From positions 682,001 through 746,000 of the forward strand of contig NZ_SNYO01000001.1 in NCBI RefSeq assembly GCF_004363095.1: a DNA stretch of 64,000 bases. Direction: 5' to 3'. How positions within the stretch are numbered: position 1 is the first letter of the stretch; every line of letters starts with the position of its first letter. Position numbers and translations under genes: made by a program. A model generated the notes under the pieces. The model was not told the DNA's origin. It did not search any database and saw only the letters and a list, made by a program, of their open reading frames with translations. Of the stretch, positions 1 through 64,000 are shown piece by piece. The DNA is from Actinomycetospora succinea (lineage in GTDB: Bacteria > Actinomycetota > Actinomycetes > Mycobacteriales > Pseudonocardiaceae).

Positions 1-453
1 CGCGTCGACTTCGAGGGCGAGCTCGCGATCGTCATCGGCATGCCGTGCCGCGATGTCCCCGAGGCCCGCGCCCGCGACGTCGTCCTCGGCTACACGGTCG
101 CGAACGACGTCACCGCCCGCGACCTCCAGCAGTCCGACGGGCAGTGGACCCGCGCGAAGGGCTACGACTCGTTCTGCCCGCTGGGGCCGTGGATCGAGAC
201 GACGGTCAACCCCGACGACCTCGCGATCCGCACCGAGCTCGACGGCGAGGTCCGCCAGGACTCCCGCACGCACCTGCTGCTGCATCCGATCGACGAGCTC
301 ATCGCCTACATCTCGCGGGTGATGACGCTGCTGCCCGGCGACGTGATCCTCACCGGCACCCCGGCGGGCGTCGGGCCGATGACGGCGGGCCAGCAGGTCA
401 GCGTCACCGTCGAGGGCATCGGCACCCTGACCAACCCCGTCCAGGCGCGATAG
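1..453 (+). CDS. Fumarylacetoacetate hydrolase (FAH) family protein, 3' part
   Basis: The frame is already open at base 1, so the N-terminus lies outside the window and about 150 C-terminal residues are visible. The FAH fold is clear from FEGELAIVIG (acidic metal ligands), NDVTARDLQ, KGYDSFCPLGPW and LLPGDVILTGTPAGVG. Members hydrolyse or isomerise 2-oxo acids with a C-C bond next to a carbonyl, for example acylpyruvases and the homoprotocatechuate-pathway isomerase/decarboxylase, using Mg or Mn. The exact substrate cannot be told from this part. The stop is 43 bases before the lysyl-tRNA synthetase gene on the same strand, but the two functions are unrelated. Confidence 0.9.
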   Translation, partial: RVDFEGELAIVIGMPCRDVPEARARDVVLGYTVANDVTARDLQQSDGQWTRAKGYDSFCPLGPWIETTVNPDDLAIRTELDGEVRQDSRTHLLLHPIDELIAYISRVMTLLPGDVILTGTPAGVGPMTAGQQVSVTVEGIGTLTNPVQAR

Positions 454-496
454 CGCGCCGTATCCTGGACAGGATCGATCAGGAGGGCGCGCGCAC

Positions 497-2146
497 GTGA
501 TGGACACGGCCGGGACACCGGAGCCGGACTGGGTGTCGACGATGGCCGACGAGGTCATCGAGGCGGCCGGCCCCGGCAACAAGATCGTCTGCGCCTCGGG
601 CCTGAGCCCGTCGGGCCCGATCCACCTCGGCAACCTGCGCGAGGTCATGACGCCGCACCTCGTCGCCGATGAGATCCGCCGCCGTGGCCACGACTGCGAG
701 CACCTCATCTCGTGGGACGACTACGACCGCTACCGCCGCGTGCCCGCCGGCGTCGACCCGGCGTGGTCCGAGCACATCGGCAAGCCGCTCTCGGCGGTGC
801 CGGCCCCGTTCGGCAGCCCGTTCGACTCCTGGGCCGAGCACTTCAAGGCCCCGATGATCGCGGCGCTCGAGGACCTCGGGGTGCCGTTCCGCGGCGTCAG
901 CCAGACCGAGATGTACACCTCGGGCGCCTACCGCGACCAGGTGCTCCTGGCGATGCGCGAGCGGCAGAAGATCGACGGCATCCTCGGCCGCTTCCGCACG
1001 AAGAAGAAGGACGCGGCAGCGGACGACGACCCCGATGATGATGCCGACGTCGTCACCAGCGCCGAGTACTTCCCGTTCAAGCCCTACTGCGGCGGCTGCG
1101 GGCGCGACGACACGACGATCACCGCGTACGACGACGACTCCACCGAGATGACCTACACGTGCGCGTGCGGGTTCGGCGAGACGGTGCTGCTGCGCGACTT
1201 CACCCGCGGCAAGCTCGTGTGGAAGGTCGACTGGCCGATGCGCTGGGCCTACGAGGGCGTGCACTTCGAGCCCTCCGGCGTCGACCACTCCTCGCCAGGG
1301 TCGTCGTACCAGGTCGGCGGGCTGATCGTCGACGAGGTCTTCGGCGGGCGGCAGCCGATCGGCCCCATGTACGCGTTCGTCGGGATCACCGGCCAGGCGA
1401 AGATGTCGAGCTCGCGCGGCTCCGTGCCGACGCCGGGTGACGCCCTGGAGATCCTCGAGGTGCCGGTGCTGCGCTGGCAGTTCGCGCGCCGCCGGCCCAA
1501 CCAGGCGATCAAGGTCGCGTTCGACCAGGAGATCCACCGGCTCTACGACGAGTGGGACGCCCTCGGGCGCAAGGTGGCCGCGGGCACGGCGGGCGGGATC
1601 GAGACCACCGGCCACGTCCGCGCGGTGACCACCGCCGAGCGCGAGCTGCCCCGCACCCCGGAGCCGGTGGCGTACCGGACGCTGGCGTCGGTCGTCGACA
1701 TCACCGCGGGCGACCCGGCCCAGCTCGAGCGCATCCTCGCCGGGGTCGGCGCCACCCTCGAGGGCGCCCGCCCGCGCCTGGACCGCGCCGCGCAGTGGGT
1801 CGAGAACTACATGCCCGACGACGCGCACACGCGCCTGCGCGACGAGCCCGACACCGCGCTGCTCGCCTCGCTCGACGACCAGGACCGCGAGGCCGTCGCC
1901 ATGCTGCGCGACCACCTCACCGACGACTGGTCGCTCGACGGCCTGACGACCCTGGTCTACGGCGTGCCCAAGAAGCAGGCCGGCCTGCCGCTCGACGTCA
2001 AGCCCACCGACGAGCTCAAGGCCGCCCAGCGCCGCTTCTTCGTCGTCGTCTACCAGCTGCTCGTGGGCGCCGACACCGGCCCGCGCCTGCCCACGCTGCT
2101 GCTCGCCGCCGGTCCGGAGCGCGTGCGCCACCTGCTCGGCGGCTGA
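497..2146 (+). CDS. lysS: Lysyl-tRNA synthetase, class I
   Basis: This 549-residue enzyme charges tRNA-Lys with lysine in the cytoplasm. It is the class I (archaeal-type) LysRS, not the commoner class II form: the HIGH-like signature is HLGN at residues 43-46 and the KMSKS-like loop is KMSSS near residue 302, both hallmarks of the class I Rossmann catalytic core. Cysteine pairs (CGGC and CAC, about residues 200-225) look like a zinc-binding insert, and the C-terminal third is the helical anticodon-binding region. An AGGAGG ribosome site at 481-486 precedes GTG 497. ATG 500 is an equally possible start one codon later. Some actinobacteria carry both LysRS classes, so this may not be the only LysRS. 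Confidence 0.95.
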   Translation: MMDTAGTPEPDWVSTMADEVIEAAGPGNKIVCASGLSPSGPIHLGNLREVMTPHLVADEIRRRGHDCEHLISWDDYDRYRRVPAGVDPAWSEHIGKPLSAVPAPFGSPFDSWAEHFKAPMIAALEDLGVPFRGVSQTEMYTSGAYRDQVLLAMRERQKIDGILGRFRTKKKDAAADDDPDDDADVVTSAEYFPFKPYCGGCGRDDTTITAYDDDSTEMTYTCACGFGETVLLRDFTRGKLVWKVDWPMRWAYEGVHFEPSGVDHSSPGSSYQVGGLIVDEVFGGRQPIGPMYAFVGITGQAKMSSSRGSVPTPGDALEILEVPVLRWQFARRRPNQAIKVAFDQEIHRLYDEWDALGRKVAAGTAGGIETTGHVRAVTTAERELPRTPEPVAYRTLASVVDITAGDPAQLERILAGVGATLEGARPRLDRAAQWVENYMPDDAHTRLRDEPDTALLASLDDQDREAVAMLRDHLTDDWSLDGLTTLVYGVPKKQAGLPLDVKPTDELKAAQRRFFVVVYQLLVGADTGPRLPTLLLAAGPERVRHLLGG

Positions 2147-2147
2147 G

Positions 2148-2888
2148 TCAGCGGAAGAACTGCCCGAGCACGTTGCTCGCGCCGGACTGCTCGCCGCCGC
2201 CGTGGCCGCCGATGCGGCTGATCGGCACCTCCTCGGACGGCTGCACGATGACGAAGCCCTGGCCGGCGAAGGTCATCGTGAACGCCTCGCCCGTCGTGCG
2301 GCCGAGCAGCGTGCCGAGCCCGACCTGGTCGGCGCGGTGCACCCCGGTCTGCAGGCCCGCCGACCACGCGACGGCGGCCTCCGGGTCGGCGTAGGTGGGC
2401 TGGTCGACGTTGAGCACGACCGGCGAGCCCTTGCAGGTGATGGCGAGGCGCCCGCGGCCGGAGAAGACGCAGTTGAACAGGCCCGCGCCCGACATCGATG
2501 CGGCGCCGGACACCATCTGGATGTCGTAGGACAGCGTCGGCTCGAAGGCCAGCACGTTCTTGCCGTTGATCGACAGGGCGTCGTGCGGGCCCTCGAGGTC
2601 GATGAGGTGGACGTCCTGGGCGGCGTCGGCGAGGAAGACGTCGCCCCGGCCGGCGATCTTCATCAGCGGGACGCCCTCGCCGGTCAGCTGCTTCTTGAGG
2701 AAGCCGCCGATCCCGCCGGAGCCGAGGGCCTCGAACCGCACGTCGCCCTGGAAGGCGACCATCGACCCCTGCCGGGCGAGGCACTCCCCGGCGAGCTCGA
2801 CCTTGAGCATCTTCGAGTTCTGGAGGCGCAGGCCCGGCTGAGCCGACTCCTGCTCCTGGTTCTCCGGGGCGAAGAGGTTGCTGCGCAC
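2148..2888 (-). CDS. AIM24 family protein
   Basis: This 246-residue protein of the AIM24/TIM-barrel-unlike beta-rich family is named after a yeast mitochondrial protein. Bacterial members have no defined biochemical role. Family features are the repeated glycine-rich beta strands (GDVRFEALGSGGIGGFLKK, AGRGDVFLADAAQDVHLIDL, GEAFTMTFAGQGFVIVQP). No signal peptide or membrane helix is seen, so it is probably cytoplasmic. The C-terminus is Gly/Ser rich. It converges tail to tail with lysS with only one base between the stops, and lies 12 bases downstream of the sortase gene on the same strand, so the two may share a transcript. Confidence 0.8.
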   Translation of the reverse strand: MRSNLFAPENQEQESAQPGLRLQNSKMLKVELAGECLARQGSMVAFQGDVRFEALGSGGIGGFLKKQLTGEGVPLMKIAGRGDVFLADAAQDVHLIDLEGPHDALSINGKNVLAFEPTLSYDIQMVSGAASMSGAGLFNCVFSGRGRLAITCKGSPVVLNVDQPTYADPEAAVAWSAGLQTGVHRADQVGLGTLLGRTTGEAFTMTFAGQGFVIVQPSEEVPISRIGGHGGGEQSGASNVLGQFFR

Positions 2889-2900
2889 GCGGGGAGTCTG

Positions 2901-4382
2901 TCAGCGCGGCGACGCGAAGACGACGACGTTGTCGACGTACGAGCGGGTGGTGCGGTCGAACGGCCCGCCGCAGGTCACGAGGCGCAGCGCGGGGCCGGCG
3001 GTGGGGCCGTAGACGCGGTCGGTCGGGAAGGTGTCCTTGCCGAACTGCTCGACCGAGTCGACGACGAAGTGCGCGACGGTGCCGTCGCTGCGCGGGACGT
3101 CGATCGCGTCGCCGGCCCGCAGCGCGCGCAGCCGCGAGAACACGCCGGGGCCCTGCCACGAGTCGACGTGCCCGACGACGACGGCGGGCCCGGCCTCGCC
3201 CGGCACCGATCCCTCGCTGAACCAGCCGACGTCCTGCGGGCCCGCCGGCACCTGGAGCGCGCCGCCCCGGGGCTCGACGCCGAGGTCGGTGAGGTGACCG
3301 GCCGCGATCCCGGCCGCGGGCACCGAGAGCCCGGTGGGACGCAGCGCCGACCGCGACGACGCCGGGAGGTCGACCACCGGCATCGGGGCCGCGGCCGGGG
3401 CGAGCGAGGGCGCGGACGCCCCGGCGAGCCCGCCGTAGCCCGCGGGCACGCCGCCGTTGGGGGTCCGGCGCGGCGCGGGGGTGGGCGACGAGGTGGTCGA
3501 GGGGGACGGCGTCGCGGTCGGCGCCGGTCCCGTCGAGGCCGGCGGGCCGGCCGGCGGGACGGCGCTCGACGGGGAGCGCGACGGCGGGGTCGGGCTCGCG
3601 GTGGTCGTGGGGGTGGCGGGCGCCGGGGCGGCGGCGCCGTCCGGGACCGCGGTGACCGCGAGCGCGCCCTGCGGGTCGCGGGTGACGATCACGGAGCTCA
3701 CCGACGAGCTGGCGACGGGCAGCGTGACCTGCGTCGACTGCCCGGAGCTGGTGGTGACGTCCATGGTCCAGGTGCGGGCGTCCACGGTGGCGTAGTCCGA
3801 GGCCGCGCCGTAGACGTCGTCGGCGAGCGGCCCGCCGCCCTGCGCGGTGACGTCGACGGCGCCGACCCCGGCGGCCGCGGAGATCACGCGCACGAGCGCG
3901 GACCCGGGCGGCGGCGCGACGGTGCGGTCGCTGAGCAGCTCCGCCTGCGGGGTGGCGTTCGGGCCGACGTCGACGAACGCCGCGGTCTGCGCGTTCCCGG
4001 GGGTGACGGCGACCGAGGCGGTGAGCGCGGGCGGGGTCGACGCGGCGGCGCCGGCGGGGCGGGCCTGCAGCGTGTAGACGCCGGGCGCGGCCGGCAGGTA
4101 GTCGGTCAGCCCGCGGTACGAGACGTTCGCGGCGACCCTGGTCAGGGGCAGCCCCGGCCCCTCGGCGTACATGTCGACGGCACCGGTCGACGGCGAGAGG
4201 TGGGCGACGCGCAGCAGGCCGTCCTCGTCGGGGGCGGCGAGAGTCGACGACGTCGAGGCCAGCGACACGAGCCCGTGCTCCGCGGCGATCCCCGTCCCGC
4301 CGATGCCGAGCGCGGTCGTGACGAGGGCCAGCGCGGCCGTGCCGGCCCGCCGCCCGACCGGCCGCCCCGTTCGTGGTGCCAT
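2901..4382 (-). CDS. DUF4397 - class F sortase fusion, secreted/anchored
   Basis: This 493-residue exported protein has an N-terminal signal or anchor segment (about residues 10-35), a beta-rich DUF4397 region (about 55-250, starting LLRVAHLSPSTGAVDMYAEG), a Pro/Ser/Thr-rich wall-spanning linker (about 250-310) and a C-terminal sortase domain (about 340-493). The sortase triad is visible: His405 in VVVGHVDS, Cys471 in LVTCGG and Arg480 in RTTRSY. This is the class E/F pattern of actinobacteria. Sortases cut and transpeptidate wall-sorting signals outside the membrane. DUF4397 is found in surface proteins and is of unknown function. Fusion to the enzyme suggests a substrate-, wall- or self-binding module. 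No LPxTG-type substrate gene is next to it. Confidence 0.85.
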   Translation of the reverse strand: MAPRTGRPVGRRAGTAALALVTTALGIGGTGIAAEHGLVSLASTSSTLAAPDEDGLLRVAHLSPSTGAVDMYAEGPGLPLTRVAANVSYRGLTDYLPAAPGVYTLQARPAGAAASTPPALTASVAVTPGNAQTAAFVDVGPNATPQAELLSDRTVAPPPGSALVRVISAAAGVGAVDVTAQGGGPLADDVYGAASDYATVDARTWTMDVTTSSGQSTQVTLPVASSSVSSVIVTRDPQGALAVTAVPDGAAAPAPATPTTTASPTPPSRSPSSAVPPAGPPASTGPAPTATPSPSTTSSPTPAPRRTPNGGVPAGYGGLAGASAPSLAPAAAPMPVVDLPASSRSALRPTGLSVPAAGIAAGHLTDLGVEPRGGALQVPAGPQDVGWFSEGSVPGEAGPAVVVGHVDSWQGPGVFSRLRALRAGDAIDVPRSDGTVAHFVVDSVEQFGKDTFPTDRVYGPTAGPALRLVTCGGPFDRTTRSYVDNVVVFASPR

Positions 4383-4434
4383 CCCGCCGTCTCCGATGCT
4401 CGCTGTGGTCTCCGCCCCGACCCCGACGCCGCAT

Positions 4435-4448
4435 CGTTCGGCCGAACG
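4435..4448. promoter_or_regulatory. Perfect 14-base palindrome between divergent genes
   Basis: CGTTCGGCCGAACG is an uninterrupted dyad in the 152-base gap between the sortase gene (leftward) and the CoA-transferase gene (rightward). It lies 53 bases above the sortase start. Its position fits an operator. No matching regulator is adjacent and the binding protein is unknown. Confidence 0.4.
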
Positions 4449-4534
4449 GGGGAAGCGGTTCGGATGATCGGGACGTCGTGCGTCACAACGAGCGGTGTCG
4501 CGCGGGGATGCGCACGGAGGGGCACGATCACGGC

Positions 4535-5686
4535 ATGCCCCTGCCCCTCGACGGCGTCCTCGTCGTGGCCTGCGAGCAGGCCGTCGCCGCCCCGCTCGCG
4601 ACGCGCCACCTCGCCGACCTCGGCGCTCGCGTGATCAAGATCGAACGGCCGGGACGCGGCGACTTCGCGCGCGACTACGACACCGTCGTCGGCGGGCTCT
4701 CGAGCCACTTCGTCTGGCTCAACCGCGGCAAGGAGAGCGTGACGCTCGACCTCAAGGACCCGGACGCGCTCGCCGACCTCCAGCGCATCGTCGACAAGGC
4801 CGACGTCTTCGTGCAGAACTTCGCACCCGGCGCCGCCGAGCGTCTCGGGCTCGGCGCCGACGAGCTGCGCCGCGAGCACCCGCGGCTCGTGCACTGCAGC
4901 ATCTCGGGCTACGGCTCGGCGGGCCCGTACCGCGACGCCAAGGCCTACGACCTGCTGATCCAGGCCGAGACCGGGCTGGTGACGATGACCGGCACCCCCG
5001 AGCACCCGGCGAAGGCCGGCATCCCCGCGGCCGACATCGGCGCCGGGATGTACGCGTTCTCCGGGATCCTCGCGGCGCTCCACGAGCGCGAGCGCACGGG
5101 GGAGGGCACCGCGCTCGAGGTCAGCCTCTTCGACGCGCTGAGCGAGTGGATGGGCTTCCCGCTGACCTACGCGGCCGGCGCCGGGCGCGCCCCGCAGCGC
5201 GCGGGCACCTCGCACCCCGCGATCGCCCCGTACGGCACGTTCACCGCGGGCGACGGCGCCGAGGTCGTCCTGGCGATCCAGAACGAGCGCGAGTGGGTGC
5301 GGTTCTGCGCCGAGGTCCTGGGCGACGAGGCGATCGCGACCGACGCCCGCTTCGCCACCGGGTCGGCGCGCCTCGAGCACCGCGACGAACTGCACGCGGC
5401 GATCGGCAGGGTGTTCGGGTCGCTCGACGGCGAGGCGGTGGTCGCCCGCCTCGTGGCCGCCGGCATCGCCCACGCCCGCCAGCGCGACCTCGTCGGCGAC
5501 GAGGGCGTGCTCACCCACCCGCAGCACCTCGCCCGCGACCGCTGGCGCACCGTCGGCTCCCCGGGCGGCGAGGTGCCCGCGCTCGTCCCGCCCATCGGCC
5601 TGCCCGGCCGCCCGCTGCGCATGGGCCCGATCCCCGACGTCGGGGAGCACACCGACGCCGTCCTTTCCGAGTTCCGGAAGACCTGA
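4535..5686 (+). CDS. CoA-transferase family III (CaiB/BaiF)
   Basis: This 383-residue protein of the CaiB/BaiF (class III) CoA-transferase family moves CoA between organic acids without a covalent phosphate step. Typical features are the N-terminal GVLVVACEQAVAAPLATRHLADLGA, RVIKIERPGRGDFARDYD, LNRGKESVTLDLK (nucleotide/CoA region) and NFAPGAAERLGL. The frame is open further upstream, but homology starts at MPLPLDGVL, so ATG 4535 is chosen, with GGAGGGG 14 bases upstream. The length is normal for the family. It is followed 47 bases later by an MHS transporter gene, suggesting uptake and activation of an organic acid. The substrate is not determined. Confidence 0.92.
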   Translation: MPLPLDGVLVVACEQAVAAPLATRHLADLGARVIKIERPGRGDFARDYDTVVGGLSSHFVWLNRGKESVTLDLKDPDALADLQRIVDKADVFVQNFAPGAAERLGLGADELRREHPRLVHCSISGYGSAGPYRDAKAYDLLIQAETGLVTMTGTPEHPAKAGIPAADIGAGMYAFSGILAALHERERTGEGTALEVSLFDALSEWMGFPLTYAAGAGRAPQRAGTSHPAIAPYGTFTAGDGAEVVLAIQNEREWVRFCAEVLGDEAIATDARFATGSARLEHRDELHAAIGRVFGSLDGEAVVARLVAAGIAHARQRDLVGDEGVLTHPQHLARDRWRTVGSPGGEVPALVPPIGLPGRPLRMGPIPDVGEHTDAVLSEFRKT

Positions 5687-5711
5687 GCGTCCGAGGTTGT
5701 CCTCGCCGGTC

Positions 5712-5732
5712 GGGTGCGCTTCCCTCGCACCC
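5712..5732 (+). promoter_or_regulatory. Perfect hairpin directly before the MFS start codon
   Basis: GGGTGCG, a 7-base loop, then CGCACCC gives a perfect 7-bp stem ending two bases before ATG 5734. There is no Shine-Dalgarno sequence in the 47-base gap, so the stem sits where a ribosome would bind. It could dampen translation of the transporter or be a weak terminator after the CoA-transferase gene. Confidence 0.35.
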
Positions 5733-5733
5733 C

Positions 5734-7023
5734 ATGGCCGGTCCCTCGCGCAGGAGCATCTTCACGGCGAGCTTCGTCGGCACGTCGATCGAGTGGTACG
5801 ACTACTACATCTTCGGCACCGCCGCGGCGCTGGTGTTCGGGAGCCTCTTCTTCCCCCAGTTCTCCTCGGTCGCCGGGACGCTCGCCGCGTTCGGCACCTT
5901 CGCGGTCGGCTTCATCGCCCGCCCGCTGGGCGCCGCGGTCATCGGCCACTTCGGCGACCGCCTCGGCCGCAAGGCCATGCTGGTGCTGACGCTGCTGCTC
6001 ACGGGCGGGGCGACGGCGCTGATCGGCCTGCTGCCGACGTACGCGGCGATCGGGATCGGCGCCCCGCTGCTGCTCGTGCTGCTGCGCCTCCTGCAGGGCT
6101 TCGGCGTCGGCGGCGAGTGGGGCGGCGCCGTGCTCATCGCCACCGAGCACGCGACGAGCCGGCGCCGCGCGGTCTACGGCAGCTTCGCCCAGTTCGGCGT
6201 CCCGATCGGTGTCCTGACGTCCAACCTCGCCTTCCTCGCCGTCGCCGGCCTGCCCGACGAGGCGTTCCGCTCGTGGGGCTGGCGGATCCCGTTCCTGCTG
6301 TCGGTGGTGCTCGTGGTGGTCGGCTTCGTCGTGCGCAGCCGCCTGCAGGAGGCGCCGGAGTTCGAGAAGGTGAAGGCCGCCCGGGAGACGAGCACGGTGC
6401 CGGTGGCCGAGCTGGTCCGGCGGCACCCGAGGACGCTCGTGCTCGCGAGCCTCGCCTCGATCGCGCCGCCGGCGATCGGCTACACGGTGATCGTCTACAT
6501 GCTGAGCTACGGCACGACGGTGCTCGACTACGAGCGCACCACCCTGCTCACGCTGATCATGCTGTCGACCGTCGTGTGGGTCGCGACGATCATCGGGGCC
6601 GCCGTGCTCGCCGACCGCGTCGGCTCGCGGCCGGTGTACGTCGTCGGCGCCCTCACCGCCGTGATCTGGCCCCTGCCGATGTTCGCGCTGGTCAACACGG
6701 GTTCAGCGGCCCTGGCCGGGCTCGCCTTCGCGGTGGCCGCCGTCGTCCAGGGCATCATGGCCGGTGCCCAGGGCGGGCTGTTCAGCGAGATCTTCCCGGT
6801 GCGCGTGCGCTACAGCGGGATCTCCATCGCCTACCAGGTCGGCGGCATGGTCGGCGGCGCGGTGACGCCGATCGTCGCCACCGCGCTGTTCGGCGCCACC
6901 GGCTCGTCGACACCGATCGCGCTCTACGTCGCGGCGCTCTCGCTGCTGACGCTGCTCGCCGTGTTCGGCCTGCGCGAGGGCTCCGCGCGGACAGCGGCAG
7001 AGCCGGAGCATCAGCCGAATTGA
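5734..7023 (+). CDS. MFS transporter, metabolite:H+ symporter (MHS) family
   Basis: This 429-residue 12-helix inner-membrane carrier belongs to the MHS family, proton symporters for organic acids, shikimate, alpha-ketoglutarate, proline/betaine and aromatic acids. The family's opening motif GTSIEWYDYYIFGTAAALVF is present, as is the loop 2-3 signature GHFGDRLGRK and the GEWGGAVLIATEH segment of helix 5. The start is set at ATG 5734 because homology begins there; upstream codons in this frame belong to a shadow of the CoA-transferase gene. It shares about the same layout as the second MHS gene at 31877. It probably imports a substrate for the neighbouring CoA-transferase or the operon at 7084. 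Confidence 0.92.
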   Translation: MAGPSRRSIFTASFVGTSIEWYDYYIFGTAAALVFGSLFFPQFSSVAGTLAAFGTFAVGFIARPLGAAVIGHFGDRLGRKAMLVLTLLLTGGATALIGLLPTYAAIGIGAPLLLVLLRLLQGFGVGGEWGGAVLIATEHATSRRRAVYGSFAQFGVPIGVLTSNLAFLAVAGLPDEAFRSWGWRIPFLLSVVLVVVGFVVRSRLQEAPEFEKVKAARETSTVPVAELVRRHPRTLVLASLASIAPPAIGYTVIVYMLSYGTTVLDYERTTLLTLIMLSTVVWVATIIGAAVLADRVGSRPVYVVGALTAVIWPLPMFALVNTGSAALAGLAFAVAAVVQGIMAGAQGGLFSEIFPVRVRYSGISIAYQVGGMVGGAVTPIVATALFGATGSSTPIALYVAALSLLTLLAVFGLREGSARTAAEPEHQPN

Positions 7024-7070
7024 TGTCGACCATTCCCGATCGCTGTTTCTCTGCCCGCCGACGACATTCT

Positions 7071-7083
7071 TACGATCGGCCCT
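7071..7083 (+). promoter_or_regulatory. Leaderless promoter -10 element of the Rieske operon
   Basis: TACGAT at 7071-7076 lies seven bases before the GTG at 7084. Transcription would therefore start at or within a base of the start codon, giving a leaderless mRNA, which is common in actinobacteria. No Shine-Dalgarno sequence is present, which supports this start. Confidence 0.45.
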
Positions 7084-7509
7084 GTGCGGATCGCGGTGTC
7101 ACGACTCGACGAGTTCCCCCCGGGAGAGCGCCGGATCGTCGCGGCGGGCCGGAAGTCGATCGGCGTGTTCCGGGTCGGTGACCGCTTCTACGCCCTGAAC
7201 AACCACTGCCCCCACCAGGGCGGACCGTTGTGCCTCGGGCGCACGGCGCCGTGGGTGCGCTCGACGGCGCCCGGCGACTACCGCGTCGACGGCGACGCGG
7301 CGCTCGTGGCGTGCCCCTGGCACGGCTGGGAGTACGACCTCGCCACCGGCCAGTCGTTCCTCGGCCCGGGGGAGCCGCCGGTGCGCACGTACGGGGTGTC
7401 GGTGGGCGCCCGGGAACCGGGGCCGTACGTGGTCGAGACGTACCCGGTGCACGTCGAGGACGCGTGGGTCGTGGTGGACACCGCGACGCGCGGAGAGGAC
7501 TCCACATGA
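7084..7509 (+). CDS. Stand-alone Rieske [2Fe-2S] ferredoxin
   Basis: This 141-residue protein consists of one Rieske domain. The cluster ligands are Cys42 and His44 in HCPHQGG and Cys77 and His80 in CPWHGWEYDL, the standard CxH-x(n)-CxxH pattern. Such small Rieske proteins pass electrons to oxygenases, but no oxygenase large subunit or reductase is encoded next to it. The first gene of a tight operon, its stop overlaps the start of the amidohydrolase gene (ATGA, 7506-7509). The GTG start is supported by the leaderless -10 just upstream. It could alternatively be a NirD-like or NDO-type ferredoxin with a remote partner. Confidence 0.9.
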   Translation: MRIAVSRLDEFPPGERRIVAAGRKSIGVFRVGDRFYALNNHCPHQGGPLCLGRTAPWVRSTAPGDYRVDGDAALVACPWHGWEYDLATGQSFLGPGEPPVRTYGVSVGAREPGPYVVETYPVHVEDAWVVVDTATRGEDST

Positions 7510-8606
7510 CGATCACCGAGAGCGCGGCCACGACGACGCCGCGCCGGACGGGCCGCACGCTCGTCGACGCCGACATCCACCCCCACGCCCTGGCCCCGCA
7601 GATCGCGGCGCGGCTCGCCCCGGCGCACCGGCGGCGCTGGGAGATGTTCGGCAGCCGCGTGCTCGCGCCGCCGGAGATCTACCCGCGGGTGCGCAACGCC
7701 GGGTTCCGCGCCGACGCCTGGCCGCCCGGCGGGTTCCCCGGCAGCGACCTCGGCATGGTCCGCGACCAGCTCCTCGACGAGTTCGACGTCGACCACGGCA
7801 TCCTCATCCCGCTGCAGGGCCACAGCTGGGGCATGGAGGCGCCGGAGTACGCGAACGCGCTGTGCGGCGCCCTCAACACCTGGCTACGCGAGGAGTGGCT
7901 CGACCCCGAGCCGCGGCTGCGCAGCTCGATCGCCATCCCGCACGAGGCCCCCGACCTGGCCGCCGCCGAGATCCGGCGCCACGCCGGCGACCCCGGGTTC
8001 GTGCAGGTCCTGCTCTCGACCGGTACCGAGCTCTCCCTCGGGCGCCGGAACTACTGGCCGATCTACGCGGCGGCGCAGGAGGCCGGGCTGCCCGTCGCCG
8101 CGCACACCGGCGGGCTCGCGCAGCACCGCTCGGCGGGCTGGCCGTCGTTCTACCTCGAGGAGCACGTCTGGAACGGCAACACCATGGCGGCGCTGCTGAC
8201 GAGCTTCCTGCTCGAGGGCGTCTTCGAGGAGTTCCCGTCGCTGCAGCTCGTGCTCGTCGAGGGCGGGATCGCGTGGGCCGGGCCGCTGCTGTGGGCGCTG
8301 GACCAGGCGTGGTCGACGCTGCGCGAGGACGTGCCGCACCTGACCCGCCCGCCGTCGGAGATCGTGCGCGAGCGCGTCTGGTTCACCACGCAGCCCATCG
8401 AGGAGCCCGACGACCCGGGGCACCTCGAGCTCGCGCTGCGCCACCTCGACATGGACGACCGCATCCTGTTCGCCTCGGACTACCCGCACTGGGACTTCGA
8501 CTCGCCGCGCCACGCGCCGCGGGCCTTCCCGGCGGCGATCCGCGACACCGTGATGGGCGCCAACGCCTGCCGCCTCTACGGCCTGCCCGCGCGGGAACAG
8601 CCGTGA
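7506..8606 (+). CDS. Amidohydrolase-2 family metal-dependent hydrolase/decarboxylase
   Basis: This 366-residue TIM-barrel protein belongs to the amidohydrolase-2 (ACMSD-related) family, which includes aminocarboxymuconate-semialdehyde decarboxylase, gamma-resorcylate decarboxylase and oxalomesaconate hydratase. Metal-ligand motifs are visible: the DADIHPH strand-1 motif, a barrel His in AAHTGG, and the late Asp in FASDYPHWDFDSP. The start ATG 7506 overlaps the Rieske stop by four bases, and the stop overlaps the next start (GTGA), so translational coupling is likely. The reaction is probably hydrolysis or non-oxidative decarboxylation of a ring or ring-cleavage acid; the substrate is unknown. 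Confidence 0.9.
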   Translation: MTITESAATTTPRRTGRTLVDADIHPHALAPQIAARLAPAHRRRWEMFGSRVLAPPEIYPRVRNAGFRADAWPPGGFPGSDLGMVRDQLLDEFDVDHGILIPLQGHSWGMEAPEYANALCGALNTWLREEWLDPEPRLRSSIAIPHEAPDLAAAEIRRHAGDPGFVQVLLSTGTELSLGRRNYWPIYAAAQEAGLPVAAHTGGLAQHRSAGWPSFYLEEHVWNGNTMAALLTSFLLEGVFEEFPSLQLVLVEGGIAWAGPLLWALDQAWSTLREDVPHLTRPPSEIVRERVWFTTQPIEEPDDPGHLELALRHLDMDDRILFASDYPHWDFDSPRHAPRAFPAAIRDTVMGANACRLYGLPAREQP

Positions 8607-9670
8607 GCGCACCGGTGCTGGCGGGCGCCGTCGACTGCGACGTCCACGTCGCCCCGGCGCACCTCGACGTGCTCACCGGCTACTTCGACGACTACTGGCG
8701 CGGCTACGTCGTCGACGGCGGGATCTCGCTCTCGCCCACCCAGGCCGGCGCGTACCCGCCGGCCGCGCCGACGAGCGCGACCCCGGAGGCGCGCGCCGCG
8801 GGCCTGCTCCCCGCCGCGGGCACCGTCGACGCACTGCGCGACGCGCTGCTCGACCCCGCCGGCCTGGCGACGGCGGTGCTGAGCTGCACGAGCGCGTTCC
8901 CGGTCAACCGCAACCCGTACTACGAGGCGGCCCTGACCCGCGCGGTCAACGACTGGCTGCTCGAGCACTGGCTGGCCGCCGAGCCCCGCCTGCGCGCGAG
9001 CATCGTCGTGCCGACCCTCGACACGCGCGCCGCCGTCGCGGAGATCGAGCGGGTCGGCGCGCACCCCGGCGTCGTCCAGGTCCTGCTCCCGGTCCGCACC
9101 GACGCGCCGTGGGGCAACGTGCGCCACCGTCCCGTGCTCGAGGCCGCGGCGGAGCACGGGCTGGTCGTCGGCCTGCACGCCTGGGGCCGCGTCGGGCACG
9201 CGGGCACCCCGTCCGGGCTGACCCACACCTACCTCGAGGACTACCTGACCAACTCCCAGGTCGCCGCGCAGGCCCAGCTCACGAGCCTCGTCACCGAGGG
9301 CGCGTTCGCCGCGGTACCGGGGCTGCGGGTGACGTTCCTGGAGTGCGGCTTCTCGTGGCTGCCGGCCCTGCTGTGGCGCTTCGACAAGGACTGGAAGGGC
9401 GTCTGGCGCGAGGTCCCGTGGGTCGCGGGGCGGCCCTCGGCGATCGTGCGCGAGCACGTGCGGTTCACGACGGCGCCCGCCGCGCTCCCGCAGGACCCGG
9501 CGCGCGTCCGCGAGGTGCTCGAGCTCCTCGGCGGCACCGGCCCGCTGCTCTGGGCCAGCGACCACCCCCACGACCACGGCCCCGGCGGGCAGTGGCTGCT
9601 CGACGCGCTCACCGACGACGAGCGGACGGCGGTGACCCGCGACAACGCCGTCGCGTGGTACGGGCTGTGA
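8603..9670 (+). CDS. Amidohydrolase-2 family protein, second paralogue
   Basis: This 355-residue protein is a second amidohydrolase-2 family member with the same architecture as its upstream neighbour: strand-1 motif DCDVHVAP, a barrel His in GLHAWGR, and WASDHPHDHG near the C-terminus. Sequence similarity to the upstream protein (for example TFLECGFSWLPALLWRFDKDW versus the matching block there) shows the pair arose by duplication and then diverged. The two may form a hetero-oligomer or act on successive intermediates. GTG 8603 overlaps the previous stop, and its stop overlaps the next GTG at 9667. The substrate is not known. Confidence 0.88.
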   Translation: MSAPVLAGAVDCDVHVAPAHLDVLTGYFDDYWRGYVVDGGISLSPTQAGAYPPAAPTSATPEARAAGLLPAAGTVDALRDALLDPAGLATAVLSCTSAFPVNRNPYYEAALTRAVNDWLLEHWLAAEPRLRASIVVPTLDTRAAVAEIERVGAHPGVVQVLLPVRTDAPWGNVRHRPVLEAAAEHGLVVGLHAWGRVGHAGTPSGLTHTYLEDYLTNSQVAAQAQLTSLVTEGAFAAVPGLRVTFLECGFSWLPALLWRFDKDWKGVWREVPWVAGRPSAIVREHVRFTTAPAALPQDPARVREVLELLGGTGPLLWASDHPHDHGPGGQWLLDALTDDERTAVTRDNAVAWYGL

Positions 9671-10512
9671 CCCTGCCCGGCTTCGCCCCCGACGACGTCG
9701 GGACCGCGCCGGGCGTGCGGATCCGGGTCCAGGTCGCGGGGTCGGGGCCGCCGGTCCTGCTGCTCCACGGCTGGCCGCAGACCTCGGCGATGTGGCACGC
9801 GGTCGCGCCCGGGCTCGCCCGCGAGCACACCGTCGTCGCGGCCGACCTGCGCGGCTACGGGGCGAGCACCGCCCCGCCCGGTGCGCGGTTCGACAAGCGC
9901 GCGATGGCGTCCGACCAGCTCGCGGTGATGGCCGGGCTGGGGTTCGAGCGGTTCGCCGTCGTCGGGCACGACCGCGGCGCGCGCTGCGCCTACCGCCTCG
10001 CCCTGGACCACCCCGACGCCGTCACCGCGCTCGCCGTGCTCGACGTCCTGCCCACCGGCGACGTGTTCGCGGGCGTCGACGCGGCGTTCGCGCTCGCCGC
10101 CTGGCACTGGTTCTTCCTCGCCCAGCCCGGCGGCGTCCCGGAGCGGATGATCCTCGCCGACCCCGACGCGTTCTTCGCGCGCTACGTGCCCGACCCGGTC
10201 CCGCACCGCGAGGCCTGGCGCCGCCCCGAGGTCGTCGCCGCCATGTGCGCGGACTACCGCGCCGGCGCGACCGTCGACGCCGCCGACGACGACGCCGACC
10301 GCGACCGGCGGTGGATCCGGTGCCCGACCCTGGTGCTCTGGGGCAGCGAGGGACCGCTGGGACGGGCGGACGACGTGCTCGGGACCTGGCGGCGCTGGGC
10401 CCCGGCGGCGACCGGCCGGGCGCTCGACTGCGGCCACCACCCGGCCGAGGAACGGCCCGAGGAGACATTGACCGAGCTGCGTCGATTCCTGGGGAAGCCT
10501 CTCGCCCACTGA
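9667..10512 (+). CDS. Alpha/beta hydrolase, fluoroacetate/haloacetate dehalogenase-like
   Basis: This 281-residue alpha/beta hydrolase has the residue set known from fluoroacetate dehalogenase. The nucleophile is Asp102 in VVGHDRGAR, with Arg103 and Arg106 placed like the two carboxylate-binding arginines. Asp126 (VLDVLP) is placed like the catalytic acid, His147-Trp148 (AAWHWFF) and Tyr197 (CADYR) like the halide pocket, and His257 or His258 (CGHHPAEE) like the general base. HGWPQ supplies the oxyanion loop. Epoxide hydrolases share the nucleophile but lack the His-Trp-Tyr pocket. The predicted reaction is hydrolytic C-halogen cleavage of a 2-halo acid. It is the last gene of the Rieske-amidohydrolase operon and starts at GTG 9667 within the previous stop. 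Confidence 0.85.
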   Translation: MTLPGFAPDDVGTAPGVRIRVQVAGSGPPVLLLHGWPQTSAMWHAVAPGLAREHTVVAADLRGYGASTAPPGARFDKRAMASDQLAVMAGLGFERFAVVGHDRGARCAYRLALDHPDAVTALAVLDVLPTGDVFAGVDAAFALAAWHWFFLAQPGGVPERMILADPDAFFARYVPDPVPHREAWRRPEVVAAMCADYRAGATVDAADDDADRDRRWIRCPTLVLWGSEGPLGRADDVLGTWRRWAPAATGRALDCGHHPAEERPEETLTELRRFLGKPLAH

Positions 10513-10557
10513 GAACGACCGTTGACGCCGCCGGTCGCCGCCCCAGCAGAATCACCC

Positions 10558-11550
10558 ATGAGCCGCTCCCGGGCGTCGCTGGCGAACCTCGACCTCAACC
10601 TCGTCGTGTTCCTCCGGGAGCTGCTCCGCGAACGCAACGTGACCCGCGCGGCCGAGCGGATCGGGGTCACGCAGCCCGCCGCCAGCGCGGCCCTGCTGCG
10701 CCTGCGCCGGCACTTCGCCGACGAGCTCCTGGTGCGCAACGGCGCCCAGTTCGTGCTCTCCCCGCTGGCCGAGCAGCTCGCCGGCCAGGTCGAGCCGGTC
10801 TGCGAGTCCCTCGAGGCCCTGTTCGTCACCACCGGGGACTTCCGCGCCGACGACTCCCGCCGCGAGTTCACGCTGCTCATGCCCGACTACGTCGTCACGG
10901 CGCTGGGGGAGACGCTCTCGCGCACGATGTACCGGGCCGCGCCGGGCACCCGGCTGCACGTCAAGCTCGTCAACGAGGCGCTGCCCGCCGACCCGCTCGA
11001 CACGCTGCGGGTGATCGACGGGATCCTCTCCGCCCCCACGCAGGCGCTGCGCACGGCGGGGATCCGCGACCTCGAGCTCTTCCGGGACCGGTGGGTCTGC
11101 GTGCTCGACCGCGACAACCCCGCTGCCGACGGCCTCGGGCTGCGCGAGCTCGAGGCGCTGCCCTGGGTCGTGCCGCACCACCCCGACGGCGGCTATCCGG
11201 CCAGCTACCCGCTGACCCCGCTGCTGGCGCGGCTCTCGCGGCGCCCGCACGTCGCGGTGCGCGTCGACAGCTACCGGGCGACGCCCTACTTCGTGGCCGG
11301 CACCGACCGGGTCGCGGTGATGCAGCGGCGCCTTGCCGTCACGTTCGCCGACCGCAGCGACCTGCGGATCGTGCCGTGCCCCGGCGACCCGCCCGAGATC
11401 GTGGAGTGCCTGTGGTGGCACCAGCGCCTCGACGACGACCCGGCACACCGGTGGCTGCGCGGCGTCGTCCGGCAGGCCGCCCGGCTCGCGCCCGAGATCT
11501 CCCTCCCTGATCACGGCGCGATCACGGCGACAAGCCATACATCCGGATGA
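10558..11550 (+). CDS. LysR-family transcriptional regulator
   Basis: This 330-residue regulator has the N-terminal winged helix-turn-helix of LysR proteins (LDLNLVVFLRELLRERNVTRAAERIGVTQPAASAALLRLR) and a C-terminal periplasmic-binding-protein-like effector domain (LVVRN onward, with the WVCVLDRDNP segment). The LDLNL opening and full length resemble NodD/NahR-like and PcpR-type activators. ATG 10558 is chosen because homology begins at MSRSRASLANLDLN; the frame is open 36 bases further upstream. The gap to the preceding operon is 45 bases on the same strand, and the ABC importer follows, so it probably controls one or both. Confidence 0.92.
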   Translation: MSRSRASLANLDLNLVVFLRELLRERNVTRAAERIGVTQPAASAALLRLRRHFADELLVRNGAQFVLSPLAEQLAGQVEPVCESLEALFVTTGDFRADDSRREFTLLMPDYVVTALGETLSRTMYRAAPGTRLHVKLVNEALPADPLDTLRVIDGILSAPTQALRTAGIRDLELFRDRWVCVLDRDNPAADGLGLRELEALPWVVPHHPDGGYPASYPLTPLLARLSRRPHVAVRVDSYRATPYFVAGTDRVAVMQRRLAVTFADRSDLRIVPCPGDPPEIVECLWWHQRLDDDPAHRWLRGVVRQAARLAPEISLPDHGAITATSHTSG

Positions 11551-11572
11551 TGACGTCAATTCGAACTACTGA

Positions 11573-11603
11573 TTGGCCGTCGACGCGGAATCGTTCGTAG
11601 TGT
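11573..11603 (+). promoter_or_regulatory. Candidate promoter of the ABC importer genes
   Basis: TTGGCC (11573-11578) and TAGTGT (11598-11603) are separated by 19 bases, 47 bases above the importer start codon. An A/T-rich patch surrounds it in an otherwise GC-rich region. The -35 match is fair, and the spacing is at the upper limit. Confidence 0.4.
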
Positions 11604-11650
11604 GATTTTCCGCGCAGCCCGGAGTCCGTGAATGGAATGAGGAGGCTCGG

Positions 11651-12712
11651 GTGACGACGTCGTTCCCGATCAGTGCGGCGCCGGGGTTCTCCCGCCGTCG
11701 ATTCCTGCAGCGCGCCGGGCTCGCCGCCACCGTCGGCGCCGCCGCGGTCGTCGTGCCCGCCTGCTCGTCGGGGGCGGGCGGGGGCGGCGACCGCGTGACC
11801 TTCCTCAACGTCCTCCCGCTCGAGACGCTCTCCTTCACCCCGGAGCTCGTCGCCTCCGCGGGCGGGCACTTCGCGCGGGAGGGCCTCGACGTCCAGTTCC
11901 AGACCACCCGCGGCTCCGCGCAGGCGATCCAGACGCTCATCGCCGGCAGCGCGCTGGTGTCGCGCATCGGCGACATCGAGACCATGATCGCCGTCGGCGA
12001 GCGCAACGCGCCGCTGGTCAACGTCAGCACGATGCTGCAGCAGGTCACGGTGCGGATGGTGTCGGCGGCGAGCGCGCCCATCCGCACCCCGGCCGACTTC
12101 GCGGGCAAGACCATCGGGCTGCCGTCGCAGGGCGGCACGAGCGAGACCACGCTCGACCTCGTGCTCGCCCGTGGCGGCGTCGACCCCGCGTCGGTACAGC
12201 GCCAGGTCGTCGGCCTCGCACCCGGCGTGTTCGACCTCGTCGTGCAGGGCCGCATCGCCGCCTACGTCGCCTCGCTCGACACCTCCGAGCAGCTGCGGAT
12301 CCAGCGCCCCGAGGCCGTGATCTTCAACCCCGCCGACGTCATCGCCAGCGGCGCCCAGCTCTACGCCACCTCGCGCCCCCAGCTCGAGGACCCCCGCAGC
12401 CGCGACCTCATGACGCGCTACCTGCGCGGCATCCGCTCGGCGGTGAACGCGGTGCTCGCCGACCCGAGCGGCGACCAGACGCTCGCGACGATCCGCAGCC
12501 GGTTCGACTTCCCGATCCTGCAGGACACCGCGCTGGCGAAGACGAGCCTCGCGGCCTACAGCGCGAACTGGAACGCCGCCGGGCCGCAGAACCTCATGCG
12601 CACCGACCCGGCGCGCTGGCAGGCGACCTACGCCGAGCTGAGCTCCGCCGGGGTCATGCCCGGCGGACTGCAGCCCGACCCCTGGTTCACCAACGAGCTG
12701 CTCGGGAGCTGA
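11651..12712 (+). CDS. ABC importer substrate-binding lipoprotein (NMT1/TauA/SsuA type)
   Basis: This 353-residue binding protein belongs to the taurine/sulfonate/nitrate/thiamin-precursor class of ABC importers. The N-terminus has a twin-arginine signal (SRRRFLQRAG, residues 14-23) followed by a lipobox ending at Cys38 (VVPACSS), so it is a Tat-exported lipoprotein on the outer face of the membrane. The mature part shows the family pattern FTPELVASAGGHFAREGLDV, DFAGKTIGLPSQGG and the late Trp/Asn-rich helix. GAGGAGG precedes the GTG start by about five bases. The ligand is probably a small organic acid, sulfonate or aromatic compound. ATP-binding and permease genes follow in order. Confidence 0.92.
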   Translation: MTTSFPISAAPGFSRRRFLQRAGLAATVGAAAVVVPACSSGAGGGGDRVTFLNVLPLETLSFTPELVASAGGHFAREGLDVQFQTTRGSAQAIQTLIAGSALVSRIGDIETMIAVGERNAPLVNVSTMLQQVTVRMVSAASAPIRTPADFAGKTIGLPSQGGTSETTLDLVLARGGVDPASVQRQVVGLAPGVFDLVVQGRIAAYVASLDTSEQLRIQRPEAVIFNPADVIASGAQLYATSRPQLEDPRSRDLMTRYLRGIRSAVNAVLADPSGDQTLATIRSRFDFPILQDTALAKTSLAAYSANWNAAGPQNLMRTDPARWQATYAELSSAGVMPGGLQPDPWFTNELLGS

Positions 12713-12717
12713 GCCGC

Positions 12718-13584
12718 ATGACCGAACACCTCCTCAGGGCGGCACGCAGCGAAGCGGAGCTGCCGCAGGGGTACGACGAGCCGGCCACGCCCGCGGACAC
12801 GCTGACGCCCGAGCTCGAGCTCGCGGGCGTCGACAAGGTCTACAGCTCGCGGCGCGGCACCACCGAGGCGCTGCGCGGCATCGACCTGCGCGTGGCCGCC
12901 GGCGAGTTCGTCGCGCTGGTCGGGCGCTCCGGCTGCGGGAAGACGACGCTGCTGCGGATCCTCGCGGGCCTGCTCCCGCCGACCGGCGGCGAGGTGCGCG
13001 CGGGCGGGCGCCCGGTGTGGCGCGGCGGGCGGCGCGACGAGGAGACCGTGAGCCGCTTCGGGCTCGTCTTCCAGGAGCCGAACCTCTTCCCCTGGTTCAC
13101 GATCGAGGACAACGTCGCGCTCCCGCTGAAGCTGCGCGGGGTCGACCGGGCGACCCGGCGGGCCCGGGCCCACGAGCTGTGCGACCTCGTCGGGCTCGGC
13201 GGCTTCGAGAAGTCGCTGCCGCGCGAGCTGTCCGGGGGCATGCGCCAGCGCGCCGCGATCGCCCGGGCGCTGAGCTGCGACCCGAGCGTGCTGCTCATGG
13301 ACGAGCCGTTCGGCGCGCTCGACGCCCTCACCCGCGACCGCATGAACCTCGAGCTGCAGAGCATCGCGTCGACCACCGGCGCCACCGTCGTGTTCGTGAC
13401 GCACTCGATCCCCGAGGCGGTCTTCCTCGCCGACCGGGTCGTGCTGCTCTCGCCGCGCCCCGGGCGCATCCACTCGGTCGTCGACGTGGACCTCGCCCGC
13501 CCCCGCGAGCTGGAGATCGACGTCGAGCCGGCGTTCCGCGAGACGGTGCGGGCGCTGCGCACAGCGCTGGACGAGGAGGCCTGA
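12718..13584 (+). CDS. ABC importer ATP-binding subunit
   Basis: This 288-residue ATPase energises the importer encoded with its neighbours. Walker A is GRSGCGKTT at residues 69-77, the Q-loop is LVFQEPNLFPW, the ABC signature LSGGMRQRAAIARAL, Walker B LLMDEPFGALD, and the switch His lies in VFVTHSIPEAVFLADR. It is of the SsuB/TauB/NrtD type. About 30 extra N-terminal residues precede the domain. It starts five bases after the stop of the binding-protein gene and ends three bases before the permease start, so it is part of one operon. Confidence 0.95.
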   Translation: MTEHLLRAARSEAELPQGYDEPATPADTLTPELELAGVDKVYSSRRGTTEALRGIDLRVAAGEFVALVGRSGCGKTTLLRILAGLLPPTGGEVRAGGRPVWRGGRRDEETVSRFGLVFQEPNLFPWFTIEDNVALPLKLRGVDRATRRARAHELCDLVGLGGFEKSLPRELSGGMRQRAAIARALSCDPSVLLMDEPFGALDALTRDRMNLELQSIASTTGATVVFVTHSIPEAVFLADRVVLLSPRPGRIHSVVDVDLARPRELEIDVEPAFRETVRALRTALDEEA

Positions 13585-13587
13585 CCG

Positions 13588-14379
13588 GTGGAACAGCGTG
13601 GGGTCGCGAAGTGGCTGCCGTGGGTGTCGGCGCCGGTCATGCTCGTGCTGCTGGTGATCGTGTGGTCGCTGGTGGTCTCGGTGTTCGGCATCTCGGAGTT
13701 CGTGCTCCCGCCGCCGTCGGCGGTGGCGGCGTCGCTCGGGGAGCTGCTGGTCGACCCGGCGACGTGGGGTCACGTGCAGGTGACCGTCACCGAGGTGCTC
13801 TCCGGCTTCGCCATCGCGCTGGTGCTCGGGGTGCTCGGCGGGGTCGTGCTGGGCCGGATCGCCTGGCTCGAGGTGGCGATGCGCCCGGCGCTGGTCGCGT
13901 TCCAGGTGGTGCCCAAGGTCGCGCTCATCCCGATCTTCGTCATCTGGTTCGGGTTCGGCCTCACCTCGAAGGTGATCATGGCGGCGATCCTGGCGTTCTT
14001 CCCGATCCTGCTCAACGTCCTGCTCGGCGTGCGCTCGGTCGACCGCGGGCACCGCGACGTCATGCGCGGTCTCGGGGCGACGCGGTGGTCGACGTTCCGC
14101 AACCTGGAGCTGCCGAGCACGCTGCCCTACGTCTTCGCGGGCATGGAGGTCGCGATCGTCTTCTCGGTGATCGGCGCGATCGTGGGCGAGTACCTCGGTG
14201 GCAACGAGGGCCTCGGCTTCCTCGTGGTGTCGAGCCTGAACGCCCTCGACGCCCCGGCGCTGTTCGCCGTCATCGTCCTGCTCGCCGCCGTCGGGTCCGT
14301 GCTCTTCTTCGCGGTCAACCTGGCCAAGCGCCTCGTCATCCCGTGGCACGAGTCGGTGAGCGAGAAGGAGTTCGCCTGA
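13588..14379 (+). CDS. ABC importer permease subunit
   Basis: This 263-residue inner-membrane permease has about six helices and belongs to the SsuC/TauC/NrtB class. The EAA-type coupling loop is visible around DVMRGLGATRWSTFRNLELPSTLPY, which contacts the ATPase. An early periplasmic loop has the class motif FVLPPPSAV. The GTG start lies three bases after the ATPase gene. It ends one base before the stop of the convergent methyltransferase gene. The operon is binding protein, ATPase, permease. Confidence 0.93.
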   Translation: MEQRGVAKWLPWVSAPVMLVLLVIVWSLVVSVFGISEFVLPPPSAVAASLGELLVDPATWGHVQVTVTEVLSGFAIALVLGVLGGVVLGRIAWLEVAMRPALVAFQVVPKVALIPIFVIWFGFGLTSKVIMAAILAFFPILLNVLLGVRSVDRGHRDVMRGLGATRWSTFRNLELPSTLPYVFAGMEVAIVFSVIGAIVGEYLGGNEGLGFLVVSSLNALDAPALFAVIVLLAAVGSVLFFAVNLAKRLVIPWHESVSEKEFA

Positions 14380-14380
14380 C

Positions 14381-15175
14381 TCAGGCGGGCGTGCGGGCCA
14401 GGTAGCCGACGAGGTCGATCTCGGCGCGCAGCGGGAGCCCGTCGCGGACGACCCGCTCGGCCGTGCGGACCGCGGCGTCGTGGAACGCCTCCTCGCCGAC
14501 GGCGCGGATGGCCTCGTACGCCGGACCGGTGAAGGCGAGCGCGCGGGCGTAGGCCTGCGGGTCGGCGAACTCCCAGGCGAACCGCGGCGACACGCGCCGG
14601 ACGTCGGTGAAGCCGTGCGACGCGAGCAGTTCCTCGCCCGCGCCCGGCCGCCCGAGCCGCACCATCGCCGCCTGGTTGGCGACGGCCGGCTCCTCGGCCA
14701 GGCGGAACGGGGCGAGCGCCCACGCGCCGGGTGACACCTTGATGTGGCCCCACACGGTGATGCCGACGCGGCCGCCGGGCGCGAGCACGCGGTGGACCTC
14801 GGCGAGGGCGTGGGGCGTGGTGCCCCAGACGCCGCGGAAGCTGGTGACGACGTCGAAGCTGCCGTCGGTCCACGGCAGGGCGTGCATGTCGCCGACCCGC
14901 ACGTCGGCGTCCGGGTTGCGGTCGCGAGCGACGGCGACGAGCCGCGCGGAGGCGTCGATGCCGGCGCACGTCGCGCCGCGCAGCGCGGCGAGCTCGAGCG
15001 CGAGGCCGGAGCCACAGGCGACGTCGAGGACCCGGTCGCCGTCGTCGACGCCCAGCCGGTGGTGGATCGCGACGTACTCGCGGCAGTTCGACGGTTCGGA
15101 GAGGGTCGCGAAGTCGACGGCCCGGCGGCCCCAGCCCTCGTCGACGACGGTCCAGTCGTGGGTGGTCACGGCCAT
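14381..15175 (-). CDS. SAM-dependent class I methyltransferase
   Basis: This 264-residue protein has a class I methyltransferase fold (type 11/UbiE-like): SAM motif I is VLDVACGSGLALELA (about residues 48-62), motif II has the acidic residue in CAGIDAS, and VRVGDMHALPWTDGSFDVVTS is the adenine-binding and motif IV part. The VLAPGGRVGITVWG block is typical of small-molecule methyltransferases. No substrate is evident; neighbours on either side are unrelated. ATG 15175 is chosen, and the GTG three codons in is also possible. It lies 18 bases beyond the end of the signal peptidase gene on the same strand. Confidence 0.88.
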   Translation of the reverse strand: MAVTTHDWTVVDEGWGRRAVDFATLSEPSNCREYVAIHHRLGVDDGDRVLDVACGSGLALELAALRGATCAGIDASARLVAVARDRNPDADVRVGDMHALPWTDGSFDVVTSFRGVWGTTPHALAEVHRVLAPGGRVGITVWGHIKVSPGAWALAPFRLAEEPAVANQAAMVRLGRPGAGEELLASHGFTDVRRVSPRFAWEFADPQAYARALAFTGPAYEAIRAVGEEAFHDAAVRTAERVVRDGLPLRAEIDLVGYLARTPA

Positions 15176-15193
15176 GACCTGCAGTGTCGCGCC

Positions 15194-17026
15194 CTACGTC
15201 CCGGAGCGGTAGAGCTGCGTCACCTGGGCGGGGGTGAGCGCCGTGGTCATCACGGCGGCGTCGTACATGCTGCCCGCCCACGCGTAGGTGGTCGGCGCGT
15301 TGGGCCAGCCGTTGAGGTTGTCCCAGCCCACGCGCCACCAGCCGGTGCGCGTCGTCCCGCCCTCGGCCGTGGTGGTCGTCGGGTCGGCGGCGACCTGGGC
15401 GCCGTCGACGTAGAGCACCATCCCCGCCGGGGAGAGCGTCGCGACGGCGAGGTGCCAGGCGTCGTCGTTGTAGGCGTTCGGGCTGGTGATCGTCTTCGTG
15501 GCGTTGGGGTAGACGCCGAACGTCAGCTGCCCGGAGTTGGTCATGTAGAGGTGGCGGTCGTAGCCGCCGGAGGTCAGGCCGGTCCGCGAGCTGCCCCAGC
15601 CGATCATCCGGCCGCCCAGGACGGTGTTCGTGCGGAACCACCCGACGATCGAGAAGACGTTGGTGCTCGCGATCGCGGTGGTGCTCGTGGTGGCGACGTA
15701 GGGCGTGAGGACCGCCGACCCGTTGATCGTCACCGCGCGTGCCGGGGTGTCGCGCGGGCACGGCCTGGTGGCGGCGGCCGTGAAGCCGAGCAGGCCGTTG
15801 TAGGTGCCGGTGGTCCCCCCGGTGAGCGAGCGGGCGGTCGCCAGGTTGGCGACGTTCGCGTCGTCGAGGGGCCAGGCGATGTAGTTGCTGCCGAAGCCGG
15901 CGGTGGCGCCCAGGCAGGTGAAGTACGGGGCGGCGCCCGCGGTGTTCGTCGTGTTGGTCAGCGTCCCGGTGAACGCCGCGAGCGTGGGGTTCGGCGCGAT
16001 CGTCAGCGCGAGGGCCAGCGCCATGCCGAGGAACGTCGACGTTGCGCCCGGTCCGCGGCGGGGCCCGGGGTCGGGGGCGGACGGCGCGGGCGGCGCGGGC
16101 GGCGGGCCGGGCGCGGTCGGGCCCGCGTCGTCCACGAGCGGGTGCCGGTGGGCGGCGATCAGCCCGTACACCATCGGCAGCAGCCAGAACGCGGTCATCA
16201 CGATCCACAGCCACCAGGGCATGTGCACGCCGCTGGTCAGGACGTTGCCGCCCGCCTGCTCGGGCCGCGGGGTGACGAGCACGCCCTTCTCGCCGCTGAC
16301 CAGGTCGAGCACGCCGCCGGTGTCGGCGCTGACGCGGGTCGGGAGCATGCCCGTCGAGACCAGGTTGATGGTCGCCTCGCCGGCGTCGGCCGACGACCCG
16401 AGCGTCACCGTGCCGACGAACGGGCGCAGCCACACGCTGACCGCGGCGAGGAGGAGCGACAGGCCGAGCACCCGCGTCGGCACCGCCCACAGCCACGGCA
16501 GCCAGCGCCGCGTGGCCCAGAAGAGCAGCACGATCCCGACGATGAGGGCCGGCAGGGCCCACATCAGCCAGCCGAGCCCGGGCAGGACGAGGACGACGCG
16601 GCCGGTGAGGTCCGGCGCGTGCAGCGTCCACGGGTCGACGGCGCCGTTGATGTCGCCGCGGGTCTTCATGCCGATGCCGCCCGGGCCGGTCTCGAGGGCG
16701 ACGACGCGGTGGGTCACCGACCGGCCGAGCTCCGCGGGCGGCCGGAAGGTGACGATCTCGCCGACCCCGATCACGGTGTCGGGCCGCGTGAGCACCACCG
16801 AGCCCACGGGCGCGGCGGTGCCCATCGAGGGCGTGGTGATGATCTGCCAGCGCCCCCCGGAGAGGTGCCAGACCAGGGCGCCGGCGAACAGCACCACGAC
16901 CACGGTCGCAGCGAGCACGCCGGGCACGATCGACGTCCGTCGACCGGTGTCCGGGGGGAGCGGCAGCGGGAGGGGAGCCGTCACCGCGTCGGGGTCGACG
17001 TCGGTGTCGGGGAGGGACGTACCCAC
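15194..17026 (-). CDS. SipW-type signal peptidase I fused to a LamG domain
   Basis: This 610-residue membrane protein has two parts. Residues 30-290 are a SipW/ER-type signal peptidase: a first helix (33-55), nucleophile Ser67 in TTPSMG, PVGSVVL, base His106 in SVTHRVV, the KTRGDIN block (121-127) and three further helices. His replaces the Lys of ordinary bacterial enzymes. After a Pro-rich linker (300-325), residues 327-350 form another hydrophobic stretch ending TLAAFTGTLTNTTNTAG, which resembles the SipW-dependent signal of the neighbouring substrate. Residues 370-610 are a LamG/concanavalin-like beta sandwich (FSIVGWFRT, WHLAVATL, LYVDG). It may therefore release its own C-terminal domain. 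It lies 21 bases after the TasA-like gene. GTG 17026 is the start; no good ribosome site is seen. Confidence 0.85.
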   Translation of the reverse strand: MGTSLPDTDVDPDAVTAPLPLPLPPDTGRRTSIVPGVLAATVVVVLFAGALVWHLSGGRWQIITTPSMGTAAPVGSVVLTRPDTVIGVGEIVTFRPPAELGRSVTHRVVALETGPGGIGMKTRGDINGAVDPWTLHAPDLTGRVVLVLPGLGWLMWALPALIVGIVLLFWATRRWLPWLWAVPTRVLGLSLLLAAVSVWLRPFVGTVTLGSSADAGEATINLVSTGMLPTRVSADTGGVLDLVSGEKGVLVTPRPEQAGGNVLTSGVHMPWWLWIVMTAFWLLPMVYGLIAAHRHPLVDDAGPTAPGPPPAPPAPSAPDPGPRRGPGATSTFLGMALALALTIAPNPTLAAFTGTLTNTTNTAGAAPYFTCLGATAGFGSNYIAWPLDDANVANLATARSLTGGTTGTYNGLLGFTAAATRPCPRDTPARAVTINGSAVLTPYVATTSTTAIASTNVFSIVGWFRTNTVLGGRMIGWGSSRTGLTSGGYDRHLYMTNSGQLTFGVYPNATKTITSPNAYNDDAWHLAVATLSPAGMVLYVDGAQVAADPTTTTAEGGTTRTGWWRVGWDNLNGWPNAPTTYAWAGSMYDAAVMTTALTPAQVTQLYRSGT

Positions 17027-17047
17027 TGGCGTTTCCGGGTCCGCTCG

Positions 17048-17713
17048 TCAGCCCGTCAGGGTCCAGGTGATCGGCTGCGACGCGGTCAGGCCCTGGTAGG
17101 TGTTGCCGGCCGAGACGTCGACGTACGTCGTGAACGTCAGCGGGATCGTCGAGCCGGAGTTGGCCGCCGGGATGAGTGCCGCGGGCAGGTTGACCGTGGT
17201 GCCGGCCAGGGTCGAGGCGACCGTGTCGGCCTGGACCACGGTCGCGCCCGAGGTGACCTTGACGTGCAGCTTGCTGCAGAAGTCGGTCGCGGTGCCCGCG
17301 CCGGCCGCCGCCGACTGCGTGCAGGGGCCGAAGCCCATGGTGAACGCCGTCGCCGCAGCCGTGCCGGTGTTCTTGAAGTTCACCAGCGTCGTGACGTTGT
17401 TGGTCGTCCCGGCCGCGTTCGAGGGCAGCATCGCGGTGTTGCCGCCGTACTTGTTGAACGTGGCGCACGTGGCGGTGTTGGTGCTGACGCCGCCGCCGTC
17501 GGTGCTGTTGCACGCCGTGGTGCCCGTGGCGCCGGTCTCCTGGAGGATCAAGGAGCCGGTGGCCGCCGTGTCGTTGGTGTTGGTGATCGTCGCGACGAAC
17601 GCCGAGAAGGTGTTGGTCATGGCCAGCGACATGAACAGTGCGCCGACCAGACCGGCCGCGACGATCAGCCGCACGAACCGGCGCTGCTGGGGGGACCCGT
17701 TGTCCCTGGGCAT
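17048..17713 (-). CDS. TasA-like secreted protein with SipW-dependent signal peptide
   Basis: This 221-residue secreted protein has a basic N-region, a hydrophobic core (about residues 15-35) and the SipW-type boundary NTFSAFVATITNTNDTAATGS, with cleavage expected around Ser/Ala 37-38. The mature part is Thr/Ala/Asn-rich and beta-strand-like (TTLVNFKNTGTAAATAF, PLTFTTYVDV), with four cysteines able to form disulfides, as in the TasA/camelysin family of matrix-fibre subunits. The ATG at 17713 is chosen because GGAAGG sits eight bases upstream; GTG 17722 overlaps that ribosome site. Its lower GC and Thr/Asn bias reflect surface-protein composition. It is first in an operon with the SipW-LamG gene, its presumed processing enzyme. 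Confidence 0.8.
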   Translation of the reverse strand: MPRDNGSPQQRRFVRLIVAAGLVGALFMSLAMTNTFSAFVATITNTNDTAATGSLILQETGATGTTACNSTDGGGVSTNTATCATFNKYGGNTAMLPSNAAGTTNNVTTLVNFKNTGTAAATAFTMGFGPCTQSAAAGAGTATDFCSKLHVKVTSGATVVQADTVASTLAGTTVNLPAALIPAANSGSTIPLTFTTYVDVSAGNTYQGLTASQPITWTLTG

Positions 17714-17908
17714 CCGAACCACCTTCCGAGCGACGATGAGTGCTGCCCGGAAGGTCGGTTCAGGATCTCCCGCGCATCGTCACATCGGACACGCGGACCT
17801 TTCGATTAACCCACAGAGCCTAACGAGTGACGCCAAGTTCGGCGTGTCGCTGACCGACGCGCTCGCGAGACCTCCGTCGGAGTGATGGCGCGAGCCTGGT
17901 CGTAGGGC

Positions 17909-20077
17909 TCAGAACGGTGGTGGGTCGTCGGGGTCGAAGGCTGTCGCTGCAGGCGTCGGCGGGGTCGTGGTGGTGCTGTTCGACGTCGCGGTGAAGCGCC
18001 GGCGCCAGTCGTCCAGGTGCTCGCTGTCGGTGTCCTGGTCGGGCCAGCCGTCGTCGGGCAGCGGTCGCGCCCGTCCGGCGGGCTGTGGCGCCGGTAGCGG
18101 CCGGAGGACCTTGGGAGGACGGGTGGTGTGGGTGATCCCGGCACGGGTGCGGATGACGAACCAGCCGGGGATCGGCTGGCGCACGTGCCAGCCGGCGAGG
18201 TGCTTGGCGCGGTGGTCGTGGGTGCACCAGGCGCCGAGGTTCCAGGTGACGGTGGGCCCGCCGTGGGCGTGGTCGCGGGTGTGGTCGATCTCGGCGCGGT
18301 GGGCGGCGCGGCGGCACCAGGGCACGACGCAGTGCCGGTCGCGGGCGCGGGTCCAGCGGTCGGCTTCGGCGCCGGGGCGGCGGCGTCGCCACTGATCGGG
18401 GCCGCTGTCGGCGTCGGGTGGGCGCCCCAGCCGGCCGGTGCCGGCGAGGTCGGCGAGGCGGGCCTGCACTTCGGTGAGCAGCGGTGCCCATCCGGGGTGG
18501 TCGTCGGGGTTCAGGGCGGCGAGCAGCGTCGTCGGAACCTGGAGTTCGACGATCGCGCCGGTCCGGGTCGCGCCCGGTGCTCGCCCCCGCGTGCGGGGGC
18601 CGGCTGGTCGGCTGCGGGCGAGCAGGACGTGGTGGAGGTGCCCGTCGTCGTCGACGAGCACGACGCGCCATTCGCCGTGGTGGCGGGCGTGGACGAGGTC
18701 GCGCGCCACGGCGGCGGTGACCGCGCCGTAGCCGGGCACGGTGGCGGGGTGCTCGTCGAGCCCGAGCGCGGTGGACAGGCGGAGCCGGATCTCGACGGTG
18801 CCGTGCCGCAACCGCCCGTCCCGCCGCTCCGGCTCCTGCTCCGGCTCGCCGGGCAGGCCGGGCAGGCCGGGCAGGCCAGGGAGGTCCACGGCGCCCTGGG
18901 CGTCGGGTGAGCCCGGCGCCGGCACCGACAGCTCGAGGTCGTGACGACCGCTCCCGGTCTCGTGGCCGGCCTCGTCGTCCGCCTCGTCGTCCGCCTCGTC
19001 GTCGGCGCCGGCGTCAGCGCCGAGGTCAGCGCCGTCGTCAGCACTGTCGTCCTCGGGGCCACTCTCGTGCGGTCCATCAACCGGCCCGCCGTCATCCGGC
19101 CCGCCACCGTCCGGCCCGCCACCGTCCGGCCCGCCACCGTCCGGCCCGCTGTCCGGCCCGTCGTCCGGCCCGTCGTCAGGTCCGTCGTCAGGTCCGTGAT
19201 CGGGCCCGCCGTCCTGGGGCCCGCCGTCGTCGGGGTCGTCGGGGCGCTGGAGGGCGTGGTACTCCGCGGCGAGCAGGGCCACGAGGTCGTCGTCGGTCAT
19301 CCCGGCGGTGGAGCCGTCGAGCAGACGAGTGCCGACCTGCAGGCGCAGCTGGTTGATCGGGGTCAGCACTCCCTGCCCGCGCACCTGCGCGGCCAGGGCC
19401 TCCACCCGGGCCATCGACGCGATCCCGTCCGCCGCGGGCGCATCGGCCAGCGACAACGTCGCCGTCCCCGACGGGTTGCACACCAACCCCACCCGCCCCC
19501 GCGCCTCCGCCCGCTTGCGGCGCCGTTCCGCCCAGTCCGGGTCGATCGCCACCACGACCTCGCTGAGCCGCTCCCGCAACGCCATCACCGGCATCCCACC
19601 CGCCTCGGGCAGGACCTCGGCCACCGCGAGCCGGGCGTGGTCCTCGGACAGGTCGGCCACGCCCTCGCTGATCGCGCGGACCTTCGGCCCGTCGAGCGTG
19701 CCCGACCACAACGCCTCACCCAGCAACGGCAACCGGCAGAACAGGTCCTCGGCCAGCTCCAGGCGCCGCGACGCGGTGGTGCGCGCACACCCGAGCACGG
19801 CGGCGACCTCGTCGCCGGAGAACTCGTCCGAGCTCGGCAACCGCCGCGGGCGCCCCTCGGCGTCCTCGGTGGCCATCCCCAGCTCCCGCAGCCCGGCCAG
19901 CAGCTGGGCCTCGGCGCGGTTGTGCACCGCGAACCGGGCCCGCACGAACGCCGCCAGCTCCGGGCCGTCCAAGCTGCTCGGATCGACCGTGTCCAGCAGC
20001 GCATGAAGATCGGCGTCGGGAGCACGACCAGCCAGCCGGGCCACCAGCCCGGGCCGCTGATCCTGCTCCACGCTCAC
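17909..20077 (-). CDS. DUF222 - HNH endonuclease (13E12 type), copy 1
   Basis: This 722-residue protein has an N-terminal helical DUF222 domain (about residues 1-230, with HNRAEAQLLAGLRELG and ELVAVLGC-like helices), a long Asp/Gly/Pro-rich acidic insert (about 300-395) and a C-terminal HNH nuclease domain: WTRARDRHCVVPWCRR, AEIDHTRDHAHGG, then a histidine in CTHDHRAKH, with Cys pairs for a structural zinc. The family is the actinobacterial 13E12 repeat family. The frame runs open to 20140, but that would include the promoter. GTG 20077 lies seven bases after the -10 element, so a leaderless start is chosen. A close paralogue is at 41919-43940. The cleavage target is unknown. Confidence 0.9.
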   Translation of the reverse strand: MSVEQDQRPGLVARLAGRAPDADLHALLDTVDPSSLDGPELAAFVRARFAVHNRAEAQLLAGLRELGMATEDAEGRPRRLPSSDEFSGDEVAAVLGCARTTASRRLELAEDLFCRLPLLGEALWSGTLDGPKVRAISEGVADLSEDHARLAVAEVLPEAGGMPVMALRERLSEVVVAIDPDWAERRRKRAEARGRVGLVCNPSGTATLSLADAPAADGIASMARVEALAAQVRGQGVLTPINQLRLQVGTRLLDGSTAGMTDDDLVALLAAEYHALQRPDDPDDGGPQDGGPDHGPDDGPDDGPDDGPDSGPDGGGPDGGGPDGGGPDDGGPVDGPHESGPEDDSADDGADLGADAGADDEADDEADDEAGHETGSGRHDLELSVPAPGSPDAQGAVDLPGLPGLPGLPGEPEQEPERRDGRLRHGTVEIRLRLSTALGLDEHPATVPGYGAVTAAVARDLVHARHHGEWRVVLVDDDGHLHHVLLARSRPAGPRTRGRAPGATRTGAIVELQVPTTLLAALNPDDHPGWAPLLTEVQARLADLAGTGRLGRPPDADSGPDQWRRRRPGAEADRWTRARDRHCVVPWCRRAAHRAEIDHTRDHAHGGPTVTWNLGAWCTHDHRAKHLAGWHVRQPIPGWFVIRTRAGITHTTRPPKVLRPLPAPQPAGRARPLPDDGWPDQDTDSEHLDDWRRRFTATSNSTTTTPPTPAATAFDPDDPPPF
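19081..19210. repeat. In-frame 15-base tandem repeat in HNH copy 1
   Basis: CCGGCCCGCCACCGT recurs three times exactly at 19096-19140, preceded by a variant copy and followed by 12-base derivatives to about 19210. It encodes the Asp/Gly/Pro-rich acidic linker (Gly-Gly-Pro-Asp-Gly units) between DUF222 and the HNH domain. Copy 2 has a shorter version, so the array length varies. It is coding, not CRISPR. Confidence 0.8.
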
Positions 20078-20084
20078 GAGGACA

Positions 20085-20107
20085 ACGCTAGGACCGACCC
20101 CCGACAA
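20085..20107 (-). promoter_or_regulatory. PafBC-type damage promoter of HNH copy 1
   Basis: Reading leftward, TTGTCGGGG, eight bases, then TAGCGT matches the mycobacterial RecA-independent damage promoter pattern TTGTCRGTG-N8-TANNNT used by PafBC, with one G for T. The -10 ends seven bases before GTG 20077, so the transcript should be leaderless. The same element with the same spacing stands before copy 2. Confidence 0.75.
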
Positions 20108-20139
20108 CGCCGCCCGAGAAACCCCAGGACAGAGCCCCA

Positions 20140-20169
20140 CTCCAGGTCACGGAACGGTAACGATCCTCG
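20140..20169. promoter_or_regulatory. Conserved upstream block shared by the two HNH genes
   Basis: CTCCAGGTCACGGAACGGTA and the ten bases after it recur, with few changes and one inserted base, at 44002-44032, at the same distance from the damage promoter. It is outside any coding region on copy 1. It may be an activator or UP-type binding site. Confidence 0.5.
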
Positions 20170-20284
20170 AGCGCGGTGATCTCCCCGCCGCGAGCGCGTG
20201 GCGTTACGACACTCGACGTCAGCGTCCAGTTGAGCACGCCGATAGGGCCACGCCGCTGACACTCCGGGCGAGCGTGTGGCATCT

Positions 20285-20301
20285 CGGACGCTCAGCGTCT
20301 G
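20285..20301 (-). terminator. Small hairpin after ileS
   Basis: CGGACGC, TCA, GCGTCTG forms a 7-bp stem with one G-T pair, 28 bases beyond the ileS stop codon. There is no T-run, as usual in high-GC actinobacteria. The termination role is inferred from position. Confidence 0.3.
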
Positions 20302-20328
20302 CGATGCCCCCCGCTGACACCTCGGGCG

Positions 20329-23300
20329 TCAGGCTTGCGTCGGGGTGATCGCCACGGCGAGCGCGAGGTCGTCGGAGCGCGCCGCGGCGTCGCCGTTGAC
20401 GGCCCCCTCGGTCATCGACACCGCGAGGACCTCCTCGGCGATCGTCCCGGCGTGGGCGCGGACCGCGTCGGCGACGTCGCTGCGCTCGGCCGCCCAGGTC
20501 AGCGCGATGCGGTCGGACACCTCGAGGCCCCGGGTCTTGCGGGCCTCCTGCACGACGCGCACGACGTCGCGGGCGAGCCCGGCGGCGCGCAGCTCGTCGG
20601 TGAGCTCGGTGTCGAGGCCGACCGACAGGCCGCCCTCCGACCGGACCGCCCAGCCCTCGCGCGGCGTCTCCTCCACGAGGATCTCGTCGCCGGACAGCGT
20701 GATCTCCTCGCCGTCCACGACCACCGTCAGCGCCCCGTCGACCGGGGCCGCGGTGGAGGCCTTGACCGCCTCGGCGACCACGGGGGTCTGCTTCGCGAAG
20801 CGCTTGCCGAGCGCGCGGAAGTTCGGCTTCACCGTGACCTCGACGAGGTCGGAGCCCGCGGCCTCGACGCGCCCGACGTTGAGCTCCTCGGCGATCTCGG
20901 CGAGCAGCGAGGGCTCGAGCGCCGAGAACCCGGGCGCGGCCACCACCGCGCGGGACAGCGGCTGGCGCGTGCGCACCCCGCTGGCCGCGCGCGTCGACCG
21001 GCCCAGCTCGACGATCCGCTGCACGAGCGCCATCCGGTCGGCGAGGCCCGGGTCGATGGCGGACTCGTCGAGGACGGGCCAGTCGGCGAGGTGCACCGAG
21101 TCGGGCGCGCCGTCGACGACGTCGCCCTGGAGCAGCGTCCACAGGTAGTCGGTGGCGAACGGCGTGAACGGCGCCATGAGCCGGGAGAGCGTCTCGATGC
21201 AGGTGTGCAAGGTCGACAGGGCGGCCGGCTCGCCGTGCCAGAAGCGGCGGCGCGAGCGGCGCACGTACCAGTTCGACAGGTCGTCGACGAACGCGCTGAT
21301 GGCCCTGCCGGCGCTCGAGGAGTCGAAGTCGTCGAGCGCGCGGGTGACCTCGCGGACGCAGGTGGCGAGCTCGCCGAGCACCCAGCGGTCCATGGGGTGG
21401 TCACTCGGCGTCGGCTCCGACGAGGGCGTCCACCCCGACGCGTTCGCGTACGTCACGAGGAACGACGCGGTGTTCCAGTACGTCAGCAGGATCTTGCGGA
21501 CGATCTCGCGCAGCGCCTCGTGCCCGACGCGCCGGTCGACCCACGGCGAGCCCTGGGCGAGCATCAGCCAGCGCACGGCGTCGGCGCCGTGGGAGTCGAA
21601 CAGCTCGAACGGGTCGAGCACGTTGCCCAGGTGCTTCGACATCTTGCGGCCCTGCTCGTCGAGCAGCAGGCCCAGGCACACGACGTTCTCGTAGGACGAC
21701 CGGTCGAACACCAGCGTGCCCACGGCCATCAGCGAGTAGAACCAGCCGCGCGTCTGGTCGATCGCCTCGCAGATGTACTGCGCGGGGTAGGCCTTCTCGA
21801 AGTCGGCCTCGTGGTGGTGCGGCGCCCCCCACTGGGCGAACGGCATCGCGCCCGAGTCGTACCAGACGTCGATGACGTCGGTGACGCGGCGCATCGTGCC
21901 CGTCCCGCTCGGGGCCGGGAACGTGACGTCGTCGACGAAGGGGCGGTGGGGGTCGAGCTCGGAGAGGTCCTGCCCGACGTAGGAGCCCAGCTCGGCGAGC
22001 GAGCCGACGCACACCATCTCCGACGGGTCGGCGTCGTTGCGCCAGATCGGCAGCGGCGTGCCCCAGTAGCGGTTGCGCGAGAGCGCCCAGTCGACGTTGT
22101 TCTCGAGCCACCCGCCGTAGCGCCCGTGCTTGATGTGCGGCGGGTACCAGTTCGTCCGCTCGTTCTCCTCGACCAGCCGGTCGCGGATCTCGGTGGTGCG
22201 GATGAACCACGACGGCAGCGCGTAGTAGATCAGCGGCGTGTGGCAGCGCCAGCAGTGCGGATACGAGTGCTCGTAGGACTCGGAGCGCCACAGCACCCCG
22301 CGCGAGCGGAGCTCCTCGACCAGCGTCGGGTCGGCGCCCTTGAAGAACATCCCGCCGATGAGCGGGACGTCGGCGTAGAAGTGCCCGTCCGGCCCGATCG
22401 GGTTGACCATCTCGAGGCCCTCGGCCTTGGCCACGAGGTGGTCCTCGGCGCCGAAGGCGGGCGCCATGTGCACCAGGCCGGTGCCGGCGTCGGTGGTGAC
22501 GTGGTCGCCGTGCACGACGCGGTGCGCGTCGCCGAAGCGCTCGTCGTCGATGAGGTCCAGCGGGCGGCGGTAGTGGCTGCCGAGCAGGTCGGTGCCGGTC
22601 GCGCGGTCGGTGACGGTGGCGCCCTCGCCCAGCACCGACAGCAGGTCCTCGGCGACGACGAAGTCGTCCCCGTCGGCGGTCGTCGCCCGCACGTAGACGA
22701 TGTCGCGGGCCACGGCGACCGCGGTGTTCGACGGCAGCGTCCAGGGCGTCGTCGTCCAGACCAGCAGGTCGGCGCCCTCCCACGGCCCGTCGGTGAGCGG
22801 GAAGCGGACGTACACCGAGGGGTCGACGTCGTCCTCGTAGCCGAGGGCGACCTCGTGGTCCGACAGCGGCGTCTCGTCACGCGGGCAGTAGGGCGTCACG
22901 CGGTGGTCCTCGACGAGCAGGCCGTCGTCGAAGATCTTCTTGAGCGACCACCAGACGCTCTCGACGTAGCGCGGCGCCATGGTCAGGTAGGCCTCGTCGA
23001 GGTCGACCCAGTAGCCCATGCGCTCGGTCATCGCGGCGAAGGCCGAGACGTTGCGCAGCGCCGACTCCTTGCAGGCGGCGTTGAACTCGGCGATGCCGTA
23101 GGTCTCGATGTCGGCCTTGCCGGTGAAGCCGAGCTCCTTCTCGACGGCGAGCTCGACGGGCAGGCCGTGGCAGTCCCAGCCGGCGCGGCGCGGGACGTGG
23201 TAGCCGCGCATCGTCCTGAACCGCGGGAAGAGGTCCTTGAACGCGCGGGCCTCGACGTGGTGGGTGCCGGGCTGGCCGTTGGCCGTCGGCGGGCCCTCGT

Positions 23301-23469
23301 AGAAGATCCACGGCTCGCCGTCCGCCGTGCGCTCGAGGGAGCGACGGAACACGTCGCGGTCGGCCCAGCGGGCCAGGACCTCGCGCTCGATCGCGGGCAG
23401 GTCCACGCTCGCGGGGAGAGCAGCGAACGCGGGCTTGCCCGCGGGACCGGGGGACGGCGTTGAGCTCAC
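20329..23469 (-). CDS. ileS: Isoleucyl-tRNA synthetase
   Basis: This 1046-residue cytoplasmic enzyme charges tRNA-Ile. Class I signatures are present: a HIGH-equivalent in the YEGPPTANGQPGTHHVEARAF region and KMSKH (GRKMSKHLGNVLDP) for the second. The editing (CP1) insertion lies between, and tryptophan-rich WWSLKKIFDDGLLVE matches the eukaryote-like, mupirocin-resistant type 2 IleRS by its shape rather than by a test. The C-terminal part is the anticodon-binding and zinc-less extension. GTG 23469 has AGGAAG eight bases upstream. A T-box leader is not seen in the 190-base region above. A 7-bp hairpin follows the stop. Confidence 0.95.
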   Translation of the reverse strand: MSSTPSPGPAGKPAFAALPASVDLPAIEREVLARWADRDVFRRSLERTADGEPWIFYEGPPTANGQPGTHHVEARAFKDLFPRFRTMRGYHVPRRAGWDCHGLPVELAVEKELGFTGKADIETYGIAEFNAACKESALRNVSAFAAMTERMGYWVDLDEAYLTMAPRYVESVWWSLKKIFDDGLLVEDHRVTPYCPRDETPLSDHEVALGYEDDVDPSVYVRFPLTDGPWEGADLLVWTTTPWTLPSNTAVAVARDIVYVRATTADGDDFVVAEDLLSVLGEGATVTDRATGTDLLGSHYRRPLDLIDDERFGDAHRVVHGDHVTTDAGTGLVHMAPAFGAEDHLVAKAEGLEMVNPIGPDGHFYADVPLIGGMFFKGADPTLVEELRSRGVLWRSESYEHSYPHCWRCHTPLIYYALPSWFIRTTEIRDRLVEENERTNWYPPHIKHGRYGGWLENNVDWALSRNRYWGTPLPIWRNDADPSEMVCVGSLAELGSYVGQDLSELDPHRPFVDDVTFPAPSGTGTMRRVTDVIDVWYDSGAMPFAQWGAPHHHEADFEKAYPAQYICEAIDQTRGWFYSLMAVGTLVFDRSSYENVVCLGLLLDEQGRKMSKHLGNVLDPFELFDSHGADAVRWLMLAQGSPWVDRRVGHEALREIVRKILLTYWNTASFLVTYANASGWTPSSEPTPSDHPMDRWVLGELATCVREVTRALDDFDSSSAGRAISAFVDDLSNWYVRRSRRRFWHGEPAALSTLHTCIETLSRLMAPFTPFATDYLWTLLQGDVVDGAPDSVHLADWPVLDESAIDPGLADRMALVQRIVELGRSTRAASGVRTRQPLSRAVVAAPGFSALEPSLLAEIAEELNVGRVEAAGSDLVEVTVKPNFRALGKRFAKQTPVVAEAVKASTAAPVDGALTVVVDGEEITLSGDEILVEETPREGWAVRSEGGLSVGLDTELTDELRAAGLARDVVRVVQEARKTRGLEVSDRIALTWAAERSDVADAVRAHAGTIAEEVLAVSMTEGAVNGDAAARSDDLALAVAITPTQA

Positions 23470-23603
23470 GTCTCGATCTTCCTGGTGGTGCGGCGGCCGA
23501 ACTCACCCAGGTTACCGGGCGCTCCACCGGGGTCCTGAGCTGCGGGGCAGAGGTGGTCCCGGGGTCGCTCCGGGGGGTGTCGAACCTCCGCGCGGCCATG
23601 TCC

Positions 23604-23609
23604 TAGACT
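23604..23609 (+). promoter_or_regulatory. Candidate -10 element of tRNA-Gln
   Basis: TAGACT stands 49 bases above the mature 5' end of tRNA-Gln, giving a leader of about 40 bases. The expected -35 region is GC-rich and poorly matched. A similar TAGAGT at 23756-23761 could serve tRNA-Glu. Confidence 0.35.
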
Positions 23610-23658
23610 GGTCGACGTCATCGGGCAGAGCGCGCTGCGTCACGCTCGGTGATCGCCT

Positions 23659-23730
23659 TGGGGTATGGTGTAATTGGCAACACGGCTGATTCTGGTTCAG
23701 TTGTTCTAGGTTCGAGTCCTGGTACCCCAG
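23659..23730 (+). tRNA. tRNA-Gln (anticodon CTG)
   Basis: This is a complete 72-base cloverleaf. The acceptor stem TGGGGTA pairs with TACCCCA, the anticodon stem GCTGA pairs with TCAGT around loop TTCTGGT, giving anticodon CTG (reads CAG), and the T-arm has GTTCGAG. The discriminator base is G. CCA is not encoded. It is followed 50 bases later by tRNA-Glu. Confidence 0.92.
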
Positions 23731-23780
23731 CTGCGAGCGGTGGCGGAGCGTGATCTAGAGTCGTCGCCGTTCTCTCCTAG

Positions 23781-23853
23781 GGCCCCGTCGTCTAGCGGCC
23801 TAGGACGCCGCCCTCTCAAGGCGGTAGCGGGGGTTCGAATCCCCTCGGGGCTA
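23781..23853 (+). tRNA. tRNA-Glu (anticodon CTC)
   Basis: This is a complete 73-base cloverleaf. The acceptor GGCCCCG pairs with CGGGGCT (first pair G-T), the anticodon stem CCGCC pairs with GGCGG around CTCTCAA, giving anticodon CTC (reads GAG), and the T-loop is TTCGAAT. CCA is not encoded. A perfect 16-bp hairpin follows directly. Confidence 0.92.
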
Positions 23854-23857
23854 CTCC

Positions 23858-23895
23858 ACGAACGCGGTGCACCGTCCTCGGTGCACCGCGTTCGT
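23858..23895 (+). terminator. Perfect 16-bp hairpin after tRNA-Glu
   Basis: ACGAACGCGGTGCACC, loop GTCCTC, and its exact complement form a 16-bp stem starting four bases past the tRNA. It is very stable with no T-run after it. The position and perfection support a terminator that isolates the tRNA from the hydrolase gene. Confidence 0.75.
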
Positions 23896-23916
23896 CGTCT
23901 CCGCCGGAGGGCTCGC

Positions 23917-24711
23917 ATGTCGCCGACCACCTTCGTCCTCGTCCACGGTGCGTTCGCCAACGCGTCGCACTGGGGGCCGGTGTGCCGGGCGCTCGCGCTG
24001 CAGGGCCACCGGGCCGTCGCGGTCGACCTCCCGGGTCACGGGCTCGACGCGCGGCCCACCGGGCTCGCCGGGATCTCCACCGCCGACGACGTCGCCGCCG
24101 TGGTCGCGACCGTCCGCGCGGCGCGCGAGCACGGCCCGGTGGTGCTCGTGGGGCACAGCCGCGGCGGGATGACGGTCACCGCGGTGGCGAACGCCGTGCC
24201 CGAGCTGCTCGACCACGTCGTCTACGTCTCGGCGTGGTGCTGCGTCACCGCCGGTCCGTCGACCTACCTCGCCGAGACCGGTCCGTCGGCCCTCGACGTC
24301 CTCGCGCCGAGCCTGATCACCGCCGACCCGGCCGAGGTGGGGGAGCTGCGCGTCGACCTGCACACCTCCGACGCGACGGCGCTCGACGCCCTCCAGGACG
24401 CGCTGCTCGCCGACGGCACCCGCGCCGAGCTGCTCGCGGTGCTCGCGGCGATGGACGTGCGCGAGGCGCTGGCGATCGACGAGGACGCCGTGCGCGTCGA
24501 CCCGGGCGCATGGGGCCTGCTGCCGCACACCTACGTGCGGCTCAGCGGGGACCGGGCACTGCTGCCGGCGCTGCAGGACCGGTTCGTCGCCGAGGCCGAC
24601 GCCGCGCTGCCCCAACCGTTCACGGTCGTCGACGTGGCCACCTCGCACGTCGGGGTGCAGCTGTGGCCGGAGCGGCTGGTGGAGGTGCTGACGGGGCTCG
24701 CGCCGGACTAG
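23917..24711 (+). CDS. Alpha/beta hydrolase (esterase-like, AB_hydrolase_6)
   Basis: This 264-residue alpha/beta hydrolase has VLVHGAFANASHW (oxyanion loop), the nucleophile elbow GHSRGG (Ser in VLVGHSRGGMTVTAV) and a late His in VATSHVGVQLWPERLVEVL. It resembles the salicylate-esterase/MES-like or pimeloyl-carboxylesterase class. The small cap is helical. CGGAGGG precedes ATG 23917; the frame is open further up but runs across the tRNA. No partner gene hints at its substrate. The stop overlaps that of the convergent EamA gene by four bases. Confidence 0.88.
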   Translation: MSPTTFVLVHGAFANASHWGPVCRALALQGHRAVAVDLPGHGLDARPTGLAGISTADDVAAVVATVRAAREHGPVVLVGHSRGGMTVTAVANAVPELLDHVVYVSAWCCVTAGPSTYLAETGPSALDVLAPSLITADPAEVGELRVDLHTSDATALDALQDALLADGTRAELLAVLAAMDVREALAIDEDAVRVDPGAWGLLPHTYVRLSGDRALLPALQDRFVAEADAALPQPFTVVDVATSHVGVQLWPERLVEVLTGLAPD

Positions 24712-25655
24712 TCGCCCGGCGGCTCGGCCCACCGGATCAGCGCGATCGCCGCGACGACGAGCACGCCGCCCGCGACCTGGGTCGCCGTCGGTTCCTGGGA
24801 CACCAGCCACCACGCCCCGAGCACGGCGAAGAGCACCTCGCTCAGGCCGACGAACGACGCGAGCCGCGACCCGAGGCGCGCGACGGCGGCGATCCCGGTG
24901 AGGTAGGCGAGCGCCGTCGACAGCGCCGCGACGAGGACGACGCCGACCCACCACGGCGCGGTCCAGCCCGCGAGGTCGATCGGGGCGGTGTTCGCCTCGA
25001 GGGGCAGCAGGCCGACCAGGCCCACGAGCACCACGACGGCGCTGCCGACCAGCGCGCCGCCGGCGGTGAGCACGAGCGCCGGCGGGCCGTCGACCTCGCC
25101 GGCGTCGGCGGACAGGCGGAAGTAGGCCGCCAGGCACACCGCGGCGCCGAGCCCCCAGAGCACGCCGACGACGTCGACGTCCGCGCCGCGCCCGACGTCG
25201 AGCACCAGCCCGAGGCCGGCGATCGCGAGGGCGGCGCCGACCAGCGTCGCCGGCCGGGGCCGCGCGGCGGTGCGCGCCCAGGTCCACGCGAGCAGCAGGA
25301 CCGGAGCGGTGTACTCGATGAGCAGGGCGACGCCGACCGAGAGGTGACCGACGGCGCTGAAGTAGCAGATCTGGGCGCCGGCCAGCGGGACGACGCCGTA
25401 GACGACGACGGGACGCAGGTGCCGTCGTCGCAGGTAGCGGCCGCGCGCCGCCATGACCGCCAGCGGCACCACGAGCAGCAGCGCACCGCCGCCGAGCCGC
25501 CCGAGCACCACGGCCAGCGGCGACCACCCGGTGGCGAGCAGCGCGGCGGCGAACGGGCCGGCGAGACCGAACGAGAACCCGGAGAGCAGCGCGATCGCGA
25601 GTCCGGGCGCGGTGCGGGCCCGCTGGTGCTCGGCCTCGGCGCCGGGGTCGCCCAC
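24708..25655 (-). CDS. EamA/DMT family transporter
   Basis: This 315-residue inner-membrane protein has about ten helices in two EamA repeats, the drug/metabolite transporter pattern (repeat one around SGFSFGLAGPFAAALLATGW, repeat two around LPLEANTAPIDLAGW to SFVGLSEVLFAVLGAWWL). Such proteins export amino acids or metabolites, or act as drug pumps. The substrate is not predictable. The start is a GTG at 25655 with no ribosome site; a leaderless start is possible. It is divergent from the P450 gene at 25799 and ends four bases inside the convergent hydrolase gene. Confidence 0.85.
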   Translation of the reverse strand: MGDPGAEAEHQRARTAPGLAIALLSGFSFGLAGPFAAALLATGWSPLAVVLGRLGGGALLLVVPLAVMAARGRYLRRRHLRPVVVYGVVPLAGAQICYFSAVGHLSVGVALLIEYTAPVLLLAWTWARTAARPRPATLVGAALAIAGLGLVLDVGRGADVDVVGVLWGLGAAVCLAAYFRLSADAGEVDGPPALVLTAGGALVGSAVVVLVGLVGLLPLEANTAPIDLAGWTAPWWVGVVLVAALSTALAYLTGIAAVARLGSRLASFVGLSEVLFAVLGAWWLVSQEPTATQVAGGVLVVAAIALIRWAEPPGD

Positions 25656-25699
25656 GATCGATCATCAGAGCAGGTGACGGTCGCGGCGGGCAAGCAGAA

Positions 25700-25719
25700 C
25701 CATCACGGAACGCTGATGG
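25700..25719. promoter_or_regulatory. Inverted repeat between EamA and P450 genes
   Basis: CCATCA, eight bases, TGATGG is a perfect dyad, extended by GAAC and GTTC on the flanks with one mismatch in length. It lies in the 143-base divergent region, about 20 bases above the P450 -35 element, where an operator would be expected. The regulator is unknown. Confidence 0.4.
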
Positions 25720-25738
25720 GTTCCCCGGGTTTCCGGTA

Positions 25739-25769
25739 TTGGTGCTGATGGAACGCGCGCTCCTAGCGT
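25739..25769 (+). promoter_or_regulatory. Candidate P450 promoter
   Basis: TTGGTG (25739-25744) and TAGCGT (25764-25769) are spaced by 19 bases, 30 bases above ATG 25799, which has GAGG in front. TAGCGT is the same -10 found before several other genes in this window. Confidence 0.4.
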
Positions 25770-25798
25770 GGGTCACTCCGCGACCGAGGAGCCACCCC

Positions 25799-27007
25799 AT
25801 GACCGCGACGACGCCGTCGATCCTCGACGACCCCGCCTTCCTCACCGGTGACCGTCACGCCGGGTACCGCGCGATGCGCGACGCCGGCGCCGTCCTCGTC
25901 GTCGGCGATCCCGACCATCCGACCCACGTGCTCACGCGGTACGCCGACACCCAGGCGGTCCTGCGCGACACGACCGGCCGCGTGCAGCCGGAGGGCCAGG
26001 ACGCGCCCCCGTGGATGGCGCCGGGACCGGCGCGGCGGCGGCTGCGCGCCAACATGGTGCAGACCGACCGGCCGATCCACACGCGGCTGCGGGGCGTCGT
26101 CGCGCCGCTGTTCACCGCGCGGCAGGTCGAGAAGCTGCGGGCGGCCGCGGCGGCGGAGGTCGCCGACGAGCTCGGCGCGCTCACGGCGGCGGGCGGGCGG
26201 TTCGACGCGGTGTCCCAGCTCGCGGCGCGGGTGCCGCGCGGCGTGCTGCGCCTGCTGATCGGGATGCCCGACGAGGACTGGGACTCGCTGCTGCGCACCC
26301 AGATCGACTTCCTGATGATCTTCTCGCCGTTCCCGCTGGACGCCGAGCGGCACGCGCGCCTCGACGAGGTCTCGCAGTTCTACTTCGACTACTTCGACGG
26401 CCTGCTCGGGCGCACCACCGCACCGACGGACCTCGTCCGGCGTCTGCTCGACGCCGAGGCGCAGGGCGAGCTCTCCCGCGACGAGGTGCTCTCGCTCATG
26501 CACACGGTGCTCGACGCCGGCTTCGAGACCACCCGCACGTCGATCGCCAACGTCGTCGAGCTCTTCGCGACGGTCCCTGGTCTCCTCGACGCGGTCCGGG
26601 GCGACCCGGCGCTCGTCACGCCGATGGTGGAGGAGACGCTGCGCCTGCGGGCGCCGGTGCAGGTGATCCCCCGGATCCTCACCGCGCCGTTCACGGCCTC
26701 GGACGGCACGACGGTCCCGGCCGGCGCGACGACGCTCTGCGCGCTCGGCTCGGCGAACCTCGACGAGCGCACCTTCGACGAGCCGGAGCGGGTCGACCTC
26801 CACCGCCCGAACGCCGCCCGGCACCTGGCGTTCGGCGGCGGCCTGCACCACTGCCTCGGCGCGCCCCTGGCCCGCATCCAGCTCCAGGAGACGATCACCG
26901 GGCTGGCCCGGCACGCCACGCAGATCGCGCCGGACGGCCCGTCGGAGCGGTTCGGTTCGCTGATGTTCCCGTCGCTCGCGACCCTGCCGGTGCGCCTCAG
27001 CTCCTGA
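25799..27007 (+). CDS. Cytochrome P450 (bacterial class I type)
   Basis: This 402-residue soluble P450 has the standard motifs. The I-helix is AGFETTRTS, with Glu-Thr-Thr and Phe in place of the usual Gly-His/Asp. The ExxR motif is ETLR in VEETLRLRAP, and the haem loop is FGGGLHHCLGAPLAR with the axial Cys. It hydroxylates an organic substrate using electrons from a ferredoxin and reductase not encoded here. ATG 25799 is used because the homologous N-terminus starts there. It converges with the LysR gene, overlapping by 11 bases. It may act with the catabolic block downstream, but this is unproven. Confidence 0.93.
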   Translation: MTATTPSILDDPAFLTGDRHAGYRAMRDAGAVLVVGDPDHPTHVLTRYADTQAVLRDTTGRVQPEGQDAPPWMAPGPARRRLRANMVQTDRPIHTRLRGVVAPLFTARQVEKLRAAAAAEVADELGALTAAGGRFDAVSQLAARVPRGVLRLLIGMPDEDWDSLLRTQIDFLMIFSPFPLDAERHARLDEVSQFYFDYFDGLLGRTTAPTDLVRRLLDAEAQGELSRDEVLSLMHTVLDAGFETTRTSIANVVELFATVPGLLDAVRGDPALVTPMVEETLRLRAPVQVIPRILTAPFTASDGTTVPAGATTLCALGSANLDERTFDEPERVDLHRPNAARHLAFGGGLHHCLGAPLARIQLQETITGLARHATQIAPDGPSERFGSLMFPSLATLPVRLSS

Positions 27008-27920
27008 CGGCGCGCTTGCTCGCCGCGACCTCGCGCAGCGCCGCCACGGCCGCGCGCTGCAGCGGCGAGAACCAGCTCGTGTCGCGGGAGAACAGGCCGA
27101 TGCCCTCGACGAGCTCGGCGTCCCGGATGCGGACGGCGCGCAGGCGCCCGGACGCGACGTCGTCGGCGACGCAGTACCAGGGCGCGAAGCAGACCCAGTC
27201 GTTCGCGGCGACGGCCGCCTTGAGGGCCTCGGCGTGCCCGAGCCGGATCACGTAGGTCGGGGCCGGCAGGCCGTGGGCGCGCAGCTGGTCGTGCAGCACG
27301 CGCTCGATCGCGACGCCGGACGGCACCCCGACGATCGGGAGCTCGAGGACGTCGGCGAGGTCGATCTCGTCGCCGCCGGGCGGCCCGTCGGGTGCCGCGC
27401 AGAGCACGATCTCCTCGTCCCACAGCTTCTCGGCCTGCACGCCCGCCGGGGGGACATCGTCGTACCAGGTGGTGACCGCGAAGTCGACCTCGCCGATCTC
27501 GACCCGGCGCATCGCGACGGCCGGCTCGCTGATCGAGATCGTGATGTCGGCGCCCTCTCGGGCGCGCCGCAGGTCGGTCATCAGCGGCGGGATCAGGTAG
27601 GTGCCGATCGCCATGCTCGTCGCCACCGCGAGCGAGCCCGCCGTGCCGGCGTCGAGGTCCTCGATGTCGCGCTGCACCTGGGCGCCGCTGGCGAGGACCT
27701 CCTTGGCCCACGCGTAGAAGCGCGTGCCCGCCTCCGTCAGCGCGATCCGCCGCCCCTCGCGGACGAACAGCGGCGCCTTCACCGCCTTCTCGAGGGTCCG
27801 CAACTGGGCCGACACCCACGGCTGCGCGACCTGGAACCGCTCGGCGGCCCGCGTCACGCCGCCCTCGTCGACCACCGCGCAGAACATCTCGAGGCGGCGC
27901 AGCTGGGACGACAGAGTCAT
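26997..27920 (-). CDS. LysR-family transcriptional regulator
   Basis: This 307-residue regulator has an N-terminal winged helix-turn-helix (SSQLRRLEMFCAVVDEGGVTRAAERFQVAQPWVSAQLRTLE) and a LysR substrate domain. The effector site segment AVTTWYDDVPPAGVQ and VLELPIVGVPSGVAI are seen. It is divergent from the flavin monooxygenase operon, 100 bases away, so it is the likely regulator. ATG 27920 is preferred over GTG 27947 because homology starts there; neither has a ribosome site and GATAAG nine bases above the ATG could be a leaderless -10. Its tail overlaps the convergent P450 gene. Confidence 0.92.
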   Translation of the reverse strand: MTLSSQLRRLEMFCAVVDEGGVTRAAERFQVAQPWVSAQLRTLEKAVKAPLFVREGRRIALTEAGTRFYAWAKEVLASGAQVQRDIEDLDAGTAGSLAVATSMAIGTYLIPPLMTDLRRAREGADITISISEPAVAMRRVEIGEVDFAVTTWYDDVPPAGVQAEKLWDEEIVLCAAPDGPPGGDEIDLADVLELPIVGVPSGVAIERVLHDQLRAHGLPAPTYVIRLGHAEALKAAVAANDWVCFAPWYCVADDVASGRLRAVRIRDAELVEGIGLFSRDTSWFSPLQRAAVAALREVAASKRAVRS

Positions 27921-27979
27921 ACGAGAAAGCTTATCGAAGGGTCGCACTACTCGTCATGGTGCTATGTGTTCCAGCTCTC

Positions 27980-27985
27980 TAGCGT
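27980..27985 (+). promoter_or_regulatory. Candidate -10 of the monooxygenase operon
   Basis: TAGCGT lies 35 bases above ATG 28020 in the 100-base LysR/monooxygenase divergent region. A GAGGAGGT ribosome site at 28007-28014 follows. The -35 is not clear, as expected for an activator-dependent promoter. Confidence 0.4.
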
Positions 27986-28019
27986 CGGATGCACACCACC
28001 ACGGACGAGGAGGTCTGCG

Positions 28020-29162
28020 ATGCATCCGCTGGTCAGCGGCAACACGCTCAAGCTCGGCCTGTTCTGCACGAACGGATCGGGGGCGTCGCAGACGCTGGTG
28101 CCCGAGGCGCCCGAGATGGACTGGGACCGCTCGGTGCGCACCGCGCAGGCGGCCGACCGCGCGGGCTTCGAGGCCGTCGTGCCGTTCGCGCGGTGGAAGG
28201 GCTACCCGGAGGGTCGCCCGGAGCACCGGTCGGGGCGGGTCATGGAGCCGTTCACGTGGGCGGCCGGCATCGCCGCGGCCACCGAGAACATCGGCGTCTT
28301 CGCCACGTCCCACGCGCCGACCCTGCACCCGATCGTCGCCGCCAAGCAGGCGGCCACCGTCGACCACATCTCCCACGGACGGTTTGCCCTCAACGTGGTG
28401 GGCGGCTGGAACCGGCCGGAGCTCGAGATGTTCGGCGCGCCGATGCGCGAGCACGACGAGCGCTACGACCACCTCGCCGAATGGCTCGAGGTGGTCCGGA
28501 AGCTCTGGGCCGAGACCGAGGAGCTCGACTTCCACGGGCGGTTCTTCGACATCGTCGGCGGCGTCTCGCAGCCGAAGCCGGTGCAGCCCACCATCCCGAT
28601 CATGAACGCGGGCGGGTCGCCGCGCGGCATGCGGTTCGCCGCCGAGCACGCCGACCTCTGCTTCGTGATCGTGCAGTCCGAGGACGAGGACGCGATCCGC
28701 GCGCAGATCGAGGGCTACCAGCGGATGGCGCGCGAGGAGTTCGGCCGCGAGGTCCGGCTCTGGACCCACACCGTCGTCGTGCAGCGCGACACCCAGGCCG
28801 AGGCCGACGCGTACCTGCGGCGGTTCTCGCAGGAGTTCGAGGACGTCGAGAGCGTCGACGCCTGGATGCGGCTCCAGGGCGCGAACACCCAGCTGATGCC
28901 GCCCGAGGTCATGACCGCGATGCGCCAGCGCTTCGCGGCGGGGGCCGGGGGATTCCCGCTGGTCGGCACCGCGGAGACGATCGCGGAGCGCCTCGAGATG
29001 CTCAGCGCCGCGGGCATCGAGGGCGCGCTGCTGACCTGGGTCGACTACGACGCCGGCCTCGCCGACTTCACCCGCGACGTGCTGCCGCGCCTCGAGCGGG
29101 CCGGCGTGCGGACGCCGGTCGGGACCCCGGCCGCGACCCGGGAGCCGGTGGCGGCGGGATGA
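28020..29162 (+). CDS. LLM-class flavin-dependent monooxygenase
   Basis: This 380-residue luciferase-like monooxygenase uses reduced FMN supplied by a separate reductase to insert oxygen. Family features are the N-terminal KLGLFCTNGSGA, GFEAVVPFARWKGY, TSHAPTLHPIVAAKQAATVDHISHGRFALNVVGGWN and LWAETEELDFHGRFFD. It resembles alkanesulfonate and pyrimidine (RutA-type) monooxygenases, which cleave C-S or ring C-N bonds, so an N-heterocycle or sulfonate is plausible. GAGGAGGT precedes the start. First of a seven-gene coupled operon, it ends with an ATGA overlap to the FAH gene. Confidence 0.92.
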   Translation: MHPLVSGNTLKLGLFCTNGSGASQTLVPEAPEMDWDRSVRTAQAADRAGFEAVVPFARWKGYPEGRPEHRSGRVMEPFTWAAGIAAATENIGVFATSHAPTLHPIVAAKQAATVDHISHGRFALNVVGGWNRPELEMFGAPMREHDERYDHLAEWLEVVRKLWAETEELDFHGRFFDIVGGVSQPKPVQPTIPIMNAGGSPRGMRFAAEHADLCFVIVQSEDEDAIRAQIEGYQRMAREEFGREVRLWTHTVVVQRDTQAEADAYLRRFSQEFEDVESVDAWMRLQGANTQLMPPEVMTAMRQRFAAGAGGFPLVGTAETIAERLEMLSAAGIEGALLTWVDYDAGLADFTRDVLPRLERAGVRTPVGTPAATREPVAAG

Positions 29163-30019
29163 GGATCGCGCGCTTCCGCACCGCCGCCGGCCCCGCCGTC
29201 GACACCGGCTTCGGGGTCGTGCTCGGCGACCACGTCGCCCGGCTCGACCACCGTGTCGCGTCCTTCGACGACCTGCTCGCCGACCCCGTGACCCCACTGT
29301 CCGACGACCCCCGCGTGCCCGTCGCCACGCTCACCTGGGAGCCGCCGATCGGCGACCACCCCAAGGTCGTCTGCGTCGGGTTCAACTACGCCGCGCACGC
29401 CGCCGAGTCGACCCGCGCCCCGGACGAGCCGTCCCGCCCCACCCTGTTCGCCCGCTTCGGCGACTCCTTCGTCGGCGCCGGCACACCCGTCGTCCGACCG
29501 GACGGCGAGGACTCGCTCGACTGGGAGGGCGAGGCGGCCCTGGTCGTCGGCCACCCCGGCCGGCGCATCCCCGCCGCCGACGCCTGGTCGTACGTCGCCG
29601 GCGTCACCTGCGTCGCCGAGAACAGCGTCCGCGACTGGCAGCTCCACTCCACCCAGGCCACCGCCGGCAAGAACTGGCACCGGTCCGGCGCCGTCGGCCC
29701 GTGGCTGACGACGGCCGACGAGGTCGGCGAGGGCCCGCTGCGCGTCACGACCCGGCTCAACGGCGCGGTCGTCCAGGACGACACCACCGACAGGCTGACC
29801 TTCGGCTTCGCCGAGCTCGTGGCCTACGTCAGCACCTTCACCCCGCTGCGCCCCGGCGACCTCATCGCCACCGGCACCCCACAGGGCATCGGGCTGCGCC
29901 GGGACCCGCCGCGGTTCCTGCGCCCCGGCGACGAGCTGGAGGTCGAGGTCTCCGGGGTCGGGGTCCTGCGCCACGGCGTGGTCGACGAGGTGCCGGCGTT
30001 CGCGGAGGTGGGGGCATGA
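29159..30019 (+). CDS. FAH-family hydrolase/isomerase
   Basis: This 286-residue FAH enzyme has an N-terminal domain with DHPKVVCVGFNYAAHAAES and a C-terminal catalytic core: LDWEGEAALVVG (Glu metal ligands), GVTCVAENSVRDWQL (NDVTARD-like), AGKNWHRSGAVGPW and PLRPGDLIATGTPQGIG. It would act on a 2,4-dioxo or 2-hydroxydienoic intermediate after ring opening. The start overlaps the stop of the monooxygenase gene by four bases. A different FAH gene is at 50578 and a third begins the window. The substrate is inferred from family only. Confidence 0.9.
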   Translation: MRIARFRTAAGPAVDTGFGVVLGDHVARLDHRVASFDDLLADPVTPLSDDPRVPVATLTWEPPIGDHPKVVCVGFNYAAHAAESTRAPDEPSRPTLFARFGDSFVGAGTPVVRPDGEDSLDWEGEAALVVGHPGRRIPAADAWSYVAGVTCVAENSVRDWQLHSTQATAGKNWHRSGAVGPWLTTADEVGEGPLRVTTRLNGAVVQDDTTDRLTFGFAELVAYVSTFTPLRPGDLIATGTPQGIGLRRDPPRFLRPGDELEVEVSGVGVLRHGVVDEVPAFAEVGA

Positions 30020-30942
30020 GGTTCTGGACCGAGGACGACGTCCGCGCGGGGCTGACCGTGCACGCGGCGATCGAGGCCCTGGAGCGGGTGCTCGCCCACG
30101 AGGCCGACGGCACCGCGTGGAACGTCGACAAGACGATGAGCACCTGGCCGCTCGAGGACGGCCGCGGCAGCGCGCACGCGCTCGGCGCGGTCGACCTCGC
30201 CGCCGACGTGACGATCTTCAAGACGTGGGTGAACACGCCGGCCGGGGCGAGCGCGCTGATGACGCTCTTCGCCGCCGGCGACGGCGCCACCCTCGGCGTC
30301 GCGGAGGCCGGCGCGGCCGGGGCGCTGCGGACGGCGGGCATCTCGGGGGTCGCAACGCGGTGGCTCGCCGACCCCGATGCCGACGAGCTCGCCCTGCTCG
30401 GGGCCGGCCGGCAGGCGCTGCGCCAGGTCGAGGCCGTCGCGGCGGTCCGCCCGCTGCGCCGGGTCCGGGTGTGGAACCGGACGGCGGCCGGCGCCGAGGC
30501 GCTGGCGACGCGGGTCCGCGACGAGCTGGGCCTGCGCGCCGACGTCGCGGCGAGCGTCGAGGACGCGACCCGCGACGCCCCGGTCGTCACCGCGATCACC
30601 CGGGCCGCCGAGCCGTTCCTCGCCGCCGGCCACCTCGCCGCCGGCGCCCACCTCAACGCCGTCGGGGCGATCCTGCCGACGCACGCGGAGCTGGCCCCCG
30701 ACGTGCTCGCCACGTCCGCGCTCACCGTCGTCGACAGCGAGGCCAACGCGCGCCGCGGGTCCCGGGAGCTGCGGGAGCACTGTGGATCGGAGGACGAGTG
30801 GGGCGGCGTCCGCACGCTCGCCGAGGTCGTCACCGGCAAGGTCGCGCGGCCGGAACGCCCCCGCCTGACCGTGTTCAAGGGGATGGGCATGGGCCTGTCC
30901 GACCTGGCCGTGGCCGGGCTGCTGGTGGGGGAGCGGTCGTGA
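30016..30942 (+). CDS. Ornithine cyclodeaminase / mu-crystallin family protein
   Basis: This 308-residue NAD(P)-dependent protein belongs to the ornithine cyclodeaminase/mu-crystallin family. The dinucleotide fold is LALLGAGRQALRQVEAV, followed by VRVWNRTAAGAEAL, and the family TAAISGVATRWLA-like TAGISGVATRW block. Members reduce or form imines of amino acids (alanine dehydrogenase, ketimine reductase) or cyclise ornithine. Here a ketimine or amino-acid role in an N-containing compound's breakdown fits the operon, but this is inference. It overlaps its neighbours at both ends (ATGA and GTGA). Confidence 0.85.
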   Translation: MRFWTEDDVRAGLTVHAAIEALERVLAHEADGTAWNVDKTMSTWPLEDGRGSAHALGAVDLAADVTIFKTWVNTPAGASALMTLFAAGDGATLGVAEAGAAGALRTAGISGVATRWLADPDADELALLGAGRQALRQVEAVAAVRPLRRVRVWNRTAAGAEALATRVRDELGLRADVAASVEDATRDAPVVTAITRAAEPFLAAGHLAAGAHLNAVGAILPTHAELAPDVLATSALTVVDSEANARRGSRELREHCGSEDEWGGVRTLAEVVTGKVARPERPRLTVFKGMGMGLSDLAVAGLLVGERS

Positions 30943-31859
30943 AGTTCCGCAGCGACCCGTCCCGCATCCGCGGCTCGATCGCCCCGGTGATCACGCCGTT
31001 CCTCGCCGACGGCGCCCTCGACCTCGACTCGCTGCGCGGCCTGGTCCGCTGGCAGCTCGCGTCCGGGGCGCACGGCGTCTCGATCGGCGGGTCGACCGGC
31101 GAGCCGTCGGCGCAGTCGGCGGCCGAGCGGATCGCCGCGATCCGTGCGGTGGCCGAGGAGATCGACGACGCCGTGCCGTTCCTGCCGGGCACGGGGTCGG
31201 CGAAGCTCGACGAGACCCTCGAGATCACCGCGGCCGCCCGGGACGCGGGCGCCGACGCCGCGCTGGTGATCACCCCGTACTACGCGCGGCCCACCCAGGA
31301 GGCGCTGTACCGCTGGTTCGCGACGGTCGCGGGCGAGTTCCCGGACCTGCCGATCGTGATCTACAACGTGCCCTCCCGGACCGCGGTCGACGTGGCGCCC
31401 GAGACCGTGGCCCGCCTCTTCCGTGACTGCGACAACGTCGTCGGGGTCAAGGAGACGACCAGGGACTTCGAGCACTTCTCCCGCGTGCTGCACCTGTGCG
31501 GGCGCGAGCTCATGGTCTGGTCGGGCATCGAGCTGCTGGGGCTGCCGCTGCTCGCGCTCGGCGGCGCCGGGTTCATCTCGGCGGTCAGCAACCTCGCGCC
31601 GTGGGCCGTCGCCCGCATGTACGAGGCGTGGGAGGCGGGCGACCACGAGACCGCTCGCGAGCTGCACTACGGCCTGCACCCGCTGGTGGACCTGCTCTTC
31701 GTCGAGACCAACCCGGCGCCGGCGAAGTCCGTGCTGCTCCGGCAGGGCCGGATCGCCTCCGACCACGTGCGCCCGCCCCTGATCCCCCTCACCGACGAGG
31801 CCCGCCCGCGGGTCGACGCGCTGCTCGCGCAGGGTGCCGCCCTGCTCGAGAAGTCCTGA
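30939..31859 (+). CDS. Dihydrodipicolinate synthase (DapA) family aldolase/lyase
   Basis: This 306-residue TIM-barrel enzyme belongs to the Schiff-base aldolase family that includes DapA, N-acetylneuraminate lyase and hydratase-aldolases of aromatic catabolism. The catalytic Lys is in VVGVKETTRDF, the Tyr in IYNVPSRTAV, and the phosphate/pyruvate loop is GGSTGEPSAQS (GTTGE-like, with Ser for Thr). It is more likely catabolic than lysine biosynthetic because of the operon. It starts at GTG 30939 overlapping the preceding stop, and ends 17 bases before the MFS gene. The substrate is an unidentified pyruvate-adduct or hydroxy acid. Confidence 0.9.
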   Translation: MKFRSDPSRIRGSIAPVITPFLADGALDLDSLRGLVRWQLASGAHGVSIGGSTGEPSAQSAAERIAAIRAVAEEIDDAVPFLPGTGSAKLDETLEITAAARDAGADAALVITPYYARPTQEALYRWFATVAGEFPDLPIVIYNVPSRTAVDVAPETVARLFRDCDNVVGVKETTRDFEHFSRVLHLCGRELMVWSGIELLGLPLLALGGAGFISAVSNLAPWAVARMYEAWEAGDHETARELHYGLHPLVDLLFVETNPAPAKSVLLRQGRIASDHVRPPLIPLTDEARPRVDALLAQGAALLEKS

Positions 31860-31876
31860 CCCGAGAGAGGACGACG

Positions 31877-33196
31877 ATGTCCGAGCCCCACCGTCCCCGC
31901 CGGGTCGCCCTCGCCGGCCTGATCGGGACCACCATCGAGTGGTACGACTTCTTCATCTACGGCACGGCGGCCGCGCTGGTGTTCGCGCCGCAGTTTTTCC
32001 CGCAGGTCAGCCCGGTCGCCGGGACCCTCGCGGCGCTGTCGACCTTCGCCATCGGCTTCGTCGCCCGCCCCGTCGGCGGGGCGGTGATGGGCCACTTCGG
32101 CGACCGCCTCGGGCGGCGGCGGATGCTCGTCGCGTCCCTGCTGATCATGGGTGTCGGCACCCTGCTCATCGGGCTCCTCCCGACCTACGCCGCCATCGGC
32201 GTCGCCGCGCCCGTGCTCCTCGTGCTCCTGCGGTTCGTCCAGGGCATCGGGGTCGGCGGGGAGTGGGGCGGGGCCACGCTGCTGGCCCTCGAGCACGCGC
32301 CGCCGTCGAAGCGCACGCTCTACAGCTCGCTGCCGCAGGTCGGCCTGCCGCTGGGGGTGGTGCTGGCGAGCCTGGTGTTCCTCGTCGTCCGGCTCGGCCT
32401 GGACCCGGCGGCGTTCGCGGCGTGGGGCTGGCGGGTGCCGTTCCTGCTCAGCGCCGTGCTCGTGGTCTTCGGCCTGGTCCTGCGACTGCGTCTCGACGAG
32501 AGCCCGGAGTTCGAGCAGGTCCGGGCGCAGACCGAGGTCCGCCGGGCACCGCTCGCCGACGTCCTGCGCACCCCGCGCGTCCTGGTCCCGGCGGCCTGCC
32601 TGAACGTCCTGGTGTCCGGGCTCGCCAACGTCCTGCTCGTCTTCACCCTGGGCTACGTCGCGACGCGGCAGCTGGTCGGGGCGTCGACGATGCTGGCGGT
32701 CACCGTGGTCACCGCGCTGGTCTGGGCGGGCGTCATCCCGCTCGCCGCGGTGTGGGCGGCACGCCGCGGGCGACGTCCCGTGATCCTCGTCGGCGTCGCC
32801 GTGCTGACCCTGTGGGCCTTCCCCTACTTCTGGCTGATCGACACCGGCACGGTCCTCGGCACGCTCGCGGCCTGCGTCGTCGCGGGCGCCGGCTTCGCCG
32901 TGGCGTCCGGGCCGTACGGCGCCTACCTCGCCGAGGCGTTCCCGACCGCCGTGCGCTACAGCGGCGCGTCCGTCGCCTACGCCGTCGGCAGCGTCCTCGG
33001 CGGGGCCCTCGCCCCGATCGTCGCCACCGTCCTCTTCGCCGCGACCGGCACCGGCACGGCGATCTCCGCCTACGTGGTCGTGCTGGGGCTGGTCAGCCTC
33101 GTCGCGACCCTCACCCTCCGCAGCCCCCATCCCGTGACGGACGAGCCGGCGTCGCCGGCGCCGGCCGACGCGCCTCTCGAGAGGAAGCCCGCATGA
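31877..33196 (+). CDS. MFS transporter, MHS family (second)
   Basis: This 439-residue 12-helix carrier has the MHS motif GTTIEWYDFFIYGTAAALVF at its N-terminus, GHFGDRLGRRRM in loop 2-3 and GEWGGATLLALEHAP in helix 5, so it is a proton symporter for an organic acid. It is about the same length as, and clearly homologous to, the MHS gene at 5734. GAGAGAGGA precedes ATG 31877. The stop overlaps the next start by four bases, so uptake is coupled to the bicupin and P450 genes that follow. Most likely it imports the operon's substrate. Confidence 0.92.
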   Translation: MSEPHRPRRVALAGLIGTTIEWYDFFIYGTAAALVFAPQFFPQVSPVAGTLAALSTFAIGFVARPVGGAVMGHFGDRLGRRRMLVASLLIMGVGTLLIGLLPTYAAIGVAAPVLLVLLRFVQGIGVGGEWGGATLLALEHAPPSKRTLYSSLPQVGLPLGVVLASLVFLVVRLGLDPAAFAAWGWRVPFLLSAVLVVFGLVLRLRLDESPEFEQVRAQTEVRRAPLADVLRTPRVLVPAACLNVLVSGLANVLLVFTLGYVATRQLVGASTMLAVTVVTALVWAGVIPLAAVWAARRGRRPVILVGVAVLTLWAFPYFWLIDTGTVLGTLAACVVAGAGFAVASGPYGAYLAEAFPTAVRYSGASVAYAVGSVLGGALAPIVATVLFAATGTGTAISAYVVVLGLVSLVATLTLRSPHPVTDEPASPAPADAPLERKPA

Positions 33197-34344
33197 GCCT
33201 CACCCACACCCGCCCCGAGACCCGCCCCGACACGGCCACGCGCATGGTCGACGTCAGCGGCGACCCCGCGTCGACGCCGCAGCCGTGGGCCCCGGTGAAG
33301 ATCGCCCGCGCGGAGATCGAGGCCGAGATCGAGCGCCTCGCCGCCGCGCCGCGTCCCGCCAACGGGCGCCGCGGCGCCCGGATCGTGCACCCGTCCGCGG
33401 TCGCGCCCGGCCTCGGGCTCTCGCCCGGGATCGCGGTGACGATCGAGGTGCTCAACCCGGGGGAGGAGACCGCGCCGCTGCGCGAGAACGCGCACCGGGT
33501 GGAGATCGGCATCCTCGGCCGGGGCCGCATCGAGGTCGCCGACTCCGGCGTCGACCTCGCCCACCTCGACGTCGCCAACCTGCCGTCGATGCAGCCGTTC
33601 CGGTTCCGCAACGACTCCACCGACGTCTGGGCCCGGCTGAGCTACTCCAACGCGCCGCTGCTCGAGAAGCTCGGCGTGCACTACGCCGAGGACCTGCCGC
33701 TGACCTGGCGGCCCTCGCCCGCCGACGCGCCGGCCCCGACGACCGAGGACAGCGAGAAGGTCGCCTACACCCGCGCGACCGCGCCCGACATCGCCATCGG
33801 GACGCAGGGCGCGCGGCTGCGGGGCTACGAGTTCCTCGTCGACATCGAGGTCGTCGAGTCCCGGGCCCTGCACTGGCCGTGGGCCGAGGTCGCGTCGCAC
33901 CTGTCCACCGAGGTGGGCGACGGCAAGCGCACGATCATGGCGCTGTACAACCCGGCGACCCAGCGCCGGCAGGGCGCCACGCACAGCTTCTTCGTCACGG
34001 CGTCGGGGATGCCGGCGGGCCGCCCGCCGCGGCCGCGGGGGCCGGGGCACCGCCACTCCTCGGTCGCCATCAACTACCACTTCGCGGGCTCCGGGATGAG
34101 CACCGTCGACGGCCAGGACATCACCTGGGAGGCCGGCGACCTGCTGCTCTCGGCGCCGGGCTGGCTCGAGCACGCCCACTACGAGGGGCCCGAGGGCCTC
34201 GCCGTCTACACCGTCCAGGACCACCCGCTGCACATCGGCATGGAGTCGCTCGTGTGGCAGGAGAAGATGGACGGGCCGGTGCTGGCACTGGGTTCCGAGG
34301 CGGGCCAGACCGGCTTCGTGGGGCCCCGCGAGGCCGGCGAGTGA
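33193..34344 (+). CDS. Bicupin protein, gentisate 1,2-dioxygenase-like
   Basis: This 383-residue protein has two cupin halves. The C-terminal one has a HRHSSVAINYHF motif (His-X-His) and later EHAHYEG with a third His, plus the surrounding beta strands DITWEAGDLLLSAP; the N-terminal half contains EVLNPGEETAPLRENAHRVEIG, as in gentisate and salicylate dioxygenases. The Fe(II) set looks usable in one half. Such enzymes cleave the ring of gentisate or hydroxy-aryl acids. An FAH-family enzyme upstream would fit gentisate or homologous acylpyruvate hydrolysis. The ATG start overlaps the transporter stop, and the stop overlaps the P450 GTG. Confidence 0.8.
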   Translation: MSLTHTRPETRPDTATRMVDVSGDPASTPQPWAPVKIARAEIEAEIERLAAAPRPANGRRGARIVHPSAVAPGLGLSPGIAVTIEVLNPGEETAPLRENAHRVEIGILGRGRIEVADSGVDLAHLDVANLPSMQPFRFRNDSTDVWARLSYSNAPLLEKLGVHYAEDLPLTWRPSPADAPAPTTEDSEKVAYTRATAPDIAIGTQGARLRGYEFLVDIEVVESRALHWPWAEVASHLSTEVGDGKRTIMALYNPATQRRQGATHSFFVTASGMPAGRPPRPRGPGHRHSSVAINYHFAGSGMSTVDGQDITWEAGDLLLSAPGWLEHAHYEGPEGLAVYTVQDHPLHIGMESLVWQEKMDGPVLALGSEAGQTGFVGPREAGE

Positions 34345-35495
34345 GCATCGACTGGGACCCGTACGACCCGACGCTGACCGAGCCGACCGTCTGGGACGTC
34401 TACACGGCGGCCCGCGCGGCCGGGCCGGTGGCGCGGTCGGGGCGCCGGGGCGGGTTCTGGGTGCTCACCGGCTACGACGACGTCCGCGCGGCCCTGCGCG
34501 ACCCGGGCACGTTCTCGTCGGCATCGGGCCACCGCATCCCGACCGACGGCACCCAGCACTCGATCCCCATCGACTTCGACCCGCCGCTCCACACCGCCTA
34601 CCGGCGCCTGATGGGGCCGGCGCTCTCGACGACGCGGGTGCGGCAGATGCGGCCGTTCCTCGAGCGCACGATCGCCGACCTCGTGGCGGGGTTCGCGGCG
34701 CGTGGGGGTGGCGATTTCGTCCGTGAGGTGGCGCTGCCGCTGCCGCTCGCGGTGCTCACCGAGCTCGTCGGGTTCTCGCCGGGCACGGTCGAGCGGTTCC
34801 GCGAGGTCACCGAGCAGACGTGGTCGGGGCTCACCGCCGGCGGGGAGGAGGTCGACTTCGCCGGGGCGTTCCGGCGGATCTCCGAGCTCATGGCGGGCGA
34901 GCTCGCCGCGCACCGTGCGGACGGGGCCGACGACTTCGTGTCCACGCTGCTCGCGGCCGACCTCGGCGAGGACGAGCGGATCAGCATCCTCGCCACGTTC
35001 GCCGTCGCGGGACACGAGACGACGATGAACGCGGCGAGCACGCTGGTCGCCCTGCTGCTCGAGGACCCGGCCCGCCAGGAGCGGCTGCGCGCCGATCCGT
35101 CGCTGGCGCCGGGGTTCGTCGAGGAGATGCTGCGCCACCGCAGCCCGGCACAGAACTTCGCGCGCCGCGCCACGTGCCCGGTCACGGTCGCGGGGCAGCG
35201 CGTCGAGGAGGGCGACGCGGTGCTGCTGTCGTTCGCGGCGGCCAACCGCGACCCGGCGCGCTTCCCGGATCCCGACCGCTTCGACCCCGACCGCGACGTC
35301 CGCGGCCACCTGGGCTTCGGGTGGGGCATCCACCTGTGCCCGGGCGCCGCGCTGGCGCGGGCCGAGCTGACGATCCTGCTCACCGAGCTCTGCGCCCGTC
35401 CGCCGCTGCGCCTGCGCGGTGAGGTCGGCTGGAGCGGGCTGCAGGGCGGCAACCACCTGGGCCCCACCACCCTGCCGGTCGTCTTCGGGGAGTGA
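34341..35495 (+). CDS. Cytochrome P450 (second)
   Basis: This 384-residue P450 has AGHETTMNA in the I-helix (acid-alcohol pair with proton-relay Thr), EEMLRHRSP for ExxR and FGWGIHLCPGAALAR as haem loop with the axial Cys. It is the CYP class fed by a ferredoxin. It is the last gene of the seven-gene block and starts at GTG 34341 inside the bicupin stop. It differs from the P450 at 25799 in I-helix and length, so it is not a recent duplicate. It probably hydroxylates or O-demethylates the ring before cleavage. Confidence 0.93.
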   Translation: MSIDWDPYDPTLTEPTVWDVYTAARAAGPVARSGRRGGFWVLTGYDDVRAALRDPGTFSSASGHRIPTDGTQHSIPIDFDPPLHTAYRRLMGPALSTTRVRQMRPFLERTIADLVAGFAARGGGDFVREVALPLPLAVLTELVGFSPGTVERFREVTEQTWSGLTAGGEEVDFAGAFRRISELMAGELAAHRADGADDFVSTLLAADLGEDERISILATFAVAGHETTMNAASTLVALLLEDPARQERLRADPSLAPGFVEEMLRHRSPAQNFARRATCPVTVAGQRVEEGDAVLLSFAAANRDPARFPDPDRFDPDRDVRGHLGFGWGIHLCPGAALARAELTILLTELCARPPLRLRGEVGWSGLQGGNHLGPTTLPVVFGE

Positions 35496-35516
35496 GGCGC
35501 CCGTCAGGATGGCGCC

Positions 35517-36146
35517 ATGACGACGGCCGCGGTGACGGCGCTGGTCCTCGACCTCGCCGGGACGTTCGCCTTCGCCCTCAACGGCGCGCTCACGGCGGTC
35601 CGGGCGGCGCGCCTGGACATCGTCGGTGTGATCACGCTCGGGATGATCACGGCGCTCGGCGGCGGGATCGTGCGCGATGTCCTGCTCGGTGCGCTGCCGC
35701 CGGCGACGTTCAACGACTGGCGCTACCTCGTGGTCGCCGGCGCCGGGGGGCTGCTGGCCTTCGGGCTGAGCCGCCAGCTCGAGCGTCTCGCGACGCCCAT
35801 CGAGATCTTCGACGCGCTCGGCCTGAGCCTGTTCGCGGTGACGGGCGCGGCGAAGGCGATGGCGCTGGGAGCGGGCGCCGGGCAGGCGATCCTGCTCGGC
35901 GGCATCACCGCGGTGGGCGGGGGCACGATCCGCGACGTGCTCGTGCGCCGGGTCCCGACGGTGCTGAGCAGCGAGCTCTACGCGATCCCGGCCCTGCTCG
36001 GGGCGGCGGTCGCCGTCGTGGGGACGCGGCTCGGGGCGGGCCCGCTGGCCCCGGCGCTGGCCGGGGCGGCGCTCTGCCTGCTCGTCCGGCTGGTCGGTCT
36101 CCGGTACCGGATCGACGCGCCCCACCCGCCGGGTCGCCCCGAGTGA
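35517..36146 (+). CDS. TRIC cation channel family membrane protein (UPF0126)
   Basis: This 209-residue protein has about seven helices in two similar halves (LDLAGTFAFALNGALTAVRA, then FDALGLSLFAVTGAAKAMA), each with the GGG-containing glycine-rich kink (ALGGGIVRDVL and AVGGGTIRDVL) that is the TRIC family hallmark. Members form trimeric potassium channels in the inner membrane. CAGGAT lies six bases before ATG 35517, consistent with a leaderless start. The gap to the P450 gene is 21 bases, but the function is unrelated. Confidence 0.92.
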   Translation: MTTAAVTALVLDLAGTFAFALNGALTAVRAARLDIVGVITLGMITALGGGIVRDVLLGALPPATFNDWRYLVVAGAGGLLAFGLSRQLERLATPIEIFDALGLSLFAVTGAAKAMALGAGAGQAILLGGITAVGGGTIRDVLVRRVPTVLSSELYAIPALLGAAVAVVGTRLGAGPLAPALAGAALCLLVRLVGLRYRIDAPHPPGRPE

Positions 36147-36242
36147 CGGGCGCGCGTCACCCGGTCGGCGGCTGAAGGGCCCGGTCCGGCCCGTCGAAGG
36201 AAGGGGGACGGGGCGCCCGCCCGTCGTGGAGGAGGACGTCCC

Positions 36243-36869
36243 ATGAGCTCGACCCCGGCAGGACGCGGCCGTCACCGGCTCGTCGTCGCGCGGAGCGCGC
36301 TGCGCCGGTACCCCGGTCGCGCGGCCGCCGCCCTGGGCGCGCTGGCCGTCACGGCGGGCACCGCGCTCGCCGTGCCCGCGATCGCGGCGCCGGCCACTGC
36401 CCAGAACGTCGAGGAGAGCCCCGCGGCGCGGGCCGCGCACGCCGAGGCCCTGGTGCCCGGCACGCCGTGCTCGGCGTCGGCCCGGGCCTGCGTGGACCTC
36501 GAGTCCCAGCGGGCCTGGCTGATCCGCGACGGCAAGGTCACCCGGGGCCCGATGACGATCGCGTCCGGCGGCGAGGGCCGCGCCACGCCGGTCGGGCACT
36601 CGCTGCGGGTGTACCGCAAGGAGGCCGACCACGTCTCCGGCGAGTCGAAGACCCGCGACGGGCGGCCCGCGCCGATGCCGTTCTCGGTGTTCTTCGCCGA
36701 CGGCGGGATCGCCTTCCACAGCGGCGACCCCTCCCGCTCCTCGGCCGGCTGCATCCGCATGGAGACCGACGACGCCCGCGCGACGTTCGACGACCTGCAG
36801 GTCGGCGACAAGGTCCAGGTCGTCAACGCCTCGGAGGAGCAGGTCGCCCGCGGCGGCGCCACACGCTGA
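36243..36869 (+). CDS. L,D-transpeptidase (YkuD domain), secreted
   Basis: This 208-residue exported protein has an Arg-rich N-terminus with a hydrophobic signal segment (about residues 27-52) and a C-terminal YkuD domain. The catalytic motif is FHSGDPSRSSAGCIRM with His159 and Cys170. It crosslinks peptidoglycan (3-3 bonds) or attaches lipoprotein to the wall; it lacks the extra N-terminal immunoglobulin-like domains of mycobacterial LdtB-type enzymes, so it is a minimal form. GGAGGA precedes the ATG. A perfect hairpin follows the stop. Confidence 0.9.
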   Translation: MSSTPAGRGRHRLVVARSALRRYPGRAAAALGALAVTAGTALAVPAIAAPATAQNVEESPAARAAHAEALVPGTPCSASARACVDLESQRAWLIRDGKVTRGPMTIASGGEGRATPVGHSLRVYRKEADHVSGESKTRDGRPAPMPFSVFFADGGIAFHSGDPSRSSAGCIRMETDDARATFDDLQVGDKVQVVNASEEQVARGGATR

Positions 36870-36871
36870 CG

Positions 36872-36905
36872 GCGGGCGGGGCCACCGTGGTGGCCCCGCC
36901 CGCCG
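36872..36905. terminator. Perfect bidirectional hairpin between converging genes
   Basis: GGCGGGCGGGGCCACC, two bases, then its exact complement gives a 16-bp GC stem. It lies two bases past the L,D-transpeptidase stop and 18 bases past the DUF1996 gene's stop on the other strand, so it can serve both transcripts. Confidence 0.8.
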
Positions 36906-36923
36906 GTCGGCGTCAGCGGGGGA

Positions 36924-38498
36924 TCAGCCCTCGCGCGGGATGTCCGCGCACCGGATACCGGTGTTGATGCACTCCGCGCCGCGACGCGACTGCGCCTCGG
37001 TGGCGAGGTTCTCGTAGTCGGAGTGGTCGGTGCGCGGGTCGTGCTGCTCGTTCGGGAAGCTGTCGATCGAGAACGAGCGGCCCGCGGGCTGGTCGTAGGT
37101 CAGCGTGATCCGCAGCGCCGGCACCGGCACCTCGTCGCTCTCGCAGTTGCCCCGCTCGTCCGGGAACGTCATGTGCGAGCGCAGGTCCTCGGTCTCGAGG
37201 TTCTCGCCGTCCCAGCAGCTCGGGTAGTCGAGCATGCGCACGAGCTGCGAGCCCGGGCCGCAGATGGGGTACTTGTCGGTGACCCGCTCCTCCTGCCCGG
37301 TGCAGGTGTACTTGGCGTTGACGTTCTTCTGGTCCTGCGCTCCGGCCTTCGCGTTGCCCATGATGATCATGAGGTGGGCGGGCATGGGCTCGATCTCGCG
37401 GTCGCCGTGGCCGCGGAAGCTCAGCTCCGCCGAGCGGGGCCGCAGGATCGAGCCGACGTTGCCGTCGAGGCTGCCGCCGTCCTCGCCGACGTCCGGGCCG
37501 GTGCCGTTCAGGTCGCGGACGACGGGCCAGAAGAACGTCGACTGGTCGCCGTTGCCGCAGGACGTGGCGCCCTCCTCCAGCGAGCTCTCGTCCGAGTTCG
37601 CGTCGGTGGTGCGGTTGCCGACGTAGTCGTGGACGTGCTGGGCGCCGTTCCGCTTGCCCGGCGCGGCCATGTAGTTGTCGGAGTTGTTGTGGTCGCTCAC
37701 GCCGCAGTCGACGGTGTAGGAGCCGCGGTTGAACACGCCGCCCTCGCCGAGGGTGCCGCCGGTCGGCTCGACGTCGGCGATGTCGACGTAGTCGTCGGCG
37801 CCGGCCGGGGCGGCCTCGTCGCGACCGGGGAACGGGTCGGCGGCCGCGGCGGCAGAGCCGGCGTCGTCGTTGGTGCCCTCGACCTCGCCGACGTCCTCGG
37901 CGGGCCGCTGCCGGTTCACGCGATCGCTCTGCTGGTCGGCGCCCTGCTCCTCGGCCTCGCCGTCCCGACCGTCCTGGTCGCCCCGGCCCTCGGTCTCGTC
38001 GTCCGCGGTCCCGTCGTTCGCGGTCCCGTCGTTCGCGGTCTCGTCGTTCGTGCCCGGGTCGTCGGCACGCTCGTCGTCGCGGGCGTCCTCGCCGTCCCGG
38101 GAACCCTCGTCGCCCGCGCCGTCCTCGGTCGAGGCGCCCTCGCCGGATCCGTCCTCGCCGGAGCCGCGGCCCTCGTCGTCACCGGAGCCGTCGTCACCGG
38201 AGCTGTCGCCGCTCGAGCCGTCGTCGCCCGAGCTGCTGTCCGAGTCACCGCCCGAGTCGCTGTCCGAGTCTCCGCCGGAGTCACCGCCGGAGTCGCCGCC
38301 CGACTCACCGTCGCCGGACCCCTCGCTGTCCGAGGACCCGCCGGTCAGGGCGCTGAGGATGCCGCCGCCACCCTCGCCGGAGTCGTCGGCGGCCGCGGAG
38401 CCGGCCACCATGACGACGCCGAGGGTGACGAGCAGGGCCGCCACGGCCGCGATCAGGCGTGTCGGCAGGCTGGAGCGATGTCGTCCGCGTCGGGGCAC
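36924..38498 (-). CDS. Secreted DUF1996 protein with acidic Ser/Asp/Gly stalk
   Basis: This 524-residue exported protein starts with a basic N-region and a clear signal peptide (residues 12-37, to ASA-like AAADD), then a long Ser/Asp/Gly/Glu-rich disordered stalk (about 40-210), and a C-terminal DUF1996 domain (about 240-500) with GAQHVHDYVGN, ECSHMTFP-like RSHMTFPDERG and several cysteines (CGVSDHNNSDNY, CGNGDQSTFFWPV). DUF1996 is found in secreted proteins of fungi and actinobacteria, and no enzymatic activity is established. AGGAGG precedes GTG 38498. No membrane anchor or sortase signal follows. The stalk could bind cations or span the wall. Confidence 0.85.
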   Translation of the reverse strand: MPRRGRHRSSLPTRLIAAVAALLVTLGVVMVAGSAAADDSGEGGGGILSALTGGSSDSEGSGDGESGGDSGGDSGGDSDSDSGGDSDSSSGDDGSSGDSSGDDGSGDDEGRGSGEDGSGEGASTEDGAGDEGSRDGEDARDDERADDPGTNDETANDGTANDGTADDETEGRGDQDGRDGEAEEQGADQQSDRVNRQRPAEDVGEVEGTNDDAGSAAAAADPFPGRDEAAPAGADDYVDIADVEPTGGTLGEGGVFNRGSYTVDCGVSDHNNSDNYMAAPGKRNGAQHVHDYVGNRTTDANSDESSLEEGATSCGNGDQSTFFWPVVRDLNGTGPDVGEDGGSLDGNVGSILRPRSAELSFRGHGDREIEPMPAHLMIIMGNAKAGAQDQKNVNAKYTCTGQEERVTDKYPICGPGSQLVRMLDYPSCWDGENLETEDLRSHMTFPDERGNCESDEVPVPALRITLTYDQPAGRSFSIDSFPNEQHDPRTDHSDYENLATEAQSRRGAECINTGIRCADIPREG

Positions 38499-38790
38499 GG
38501 GGAACCTCCTGAGGGGGCCCGCGACGTCGGGGACGGGGGAGCTCGTCCGCGGGTCGACGCCCGGGCAGGGGTGTCCTGTGGGGGTCGGCGGAGCGCGGAC
38601 GGCGGGATGACGAGGGGGAGCGTCACCGCCCGGCTCCGACGAGAGATCACGGTAGGGACACGGCGCGCCGGTGATCGCCTGTCTGAGAGCCCGGCGGTCG
38701 CGCCGACGCCCAGAGGCTCGCTGGACGCGCCGAACAACGCCCCGTCTGCGCCGGATGTCCTAATCGGGCGGCCGAGTGCCCCGGGGTCTC

Positions 38791-39099
38791 TCAGGTCCGT
38801 TCCGTCGGGCTCCCGGACGATCTCCGCAGCACGCGCAGGGCGGCCGCCGCGAGCACCGTGAGGAGGAGGAAGCCGCCCGCGAGCGCGAGGAAGATCCAGG
38901 AGCCGGTGAGGACGTAGACCAGGAGCCAGGCGGCGGCGAACGCGGACGTGGTCCAGAGCTGGAACACGTAGCGGCGGCGCTCGTCGGGCCGCACGCGGTC
39001 GACGAGCCGGGGGCCGGTGTCCCGCTGCGCCGACGCGGACAGGGCCCTCCGCCGGGCGGCGGCCGCGTCCTCGGGCCGGGACGGCGTCCTGTCGGTCAC
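38791..39099 (-). CDS. Small membrane protein of unknown function
   Basis: This 102-residue protein has a charged N-terminal half (RRRALSASAQRDTGPRLVDRVRPDERRR) and two membrane helices (FQLWTTSAFAAAWLLVYVL and IFLALAGGFLLLTVLAAAAL), with a basic C-terminus. I do not recognise the family. GTG 39099 is chosen; the frame runs far upstream into the ATPase region, which is a shadow. It is divergent from the CadC-type regulator at 39160, so it could be under its operator, but no metal ligands are seen in it. Confidence 0.6.
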   Translation of the reverse strand: MTDRTPSRPEDAAAARRRALSASAQRDTGPRLVDRVRPDERRRYVFQLWTTSAFAAAWLLVYVLTGSWIFLALAGGFLLLTVLAAAALRVLRRSSGSPTERT

Positions 39100-39136
39100 G
39101 CCCGCACGGTACCGGCGCCGGCACTGTCGCAACGAT

Positions 39137-39158
39137 CCAACGCTCGTTAGCGTGTTGG
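39137..39158 (+). promoter_or_regulatory. Dyad operator and -10 of the metal-sensor gene
   Basis: CCAACGCTCGTTAGCGTGTTGG is an imperfect inverted repeat containing the TAGCGT -10 (39148-39153). The -10 is six bases before GTG 39160, so a leaderless transcript starts at the codon. An ArsR-type repressor bound here would cover RNA polymerase. Confidence 0.55.
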
Positions 39159-39159
39159 C

Positions 39160-39531
39160 GTGACCGAGCCGGCGCGTCCCGACGACCAGTGCGACCTGCT
39201 GTGCCTCGACCTCCCGCACGCCGAGCACATCCGGACGACGCTGCCCGATCTCGAGGTCCTGACGGCGCGGGCGGCGCTCGGCCGGGCGCTCGCCGACCCG
39301 ACGCGCCTCGCCGTGGCCGCCGCCCTCCTCGCCGGGGACGAGCTGTGCGTCTGCGACATGGCGTGGGTCGTCGGCCACGCGCAGAACCTGGCGTCGCACC
39401 ACCTGCGCCAGCTCCGGTCGGCGGGCCTGGTGACCTCGCGGCGCGACGGCAAGCTCGTCATGTACCGGCTGACCCCCGTCGGGCGGGAGCTCGTGCGCGC
39501 CGTCCTCGGGCCCGCGGTGAGCGAGGTCTGA
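39160..39531 (+). CDS. ArsR/SmtB-family metal sensor, CadC-type
   Basis: This 123-residue winged-helix repressor has the CadC alpha3N metal site: Cys11 and Cys15 near the N-terminus (CDLLCLD), and Cys63 and Cys65 in ELCVCD, placed like Cys7, Cys11, Cys58 and Cys60 of CadC, which bind Cd, Pb or Bi. The helix-turn-helix is LASHHLRQLRSAGLV. It normally represses the metal ATPase gene and releases DNA on metal binding. The stop is two bases before the ATPase start. A dyad overlapping the -10 is the likely operator. GTG 39160 is supported by the leaderless -10. Confidence 0.9.
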   Translation: MTEPARPDDQCDLLCLDLPHAEHIRTTLPDLEVLTARAALGRALADPTRLAVAAALLAGDELCVCDMAWVVGHAQNLASHHLRQLRSAGLVTSRRDGKLVMYRLTPVGRELVRAVLGPAVSEV

Positions 39532-39533
39532 CC

Positions 39534-41483
39534 GTGTCCGACGCGTGCTGCGGCCCCGACGAGACGCCGGCCCCGACCACGCGGGCCTGGTGGCAGGTGC
39601 GGGAGCTGCAGTACGCGCTGGTCGCCGCGGTGCTGCTGCTCCTCGGATGGATCCCCGTGCTCGCCGAACCGGTCGCGATCGGCCTACAGCTGCTCGCGGC
39701 CGCCGTCGGCGCGCTGAGCTTCGTGCCCGGCGCACTGCGCGGTCTGCGCCGGGGCCGGCTCGGCGTCGGCCTGCTGATGACGATCGCCGCGGTCGGCGCC
39801 GTGGCCCTGGGCCGGTTCGAGGAGGCCGCCCTGCTCGGGGTGCTGTTCTCCACCGCCGAGGGCCTCGAGCACTTCGCGGTGGAGCGCACCCGCCGGGGCC
39901 TGCGCGCGCTCCTGTCGCTCGTCCCGCGCACGGCGTCGGTGCTCCGGGACGGCGGGGAGGAGCAGGTCGCGCCCGAGGCCCTCGTCGTCGGCGACCGCCT
40001 GCTGCTGCGGCCCGGCGAGCGCGCGGCGACGGACGCGACGCTGGTCGGCGGCGCCACGGTCCTCGACGTCTCGGCGATCACCGGGGAGTCGGTGCCCGTC
40101 GAGGTCGGGGAGGGCGGCGGCGTCCCGGCAGGCGCGATCAACGCCGGCAGCGCGGTGGAACTGGTCGTCGCGGCGCGCGCCGTGGACTCCTCGCTCGCGC
40201 GGATCGTGCACATGGTCGAGCAGGCCCAGGAGCGCCGCGGCGCCGGGCAGCGTCTCGCCGACCGGATCGCGCGGCCGCTGGTGCCGGCGATCCTGGTGCT
40301 CGCGGCGCTGGTCGCGGGCCTCGGCGTCGTGCTCGGCGACCCGCTGCGCTGGATCGAGCGCGCCCTCGTGGTGCTCGTCGCCGCCTCGCCCTGCGCGCTG
40401 GCGATCGCCGTGCCGCTGACGGTCGTGGCGGCCGTGGGCGCGGCGAGCCGGCACGGCGTGCTGATCAAGGGTGGCGCGGCGCTGGAGGAGCTCGGCCGGG
40501 TCGAGGTCGTCGCGCTCGACAAGACCGGCACGCTGACCCGCAACGATCCTCGCGTCGTCGAGGTCGTGGGCGGCGCGGCGACGCGCGACGAGGTCCTGGC
40601 GCTCGCCGCCGCCCTGGAGCGCCGCAGCGAGCACCCGCTGGCGGCCGCGATCGTCAGCGCGGCCGGCGACCCGCCGGTGGCGGCGGACGTCGCGACGGTG
40701 CCCGGGCGGGGGGTGACCGGTGTGGTCGACGGCGGCCGGGTGCGACTCGGTCGCCCCGACTGGGTCGGCCCCGATGACCTGCGGGAACGGGTCGCGGACC
40801 TCGAGGAGGCGGGCGCCACGGTCGTCGTCCTCGAGCGCGACGGCCTGGTGCTCGGTGCCCTGGCGGTCCGTGACGACCTCCGCGCCGAGGCGCCCGAGGC
40901 CGTGACGTCCCTGCGTGCCCTGGGCCTGCGGACGGTGGTGCTGACCGGCGACAACGCCCGCACCGCTCGCGCCCTCGCGGACCGGGCCGGCATCGCCGAC
41001 GTCCACGCCGGCCTGCTGCCCGAGGACAAGGCCGCGCGGGTGGCGGAGCTGGGCGACCGTGTGGCCATGCTCGGCGACGGCATCAACGACGCTCCGGCGC
41101 TCGCGACCGCCCGGGTCGGCGTCGCGATGGGGGCGATGGGCACCGACGTGGCGCTCGAGACCGCGGACGTGGCGCTGATGGGCGACGATCTGCGTCACCT
41201 CCCGCAAGCGTTCACCCACGCCCGGCGGGCGCGGCGGATCATGCTGCAGAACATCGGCCTGTCCCTGGCGATCATCGTCGTGCTCATCCCGCTCGCGGCG
41301 CTGGGCGCGCTGGGGCTGGCGACGGTGGTGTTCGTGCACGAGCTGGCCGAGGTCCTGGTCATCGGCAACGCCCTGCGCGCGGCGCGGATCGTGGCGCTGC
41401 CGTCGGCGCGCCCGCCGCCACCCGTGACGGCTCCGGGCCTCGCGCCGGCGCCGGTCGTGTCCGGCGGGGACGGGTGCTGCTGA
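39534..41483 (+). CDS. Heavy-metal P1B-type ATPase (Zn/Cd/Pb type)
   Basis: This 649-residue ATP-driven exporter has TGES (residues 183-186), the metal-transport SPC motif in AASPCALAIAVPLT (Ser285-Cys287), phosphorylated Asp329 in DKTGTLT, the His-Pro of RSEHPLA (367-368) and GDGINDAPAL. SPC marks Zn/Cd/Pb ATPases. It has no separate N-terminal HMA domain; only CC at residues 5-6 and a CC pair at the very C-terminus could bind metal, so it is shorter than most CadA. It follows the sensor gene by two bases. It exports divalent metal from the cytoplasm. Confidence 0.93.
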   Translation: MSDACCGPDETPAPTTRAWWQVRELQYALVAAVLLLLGWIPVLAEPVAIGLQLLAAAVGALSFVPGALRGLRRGRLGVGLLMTIAAVGAVALGRFEEAALLGVLFSTAEGLEHFAVERTRRGLRALLSLVPRTASVLRDGGEEQVAPEALVVGDRLLLRPGERAATDATLVGGATVLDVSAITGESVPVEVGEGGGVPAGAINAGSAVELVVAARAVDSSLARIVHMVEQAQERRGAGQRLADRIARPLVPAILVLAALVAGLGVVLGDPLRWIERALVVLVAASPCALAIAVPLTVVAAVGAASRHGVLIKGGAALEELGRVEVVALDKTGTLTRNDPRVVEVVGGAATRDEVLALAAALERRSEHPLAAAIVSAAGDPPVAADVATVPGRGVTGVVDGGRVRLGRPDWVGPDDLRERVADLEEAGATVVVLERDGLVLGALAVRDDLRAEAPEAVTSLRALGLRTVVLTGDNARTARALADRAGIADVHAGLLPEDKAARVAELGDRVAMLGDGINDAPALATARVGVAMGAMGTDVALETADVALMGDDLRHLPQAFTHARRARRIMLQNIGLSLAIIVVLIPLAALGALGLATVVFVHELAEVLVIGNALRAARIVALPSARPPPPVTAPGLAPAPVVSGGDGCC

Positions 41484-41486
41484 CGG

Positions 41487-41870
41487 CTACGGCTCCGGGT
41501 CGAGCCGCAGGGTGGTGGCGGCGGCCTCGTCGCCCACCATGCGCTCCACGGAGCCGGCGCCGTAGCGCGCGCCGTACTTGGCGCGGTAGGCGTCGTCGAC
41601 GATCTCCCGGTCCGCGGTGCCCAGGTCGTCCACGGTGACGTCGGCGTCGAGGCCCGGGACGTGGACGCGCGCCCGGCCCGACTCCAGGACCCGGCCGAAC
41701 CAGCCCGTGGACCGCCGGTACCAGGTCCGGACGTAAACCTGGTTCCCTGCGCTCACGACCCAGATCGGGGTCGCGCGTCGCAGGGTGCCGTCGGCCCGCC
41801 GGACGGCGATCTCGAGCTCATCGGCTTCGGCGACCTGCTGCAGCGCCTCCGCCGACCAGGTGGTGGTCAT
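41487..41870 (-). CDS. DUF2255 family protein
   Basis: This 127-residue protein has the family core TPIWVVSAGNQVYVRTWYRRSTGWFGRV, a split-barrel-like flavin-reductase-related fold, and a C-terminal acidic tail. DUF2255 has no established reaction; the fold suggests binding of a flavin or similar ligand. It is convergent with the ATPase gene (stops three bases apart) and lies above the HNH gene at 41919 on the same strand. No ribosome site stands out. Confidence 0.75.
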   Translation of the reverse strand: MTTTWSAEALQQVAEADELEIAVRRADGTLRRATPIWVVSAGNQVYVRTWYRRSTGWFGRVLESGRARVHVPGLDADVTVDDLGTADREIVDDAYRAKYGARYGAGSVERMVGDEAAATTLRLDPEP

Positions 41871-41918
41871 GGGAGATCACGCTAGGAGCTCGACCGCACT
41901 CGATGTCCAGGAGCGCGG

Positions 41919-43940
41919 TCAGAACGGCGGCGGGTCGTCGGGGTCGAAGGGCGGGGCCGGTGTCAGGGCCGGCGCGGTGCGGCGGGTGCGGAACTTGGTG
42001 GCGAACGCGGCGGCGAACTTGTCGCGCCAGCCGGGTTCGTCGGGGTCGTCGTCGCCGGGGTCGGCGTCGGGCCCGGTGTCGGGCCGGCCGTCGTGGGGCA
42101 GGGGCCGGGGCCCGGCGGTGGGCCGGGGCCCGGGCAGTGGTCGGAGGATCTGCGGTGGGCTGGTGGTGTGGGTGACACCGGCGCGGGTGCGGATGACGAA
42201 CCAGCCGGGCAGGGGTTGGCGCACGTGCCAGCCGGCGAGGTGTTTGGCGCGGTGGTCGTGGCTGCACCAGGTGCCGAGGTTCCAGGACAGGCTCGGTCCG
42301 CCGGAGGCGTGCTCGCGGGTGTGGTCGATCTCGGCGCGGTGCGCGCGGCTGCGGCACCAGGGGGCGACGCAGGCCCGGTCGCGGGCGCGGATCCAGCGTT
42401 CGGTCTCGGCGCCGGCGCGGCGCCGGGTCCACAGGTCGGGGCCATGGTCGGCGTCGGGGGGACGCCCGAGGGTCCCGGAGGCCACGAGGTCGGTGAGGCG
42501 TTGCTGGAGCTCGGCCAGCAGCGGTGCCCATCCGGGGTGGTCGGTGGGGTCGAGGGCGGCGAGCAGTGTCGTCGGAACCTGGAGTTCGACGATCGCGCCG
42601 GTCCGGGTCGCGCCCGGTGCCTGCCCCCGTGCCCGATGTCGGCCGCGGGGGCTGGGTGGTCGTTCGGGTCGGCGGCGGGCGAGCAGGACGTGGTGCAGAT
42701 GCCCACCGGGATCGGTGAGCACGACGCGCCATTCACCGTGGCGGCGGGCAGCGACCAGCTCGCGGGCCACGATCGCGGAGACCGCGCCGTAGCCGGGGAC
42801 GGTACCCGGATGCTGGTCCAGCCCCAGCGCGGTCGACAGCCGGAGCCGGACCTCCACGGTGCCCTGGCGCAGCCGCCCGGCCCGGGGCTCGGGCTCGACG
42901 GCCGGCAGCGGCACATCGAGGAGGCCGAGCACGCCCTGCCCGGCGGGTGGCGCGGGCTCGTCAGCAGCGCCGTGAGGCCCATGGCCGTCGTGCCGGTCGT
43001 CGGGCCCATCGGCCGGCCCGCCGTCGCCGGGTCCGCCGTCGCCGGGTCCGCCGTCAGGTCCGTCGTCGTCGGGGTCGTCACCACCGTCGGGGTCGTCGGG
43101 GTCGTCGGGGTCGGGTGGGGTGATGTCGGCGTGGTACTCGGCGGCGAGGAGTTCGGCGACCTCGGTGTCGGTCATCCCCGCGGTCGACCCGTCGAGCAGC
43201 CGGGTACCGACCTGGCGGCGCAGCAGCGTGATCGGGGTCAGCACCCCGAGCCCGCGCACCACCGCGGCCAGCGCCTCGATCCGCGACATCGACGCGATCC
43301 CCTCCGCCGCGGGGGCGTCCACCACCGCCAACGTCGCGGTCCCCGAGGGGTTCATCGTCAGATCCACCCGCCCCCGCGCCTCCGCCCGCCGCCGACGCCG
43401 CTCCGCCCACTCCGGGTCGATGTCGAGCACCACCTCGGCGACCCGCTCCCGCAACGCCATCACCGCCAACCCCTGGGCTTCGGGCAGCACCGTCGCCACC
43501 GCCAGCCGGGCGTGGTCGTCGGCCAGGTCGCGGGTCAGCTCGCTGATCGCGCGGACCTTCGGCTCGTCGAGGCGCCCGTCCCACAACGCCCGACCCAGCG
43601 CGGGCAGCCGCACCGCCAGGTCGTCGGCGAGATCGAGGCGCGCCGACGCGGCGGTGCGTGAGCAGCCCAGCACCGCGGCGACCTCGTCGCCGGAGAACTC
43701 ATCCGAGCTCGCCAGCCGCCCGGTGTGCCCGTCCTGCGCGGTCCCCAGCTCGCGGAGTCCGGCCAGCAACTGGGCCTCGGCCCGGTTGTGCACCCGCCAG
43801 CGGGCCTGCACGTAGGCCGCCAGGTCCTCCCCGGTCAGGGTGGTCGGGTCGATCCCGTCGAGCTCGGCCACCAGACCCGCATCCGGCTCACGACCCGCCA
43901 GCGCGGCCAGGCCGCACCCCAGGTTGTGGTCGATGCTCAC
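41919..43940 (-). CDS. DUF222 - HNH endonuclease (13E12 type), copy 2
   Basis: This 673-residue protein is the paralogue of the gene at 17909, sharing both ends nearly word for word: HNRAEAQLLAGLRELG and SSDEFSGDEVAAVLGC in DUF222, and WIRARDRACVAPWCR, AEIDHTREHASGG, CSHDHRAKHLAGWHVRQP in the HNH domain, and the terminal FDPDDPPPF. The acidic linker is shorter. The frame is open to 43970, but the damage promoter lies in that stretch. The GTG 43940 is seven bases below the -10, so a leaderless start is chosen, exactly as in copy 1. The DNA target and role (repair, mobile element, immunity) are unknown. Confidence 0.9.
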   Translation of the reverse strand: MSIDHNLGCGLAALAGREPDAGLVAELDGIDPTTLTGEDLAAYVQARWRVHNRAEAQLLAGLRELGTAQDGHTGRLASSDEFSGDEVAAVLGCSRTAASARLDLADDLAVRLPALGRALWDGRLDEPKVRAISELTRDLADDHARLAVATVLPEAQGLAVMALRERVAEVVLDIDPEWAERRRRRAEARGRVDLTMNPSGTATLAVVDAPAAEGIASMSRIEALAAVVRGLGVLTPITLLRRQVGTRLLDGSTAGMTDTEVAELLAAEYHADITPPDPDDPDDPDGGDDPDDDGPDGGPGDGGPGDGGPADGPDDRHDGHGPHGAADEPAPPAGQGVLGLLDVPLPAVEPEPRAGRLRQGTVEVRLRLSTALGLDQHPGTVPGYGAVSAIVARELVAARRHGEWRVVLTDPGGHLHHVLLARRRPERPPSPRGRHRARGQAPGATRTGAIVELQVPTTLLAALDPTDHPGWAPLLAELQQRLTDLVASGTLGRPPDADHGPDLWTRRRAGAETERWIRARDRACVAPWCRSRAHRAEIDHTREHASGGPSLSWNLGTWCSHDHRAKHLAGWHVRQPLPGWFVIRTRAGVTHTTSPPQILRPLPGPRPTAGPRPLPHDGRPDTGPDADPGDDDPDEPGWRDKFAAAFATKFRTRRTAPALTPAPPFDPDDPPPF

Positions 43941-43947
43941 ACCGAGA

Positions 43948-43970
43948 ACGCTAGAACCGACCCCCGACAA
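43948..43970 (-). promoter_or_regulatory. PafBC-type damage promoter of HNH copy 2
   Basis: Leftward, TTGTCGGGG, eight bases, TAGCGT, differing from the copy 1 element by one base in the spacer. The -10 to GTG distance is again seven bases. It matches the TTGTCRGTG-N8-TANNNT RecA-independent damage promoter with one change. Confidence 0.75.
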
Positions 43971-44001
43971 CGCCGGACCGAAAAGAGCAGGTCAGCCCGC
44001 G

Positions 44002-44032
44002 CTCCAAGGTCACAGAACGACAACGTTCCTCG
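44002..44032. promoter_or_regulatory. Conserved upstream block, copy 2
   Basis: This 31-base block matches 20140-20169 before HNH copy 1 with few changes and one inserted base. It ends directly before the end of the DJ-1/PfpI gene, at the same distance from the promoter as in copy 1. Confidence 0.5.
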
Positions 44033-44671
44033 TCACCGCCGGGCGTTCCGGTACTCCGCGACGCGGGCCATGACGTCGTCGCCGACCTTGCTCGGATGCC
44101 CCGCGTCGAACGGCGGCTCGGGGTCGTACTCGATGAAGACCTGGGTCGCCCGGGCGGCGAGGTCGTCCTCGAGCAGGGCCACCAGCCGGATCGCCATGTC
44201 GATCCCCGAGGAGACGCCGGCGGCGGTGATGATGCGCCGGTCGAGGTGCTCGACGACCCGCTGGTGCACCGGCACCGCGCCGAGCTCCTGCAGCACGTCG
44301 ACCGCACCCCAGTGCGTCGTCGCCGTCAGGCCGTCGAGCAGCCCGGCGGCGGCCAGCAGCAGCGCCCCCGTGCAGACCGACGTCGTGTACCGCGTCCCCG
44401 GGTGGACGGCCCGCAGCCACGCGAGCAGCGGGTTCTCCTCGAGCAGCGCCCGGCTCCCGAACCCACCCGGGACGATCACCACGTCCGGCGCCGGGACCTC
44501 GGCGAACGTCGCGTCGGCGACCATGCCGAGGAACCCGTTCTCCGTCCGGACCTCCCCGCGCTGCTCGGCGACGAACACCGGCTCGACGTCCGGCAGCCGC
44601 TGGATCACCTCGTAGGGCCCGACGGCGTCGAGCGCGGTGAACCGGGGGAAGATCGGGATGGCGACCTGCAC
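44033..44671 (-). CDS. DJ-1/PfpI family protein (isonitrile-hydratase/GATase1-like)
   Basis: This 212-residue protein of the DJ-1/PfpI superfamily has its nucleophile Cys100 in TSVCTGALLLAAAG, an acidic residue near Glu21 in AVGPYEV and the following HWGAVD-like TTHWGAVD segment found in isonitrile hydratases and AraC-type regulators. It lacks a C-terminal HTH, so it is an enzyme rather than a regulator. The typical substrate of such stand-alone members (isonitrile, glyoxal or amide) is not identified. It is 31 bases below the end of the S9 peptidase gene on the same strand and may be coexpressed. Confidence 0.85.
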   Translation of the reverse strand: MQVAIPIFPRFTALDAVGPYEVIQRLPDVEPVFVAEQRGEVRTENGFLGMVADATFAEVPAPDVVIVPGGFGSRALLEENPLLAWLRAVHPGTRYTTSVCTGALLLAAAGLLDGLTATTHWGAVDVLQELGAVPVHQRVVEHLDRRIITAAGVSSGIDMAIRLVALLEDDLAARATQVFIEYDPEPPFDAGHPSKVGDDVMARVAEYRNARR

Positions 44672-44702
44672 GCTGGCTCCTCGGTGGACCCGGAGACGGG
44701 GG

Positions 44703-46616
44703 TCAGAGACGGTCTCCCCCCAGATGCTGCGCGAAATGCTGCTCGATCGCCCGGTACAGGCGGAACTGGTTTTCCGGGTTCGCGAAGCCGTGCCCCTCGT
44801 CCTGCGCGACCAGGTACTCCACCGGCACGCCCCGCTGCCGCAGCGACGCGACGATGTTGTCGGACTCGGCCTGCACCACGCGGGCGTCGTTGGCGCCCTG
44901 CGCGACCAGCAGCGGCGTGCGGATCCGGTCGACCATCGTGATCGGCGAGCGGGCCAGCATGTCGGCCTCCTGCTCGGGGTCCTCCGGCTCGCCGACGTAC
45001 CGGTACCAGTTGTTGATCATGCTGGGGCGGGCGAACGGCGGCAGCGTGCGCATGAAGTTCGCCAGGTTCGAGATGCCCACGTAGTCGACCGCGGCGGCGA
45101 AGAAGTCCGGGGTCACGGTGACGCCGACCAGCGACGCGTAGCCGCCGTACGAGCCGCCGTAGATGCCGATGCGGTCCGGGTCGGCGACGCCCTCGTCGAC
45201 GGCCCAGCGCGCGGCGTCGACGAGGTCGTCGTGCATCGTGCCCGCGAGCTCGCCGATCGCGGCGGTGATGTGCCGGCGCCCGTAGCCGCTCGACCCGCGG
45301 AAGTTGACGTGCAGCACCGCGTAGCCGCGGTTGGCGAGGAACTGCGACTCGGGGTCGTAGCCCCACGTGTCGTGCGCCCACGGCCCGCCGTGCACGACCA
45401 GCACCAGCGGCAGCCGCTCGGCGGGCACCCCGACCGGCAGCGTCAGGAACGCGTGCAGCGGCAGCCCGTCGCGGGCCGGGAAACGTACCGGCGTCATGGG
45501 GGCCAGCTCGTCCGGGTCGAGGTGCGAGAACGCGCGGAAGAGCAGCCGGCTCTCGCCGGTCTCGCGGTCGTGGAGCCAGGTCACGCCGGGCTCGCGGTCG
45601 TGGACGAAGATCGCCAGCCACCAGCGCTCGGCGTCGTCGGACAGCGCCGAGTGCAGCACCCCGTCCGACAGCGCCGACAGCGTGGCGAAGAGGTCGGCGT
45701 AGGCCGGGTCGATCACCTCGATCCGGGCCCGGTCGCCGACGAAGCGGGCCGCGATCACCTCGTGCGTGCGGGCGCTCTCGAAGACCGTGGAGGGCATGAG
45801 GCCGGGCGCCATCATCCCCATCGTGTCGAGGCTCGCCCCGTCGGCGGCGGCGACGACCGTCTCCTCGCCGGTCTCGCGGTCGATGCGCACGAGCCGCAGG
45901 TCGTCGGAGTCCTGGTAGAGCCCGAGCAGCAGGCCCGACCCGTCCGGGGTGACGATCTGCGGCTGCACGCCCAGCGGGTGCTCCGGCCCGCCGACCCGGC
46001 GCAGGAGCCGGGCCTCGAGGGTCTCGGGGTCGACCGCGGAGAACTCGTACGCGCCGTCCTCGGTCAGCGTCGAGAGGAAGACGGGGCGCCCGTCGCGGTC
46101 GGTGAGGTAGCTGGACCGCACGTCGGGCTGCTCGTGGAGCAGCGTCGTCCCGCCGGTCGCGACGTCGACCCGGAACGCGTCGAAGAACATCGGCCGCTGG
46201 TTCATCCAGACGATCAGCGCCCCGGGGTCCGAGGGCAGCGGCTCGGCCCCGACGACCCGCGACCCCGGCGGCAGCGGCGTCAGGTCCACGGCGGGCTGCT
46301 CCGGCGCGGTGAGGTCGACGCGGAAGAGGTGCCAGTCCTCGTTGCCGTCGGTGTCCTGCTGGTAGAGCAGCCAGCGCGGGTCGTCGGTCCAGTGGTACGT
46401 CCTGACGCCCCGGCGTCGGTCGTGGGTGACGCAGACGGCCTGCTCGTGGTCCTCGTGGAGGCCGCGGACCCAGACCTGCGTCCGGCCGTACTCCGGCGCG
46501 AGGTAGGCGAGCCGCGTCCCGTCGGGCGAGATCGTCGCGTGGGCGAAGTCCGGGTTGTCGAAGTACTCCTCGACGTCCCGGAGCCGGGGCCGTGTGCTGG
46601 TGGGCGTCTGCGTCAT
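44703..46616 (-). CDS. S9 family peptidase (prolyl oligopeptidase/acylaminoacyl type)
   Basis: This 637-residue serine peptidase has an N-terminal beta-propeller (about residues 20-370, with DGTRLAYLAPEYGRTQVWVRG and repeated strands) and a C-terminal alpha/beta hydrolase domain. The nucleophile elbow is YGGSYGGYA, HGGPW is the oxyanion region, and the general base is His in DEGHGFANPENQ. It cleaves oligopeptides or removes acylated N-terminal residues in the cytoplasm. ATG 46616 is used; ATG 46625 three codons earlier is in frame. No ribosome site was seen for either. Confidence 0.9.
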   Translation of the reverse strand: MTQTPTSTRPRLRDVEEYFDNPDFAHATISPDGTRLAYLAPEYGRTQVWVRGLHEDHEQAVCVTHDRRRGVRTYHWTDDPRWLLYQQDTDGNEDWHLFRVDLTAPEQPAVDLTPLPPGSRVVGAEPLPSDPGALIVWMNQRPMFFDAFRVDVATGGTTLLHEQPDVRSSYLTDRDGRPVFLSTLTEDGAYEFSAVDPETLEARLLRRVGGPEHPLGVQPQIVTPDGSGLLLGLYQDSDDLRLVRIDRETGEETVVAAADGASLDTMGMMAPGLMPSTVFESARTHEVIAARFVGDRARIEVIDPAYADLFATLSALSDGVLHSALSDDAERWWLAIFVHDREPGVTWLHDRETGESRLLFRAFSHLDPDELAPMTPVRFPARDGLPLHAFLTLPVGVPAERLPLVLVVHGGPWAHDTWGYDPESQFLANRGYAVLHVNFRGSSGYGRRHITAAIGELAGTMHDDLVDAARWAVDEGVADPDRIGIYGGSYGGYASLVGVTVTPDFFAAAVDYVGISNLANFMRTLPPFARPSMINNWYRYVGEPEDPEQEADMLARSPITMVDRIRTPLLVAQGANDARVVQAESDNIVASLRQRGVPVEYLVAQDEGHGFANPENQFRLYRAIEQHFAQHLGGDRL

Positions 46617-46636
46617 GCCGACCATGCGACGGTGTG

Positions 46637-46667
46637 CCGTCACGGCATGCTCAAGGAGCCGTGACGG
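46637..46667 (-). terminator. Inverted repeat after the 76-residue gene
   Basis: CCGTCACGGC, eleven bases, GCCGTGACGG is a perfect 10-bp stem six bases past the stop of the gene at 46673. It also lies 21 bases above the S9 peptidase start, so it could instead be an operator for that gene. Confidence 0.5.
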
Positions 46668-46672
46668 AGATC

Positions 46673-46903
46673 TCAGTCGGCGGCGTCCCGCAGCGCCAGC
46701 ACCACCCGCATCACGCGCTCGACGGCGGCGTCGAACAGCGCCCCGCGCAGCTCCCCGCGGTCGGACAGGTTCTGCGCGGCGAAGTCGACCGTCTGCTCCG
46801 GCCCGAGCCGGCGCACGAGCAGCGCCGCGACCTCGTCCAGGTCGAGCCCCGGGTGATCCAGCCGCGTGAGGGCGAACGCGACGATCAGCTCCTCGTCGGA
46901 CAC
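46673..46903 (-). CDS. Small helical protein, unknown
   Basis: This 76-residue protein (starting MSDEELIVAFALTRLDHPGL) looks mostly helical, with two cores LDEVAALLVRRLG and LFDAAVERVMRVVLALRDA, and no signal peptide or cysteine. I do not recognise the family. GGGAGGT precedes its GTG start at a good distance, and the hairpin at its end supports a real transcription unit. It is divergent from the crotonase gene (46972), 68 bases away, and could be related to its regulation. Confidence 0.6.
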   Translation of the reverse strand: MSDEELIVAFALTRLDHPGLDLDEVAALLVRRLGPEQTVDFAAQNLSDRGELRGALFDAAVERVMRVVLALRDAAD

Positions 46904-46971
46904 GGTGACCTCCCTCCCCGGGCCCCATCATGCGCACGTCGGCGACACCGAGGAACCCCGAGGAGAGTGGC

Positions 46972-47718
46972 ATGGCTCGCGCGGAGCGCACGGACGACGT
47001 CCTGCACGTGACCTTCGACCGGCCGGAGAAGCGCAACGCCCTGCGCCGCGCCGACGTCGACGAGATCACCGGGCTGCTCGACGACCCCGGCCTGCGCGCC
47101 GTCGTGTTCCGCGGCGCCGGCGACCGGGCGTTCAGCGCCGGGGTCGACATCGGCGAGTTCCTCGCCCTCGACGGCCCGGACGCGGCGCGCTCGTTCATCA
47201 CGGCGCTGCGCGACCTGCTCGCCGCGGTCCGGACGGTCCCGGCCGTGACGATCTGCGTGATCGACGGGCACTGCCTCGGCGGGGCGTTCGAGCTGGCGCT
47301 CGCCGCCGACCTGCGGGTGGTCAGCACCCGGGCCCGCTTCGGCCTGCCCGAGGTGCGGCTCGGCATCCCGTCGGTGATCGACGCCGCGCTGCTCCAGCAG
47401 TTCGTCGGCCTCGGCCACGCGAAGGAGATGATCCTGACCGGCGACGTCTACCCGGTCGACGCCCCGCAGGTCGCCGCCCTGTGCGGTCGGCCCATCGCGC
47501 CCGAGGGGCTCGAGGCGGCCGTCGCCGACCTGCTCGGCCGGGTCGGCGGCCACACCCGCACCGTCGTCGCGGCCCAGAAGCGGCTGTTCGAGACGTGGCA
47601 GAGCACGCCGCTGGCCGAGGGCGCGGCCCGCAGCATCGACGAGTTCGCCGGCGTCTTCGCCGCCGACGACACGCGCGCGGCGCTCGCCGCGTACCGGAGT
47701 TCTCTGGGCGCAGGGTGA
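46972..47718 (+). CDS. Enoyl-CoA hydratase/isomerase (crotonase) family
   Basis: This 248-residue crotonase-fold enzyme has FDRPEKRNAL, the oxyanion-hole segment FSAGVDIGEF, and GHCLGGAFELALAADLRV with the second oxyanion Gly. Members hydrate or isomerise enoyl-CoA, or decarboxylate or dehalogenate CoA esters. The second usual Glu is not in the expected IPEGGL-type place (here LPEVRLGIPSV), so a plain hydratase is not certain. GAGGAGAG precedes ATG 46972. No beta-oxidation partner is next to it. Confidence 0.9.
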   Translation: MARAERTDDVLHVTFDRPEKRNALRRADVDEITGLLDDPGLRAVVFRGAGDRAFSAGVDIGEFLALDGPDAARSFITALRDLLAAVRTVPAVTICVIDGHCLGGAFELALAADLRVVSTRARFGLPEVRLGIPSVIDAALLQQFVGLGHAKEMILTGDVYPVDAPQVAALCGRPIAPEGLEAAVADLLGRVGGHTRTVVAAQKRLFETWQSTPLAEGAARSIDEFAGVFAADDTRAALAAYRSSLGAG

Positions 47719-47741
47719 CCCGGACCACACCGCGCTTGAGT

Positions 47742-47756
47742 GTGCCGCAGCGGCAC
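47742..47756 (+). terminator. Hairpin after the crotonase gene
   Basis: GTGCCG, CAG, CGGCAC is a perfect 6-bp stem with a three-base loop, 24 bases past the stop at 47718. The stem is short but GC-rich. Confidence 0.4.
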
Positions 47757-47803
47757 GGCCTTCCCTCGTCCCCATCGACGCCACAGAGCCCGGAGGGGAC
47801 GAC

Positions 47804-48526
47804 ATGATCATCGAGCAGACGCGCCCCGTGCGCGAGGAGCACGACGCCGTCACCGCGCCGGTGCCGGTCGCCAGGCCGGAGGACGTGCCGACGACCGCGA
47901 TCGCCGCGGCCCCGCCCACCTCGCCGGGGAAGGTGATCCTCGAGCAGATGGGCGGCTGGCCCGGGGTCGTCTACACCAACGTGCCCGCGATCGTCTTCTC
48001 GATCGCCAACGCCTCGGTCCCGCTGCTGACCAGCCTCGCCGTCGCGATGGCGTCCGCGGTCGCGCTCGCCGTGTTCCGTCTGACGGTGCGCAGGGAGAAG
48101 CTCGTCTCCGCCTCCGGCGGCATCATCGGCGTCGCGTTCGCCGGTGCGATCACCGTCTGGACCGGCACGGCGCGCGACTTCTTCCTCGTCGGCATCTGGC
48201 TGGCCTTCGCCGCCACCGTCGTCCTGGTCGGTTCGCTGGTGGTCCGCCGGCCCGTCACCGGGATGGCGTGGAGCTGGCTCTACGGCACGCAGTTCGCCTG
48301 GCGCGAGGACCGTGGATCCCGGCGCGCCCACGACGTGGCCACCGCGTTCGCGGCCGTCGTGTTCGCGGGGCGCTTCGCGGTCAACCAGTGGCTCTACCTC
48401 GCCGACTCCACCGGCGGTCTCGCCGCGGCCAAGGTCGTCACGGGCTTCCCCCTGACCGCCCTCATGGGCCTGGTCGTCATCTGGGCGTTCCGCCGCACGA
48501 CGAAGCGCCTGATCAAGGCCCGGTAG
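47804..48526 (+). CDS. DUF3159 domain membrane protein
   Basis: This 240-residue protein has a Pro/Ala-rich cytoplasmic N-terminus (about 40 residues) and five or six membrane helices (AIVFSIANASVPLLTSLAVA, ASAVALAVFRL, GIIGVAFAGAITVW, FFLVGIWLAFAATVVLVGSL, WLYLADSTGG, VVTGFPLTALMGLVVIWAF). The helix pattern and GGWPGVVYTNVPA match DUF3159, an actinobacterial family of unknown function often near signalling or export genes. CGGAGGGGA precedes ATG 47804. It converges with the TetR gene at 48536. Confidence 0.85.
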   Translation: MIIEQTRPVREEHDAVTAPVPVARPEDVPTTAIAAAPPTSPGKVILEQMGGWPGVVYTNVPAIVFSIANASVPLLTSLAVAMASAVALAVFRLTVRREKLVSASGGIIGVAFAGAITVWTGTARDFFLVGIWLAFAATVVLVGSLVVRRPVTGMAWSWLYGTQFAWREDRGSRRAHDVATAFAAVVFAGRFAVNQWLYLADSTGGLAAAKVVTGFPLTALMGLVVIWAFRRTTKRLIKAR

Positions 48527-48535
48527 AGCGCGCGG

Positions 48536-49186
48536 TCAGTGAGTCGTCGCCAGGGCGCCGTCGAGGACGGTGTCGAGGACGGAGGCGAGCTCCGCGGCGA
48601 GGTCGAAGGGCTCGGGGTCGATGGCGACCCAGCGCATGACGGCTGAGAAGTACCCGAGCGCCAGGAGGCGGCCGACCTGCTGCGGGGTGGCCGAGTCCGC
48701 CAGCGTCGCGCCGGCGTCCGACAGCAGCTCGGCAAGGTCCCGTGCGAGCGGGTGGTCGAGCAGGATGTCGGTCGACCGCACGCCGACGGGCATGATCGCC
48801 GCCGTCTCCACCCGGGTCTCGAGGTTGACCGCGGCGAGCGCCCGGAAGTAGCTCCCGAGCAGGGTGCGCGCTGACCGCCGCGTGCGGTCCGAGTCCTTGA
48901 ACGACTGCGCCGCCTGCTGGCGCCGCCGCAGGGTCCACTCCTCGAGGAACGCGGCCTTGCGCGGGAAGTGGTTGAACACCGTCGTGCGGGCGAGGCCGGC
49001 GCGCTCGGCGATGTCGTCCATCGAGGTCTCCTCGAAGCCCCGCTCGACGAAGAGCTCCACCGCCGCCTCGAACATGCGGTCGCGGCGCTCGGTGCGCCCG
49101 CGCGTCCGGCGGGACGGCGGTGGCCCGGGCGTGGGGTCGGGATCCGCCACCAGCTCGCGGATCGTCGGCGCGGTGTCGAGGTTCAT
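48536..49186 (-). CDS. TetR-family transcriptional regulator
   Basis: This 216-residue regulator has the N-terminal TetR helix-turn-helix (RRDRMFEAAVELFVERGFEETSMDDIAERAGLARTTVFNHFPRKAAF) and a helical ligand domain. ATG 49186 is chosen; the ORF continues upstream into the intergenic region. It is divergent from the MFS transporter gene at 49316, and two near-identical repeats in between are its likely binding sites. Repression of the transporter, FAH and cyclase genes, relieved by the transported compound, is inferred. Confidence 0.92.
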   Translation of the reverse strand: MNLDTAPTIRELVADPDPTPGPPPSRRTRGRTERRDRMFEAAVELFVERGFEETSMDDIAERAGLARTTVFNHFPRKAAFLEEWTLRRRQQAAQSFKDSDRTRRSARTLLGSYFRALAAVNLETRVETAAIMPVGVRSTDILLDHPLARDLAELLSDAGATLADSATPQQVGRLLALGYFSAVMRWVAIDPEPFDLAAELASVLDTVLDGALATTH

Positions 49187-49212
49187 CGCCCCCAGTACAC
49201 CACGAGCACACA

Positions 49213-49288
49213 CGAAGTTGTACTCGGGTCTTGTTTCGTCGGGGGTCGGCCCTCTAGCGTCCGTCACCGCCCGAACTTGTACTCGGGT
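49213..49288. promoter_or_regulatory. Paired direct repeats with a promoter in the TetR/MFS gap
   Basis: CGAAGTTGTACTCGGGT (49213-49229) and CGAACTTGTACTCGGGT (49272-49288) match at 16 of 17 bases. Between them lies TTGTTT (49231-49236), 18 bases, TAGCGT (49255-49260), reading toward the transporter. The repeats flank that promoter and would give a loop or double occlusion by the TetR protein. Confidence 0.6.
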
Positions 49289-49315
49289 ACGGATTCATGT
49301 CATCGAGGAGCACCG

Positions 49316-50581
49316 ATGTCCCTCGCACCCCCCACCCCGTCGCCGGGCCCCGTCGGCGAGCTGCGCCGGCACTGGGCCGCGCTGACCGCGGCCACCGTCG
49401 GCATCGGCACCGGCGTCGCCGTGATGCCCTTCTACACGAACGGCCTGTTCATCCCGGCCCTCGAGGCCGAGTTCGGCTGGACCCGGTCCCAGCTGTCGTC
49501 CCTGGCCCTGGTCGGCGCCGTCATCACGATCCTGACCTCGCCCTTCGTCGGCGTCATCGTCGACCGGTTCGGCGTGCGCCTGCCCGGCGTGGTCTCGCTG
49601 GTCGTGCTCGGCGGTGCCTACTTCCTCCTGTCCGCGAGCGGCTCGTCGTTCGCCGGCTACCTCGCGATCTGGGTCGGCATGTACGTGCTGGCCGCCGCCT
49701 CGACGGCCGTGTCGTTCACGCGCACGGTCAACGAGCGTTTCGACCGCGCCCGCGGGCTCGCCCTCGGCATCGCGCTCGGCGGCGCCGGGCTCGTCGCGTT
49801 CGCCGTCCCGCAGATCCTCGGCGCGCAGATCGCCGAGGACTGGCGCGGCGGCTACCGGATCCTCGGCGTCGTCATCCTCGCCGGCGCGCTGCTCGTGCTG
49901 CTGCTGATGCCGCGCCACCGGCCGGTCGCGGCGCCGACCGACGAGGCCGCCCCGGCCTTCCGGATCGCGCCGCTGCTGCGCACCCCGCTCTTCGCCCGCC
50001 TCGCCGTCGCCTTCCTCGCGATCTCCCTGGCCGTCGGCGGCCTGACCGTGCACCTCGTCCCGCTGCTGCGCGACGCCGGCGTCGCCCCGTCTTCCGCGGC
50101 GGCGACCGCCGGGCTGGTGGGCATCGCGGTGATCGTCGGCCGGGTCATCAGCGGGCTGCTCGTCGACCGGTTCTTCGCCCCGCGCGTGATGGTCGGCGTC
50201 CTGCTCGTCGCCGCGCTCGGCTACGTCGCGCTCGTCGTCGGCGGGCCGACCTTCGCGAGCGCCGCGGCGGTCGGCGTCGGTCTGGCCCTGGGCGCCGAGG
50301 TCGACGTCGTCGGCTACCTCGTCGCCCGCTACTACGGCATGGCCGCCTACAGCCGGATGTTCGGCGTCTTCTACGCCGTGTTCACCCTCGGCGTCGGCGC
50401 GAGCCCGCTGATCATGGCCGCCGTCCGGGCCGGGACCGGGAGCTACACGGCCCCGCTGCTCGGCGCCGTCGCCCTGCTCGGCGTGGCCGTCCTGCTGCTC
50501 CTCACCGCGCCACGCTTCCCGAGCACGACCCCCGCGGCGGACGCCCCCGTCCCCGCGACGAGCACCGGAGGTGCGGCATGA
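49316..50581 (+). CDS. MFS transporter (OFA/MCT-like)
   Basis: This 421-residue carrier has 12 helices. The first-repeat motif is FIPALEAEFGWTRSQLSS with DRFGVR in the 2-3 loop, the arrangement of the oxalate/formate or monocarboxylate (OFA/MCT) type. GAGGAGC precedes ATG 49316. Its stop overlaps the FAH start by four bases, so transport and the next two enzymes form one unit under the TetR operator. The likely cargo is a carboxylate made or used by the FAH and cyclase enzymes. Confidence 0.9.
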   Translation: MSLAPPTPSPGPVGELRRHWAALTAATVGIGTGVAVMPFYTNGLFIPALEAEFGWTRSQLSSLALVGAVITILTSPFVGVIVDRFGVRLPGVVSLVVLGGAYFLLSASGSSFAGYLAIWVGMYVLAAASTAVSFTRTVNERFDRARGLALGIALGGAGLVAFAVPQILGAQIAEDWRGGYRILGVVILAGALLVLLLMPRHRPVAAPTDEAAPAFRIAPLLRTPLFARLAVAFLAISLAVGGLTVHLVPLLRDAGVAPSSAAATAGLVGIAVIVGRVISGLLVDRFFAPRVMVGVLLVAALGYVALVVGGPTFASAAAVGVGLALGAEVDVVGYLVARYYGMAAYSRMFGVFYAVFTLGVGASPLIMAAVRAGTGSYTAPLLGAVALLGVAVLLLLTAPRFPSTTPAADAPVPATSTGGAA

Positions 50582-51531
50582 AGTGGGTGACCTACGACGC
50601 GGGTGACGGCGCCCGGACCGGCCTGCTCGAGGGCGAGCTCGAGGGGGCGAAGGTCCACGGCCTGGCCGCCGGCACCACCCTGCTGTCCCTGCTCGGCGAC
50701 GACGGCGAGCGCCTCGCCGCCGCGGGGGAGACGGCGCGCACCGACCCCGCCGAGGTCCGCCCGCTCGACGCGGTGCGGCTGCTCGCGCCGATCCCGCGGC
50801 CGCCGGCCGTCCGCGACGCGCTCTGCTTCCTCGACCACCTGCGCGGCTGCTACCGCGCCCTGGGTCGCCCGCCGGAGCTCCCGGAGGTGTGGTCGCAGAC
50901 GCCCGCCTTCTACTTCGGCAACCCGGCGGCGGTCGTCGGGCCCCACGACGACGTCGCGATCTCGCCGGCGTGCGAGCTCTTCGACTTCGAGCTGGAGATC
51001 GGCGCCGTGATCGGGCGCGGCGGGCGCGACCTGCACCCCGACGACGCCGCGAGCCACATCGTCGGGCTCACCTTCTTCAACGACTGGTCGGGGCGCGACC
51101 TGCAGATCCGCGACATGGCCCACGGCATCGGGATGGGCAAGGCGAAGGACAGCGCGATCACGCTCGGGCCCGCGCTGGTCACCGTCGACGAGCTCGGTGC
51201 CGCCGCCGACGGGCGCTTCCCGGTCGAGGTGTCGGCGGCCGTGAACGGCACCGAGGTCGCCCGCGGCTCGCTCGCCGACGCCGACTGGTCGTTCGGGGAG
51301 ATCCTCGCCTACGTCTCGCGCGGCACCGATCTCCTGCCCGGCGACGTCGTCGGCTCCGGCACGGTGCCGGGCGGCTGCCTGCTCGAGCACGTCGACACCC
51401 CCGACATCGCCGCGTTCTCCGGCTGGCTCCGGCCCGGCGACGTCGTCTCCCTGCGCTCGCCGGCGCTGGGGGAGACCGCCCAGACCATCCTCCCCGCGCC
51501 CGCCGTGACCCGGCTGCGCACGGGCTTCTAG
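50578..51531 (+). CDS. FAH-family protein
   Basis: This 317-residue enzyme has FDFELEIGAVIG (metal Glu residues), GLTFFNDWSGRDLQ (NDWSARD variant typical of fumarylacetoacetase-like acylpyruvate or fumarylpyruvate hydrolases) and TDLLPGDVVGSGTVPGGC, and LRALGRPPELPEVW upstream. It is larger than the FAH at 29159 and belongs to a different subfamily. It starts on ATG 50578 inside the transporter stop. The next gene, a cyclase, follows 14 bases later. Confidence 0.9.
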   Translation: MKWVTYDAGDGARTGLLEGELEGAKVHGLAAGTTLLSLLGDDGERLAAAGETARTDPAEVRPLDAVRLLAPIPRPPAVRDALCFLDHLRGCYRALGRPPELPEVWSQTPAFYFGNPAAVVGPHDDVAISPACELFDFELEIGAVIGRGGRDLHPDDAASHIVGLTFFNDWSGRDLQIRDMAHGIGMGKAKDSAITLGPALVTVDELGAAADGRFPVEVSAAVNGTEVARGSLADADWSFGEILAYVSRGTDLLPGDVVGSGTVPGGCLLEHVDTPDIAAFSGWLRPGDVVSLRSPALGETAQTILPAPAVTRLRTGF

Positions 51532-51545
51532 ATCCGGAGGCAACC

Positions 51546-52346
51546 GTGACGACGCTCGTCGACCTCACCCGCACCATGGACCCGGAGCGCCGCGCCCGGG
51601 TGCACGAGTCGTTCCGCGCGCTCGAGACCGTGATCGCGCCGCGCATCGATTACCTCCGCCCGGAGTCCGGCGGGCTCGACCGCATGACCTCGATCTTCGG
51701 GTGCGAGCCCTCCGACCTGCCCGACGGCGAGGGCTGGGGCGAGGACCTGCTCACCGACATGAACACCCACTGCGGCACCCACGTCGACGCCCCACTGCAC
51801 AGCGGCAACCGGATCGAAGGCAGGCCGGCCCGGACGCTGTCCGACATCGGGCTCGACGAGCTCTTCCGCCCCGGCATGGTGCTCGACCTGCGGGAATGGG
51901 TGTCGCCGGGCGAGGCGATCCCGATCGAGGGCCTCGAGGCGGCGGTCAAGGCCACCGGCCGCGACATCGCCGACGGCGACGCCGTGCTGCTGCGCACCGG
52001 GCAGGAGGACTGGTACACCGTCGCCGATCCGGAGTACTTCAATTATCCGGGCATGACCGGCGAGACCACCCGCTGGCTGACCTCCCGCGGCGCCACGATC
52101 CTCGGCACCGACGCGATGGCGTGGGACCGCCCGTTCCCCGTGATGCGCCGCGCGTTCGAGGAGACCGGCGACCCCGCCCAGATCTGGGACGGGCACTTCG
52201 CCATCCGCGACAAGGAGGCGTTCATCGTCCAGCAGATGACCAACCTCGGTGCCCTGCCGCTGACCGGCTTCACGGTCGGCTTCTTCCCGATCAAGCTGCC
52301 GGGCACCAGCGCCGCCCCGGCCCGGGCGGTGGCGTTCGTGGACTGA
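51546..52346 (+). CDS. Cyclase family protein (kynurenine formamidase-like)
   Basis: This 266-residue protein of the Cyclase/PF04199 family has the metal motif HCGTHVDAPLH (His-x-Gly-Thr-His-x-Asp-x-Pro-x-His). The known function in related proteins is hydrolysis of N-formylkynurenine or other amide/ester bonds with Zn or Mn. It is located after an FAH enzyme and a transporter, which suggests breakdown of an acylated aromatic or isatin-like compound. CGGAGGC precedes GTG 51546. It converges with soxG. Kynurenine itself is not implied by the neighbours. Confidence 0.88.
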   Translation: MTTLVDLTRTMDPERRARVHESFRALETVIAPRIDYLRPESGGLDRMTSIFGCEPSDLPDGEGWGEDLLTDMNTHCGTHVDAPLHSGNRIEGRPARTLSDIGLDELFRPGMVLDLREWVSPGEAIPIEGLEAAVKATGRDIADGDAVLLRTGQEDWYTVADPEYFNYPGMTGETTRWLTSRGATILGTDAMAWDRPFPVMRRAFEETGDPAQIWDGHFAIRDKEAFIVQQMTNLGALPLTGFTVGFFPIKLPGTSAAPARAVAFVD

Positions 52347-52351
52347 TCCGC

Positions 52352-52987
52352 TCAGCCCAGGCCGCGGAACCCCGTCATCTCCAGGCCCGAGCCGCGGCCG
52401 GCGTCGAGCAGGGCGTCGGCGAGGTACTGCCCCGACGAGCGCTCGACGTGCAGCAGGTAGCTCGGCACCCCGGAACGGTCGTCGCGCACGACGTCGGTGA
52501 CGACCGCGGCGAGCGAGGTCCGCAGCGCCGCGCCGTCGGGCGTGACGGCGTCCGAGAAGTCGATCGCGCACACGCCGGCCAGGACACGGGCCGCCGTGGG
52601 GCCCGTCAGCCGGAGCAACGCCCGGCCGTGGGTGAGGTCGAGGACCGTCGTGAACTCGCCGGTGCGGGCGAGCCGCTGCTCGATCGACGCCCGCAGCGCG
52701 CTCGCCGTGCCGGGCGCCCCGAGCACCAGCCACTCGCCGGGCCCGGACCCGACGACCAGCACGTCACCGGTGCCGAGGTCGCCGCGCGCGGTCCGGCCGA
52801 GGCCGACGCCGAGGGCCGCGCGGCTCGCCCCGTCGAACGGGGCGCGGACGTGCACCTTCGCGAGCGGGGACTCGTCGGAGAGCGTGAGCGGCCCGGTCGC
52901 GACGCGGGCGTCGAGCTCCCACCCGTCGCGGACGACGGGGGTGGCGACGGCGACCGGGCCGCGGGCCAGGGGGGTCGTGTCAGACAC
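52352..52987 (-). CDS. soxG: Sarcosine oxidase gamma subunit family (SoxG/MgdD-like)
   Basis: This 211-residue subunit has the gamma-family tail of the aminomethyltransferase-like fold: DVLVVGSGPGEWLVLGAPG, FTTVLDLTHGRALLRLTG and CAIDFSDAVTPDGAALRTSLA. It is the last gene of the oxidase operon and its GTG start overlaps the alpha gene by eight bases. In heterotetrameric sarcosine oxidase it packs on the alpha subunit's THF end. The same family supplies the fourth subunit of N-methylglutamate dehydrogenase. GGAGAG precedes it. Confidence 0.88.
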   Translation of the reverse strand: MSDTTPLARGPVAVATPVVRDGWELDARVATGPLTLSDESPLAKVHVRAPFDGASRAALGVGLGRTARGDLGTGDVLVVGSGPGEWLVLGAPGTASALRASIEQRLARTGEFTTVLDLTHGRALLRLTGPTAARVLAGVCAIDFSDAVTPDGAALRTSLAAVVTDVVRDDRSGVPSYLLHVERSSGQYLADALLDAGRGSGLEMTGFRGLG

Positions 52988-55808
52988 GCTGACGCTCTCC
53001 TTCGGGGTCGACGTGGACGGCGTCGGTGATCTCGACGGTGATGTCGCGACCGTCGGGCAGGCGGACCGTGACCCGGGTCCCGACGGCGGCGAGCTCGCGG
53101 TCGATCTGCGCGAGCCCGATCGACCGGCCGAGCGTCGGTGACATGCGGCTCGACGTGATCCGGCCGGCGATCCCGCCGGAGCTGTCGAGGATCTGGCTGG
53201 CCTCCGGCGGCACGATCGACCCGTCGAGGGGACGCACGCCGACCAGGTGCGCGTGCTCGTCGCGCTCCCGCTGCCAGCGCAGCTCGGGCAGGCCGACGAA
53301 GTCGTCCTTGTCGAGCTTGATCAGGCCGTCGATGCCGGCGGTGTAGCCCTGGGTCAGCCCGTCGGTGTCCTGGGCGACGATGAAGTGGCCCTTCTCCAGG
53401 CGCAGGATGCGCTGGGCCTCGACCCCGAACGGCGTCACGCCGAGGTCGGCGCCCCGGGCCATGAGCTGCTCCCACACGTGCAGGCCGTACGAGGCCGGCA
53501 CGTGGATCTCGTAGGACAGCTCGCCGGTGAACCCGATCCGCCACAGCACACAGTCGTCGACGCCGGCGACGCTGCCCTGCCGCACGTTCATGTAGCCGAA
53601 CGCGTCGGCGGACAGATCGACGTCGGTCAGGCGTCCGAGCAGCTCGCGCGAGCGGGGTCCGGCGATGTTGATCGACGCGTAGGCGGTGGTGACCGGGGTG
53701 ACGTGCACCTGCCAGTCGGGGTGGGCGGTCTGCAGCCAGTTCTCGACCCACTCCCACACCGTCGCCGCGCCCGAGGACGTGGTGGACATGAGGTAGTGGT
53801 CCTCGCCGAGGCGGCCGGTGACCCCGTCGTCCATGACGACGCCGTCCTCGGCGCACATCACCCCGTAGCGCACCCGCCCGAGCCCGAGCTTCGACCACTT
53901 GTTGACGTAGAGCAGGTTGAGCAGCTTCGGGACGTCGGGGCCCCGGAGGTCGAGCTTGCCGATGGGGGTGACGTCGATGATCCCGACGCCGGTCCGCACG
54001 GCGCGGACCTCGGCGGCGGGGTCGCCGTAGTGCTCGGGGCGGATCCACTGCCCGGCGACGAGCGGGGTGGCGCCGTGGCGGTCGTGCCAGGGCTGCATCG
54101 GCGAATGGCGCACCGGCTCGTGGGGCCGCCCGGCCAGCGCGCCCAGCGTGACCGGGGCGTAGACGGGACGCCAGGTGGTGGTGCCGGTCTCGGCGATGCT
54201 CTTCCCGGTGGCCGCGGCGACCAGCGCGACGGCGTTGACGGTCTCGAGCTTGCCCTGGGTGGGGCCCATGGTGACCGTCGTGTAGCGCTTGACCAGCTCG
54301 ACCGAGTCGTAGCCCTCGGCGACCGCCGTGGTGATGTCCTTGGCGGACACGTCCTCGCAGAGGTCGACGAACCCGCCCGTGCCCGCGGTGAACAGCTCGG
54401 GGTGCGGCCGCGGGGCCAGCGAGGGGATCGTGACGGCCGGGCCGCCCCGGCCCGCGCGGCGGGCGGCCTCGCGCCCCACGGCGTCGGCGTGCTCCACGAT
54501 GGCCTCGACGGTCGCGTCGCCGACGATCTCGCCGGCGGCGAGGACGTTGTCGGGCATCCGCGCGGGGTCGGGCCGGAACCGGGCCGCGGTGGGTTCGTAG
54601 ACCGGGCGGTCGCCGGACTGGTTGAGCAGCGAGGTCGGCGCGGTCCAGCCGGTGGCGGTGACCAGCAGGTCGGCCTCGATGCGCCGGCCCTCGTTGGTCT
54701 CGACCGCGCGCAGCCCGCCCCGACCGTGCGCCCGGACGACGCCGCGGCGCTCGCGGGCGTCGAGCACCGCGGCCACCTCGACCCCGGCGCGCTCGAGGTC
54801 GGCGACCGCGAGGTCGCCCTCGGGGTTGGCGCTCATCACCACGGCCCGCTGCCCGGGCCGGACCGCGTAGAGGTTGACCAGCCGGCGGACCGCGGTGGAG
54901 AGCATGACGCCGGGCAGGTCGTTGCCCGCGAACACGTACGGGCGCTCGATCAGGCCGGGCGCGACGACGAGGGTCCCGGCGCGGGCCTTGATCAGGCGCT
55001 CGGCGACGCCCGGGAGGTTGCGCTGGGCGATGCCGACCCAGTTGTCGTCGTAGCGGCCGGTGACCACCGAGTCGGTGAGGACCTCGATGCCGGTCTCGGC
55101 GGCGACCTGCGCGCGGAGCTCGCCCAGCGCGGCGAGGTCGGCGGCGTCGCCCCAGCGCAGGTGCCCGCCGAGCTGGTGGTTCTCCTCGACCAGCATCACC
55201 GACGCCCCGGCCCGCGCGGCGGCGAGCGCGGCGGCCATGCCGGCGGGGCCGCCGCCGGCGACGAGGACGTCGGGGTGGGCGTGGCGGTGGTCGTAGAACG
55301 CCTCCCCGGGGTCGGGGGTGATCGCGCCGGCGTGCACGAAGCGCCGGAGGACCTTCTCGTAGAGCGGCCAGAGCGGCTCGGGCTTGATGAAGGTCTTGTA
55401 GTAGAAGCCGGTGGCCAGGAACCGGCCGGCGAGCTGGTTGACCGCCTTGACGTCGTACTTGAGCGACGGCCAGGTGTTCTGCGAGGACACCTCCATGCCG
55501 GGCTCGACGAGACGGTGCGCGCCGCGCACGTTGGGCTCGTCGCCGACCTGGAAGAAGGCCCCCGGGTCGAGGTAGTCGGCGGTCAGGAGGCCGCGCGGGC
55601 GGTGGTACTTGTAGCTCCGCGAGAACACCCGCACGCCGGCCGCGGCCAGCGCGGAGGCGATCGTGTCGCCGGGGAAGGCGCGGTGGTCCTCGCCGTTCCA
55701 GGTGAAGGGGATCGTGCGGCGGCGGTCGATGACCTCGCCCGGCTGGGGCCCCAGGCGCATCGAGACCGGGGCGTCGGCGCCGCGGCGCGTGGTGGGCAGC
55801 AGGCTCAT
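52980..55808 (-). CDS. soxA: Sarcosine oxidase alpha subunit family (SoxA/MgdC-like)
   Basis: This 942-residue subunit has an N-terminal small domain (FPGDTIASALAAAG, YKYHRPRG), a dinucleotide-binding domain (VLVAGGGPAGMAAALAAARAGA) and a C-terminal folate-type aminomethyltransferase domain (EHYGDPAAEVRAVRTGVGIIDVTPIGKLDLRGPD). The alpha subunit passes the methyl carbon to tetrahydrofolate. The frame is open further upstream but ATG 55808 is chosen because homology starts there and it overlaps the delta stop (ATGA). It cannot be told by eye whether the true substrate is sarcosine or N-methylglutamate. Confidence 0.92.
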   Translation of the reverse strand: MSLLPTTRRGADAPVSMRLGPQPGEVIDRRRTIPFTWNGEDHRAFPGDTIASALAAAGVRVFSRSYKYHRPRGLLTADYLDPGAFFQVGDEPNVRGAHRLVEPGMEVSSQNTWPSLKYDVKAVNQLAGRFLATGFYYKTFIKPEPLWPLYEKVLRRFVHAGAITPDPGEAFYDHRHAHPDVLVAGGGPAGMAAALAAARAGASVMLVEENHQLGGHLRWGDAADLAALGELRAQVAAETGIEVLTDSVVTGRYDDNWVGIAQRNLPGVAERLIKARAGTLVVAPGLIERPYVFAGNDLPGVMLSTAVRRLVNLYAVRPGQRAVVMSANPEGDLAVADLERAGVEVAAVLDARERRGVVRAHGRGGLRAVETNEGRRIEADLLVTATGWTAPTSLLNQSGDRPVYEPTAARFRPDPARMPDNVLAAGEIVGDATVEAIVEHADAVGREAARRAGRGGPAVTIPSLAPRPHPELFTAGTGGFVDLCEDVSAKDITTAVAEGYDSVELVKRYTTVTMGPTQGKLETVNAVALVAAATGKSIAETGTTTWRPVYAPVTLGALAGRPHEPVRHSPMQPWHDRHGATPLVAGQWIRPEHYGDPAAEVRAVRTGVGIIDVTPIGKLDLRGPDVPKLLNLLYVNKWSKLGLGRVRYGVMCAEDGVVMDDGVTGRLGEDHYLMSTTSSGAATVWEWVENWLQTAHPDWQVHVTPVTTAYASINIAGPRSRELLGRLTDVDLSADAFGYMNVRQGSVAGVDDCVLWRIGFTGELSYEIHVPASYGLHVWEQLMARGADLGVTPFGVEAQRILRLEKGHFIVAQDTDGLTQGYTAGIDGLIKLDKDDFVGLPELRWQRERDEHAHLVGVRPLDGSIVPPEASQILDSSGGIAGRITSSRMSPTLGRSIGLAQIDRELAAVGTRVTVRLPDGRDITVEITDAVHVDPEGERQRV

Positions 55809-56071
55809 CGGGCGACCCCCGTGGCCGAGTCGACGGCGGAGCGGACCTCGTTGGTGGCGGTGTCGCGCTCGACGGCGAGGTACCGCCGGCACCCGGCGCG
55901 GTGGTACCAGGTCTCCTTGACCGGCCCGCACGGGTTCGCGTGCATGAACAGGTAGCGGCGCCACTCCTCGGGCGTCGTGGACGCCGGGTCCGGGCGCGGA
56001 CCGGCCTCGCCGACGTAGCGGAACTCGGTGGCATTGCGCGGCCCGCACCACGGGCACGGCAGCAGCATCAT
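55805..56071 (-). CDS. soxD: Sarcosine oxidase delta subunit family (SoxD/MgdB-like)
   Basis: This 88-residue subunit has CPWCG near the N-terminus (Cys6, Cys9) and a second ligand set around NPCGPVKETWYHRAGCRRY, the zinc-binding pattern of SoxD. The WYHRAGCRRY block is characteristic. It forms part of the oxidase complex. The start has two adjacent ATG codons (MM), with 56071 used. It lies 45 bases after the beta gene and overlaps alpha by four. Confidence 0.9.
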   Translation of the reverse strand: MMLLPCPWCGPRNATEFRYVGEAGPRPDPASTTPEEWRRYLFMHANPCGPVKETWYHRAGCRRYLAVERDTATNEVRSAVDSATGVAR

Positions 56072-56116
56072 GGTCGAATCACCCCAGCGATACGAGAAGA
56101 ACGGGTCTACGAGTGC

Positions 56117-57394
56117 TCAGTGGCCGACCGCGGCCGCGCCCTTCTCGCCGACGAGGCGCCCGTCGGTGAACCGGTCGAGCCCGAACGCCGAGATGATCTC
56201 CGGCGGCTTCCCGGACGCCAGGGTCGCGGCCATCGCCTCGCCGGAGACGGGGCCGGCCTTGAAGCCGTAGGTGCCCCAGCCGACGTCGACGTAGAAGCCC
56301 TCCACCGGGGTCGGGCCCATGATCGGGCTGTAGTCCGGGGTCATGTCGCAGAGCCCGGCCCACTGCCGCAGCAGCTTCATGCGGTGCAGCGCGGGCATCA
56401 GCTCCAGCACGTGCCCGGCGATGCCCTCGGTGAACTCGAGCGACCCGCGCATCGAGTACGACGCGAACGGGTCGACGCTCGCGCCGAACACCAGCTCGCC
56501 GCGGTCGGTCTGCGAGACGTAGACGTGCAGCGTGCCCGACACGACGACGGTGTCGAGGAACGGGCGCACCGGCTCGGTCACCGCGGCCTGCAGCGGGAAG
56601 GTCTGCACGGGCATCGACACCCCGGCCATGTCCGAGATCAGCGTTGCCCACCCGGCGGTGGCGTTGAGGACCACCGGCGTGGAGATGGGACCGCGGTTCG
56701 TCTGCACGCCGGTGACCCGGCCGTGGCTGACGTCGATCCCGGTGACCTCGGTCTGCTGGTGGATGTGCACGCCGTGCGCGTCCGCCCCGCGGGCGTAGCC
56801 CCAGACCACCGCGTCGTGGCGGACGATCCCGCCCGGCGGGTGGTAGAGCGCCCCGAGGATCGGATAGCGGGTGTCGGCCGAGGTGTCGAGGTACGGCACG
56901 AGCTTCTTGATCTCGTCGGGACCGATCACCGACGAGTCGACGCCCTGGAGCTTGTTGACCTCGGTGCGCCAGTGCATCGTGCGCAGCGAGGAGTCGTTGT
57001 GCGCCAGCGTCAGGTGCCCGCGCTGGGAGAACATGACGTTGTAGTTCAGGTCCGCGGCCAGGTGCTCGTAGAGCTTCACCGACCGGTCGTAGAACCGCAC
57101 GCCCTCCGGGGTGAGGTAGTTCGAGCGCAGGATCGCCGTGTTGCGCCCCGACCCGCCCGACCCGATGTAGGCCTTGTCCAGGACGGCGACCTTGCGCATC
57201 CCGTGGTCGCGCGCCAGGTAGTAGGCGGTCGCCAGACCGTGCACCCCGCCACCGATGATCACGGCGTCGTAGGACGACTCGAGGTCGTGCTCGCGCCAGG
57301 CGCGCGGCCACCCCGACTTCGGGGTCAGCCCGTGGCGCACCAGGCTCCACGCCGAGTAGCGGGAGTGTCCGCCGTGTCCGTTGTTCGAGCTCAC
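56117..57394 (-). CDS. soxB: Sarcosine oxidase beta subunit family (SoxB/MgdA-like)
   Basis: This 425-residue flavoprotein has the FAD fold VIIGGGVHGLATAYYLARDHG, SGGSGRNTAILRSNY, and VGWGTYGFKAGPVSGEAMA at the substrate end, the pattern of SoxB/glycine-oxidase-type amine oxidases. It oxidises the N-methyl group of its substrate, with FAD and covalent FMN in the family. GAGAGGA sits seven bases before GTG 57394. It lies 32 bases below the glutamine-synthetase-like gene and leads the beta-delta-alpha-gamma order. Confidence 0.92.
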   Translation of the reverse strand: MSSNNGHGGHSRYSAWSLVRHGLTPKSGWPRAWREHDLESSYDAVIIGGGVHGLATAYYLARDHGMRKVAVLDKAYIGSGGSGRNTAILRSNYLTPEGVRFYDRSVKLYEHLAADLNYNVMFSQRGHLTLAHNDSSLRTMHWRTEVNKLQGVDSSVIGPDEIKKLVPYLDTSADTRYPILGALYHPPGGIVRHDAVVWGYARGADAHGVHIHQQTEVTGIDVSHGRVTGVQTNRGPISTPVVLNATAGWATLISDMAGVSMPVQTFPLQAAVTEPVRPFLDTVVVSGTLHVYVSQTDRGELVFGASVDPFASYSMRGSLEFTEGIAGHVLELMPALHRMKLLRQWAGLCDMTPDYSPIMGPTPVEGFYVDVGWGTYGFKAGPVSGEAMAATLASGKPPEIISAFGLDRFTDGRLVGEKGAAAVGH

Positions 57395-57426
57395 CCGGGG
57401 GTCCTCTCGCGAAGGTGTCGGTCGGC

Positions 57427-58785
57427 TCAGGCCTGGGTCAGGTACCGCCGGACCTCCCAGTCCGACACCGACGCGTGGTACTCGTCGAACTCGGCCTGCT
57501 TGACCGCGGCGTAGTAGTCGATGAAGTCGCCGCCCGAGGTCTTGCCGAGCGCGGCGCGCAGGACGTCGTCGGCCACGAGCTCCTCGACGGCGCGGTCGAG
57601 CGTCTTCGGCAGGTGCTTGATGCCGCGGGCGCGCACCTCGTCGGAGTGCAGCGCGAAGAGGTTGTCGTCGGTGCACGCGCCCGGGTCGATCTCGCGGTCG
57701 ATGCCGTCGAGGCCGGCCGCGAGCAGCGCGGTGGCGGCGAGATACGGGTTGGCCGAGCCGTCGACGCCGCGGTGCTCGATGCGCCCGCCCTCGGGCACCC
57801 GCAGCATCACCGTGCGGTTGTTGCCGCCGTAGGCGACGTAGGCCGGCGCCCAGGTCGAGCCCGAGGTGGGGGCGCCGACGCCGATGCGCTTGTAGGAGTT
57901 GACGGTCGGGCAGATGATCCCGGCGACCGCGCGGCCGTGCTCGATCAGCCCGCCCAGGTAGTGGCGGGCGGTGGGGGAGAGGCCGAGGGAGTCCGACTCG
58001 TCGTCGAACAGCGCCGTGCCGTCCTGCGTCCAGAGGCTCTGGTGGATGTGCAGGCCGTTGCCCGTGACGGTGCTGAACGGCTTGGGCATGAACGTCGCGA
58101 CCATGCCGGCGTCGTGCGCCAGCATGTGGACCATGTAGCGGAAGAAGATCGTGCGGTCCGCGGTGGTCAGCGCGTCGGAGTACTTCCAGTTGTTCTCGAA
58201 CTGGCCGGTGCCGTCCTCGTGGTCGTTCGCGTAGTTGCCCCAGCCGAGGGTGTTGAGGTGGCGCGACACCGTCGAGAGGTGGTCCCACATCCGCGTCAGG
58301 CCCTTGACCTCGTAGCAGGGCTTGGCGGCGGTGTCGTGCGGGTCGGCGAACTCCAGCGACCCGTCCTCGCGGCGGCGCAGCAGGCTGTACTCGAGCTCGG
58401 TGCCGGTCTTGAACACCCAGCCGCGCTTGTCCGCGAGCTCGGCGAGCTGGCGCTTGAGGATCACGCGCGGCGCGTACGGCCAGGGCTTGCCCTCGACGTG
58501 CGGGTCGCAGTGCAGCACCGCGACGCCGGGCTTCCAGGGCAGCGGGGTGTACGACGCGGGGTCCGGGACGACGAGGACGTCCGGGTCGGCGGGCGACTGG
58601 CCGAGGTCGCCGGCGGCGTAGCCCGCGAATCCGGCGCCGCCGTCCATGAGCAGGTCGAAGGACGAGAACGGGATCGCCTTGGCGCACGGCTTGCCGTGCA
58701 GGTCGACGAACATCGCGAGGAAGAACTCGATGCCGTCGGCCTCGGCACGTTCCCGCAGGTCGTTCCGTGCGCTGTCGCTGCCCAT
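57427..58785 (-). CDS. Glutamine-synthetase-family ligase (GS III / GmaS-like)
   Basis: This 452-residue ligase of the glutamine synthetase superfamily has GNGLHIHQSLW, PTVNSYKRIG, NNRTVMLRVPEGGRIEHRGVDGSANPYLAAT and FKTGTELEYSL (metal/ATP and glutamate motifs). The size and motifs match the type III/GlnT group, which includes gamma-glutamylmethylamide synthetase (GmaS). GmaS joins methylamine to glutamate in the N-methylglutamate pathway. Position directly above sox-type genes favours that over plain GS, but the motifs alone do not prove it. GGGAGG sits six bases before ATG 58785; an upstream in-frame extension is not supported. Confidence 0.85.
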   Translation of the reverse strand: MGSDSARNDLRERAEADGIEFFLAMFVDLHGKPCAKAIPFSSFDLLMDGGAGFAGYAAGDLGQSPADPDVLVVPDPASYTPLPWKPGVAVLHCDPHVEGKPWPYAPRVILKRQLAELADKRGWVFKTGTELEYSLLRRREDGSLEFADPHDTAAKPCYEVKGLTRMWDHLSTVSRHLNTLGWGNYANDHEDGTGQFENNWKYSDALTTADRTIFFRYMVHMLAHDAGMVATFMPKPFSTVTGNGLHIHQSLWTQDGTALFDDESDSLGLSPTARHYLGGLIEHGRAVAGIICPTVNSYKRIGVGAPTSGSTWAPAYVAYGGNNRTVMLRVPEGGRIEHRGVDGSANPYLAATALLAAGLDGIDREIDPGACTDDNLFALHSDEVRARGIKHLPKTLDRAVEELVADDVLRAALGKTSGGDFIDYYAAVKQAEFDEYHASVSDWEVRRYLTQA

Positions 58786-58819
58786 GCCGGGCCTCCCTCT
58801 GCCGCGCCGACGGCGGATC

Positions 58820-58874
58820 AAGGTGTGGACTTAGAACCTTTGGAGAGGCAACCGTGACCGGGGAGGAGTGTCAA
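58820..58874 (-). promoter_or_regulatory. Divergent control region of the GS-like operon
   Basis: A TTGACA reading leftward (58874-58869) in GGGGTTGACAC, and a dyad AAGGT-N11-ACCTT (58820-58840), lie between the GS-like start and the GntR gene. The same GGGGTTGACAC core stands before the permease genes at 59710-59720. The dyad is in a repressor or activator position. Confidence 0.45.
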
Positions 58875-58947
58875 CCCCGTCACATCCCAGCGAACGGTTC
58901 GCCGCGGCCCGGGATCTCGACCCGACACACAGGGTGACCAGGCGCGC

Positions 58948-58959
58948 TAGTCTCGCGGC
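58948..58959 (+). promoter_or_regulatory. Leaderless -10 of the GntR gene
   Basis: TAGTCT at 58948-58953 lies six bases before ATG 58960. The transcript would begin at the start codon. No ribosome-binding sequence precedes it. Confidence 0.45.
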
Positions 58960-59682
58960 ATGGCCCGGCAGGTCACCTCCACCTCGCTGACCCAGGCGGT
59001 GGCCGACCACCTGCGCATGCGCATCCACCGCGGAGACGTCAGCCCGGGTGAGCGCCTGCCCGCCGAACGCGAGCTCGCCGAGCAGCTCGGCGTCGCCCGG
59101 ATCAGCCTCCGGGAGGCGATCCGGCAGCTCCGCGAGGACGGCTACGTCGAGGTCCGGCGGGGCTCCACCGGGGGCACGTACGTCACCGAGCTGCGCCGTC
59201 CCGCGGAGGCCTGGCGTGCCCGGATGCGCGAGCAGGCCGGCGAGATCGACGACATCCTCGACTTCCGCATCGCGCTCGAGACGCAGACCGCCGCGCTCGC
59301 CGCGCACCGGAAGACCGAGGTCACGCTGGCCCCGGTGCAGGAGTCGCTCGGGGCGCTGCGGGACGTCATCGGGCGCACCGCGTTCCGCCAGGCCGACTCC
59401 CGCTTCCACGTCGCCCTGGCCCGCGCGGCGGGCAACGAGCGCCTCACCGACGCCGTCGAGACCGCCCGCGGCGAGCTCTTCAGCCCCCGCGACCTGCTGC
59501 CGTTCCGCGAGCCGGTCGAGGAGACGCTCCGTGATCACCAGGCGATCTTCGAGGCGGTCCGCGACGGTGACGCCGACCGTGCCGCCGAGGCGATGCGGGC
59601 GCACCTCGAAGGGGCGCGCCGCCAGCTGCGGGCCATCGTGTTCGGCGCCGACGACGACGACCCGGCGTGGTCGTCCGTCTGA
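58960..59682 (+). CDS. GntR/FadR-family transcriptional regulator
   Basis: This 240-residue FadR-type regulator has a winged HTH (QAVADHLRMRIHRGDVSPGERLPAERELAEQLGVARISLREAIRQLREDGYV) and an FCD effector domain with the helical acidic core (DIDDILDFRIALETQTAAL, FHVALARAAGNERL, DHQAIFEAVRDGDADRAAEAM) able to bind a metal and small carboxylate. It separates the GS/sox-like operon from the transporter side, so it likely senses the substrate and controls both. A leaderless -10 precedes ATG 58960. Confidence 0.93.
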   Translation: MARQVTSTSLTQAVADHLRMRIHRGDVSPGERLPAERELAEQLGVARISLREAIRQLREDGYVEVRRGSTGGTYVTELRRPAEAWRARMREQAGEIDDILDFRIALETQTAALAAHRKTEVTLAPVQESLGALRDVIGRTAFRQADSRFHVALARAAGNERLTDAVETARGELFSPRDLLPFREPVEETLRDHQAIFEAVRDGDADRAAEAMRAHLEGARRQLRAIVFGADDDDPAWSSV

Positions 59683-59713
59683 CCCGATCCGGGCCTGTCC
59701 GTTTCACACGGGG

Positions 59714-59738
59714 TTGACACGGTGTGGCGTGGGCCACC
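59714..59738 (+). promoter_or_regulatory. Promoter of the membrane-protein/permease operon
   Basis: TTGACA (59714-59719), 19 bases, TACTCT (about 59739) is a good -35 with an acceptable -10 in GGGGTTGACAC. The start codon at 59850 leaves about 100 bases of leader. A dyad follows at 59756. Confidence 0.5.
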
Positions 59739-59755
59739 TACTCTCCCTCCGTCCA

Positions 59756-59774
59756 TGGTCTTCACTCCGGACCA
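59756..59774. promoter_or_regulatory. Dyad TGGTC-N9-GACCA below the permease promoter
   Basis: This perfect 5-base inverted repeat lies just below the likely transcription start of the permease operon and fits the TGGT...ACCA class of FadR/GntR operators. GGACCA recurs once just downstream. Confidence 0.45.
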
Positions 59775-59849
59775 AAGCACGGACCAGCGCCCGCACGACG
59801 TCGTCGGATCGCTTCGTGACGCCGGTGCGCCGCGCACGGAGGCATGCCG

Positions 59850-60146
59850 ATGAAGAGCCTCGACGAACGGATCGCGGTGCTGCTGCACCGTGACCGTCTG
59901 CTCGCCCTGGGGGCGACCGTCGCGATGTGGGTGGTCCTCGTGTTCGTCCTCGTCGCGGCCGCCCCGACCGTCCCGAGCACCGGGCTGTTCGTGGTGCTCG
60001 CGGCGGCGCTGGTCGCCCTCGGCGCCCTGAACACCGCGTCGGCGGCGGCCCTGATCCGCCGCTACCGGCTGGCCAGCGACCAGGTCTACCGCCCGGACAT
60101 CGAGAACCTCGACGCCCAGCGGGCCGCCCGTGAGGGCACGTCGTGA
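59850..60146 (+). CDS. Small membrane protein, unknown (first of permease operon)
   Basis: This 98-residue protein has a charged N-terminus, two membrane helices (LALGATVAMWVVLVFVLVAAA, GLFVVLAAALVALGALNTASAAAL) and a polar C-terminus with ARG/Asp-rich RPDIENLDAQRA. I do not recognise the family. The start is ATG 59850 because GGAGG (59838-59842) lies seven bases ahead; ATG 59844 would be only one base away. It overlaps the next gene (GTGA) by four bases. Confidence 0.6.
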   Translation: MKSLDERIAVLLHRDRLLALGATVAMWVVLVFVLVAAAPTVPSTGLFVVLAAALVALGALNTASAAALIRRYRLASDQVYRPDIENLDAQRAAREGTS

Positions 60147-60607
60147 CCGCCGAGGGCGGCGGGCCCGCCGCGCCCCGTCAGGCCTACGAGCCCCCCAAGC
60201 AGTCGGTGGGCGGACAGCTCCTGGACGCCGTCGTCGTGCTCGCCCTGATCTTCGTGACGCTGTTCGCCACGACCTACATCACCAGCGCCGAGGACCAGGC
60301 GACCACCGAGGCCCGGCCCCTGGCCGAGCAGCCGTTGACGCCCGGCGAGCGCACCCAGTACCAGAAGATGATCGACGCGGGGGTCGCGGACGAGCCGACG
60401 CTCGCCGCGGGCGTCGAGGCGAACCAGCCCTCCGACGACAAGTACGAGATCGACGTCCTCGCGCTGATCGGCACGATCGTGCTGCTGGGGCTGTACCTCG
60501 GCTTCGTCTACCGCACGTCGTTCCGCGAGTACCGCGAGGTCATCGAGGAGCGCTTCGGCCCCGCCGAGGCGGCCGACCCGACCGAGACCCCCGGGAGGCA
60601 GCGATGA
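60143..60607 (+). CDS. Membrane protein, unknown (second)
   Basis: This 154-residue protein has two helices, VGGQLLDAVVVLALIFVTLFATTYI and ALIGTIVLLGLYLGFVYRTSFREY, separated by an external region of about 50 residues (SAEDQATTEARPL...YEID). GTG 60143 overlaps the previous stop and the stop overlaps the next start (ATGA). It is not similar to any family I know. The position suggests a transport accessory. Confidence 0.6.
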   Translation: MTAEGGGPAAPRQAYEPPKQSVGGQLLDAVVVLALIFVTLFATTYITSAEDQATTEARPLAEQPLTPGERTQYQKMIDAGVADEPTLAAGVEANQPSDDKYEIDVLALIGTIVLLGLYLGFVYRTSFREYREVIEERFGPAEAADPTETPGRQR

Positions 60608-60786
60608 GTGCCGTGGCCGTGGTGGAGCTGATCGCGTGGGTGCTCAGCGCGATCATCGCGATCTGGCTGGTGTCCGACCTGCTGCGGATCGGACGGCAGC
60701 ACGACGAGTCCTCGCTGGTCAACGTCCCGGATCCGTTCGAGGACCCGCCGGCGACCGGTGACGGCGCCGGGGTGAGGTCGGCATGA
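60604..60786 (+). CDS. Small single-helix protein, unknown (third)
   Basis: This 60-residue protein has one N-terminal helix (VVELIAWVLSAIIAIWLVSDLL) and a short Asp/Pro-rich tail. Small size and one helix suggest a structural or regulatory subunit for the permease. ATG 60604 overlaps the preceding stop, and the stop overlaps the permease ATG 60783. Confidence 0.6.
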   Translation: MSAVAVVELIAWVLSAIIAIWLVSDLLRIGRQHDESSLVNVPDPFEDPPATGDGAGVRSA

Positions 60787-62246
60787 GCGCCACCGAGGAC
60801 GCCCCGACCCCGGTCGCCGCGACGGGGTCCGGCGACGGGCCGGGCACCGACCGCCCCGCCCTGCGCAAGGTGCTCGCCCCGATGCACATCTGGGCGCTCG
60901 GCGTCGGCATCGTGCTCGTCGGCGAGTTCATGGGCTGGAACTTCGCCGTCGAGAAGGGCGGCATGTACGGCGCGCTGGTCGCCTGCTGGGTGGTCGGCCT
61001 GCTCTACACGTGCATCGTCATGATCAACTCCGAGGTCACCTCGGCGATCCCGGCGGCCGGCGGGCAGTACGCGCAGGCCAAGCACACGGTCGGGCCGCTC
61101 ATGGCGTTCAACGTGGGCCTGTACCTGACGCTCGCCTACACGATGCTCGAGGCCGCCAACGCCAACGTCATGAGCGCGCTCCTCACCGCGCTGTCCGGGC
61201 TGCTCGGCAGCGAGCAGGAGCTCTCGCCCTACCCGTTCGCGATCCTCGCGATCCTGGCGCTGGCCTTCCTCAACTACCGCGGGGTGTTCGCGTCGCTGAC
61301 GCTCAACCTCGTGATCACGGCGTTCGCCTTCGCGACGATCCTGGTGCTGTTCGTGGGACTGCAGGGGTGGTCGCCGTCGGCAGAGCTCGACCTCGCGGGC
61401 CTCGCGGGCGACGTGACGAACGCGCTGCCGTACGGCTGGATCGGCGTCATCGCGGCCTTCCAGTTCGGCATGTGGTTCTACCTCGGGATCGAGGGCACCG
61501 CCCAGGCCGCCGAGGAGTGCCGCTCCGCCCCGCGGTCGGTACCCCTGGGCAGCCTCGCCGGGATCATGACGCTGATCATCGCGGCGTCGCTGACCTGGTA
61601 CGTCTGCGCCGGCACCCTGCCCTGGCACTACCTGGGCACGGCCATCACACCGCTGTTCGACGCCGCGCTCGTGTCGGGTCAGGGCGTGCTGGTGGTGCTG
61701 CTCCTGCTGGGCACGCTGTGCGCGACGCTCGCCTCGGCGAACGGCTGCATCAACGACGCCTCGCGGGCCTGGTTCTCGATGGGGCGCGACCGCTACCTGC
61801 CGGAATGGTTCGGCGCGGTGCACCCGCGGTACCACACGCCGTTCCGGGCGATCGTGTTCCTCGTCCCGGTGGCGATCGCGTTCGCGCTGCTCCCGGTGGT
61901 GCTCGACGAGCCGACGCTGCTCTCGACGGTGATCACGTTCTCGATCCTGTCCGGGCTGCTGATGTACAGCTTCATGGGGCCGAGCTTCATGCGGTTCCGC
62001 AAGCTGTGGCCGCTCGGCACGATCGCGCGGGCCTACACCCTGCCGCTGCACCCGGCACCGGCGATCGCGCTGCTGGCCCTGTCGGCCGTGGTCTTCTTCG
62101 CGACGTTCCTCGGGTACGGCGTCGCGCTGCTCTCGATCCTGGCGTTCTACCTGCTCGCCTCGATCTGGTTCGTGCTGCGGCGCTACAAGTACGTCCGCCG
62201 GGGCGCCCAGTTCACCGCGGACCTGCCGCGGCCGCAGGGGTACTGA
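60783..62246 (+). CDS. APC-family permease (amine/ethanolamine-type)
   Basis: This 487-residue carrier has 12 helices of the amino acid-polyamine-organocation family, with GEFMGWNFAVEKGGMYGALVACW and AAGGQYAQAK in helices 1-2 and EECRSAPRSVPLG in the loop. It resembles the ethanolamine/choline-type APC group. It probably imports the amine or N-methyl amino acid used by the oxidase and ligase opposite. Its gene ends one base before the next gene. Confidence 0.9.
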   Translation: MSATEDAPTPVAATGSGDGPGTDRPALRKVLAPMHIWALGVGIVLVGEFMGWNFAVEKGGMYGALVACWVVGLLYTCIVMINSEVTSAIPAAGGQYAQAKHTVGPLMAFNVGLYLTLAYTMLEAANANVMSALLTALSGLLGSEQELSPYPFAILAILALAFLNYRGVFASLTLNLVITAFAFATILVLFVGLQGWSPSAELDLAGLAGDVTNALPYGWIGVIAAFQFGMWFYLGIEGTAQAAEECRSAPRSVPLGSLAGIMTLIIAASLTWYVCAGTLPWHYLGTAITPLFDAALVSGQGVLVVLLLLGTLCATLASANGCINDASRAWFSMGRDRYLPEWFGAVHPRYHTPFRAIVFLVPVAIAFALLPVVLDEPTLLSTVITFSILSGLLMYSFMGPSFMRFRKLWPLGTIARAYTLPLHPAPAIALLALSAVVFFATFLGYGVALLSILAFYLLASIWFVLRRYKYVRRGAQFTADLPRPQGY

Positions 62247-62247
62247 G

Positions 62248-62925
62248 ATGACGACCCTCGTGGTCCTGGCCCTCGTGGCGGCGGGCGTCGTCGTGCTCGT
62301 CGTGCTCCACCGCCGGGCACGGGCCGCGGCCGCCACGGAGCGGTGGGCGCTGTTCGCCGACGTGCTGCCCCTGCTCGACGACGCGCGCCTGACCGGCGAG
62401 CGCGGTGACCACCCCGTGCTCACCGGTCGGCTGGACGGGCGCCCCGTGACGATGCGGGTGATCGTGGACGCGGTCGCGCTGCGCAAGCTGCCGGTGCTGT
62501 GGGTGGAGGTCGTCGTCCACCGGCCGCTCGCCGTGCCGGGCACGCTCAACGTCCTGCTCCGGCCGCTGGGCACCGAGTTCTTCTCGCCCGACTCCGGCTT
62601 CACCCACGAGCTGGAGCCGCCCGCCGGCGTGCCCCGCCCGGTCCGCGTGTCCTGCGCGGGTCCGGGGCGGGCGCCGTCGCCGGACGTCCTGGCGCCCGCC
62701 GTCGAGCTGCTCGCCGACCGGGACACCAAGGAGCTCGGCGTGGGCCGGGGCGGGCTGCGGGTGGTCCTGCGGGTCGCCGAGGCCGAGCAGGCGAGCTACC
62801 GCTCCACCCGGCGGGCGGTGTTCGACCGCCCGCGCCTGCGTCCCGACGCGCTGACCCGCGCGGTCGCGGTGCTCGAGCAGGTCGGCGACCGCGCCCAGGG
62901 TGCCGTCGTGGAGGTGACGTCCTGA
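62248..62925 (+). CDS. Unknown protein with N-terminal anchor
   Basis: This 225-residue protein has one N-terminal helix (TTLVVLALVAAGVVVLVVLHRR) and a soluble, probably cytoplasmic, domain with strands (RPVTMRVIVDAVALRKLPVLWVEVVVHRPL, LRVVLRVAEAE). No motif is recognised. ATG 62248 follows the permease stop directly and its stop shares a base with the next start. Confidence 0.6.
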   Translation: MTTLVVLALVAAGVVVLVVLHRRARAAAATERWALFADVLPLLDDARLTGERGDHPVLTGRLDGRPVTMRVIVDAVALRKLPVLWVEVVVHRPLAVPGTLNVLLRPLGTEFFSPDSGFTHELEPPAGVPRPVRVSCAGPGRAPSPDVLAPAVELLADRDTKELGVGRGGLRVVLRVAEAEQASYRSTRRAVFDRPRLRPDALTRAVAVLEQVGDRAQGAVVEVTS

Positions 62926-63200
62926 TGCGCGTCCGCCCGTGGATGGTCCTGCTGGTCGCCGTCGTGCTGCCGGGCTGCGGCCACGTCCTCCTGCGCATGC
63001 CGGTGCGCGGCCTGATGTTCGCGTTCTACACGCTGCTGCTCGGCGTGATCACCTGGAACCTGACGACGCCCGACACCTCGCTGGTCGGTCGCCTGGCCGG
63101 CGGGCTGTTCGTCTACGCGGTGAGCCTGTTCGACGCCTACACCTGGGCGGTGCGCCGGGAGCACGCGACATCGGTCGACGTCTCCCCGCAGGCAAACTAG
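62925..63200 (+). CDS. Small membrane protein, unknown (fifth)
   Basis: This 91-residue protein has a hydrophobic N-terminus ending GCGHVLL, then two helices (LMFAFYTLLLGVITWNL, LAGGLFVYAVSLFDAYTWAV). The VVLPGCG could be read as a lipobox-like stretch, but spacing and the following helices make an ordinary membrane protein more likely. ATG 62925 overlaps the preceding stop by one base. Confidence 0.55.
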   Translation: MRVRPWMVLLVAVVLPGCGHVLLRMPVRGLMFAFYTLLLGVITWNLTTPDTSLVGRLAGGLFVYAVSLFDAYTWAVRREHATSVDVSPQAN

Positions 63201-63254
63201 TTTCATGTGAATAGGTCGACCCGGTCCTCTCCCGACGTAGGAAGGCTGAGTCCC

Positions 63255-64000
63255 ATGTGCGGCATCATCGGTCTGCACCTCCGCGATCCCGAGCTCCACC
63301 CGATGCTCGGCTCGCTCCTCGACGACATGCTCTGCGGTGTCTCCGAACGCGGGCCCGACTCGGTGGGGGTCGCGGTCTACGGCGACGAGCAGCGCAACCC
63401 GCCCGGCCAGAGCGCCGTGTCGGTGCTGCACGCGCCCGGTGACCTCGACGTGGCCGTGGGAGCCCTGCTGCCGAACCGGCCGTCCGTCACGGCCACGCGC
63501 ACCGGCGACACCACGGTGCTGGCGGCGCCGGTGGCGGCGGAGGCGCTGACGGCCGCGGTCGCCGCGGCGGCCCCCGACGCGCTGGTGGTCGGGCGGGGCG
63601 ACGACCTCGTCGTCTACAAGGGCGTCGGGCACCCGTCGGACCTCGCCGTCACCTACGGGCTGCGCGAGGTCACCGGCTGGCAGGGGCTCGCGCACACGCG
63701 CATGGCCACCGAGTCCGCGATCATCCCCGAGGGCTGCCACCCCTACTCGGTCGGCCCGAACCAGTGCCTGGTCCACAACGGGTCGTTCTCCAACCACGCC
63801 ACGGTGCGCCGCGACCTCCAGCGCGCGGGCGTCAGCTTCGACTCCGAGAACGACTCCGAGGTCGGCGCCCGGTTCGTGGCCGCGTGCCTCGCCGAGGGCG
63901 ACGACCTCGAGAAGGCGCTGCTGCGGCTGGGCGAGACCTTCGACGGCTTCTACACCCTGCTCGTCACCAGCGAGGAGGGGTTCGCCGTGGTCCGCGACGA
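63255..64000 (+). CDS. Class II glutamine amidotransferase (GlxB/MgsA-like), 5' part
   Basis: About 248 N-terminal residues of an Ntn-type amidotransferase are visible before the window ends. The mature nucleophile is Cys2 in MCGIIGLHLR, with VSERGPDSVG, HTRMATES, NQCLVHNGSFSNH and the DSEVGARFVAACLAEG block. This is the GATase class II domain of stand-alone glutamate-synthase-like proteins. In the N-methylglutamate pathway mgsA encodes this domain and is followed by mgsB and mgsC. AGGAAGG precedes ATG 63255. A plain asparagine-synthetase-type enzyme would be expected to continue differently. Confidence 0.85.
   Translation, partial: MCGIIGLHLRDPELHPMLGSLLDDMLCGVSERGPDSVGVAVYGDEQRNPPGQSAVSVLHAPGDLDVAVGALLPNRPSVTATRTGDTTVLAAPVAAEALTAAVAAAAPDALVVGRGDDLVVYKGVGHPSDLAVTYGLREVTGWQGLAHTRMATESAIIPEGCHPYSVGPNQCLVHNGSFSNHATVRRDLQRAGVSFDSENDSEVGARFVAACLAEGDDLEKALLRLGETFDGFYTLLVTSEEGFAVVRD

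Follow-up and report, generated by a model that had tools for sequence, protein, structure and literature searches.

Among the closest described systems are those of Bacillus. There, the signal peptidase SipW cuts TasA, a substrate with T-W-A at positions P3-P1, A at P1' and F at P2', according to the accessible part of PMC10269814. The TasA residues right after this cut (28-38, with F29 and I32) constitute a donor strand, which inserts into the following subunit; the N-terminus of TapA resembles this strand (accessible part of PMC9674648). The available sections of PMC10151520 describe filaments that start when TapA donates its N-terminus, and a tapA stop codon that overlaps the start codon of sipW.

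We analysed a stretch of 64,000 nucleotides of Actinomycetospora succinea, called here the window. On its minus strand, a reading frame open throughout from 17026 to 15194 (gene 15194..17026) begins with GTG and encodes a protein of 610 amino acids. The order along the chain is a Ser67/His106 peptidase of the ER type, a Pro-rich linker, a segment like a signal peptide with a predicted cut between residues 350 and 351, and a LamG domain. This gene is one of nine fused loci found. The observation is real and conserved, and the sequences are best explained by a fusion of enzyme and substrate genes in a SipW/TasA-like operon. We consider it fairly probable that the protein is a natural precursor, where a SipW-like peptidase (S26B, Ser-His) is joined to one of its own substrates and is cut after Ala350, freeing the LamG part.

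The peptidase core covers residues 33-172 (16511..16930, minus strand) and contains TM1, the catalytic domain and TM2. The predicted nucleophile Ser67 (16826..16828) and the predicted general base His106 (16709..16711; a His and not a Lys, as in the ER/SipW type) are invariant in the ten aligned peptidases. The acidic box from Asp125 to Asp131 (16634..16654) is also kept, with both Asp invariant in 10/10. These four residues are placed as a Ser-His signal peptidase of the S26B/SipW type requires. The TIGR02228 model matches the window protein with an E of 4.4e-11. Its score is 42.9 for the whole chain and 46.0 for the peptidase part, below the cut-off of 51.85. The Pfam S26 models give no match in the window protein, and PF10502 is matched by two of the five fused proteins scanned (best E 0.00096). 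A PDB search with the peptidase profile A4 recovered SEC11A and SEC11C chains (three sequences, E from 2.5e-8 to 1.6e-7), and nothing besides these chains at E up to 1. The best match is human SEC11A (7p2p, E 2.5e-8). By this profile match, the homology of the core to S26B is clear, despite models that stay under their cut-offs. The NCBIfam SipW equivalog NF046067 gives scores of 16.2 and 18.3, against a cut-off of 190. So the enzyme is predicted to work like SipW, outside of this equivalog.

In the own genome, the peptidase profile and the neighbour profile have one full match each. Two more matches to the peptidase profile are weak (E 0.015 and 0.057) and span 35 and 52 positions. With one full match to each profile, and for these two profiles, the evident candidate substrates are two: the neighbour and the enzyme itself.

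The protein has five hydrophobic segments by hydropathy (33-51, 151-169, 186-204, 269-291 and 326-350). The third and the fourth, with a predicted outer insert between them (TM3 to TM4, residues 186-291, 16154..16471, minus strand), are common to the subfamily. In the class and family genome searches, full-length profile matches stand apart from those to the S26 core only. A Pro-rich linker follows, predicted to be cytoplasmic (residues 292-325, 16052..16153, minus strand). It varies across the nine fused loci, with 19-94 residues and a mean pairwise identity of 22%, when measured between the last residue of the peptidase match and a point 22 residues ahead of the cut. Two Arg/Lys precede the first segment, two follow the second, three precede the third and two precede the fifth. 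Of the 15 residues on the inner side of TM4, one is Arg and two are acidic, contrary to the positive-inside rule. We infer an N-in topology with the catalytic and LamG domains outside, which the charges mostly fit and the inner side of the fourth segment does not.

The LamG/ConA-like domain occupies residues 442-602 (15221..15703, minus strand; PF13385, E 1.6e-13). Its score of 51.5 is over the gathering threshold of 27.6, and PF13385 was matched in all five fused proteins scanned, this one included. The first-pass annotation had placed a peptidase core (Ser67, His106) ahead and a LamG domain behind, and both are located where it said. A scan with short peptide patterns, which reaches close relatives only, gave four loci that match the LamG part alone, three from Mucilaginibacter and one from Agreia. 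LamG relatives outside the operon (L006, L008, L031-L034) have 39-46% identity. Those of G062, G089 and Agreia sit within open frames of 1577, 1237 and 1916 residues.

The internal signal peptide is predicted from hydropathy and site comparison at residues 322-350 (15977..16063, minus strand). It consists of Arg323-Arg324, directly before the fifth segment, the hydrophobic FLGMALALALTIA at 332-344, and PNPTLA. The cut-site motif TLA/AFTGTLTNTTNTA (the slash marks the predicted cut) spans residues 348-363 (15938..15985, minus strand). Residue 351 is the A of AFTGTL, and the cut falls between nucleotides 15977 and 15976. This motif resembles the cut site TFS/AFVATITNTNDTA of the neighbour. We wrote the pattern [ST].[ASG][ASG][FYW].{2,3}[ILVA][TAR]N[ST].[ND]TA only after both sequences were known. 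In the six-frame translation of the window, it matches at 15985 (fused gene) and 17611 (neighbour) only, and in 100000 shuffles of the fused protein it has no match. These two matches and the segment at 326-350 bear out the earlier proposal of a hydrophobic stretch followed by a motif like the cut site of the neighbour.

The other eight fused loci provide a conservation test independent of this post-hoc pattern. All of them present the same residue classes at P3, P1, P1', P2' and P8'. Among the nine, P3 is T (8) or S (1), P1 is A (5), S (3) or G (1), P1' is A, S or G, P2' is F (8) or Y (1), and P8' is always N. In G109, positions P9' and P12' do not follow the exact pattern. The TLTNT-like motif of the first-pass annotation, sought in homologues, has a TN, RN or AN type at that place in 8/8 of the other fused loci. 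The sequence T-L-A/A-F thus shows the features of SipW-class substrates (hydrophobic core, small P1 and P1', aromatic P2'), likewise in 9/9 fused loci. The cut-site finder tries an aromatic P2' first, and the register was checked again in the alignment of five fused loci and by eye. The LamG cut of L123 is ambiguous (PG/SF or FS/GY), and the search start for L071 was set by hand.

We searched the genomes of 100 relatives, 394 of the class, 18 of the genus, 17 and 199 of two families, and 396 of the phylum, in sets that overlap one another. At most 13, 6, 12 and 6 first-look candidates per genome were scored (relatives, class, 199-genome family and phylum), so the counts are lower bounds. Loci were included when the match extended over both the peptidase and the outer domain. 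We excluded those that covered the S26 core only, which made up most of the matches in the class and 199-genome family searches. This gave at least 34 loci from 32 genomes, plus G1155 from another class. The LamG domain is fused in 9/34 loci (the own locus, G007, G014, G077, G109, G142 twice, G156 and G644), from eight genomes and three family groups. It is separate in 23/34, and also in G1155. It was not found at two of the 34 (the second locus of G791, and G807). The genus is patchy, with the gene in three of 18 genomes, the own one included.

The 23 separate LamG proteins start with the same kind of signal peptide. Their P2' is F, Y or W in 22 and L in one (G488), and P8' is N in 19. The LamG gene follows the peptidase gene in 18 of these loci and precedes it in five. 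In the order peptidase-LamG, the start codon overlaps the stop codon in 18/18, as ATGA (7) or GTGA (11). Such a tetramer ends the peptidase gene in three of 16 other loci, G807 included. Since separate LamG proteins carry the same signal peptide and their genes overlap the peptidase gene by ATGA or GTGA, we read the internal motif as the signal peptide of LamG, and the precursor as enzyme plus substrate. By this comparison, the internal segment is the LamG precursor's own signal peptide, retained when the two genes merged. In its position and its sequence, the SipW-type signal motif first seen in the peptidase chain is thus a genuine signal peptide, as judged from the separate LamG genes of related operons.

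The peptidase tree (34 sequences, root not inferred) needs two changes between the fused and separate states, one for eight loci in families f1/f4 (support 80/58) and one for G644. A single fused clade is not rejected (p-AU 0.226), and G644 is a long branch. Separate genes are favoured as the older state, because they are also present in the most distant members.

Other loci show particular features. In L138 (G807), a GTGA ends the peptidase gene at 4898 on the plus strand, LamG was not found, and a different cargo gene may start there. In L147 (G1155; 2091-5027, plus strand), the LamG protein matches the LamG profile three times and precedes the peptidase, whose tail has a run of Lys. The unfused peptidase of L070 (G345; 6774-8618, minus strand) has a long C-terminal tail of KPRQPR-like repeats, predicted to be cytoplasmic.

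The neighbour gene (17048..17722, minus strand) encodes a small predicted secreted protein with a cut site of the same class (motif 17564-17611). Its family is encoded at 34/34 loci and at the 35th, G1155. The neighbour profile was built from ten of these 34 loci. Read by eye, P2' is F or W in 35/35 neighbours. The automated finder misplaced the cut in four of the 35 and found none in one, so the neighbour counts were taken by eye. PF12389 (TasA/camelysin) has no match over the cut-off in the own genome and is absent from the families matched by the 11 neighbours scanned. A PDB search with the 31-row neighbour profile matched two TasA chains only, at non-significant E values of 1.4 and 1.7, and with the 11-row profile an antibody chain outranks them. 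The single-sequence AlphaFold model of the neighbour has a pLDDT of 41, useless for fold assignment. We judged two further matches as due to chance: PF12211 (E 0.047), and TIGR04090 (BsaA, SipW-dependent) in one of 11 neighbours (E 0.064), though the latter points in the same direction. In L069 (G337; 5360-6677, plus strand) there is a tandem pair of neighbour-family copies, both with Trp instead of Phe at P2'. Upstream of the neighbour gene of the window lies a large ORF (17909-20140, minus strand), in which acidic repeats of the DDGPD type form a long run. It has what we take to be an HNH-like end.

The mean pairwise identity among the nine fused loci differs along the chain. It is 54% for P3-P20', 45% for LamG, 44% for TM1-TM2 with the catalytic domain, 38% for TM3-TM4, and 22% for both the linker and the signal core. 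P3-P20' is then the best kept of the six stretches compared, while the linker and the signal core drift. A peptidase that bears a substrate and its export signal at the end of its own chain is a probable case of self-cleavage. Such an enzyme would probably cut itself and release a surface protein. An enzyme of this type is most likely the one that cleaves between A350 and A351.

Another reading is that a general LepB-type peptidase cuts LamG, or that another copy of the enzyme does it in trans, and the fusion just ensures 1:1 synthesis. We regard it as possible but doubtful, and its trans half overlaps with the best explanation. The start-stop overlaps in 18/18 unfused peptidase-LamG loci already couple both genes, a point in its favour. 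Against cleavage by LepB stands the aromatic P2': the accessible part of PMC10269814 covers 143 verified LepB substrates of E. coli, all of them lacking an aromatic residue there. From the same part, LepB is hindered by residues from P3 to P4' and by Trp at P2, and not by F at P2' alone. Since several positions hinder LepB, P2' is no sure sign of which enzyme cuts.

The fifth segment could also be a permanent anchor, which tethers an uncut LamG domain to the surface peptidase and keeps the motif as a strand of the LamG protein. We find this improbable, although conservation extends to P19' (F in 9/9 fused loci) and so exceeds the needs of the peptidase. This conservation could serve folding or assembly instead of cleavage. 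On the other side, the cut-site positions P3, P1, P1' and P2' are conserved in 9/9, a Pro lies within seven residues before the cut in 7/9, and in the separate homologues this segment serves as the N-terminal signal peptide. The length of the segment also bears on this reading. In the window protein, the hydrophobic core has 13 residues by eye (332-344) and 18 by a crude measure, the longest run without N, Q, H, P, K, R, D or E before the cut. By this measure, the nine fused loci have 14-25 residues with a mean of 18.0, against 18.2 in the separate LamG proteins, where two of 22 sites were mis-set. With these means, the fused segments do not exceed the ordinary signal peptides of the class in length. 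Human SPC reportedly admits h-regions under 18 residues, as given in the accessible part of PMC13385932. The longest segments (G007 and G644, with 23 and 25 residues by the crude measure) exceed this limit and would suffice for a full membrane helix. Taken alone, length does not settle whether the segment is cut.

If LamG had a precursor of its own, translated from a start codon within the linker, the fusion would be partly nominal. In seven of nine fused loci, an in-frame ATG, GTG or TTG near the linker has four of the five GGAGG bases upstream (a count made with no control). However, the best candidate in the window's gene has only three of five, no position is common to the loci, and the sole candidate of G156 falls within the hydrophobic core. 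We consider this very unlikely. An annotation or assembly artefact, or a sequencing error that joined two genes, is next to impossible. A single frameshift would join the two overlapping genes of related loci, but the independent genomes refute this reading: the nine fused loci come from eight genomes of three family groups, their linkers differ and no stop interrupts them.

Returning to the enzyme-substrate fusion, we propose the following course. The protein would insert N-in, with TM1 from inside to outside, the catalytic domain outside, TM2 back, TM3 outward again and a small outer domain. Then TM4 would return to the inside, the linker would stay there, and the fifth segment would cross outward and offer TLA/AF to an active site exposed on the outer side. 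The same or another copy of the enzyme would cut between A350 and A351. This would leave a four-TM peptidase, which would also process the neighbour, and a LamG protein with the new N-terminus AFTGTLTNTTNTAG, which is similar to the N-terminus of the mature neighbour. If TapA/TasA is a guide, strand donation by this N-terminus may initiate or cap a fibre built from the neighbour. The stretch that follows the cut is common to LamG and the neighbour, and the gene for LamG either overlaps that of the peptidase or is joined to it. We therefore propose LamG as a TapA-like minor component, with the neighbour as the putative fibre subunit. The LamG product may remain on the fibre made by the neighbour and need not be freely secreted.

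A stricter version supposes a single self-cut in cis. Each enzyme molecule would release exactly one LamG initiator of the fibre, with a donor N-terminus that exists only after the cut. We hold this version as tentative and rather unlikely. If true, the maturation of the enzyme and the start of a TasA-like fibre would be one event, and a donor-strand fibre system in Actinomycetota would be started by self-cleavage.

Viral polyproteins offer well-known examples of proteases joined to their substrates. A cellular counterpart would be a signal peptidase whose own chain includes a complete and conserved substrate signal peptide. Such a fusion would also give a ready-made single-chain system for the docking of signal peptides in an S26B enzyme. 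Among the matches listed in the open PMC literature, the titles and abstract starts showed no signal peptidase fused to LamG or to a substrate, in a search that left subscription journals mostly uncovered. The locus would likewise point towards a surface system of the TapA/TasA type in actinobacteria, which the open-literature search did not turn up.

Compared with known enzymes, the predicted catalytic core and its Ser-His arrangement are like those of the archaeal and ER signal peptidases (SEC11; TIGR02228). Unlike them, the window enzyme has two more TM segments, an outer domain and a cargo domain. The P-type signal peptidases LepB of E. coli and SPase I of S. pneumoniae cut their own chain, in a side reaction that inactivates them. 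Here a signal peptidase is likewise predicted to cut its own chain. In contrast to LepB and SPase I, the site is a complete and conserved signal peptide, and the cut would release a separate domain. SipW is not known to have TM3, the outer domain and TM4. The window enzyme has these extra parts, and its unit differs from that of B. subtilis in that the proposed minor component is a LamG protein. As a whole, the unit of peptidase, LamG and neighbour has a resemblance to tapA-sipW-tasA of Bacillus. As there and in sipW-calY of B. cereus, the gene of an ER-type peptidase lies beside small secreted substrates (accessible parts of PMC10151520 and PMC10269814). The same parts give, for B. subtilis, the aromatic P2' (F in TasA), the stop/start overlap (tapA-sipW) and the pairing of a minor and a major secreted component, all with likenesses here. 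Nevertheless, peptidase and substrates are separate proteins in the SipW system of B. subtilis, whereas here the peptidase carries a predicted substrate, fused at its C-terminus.
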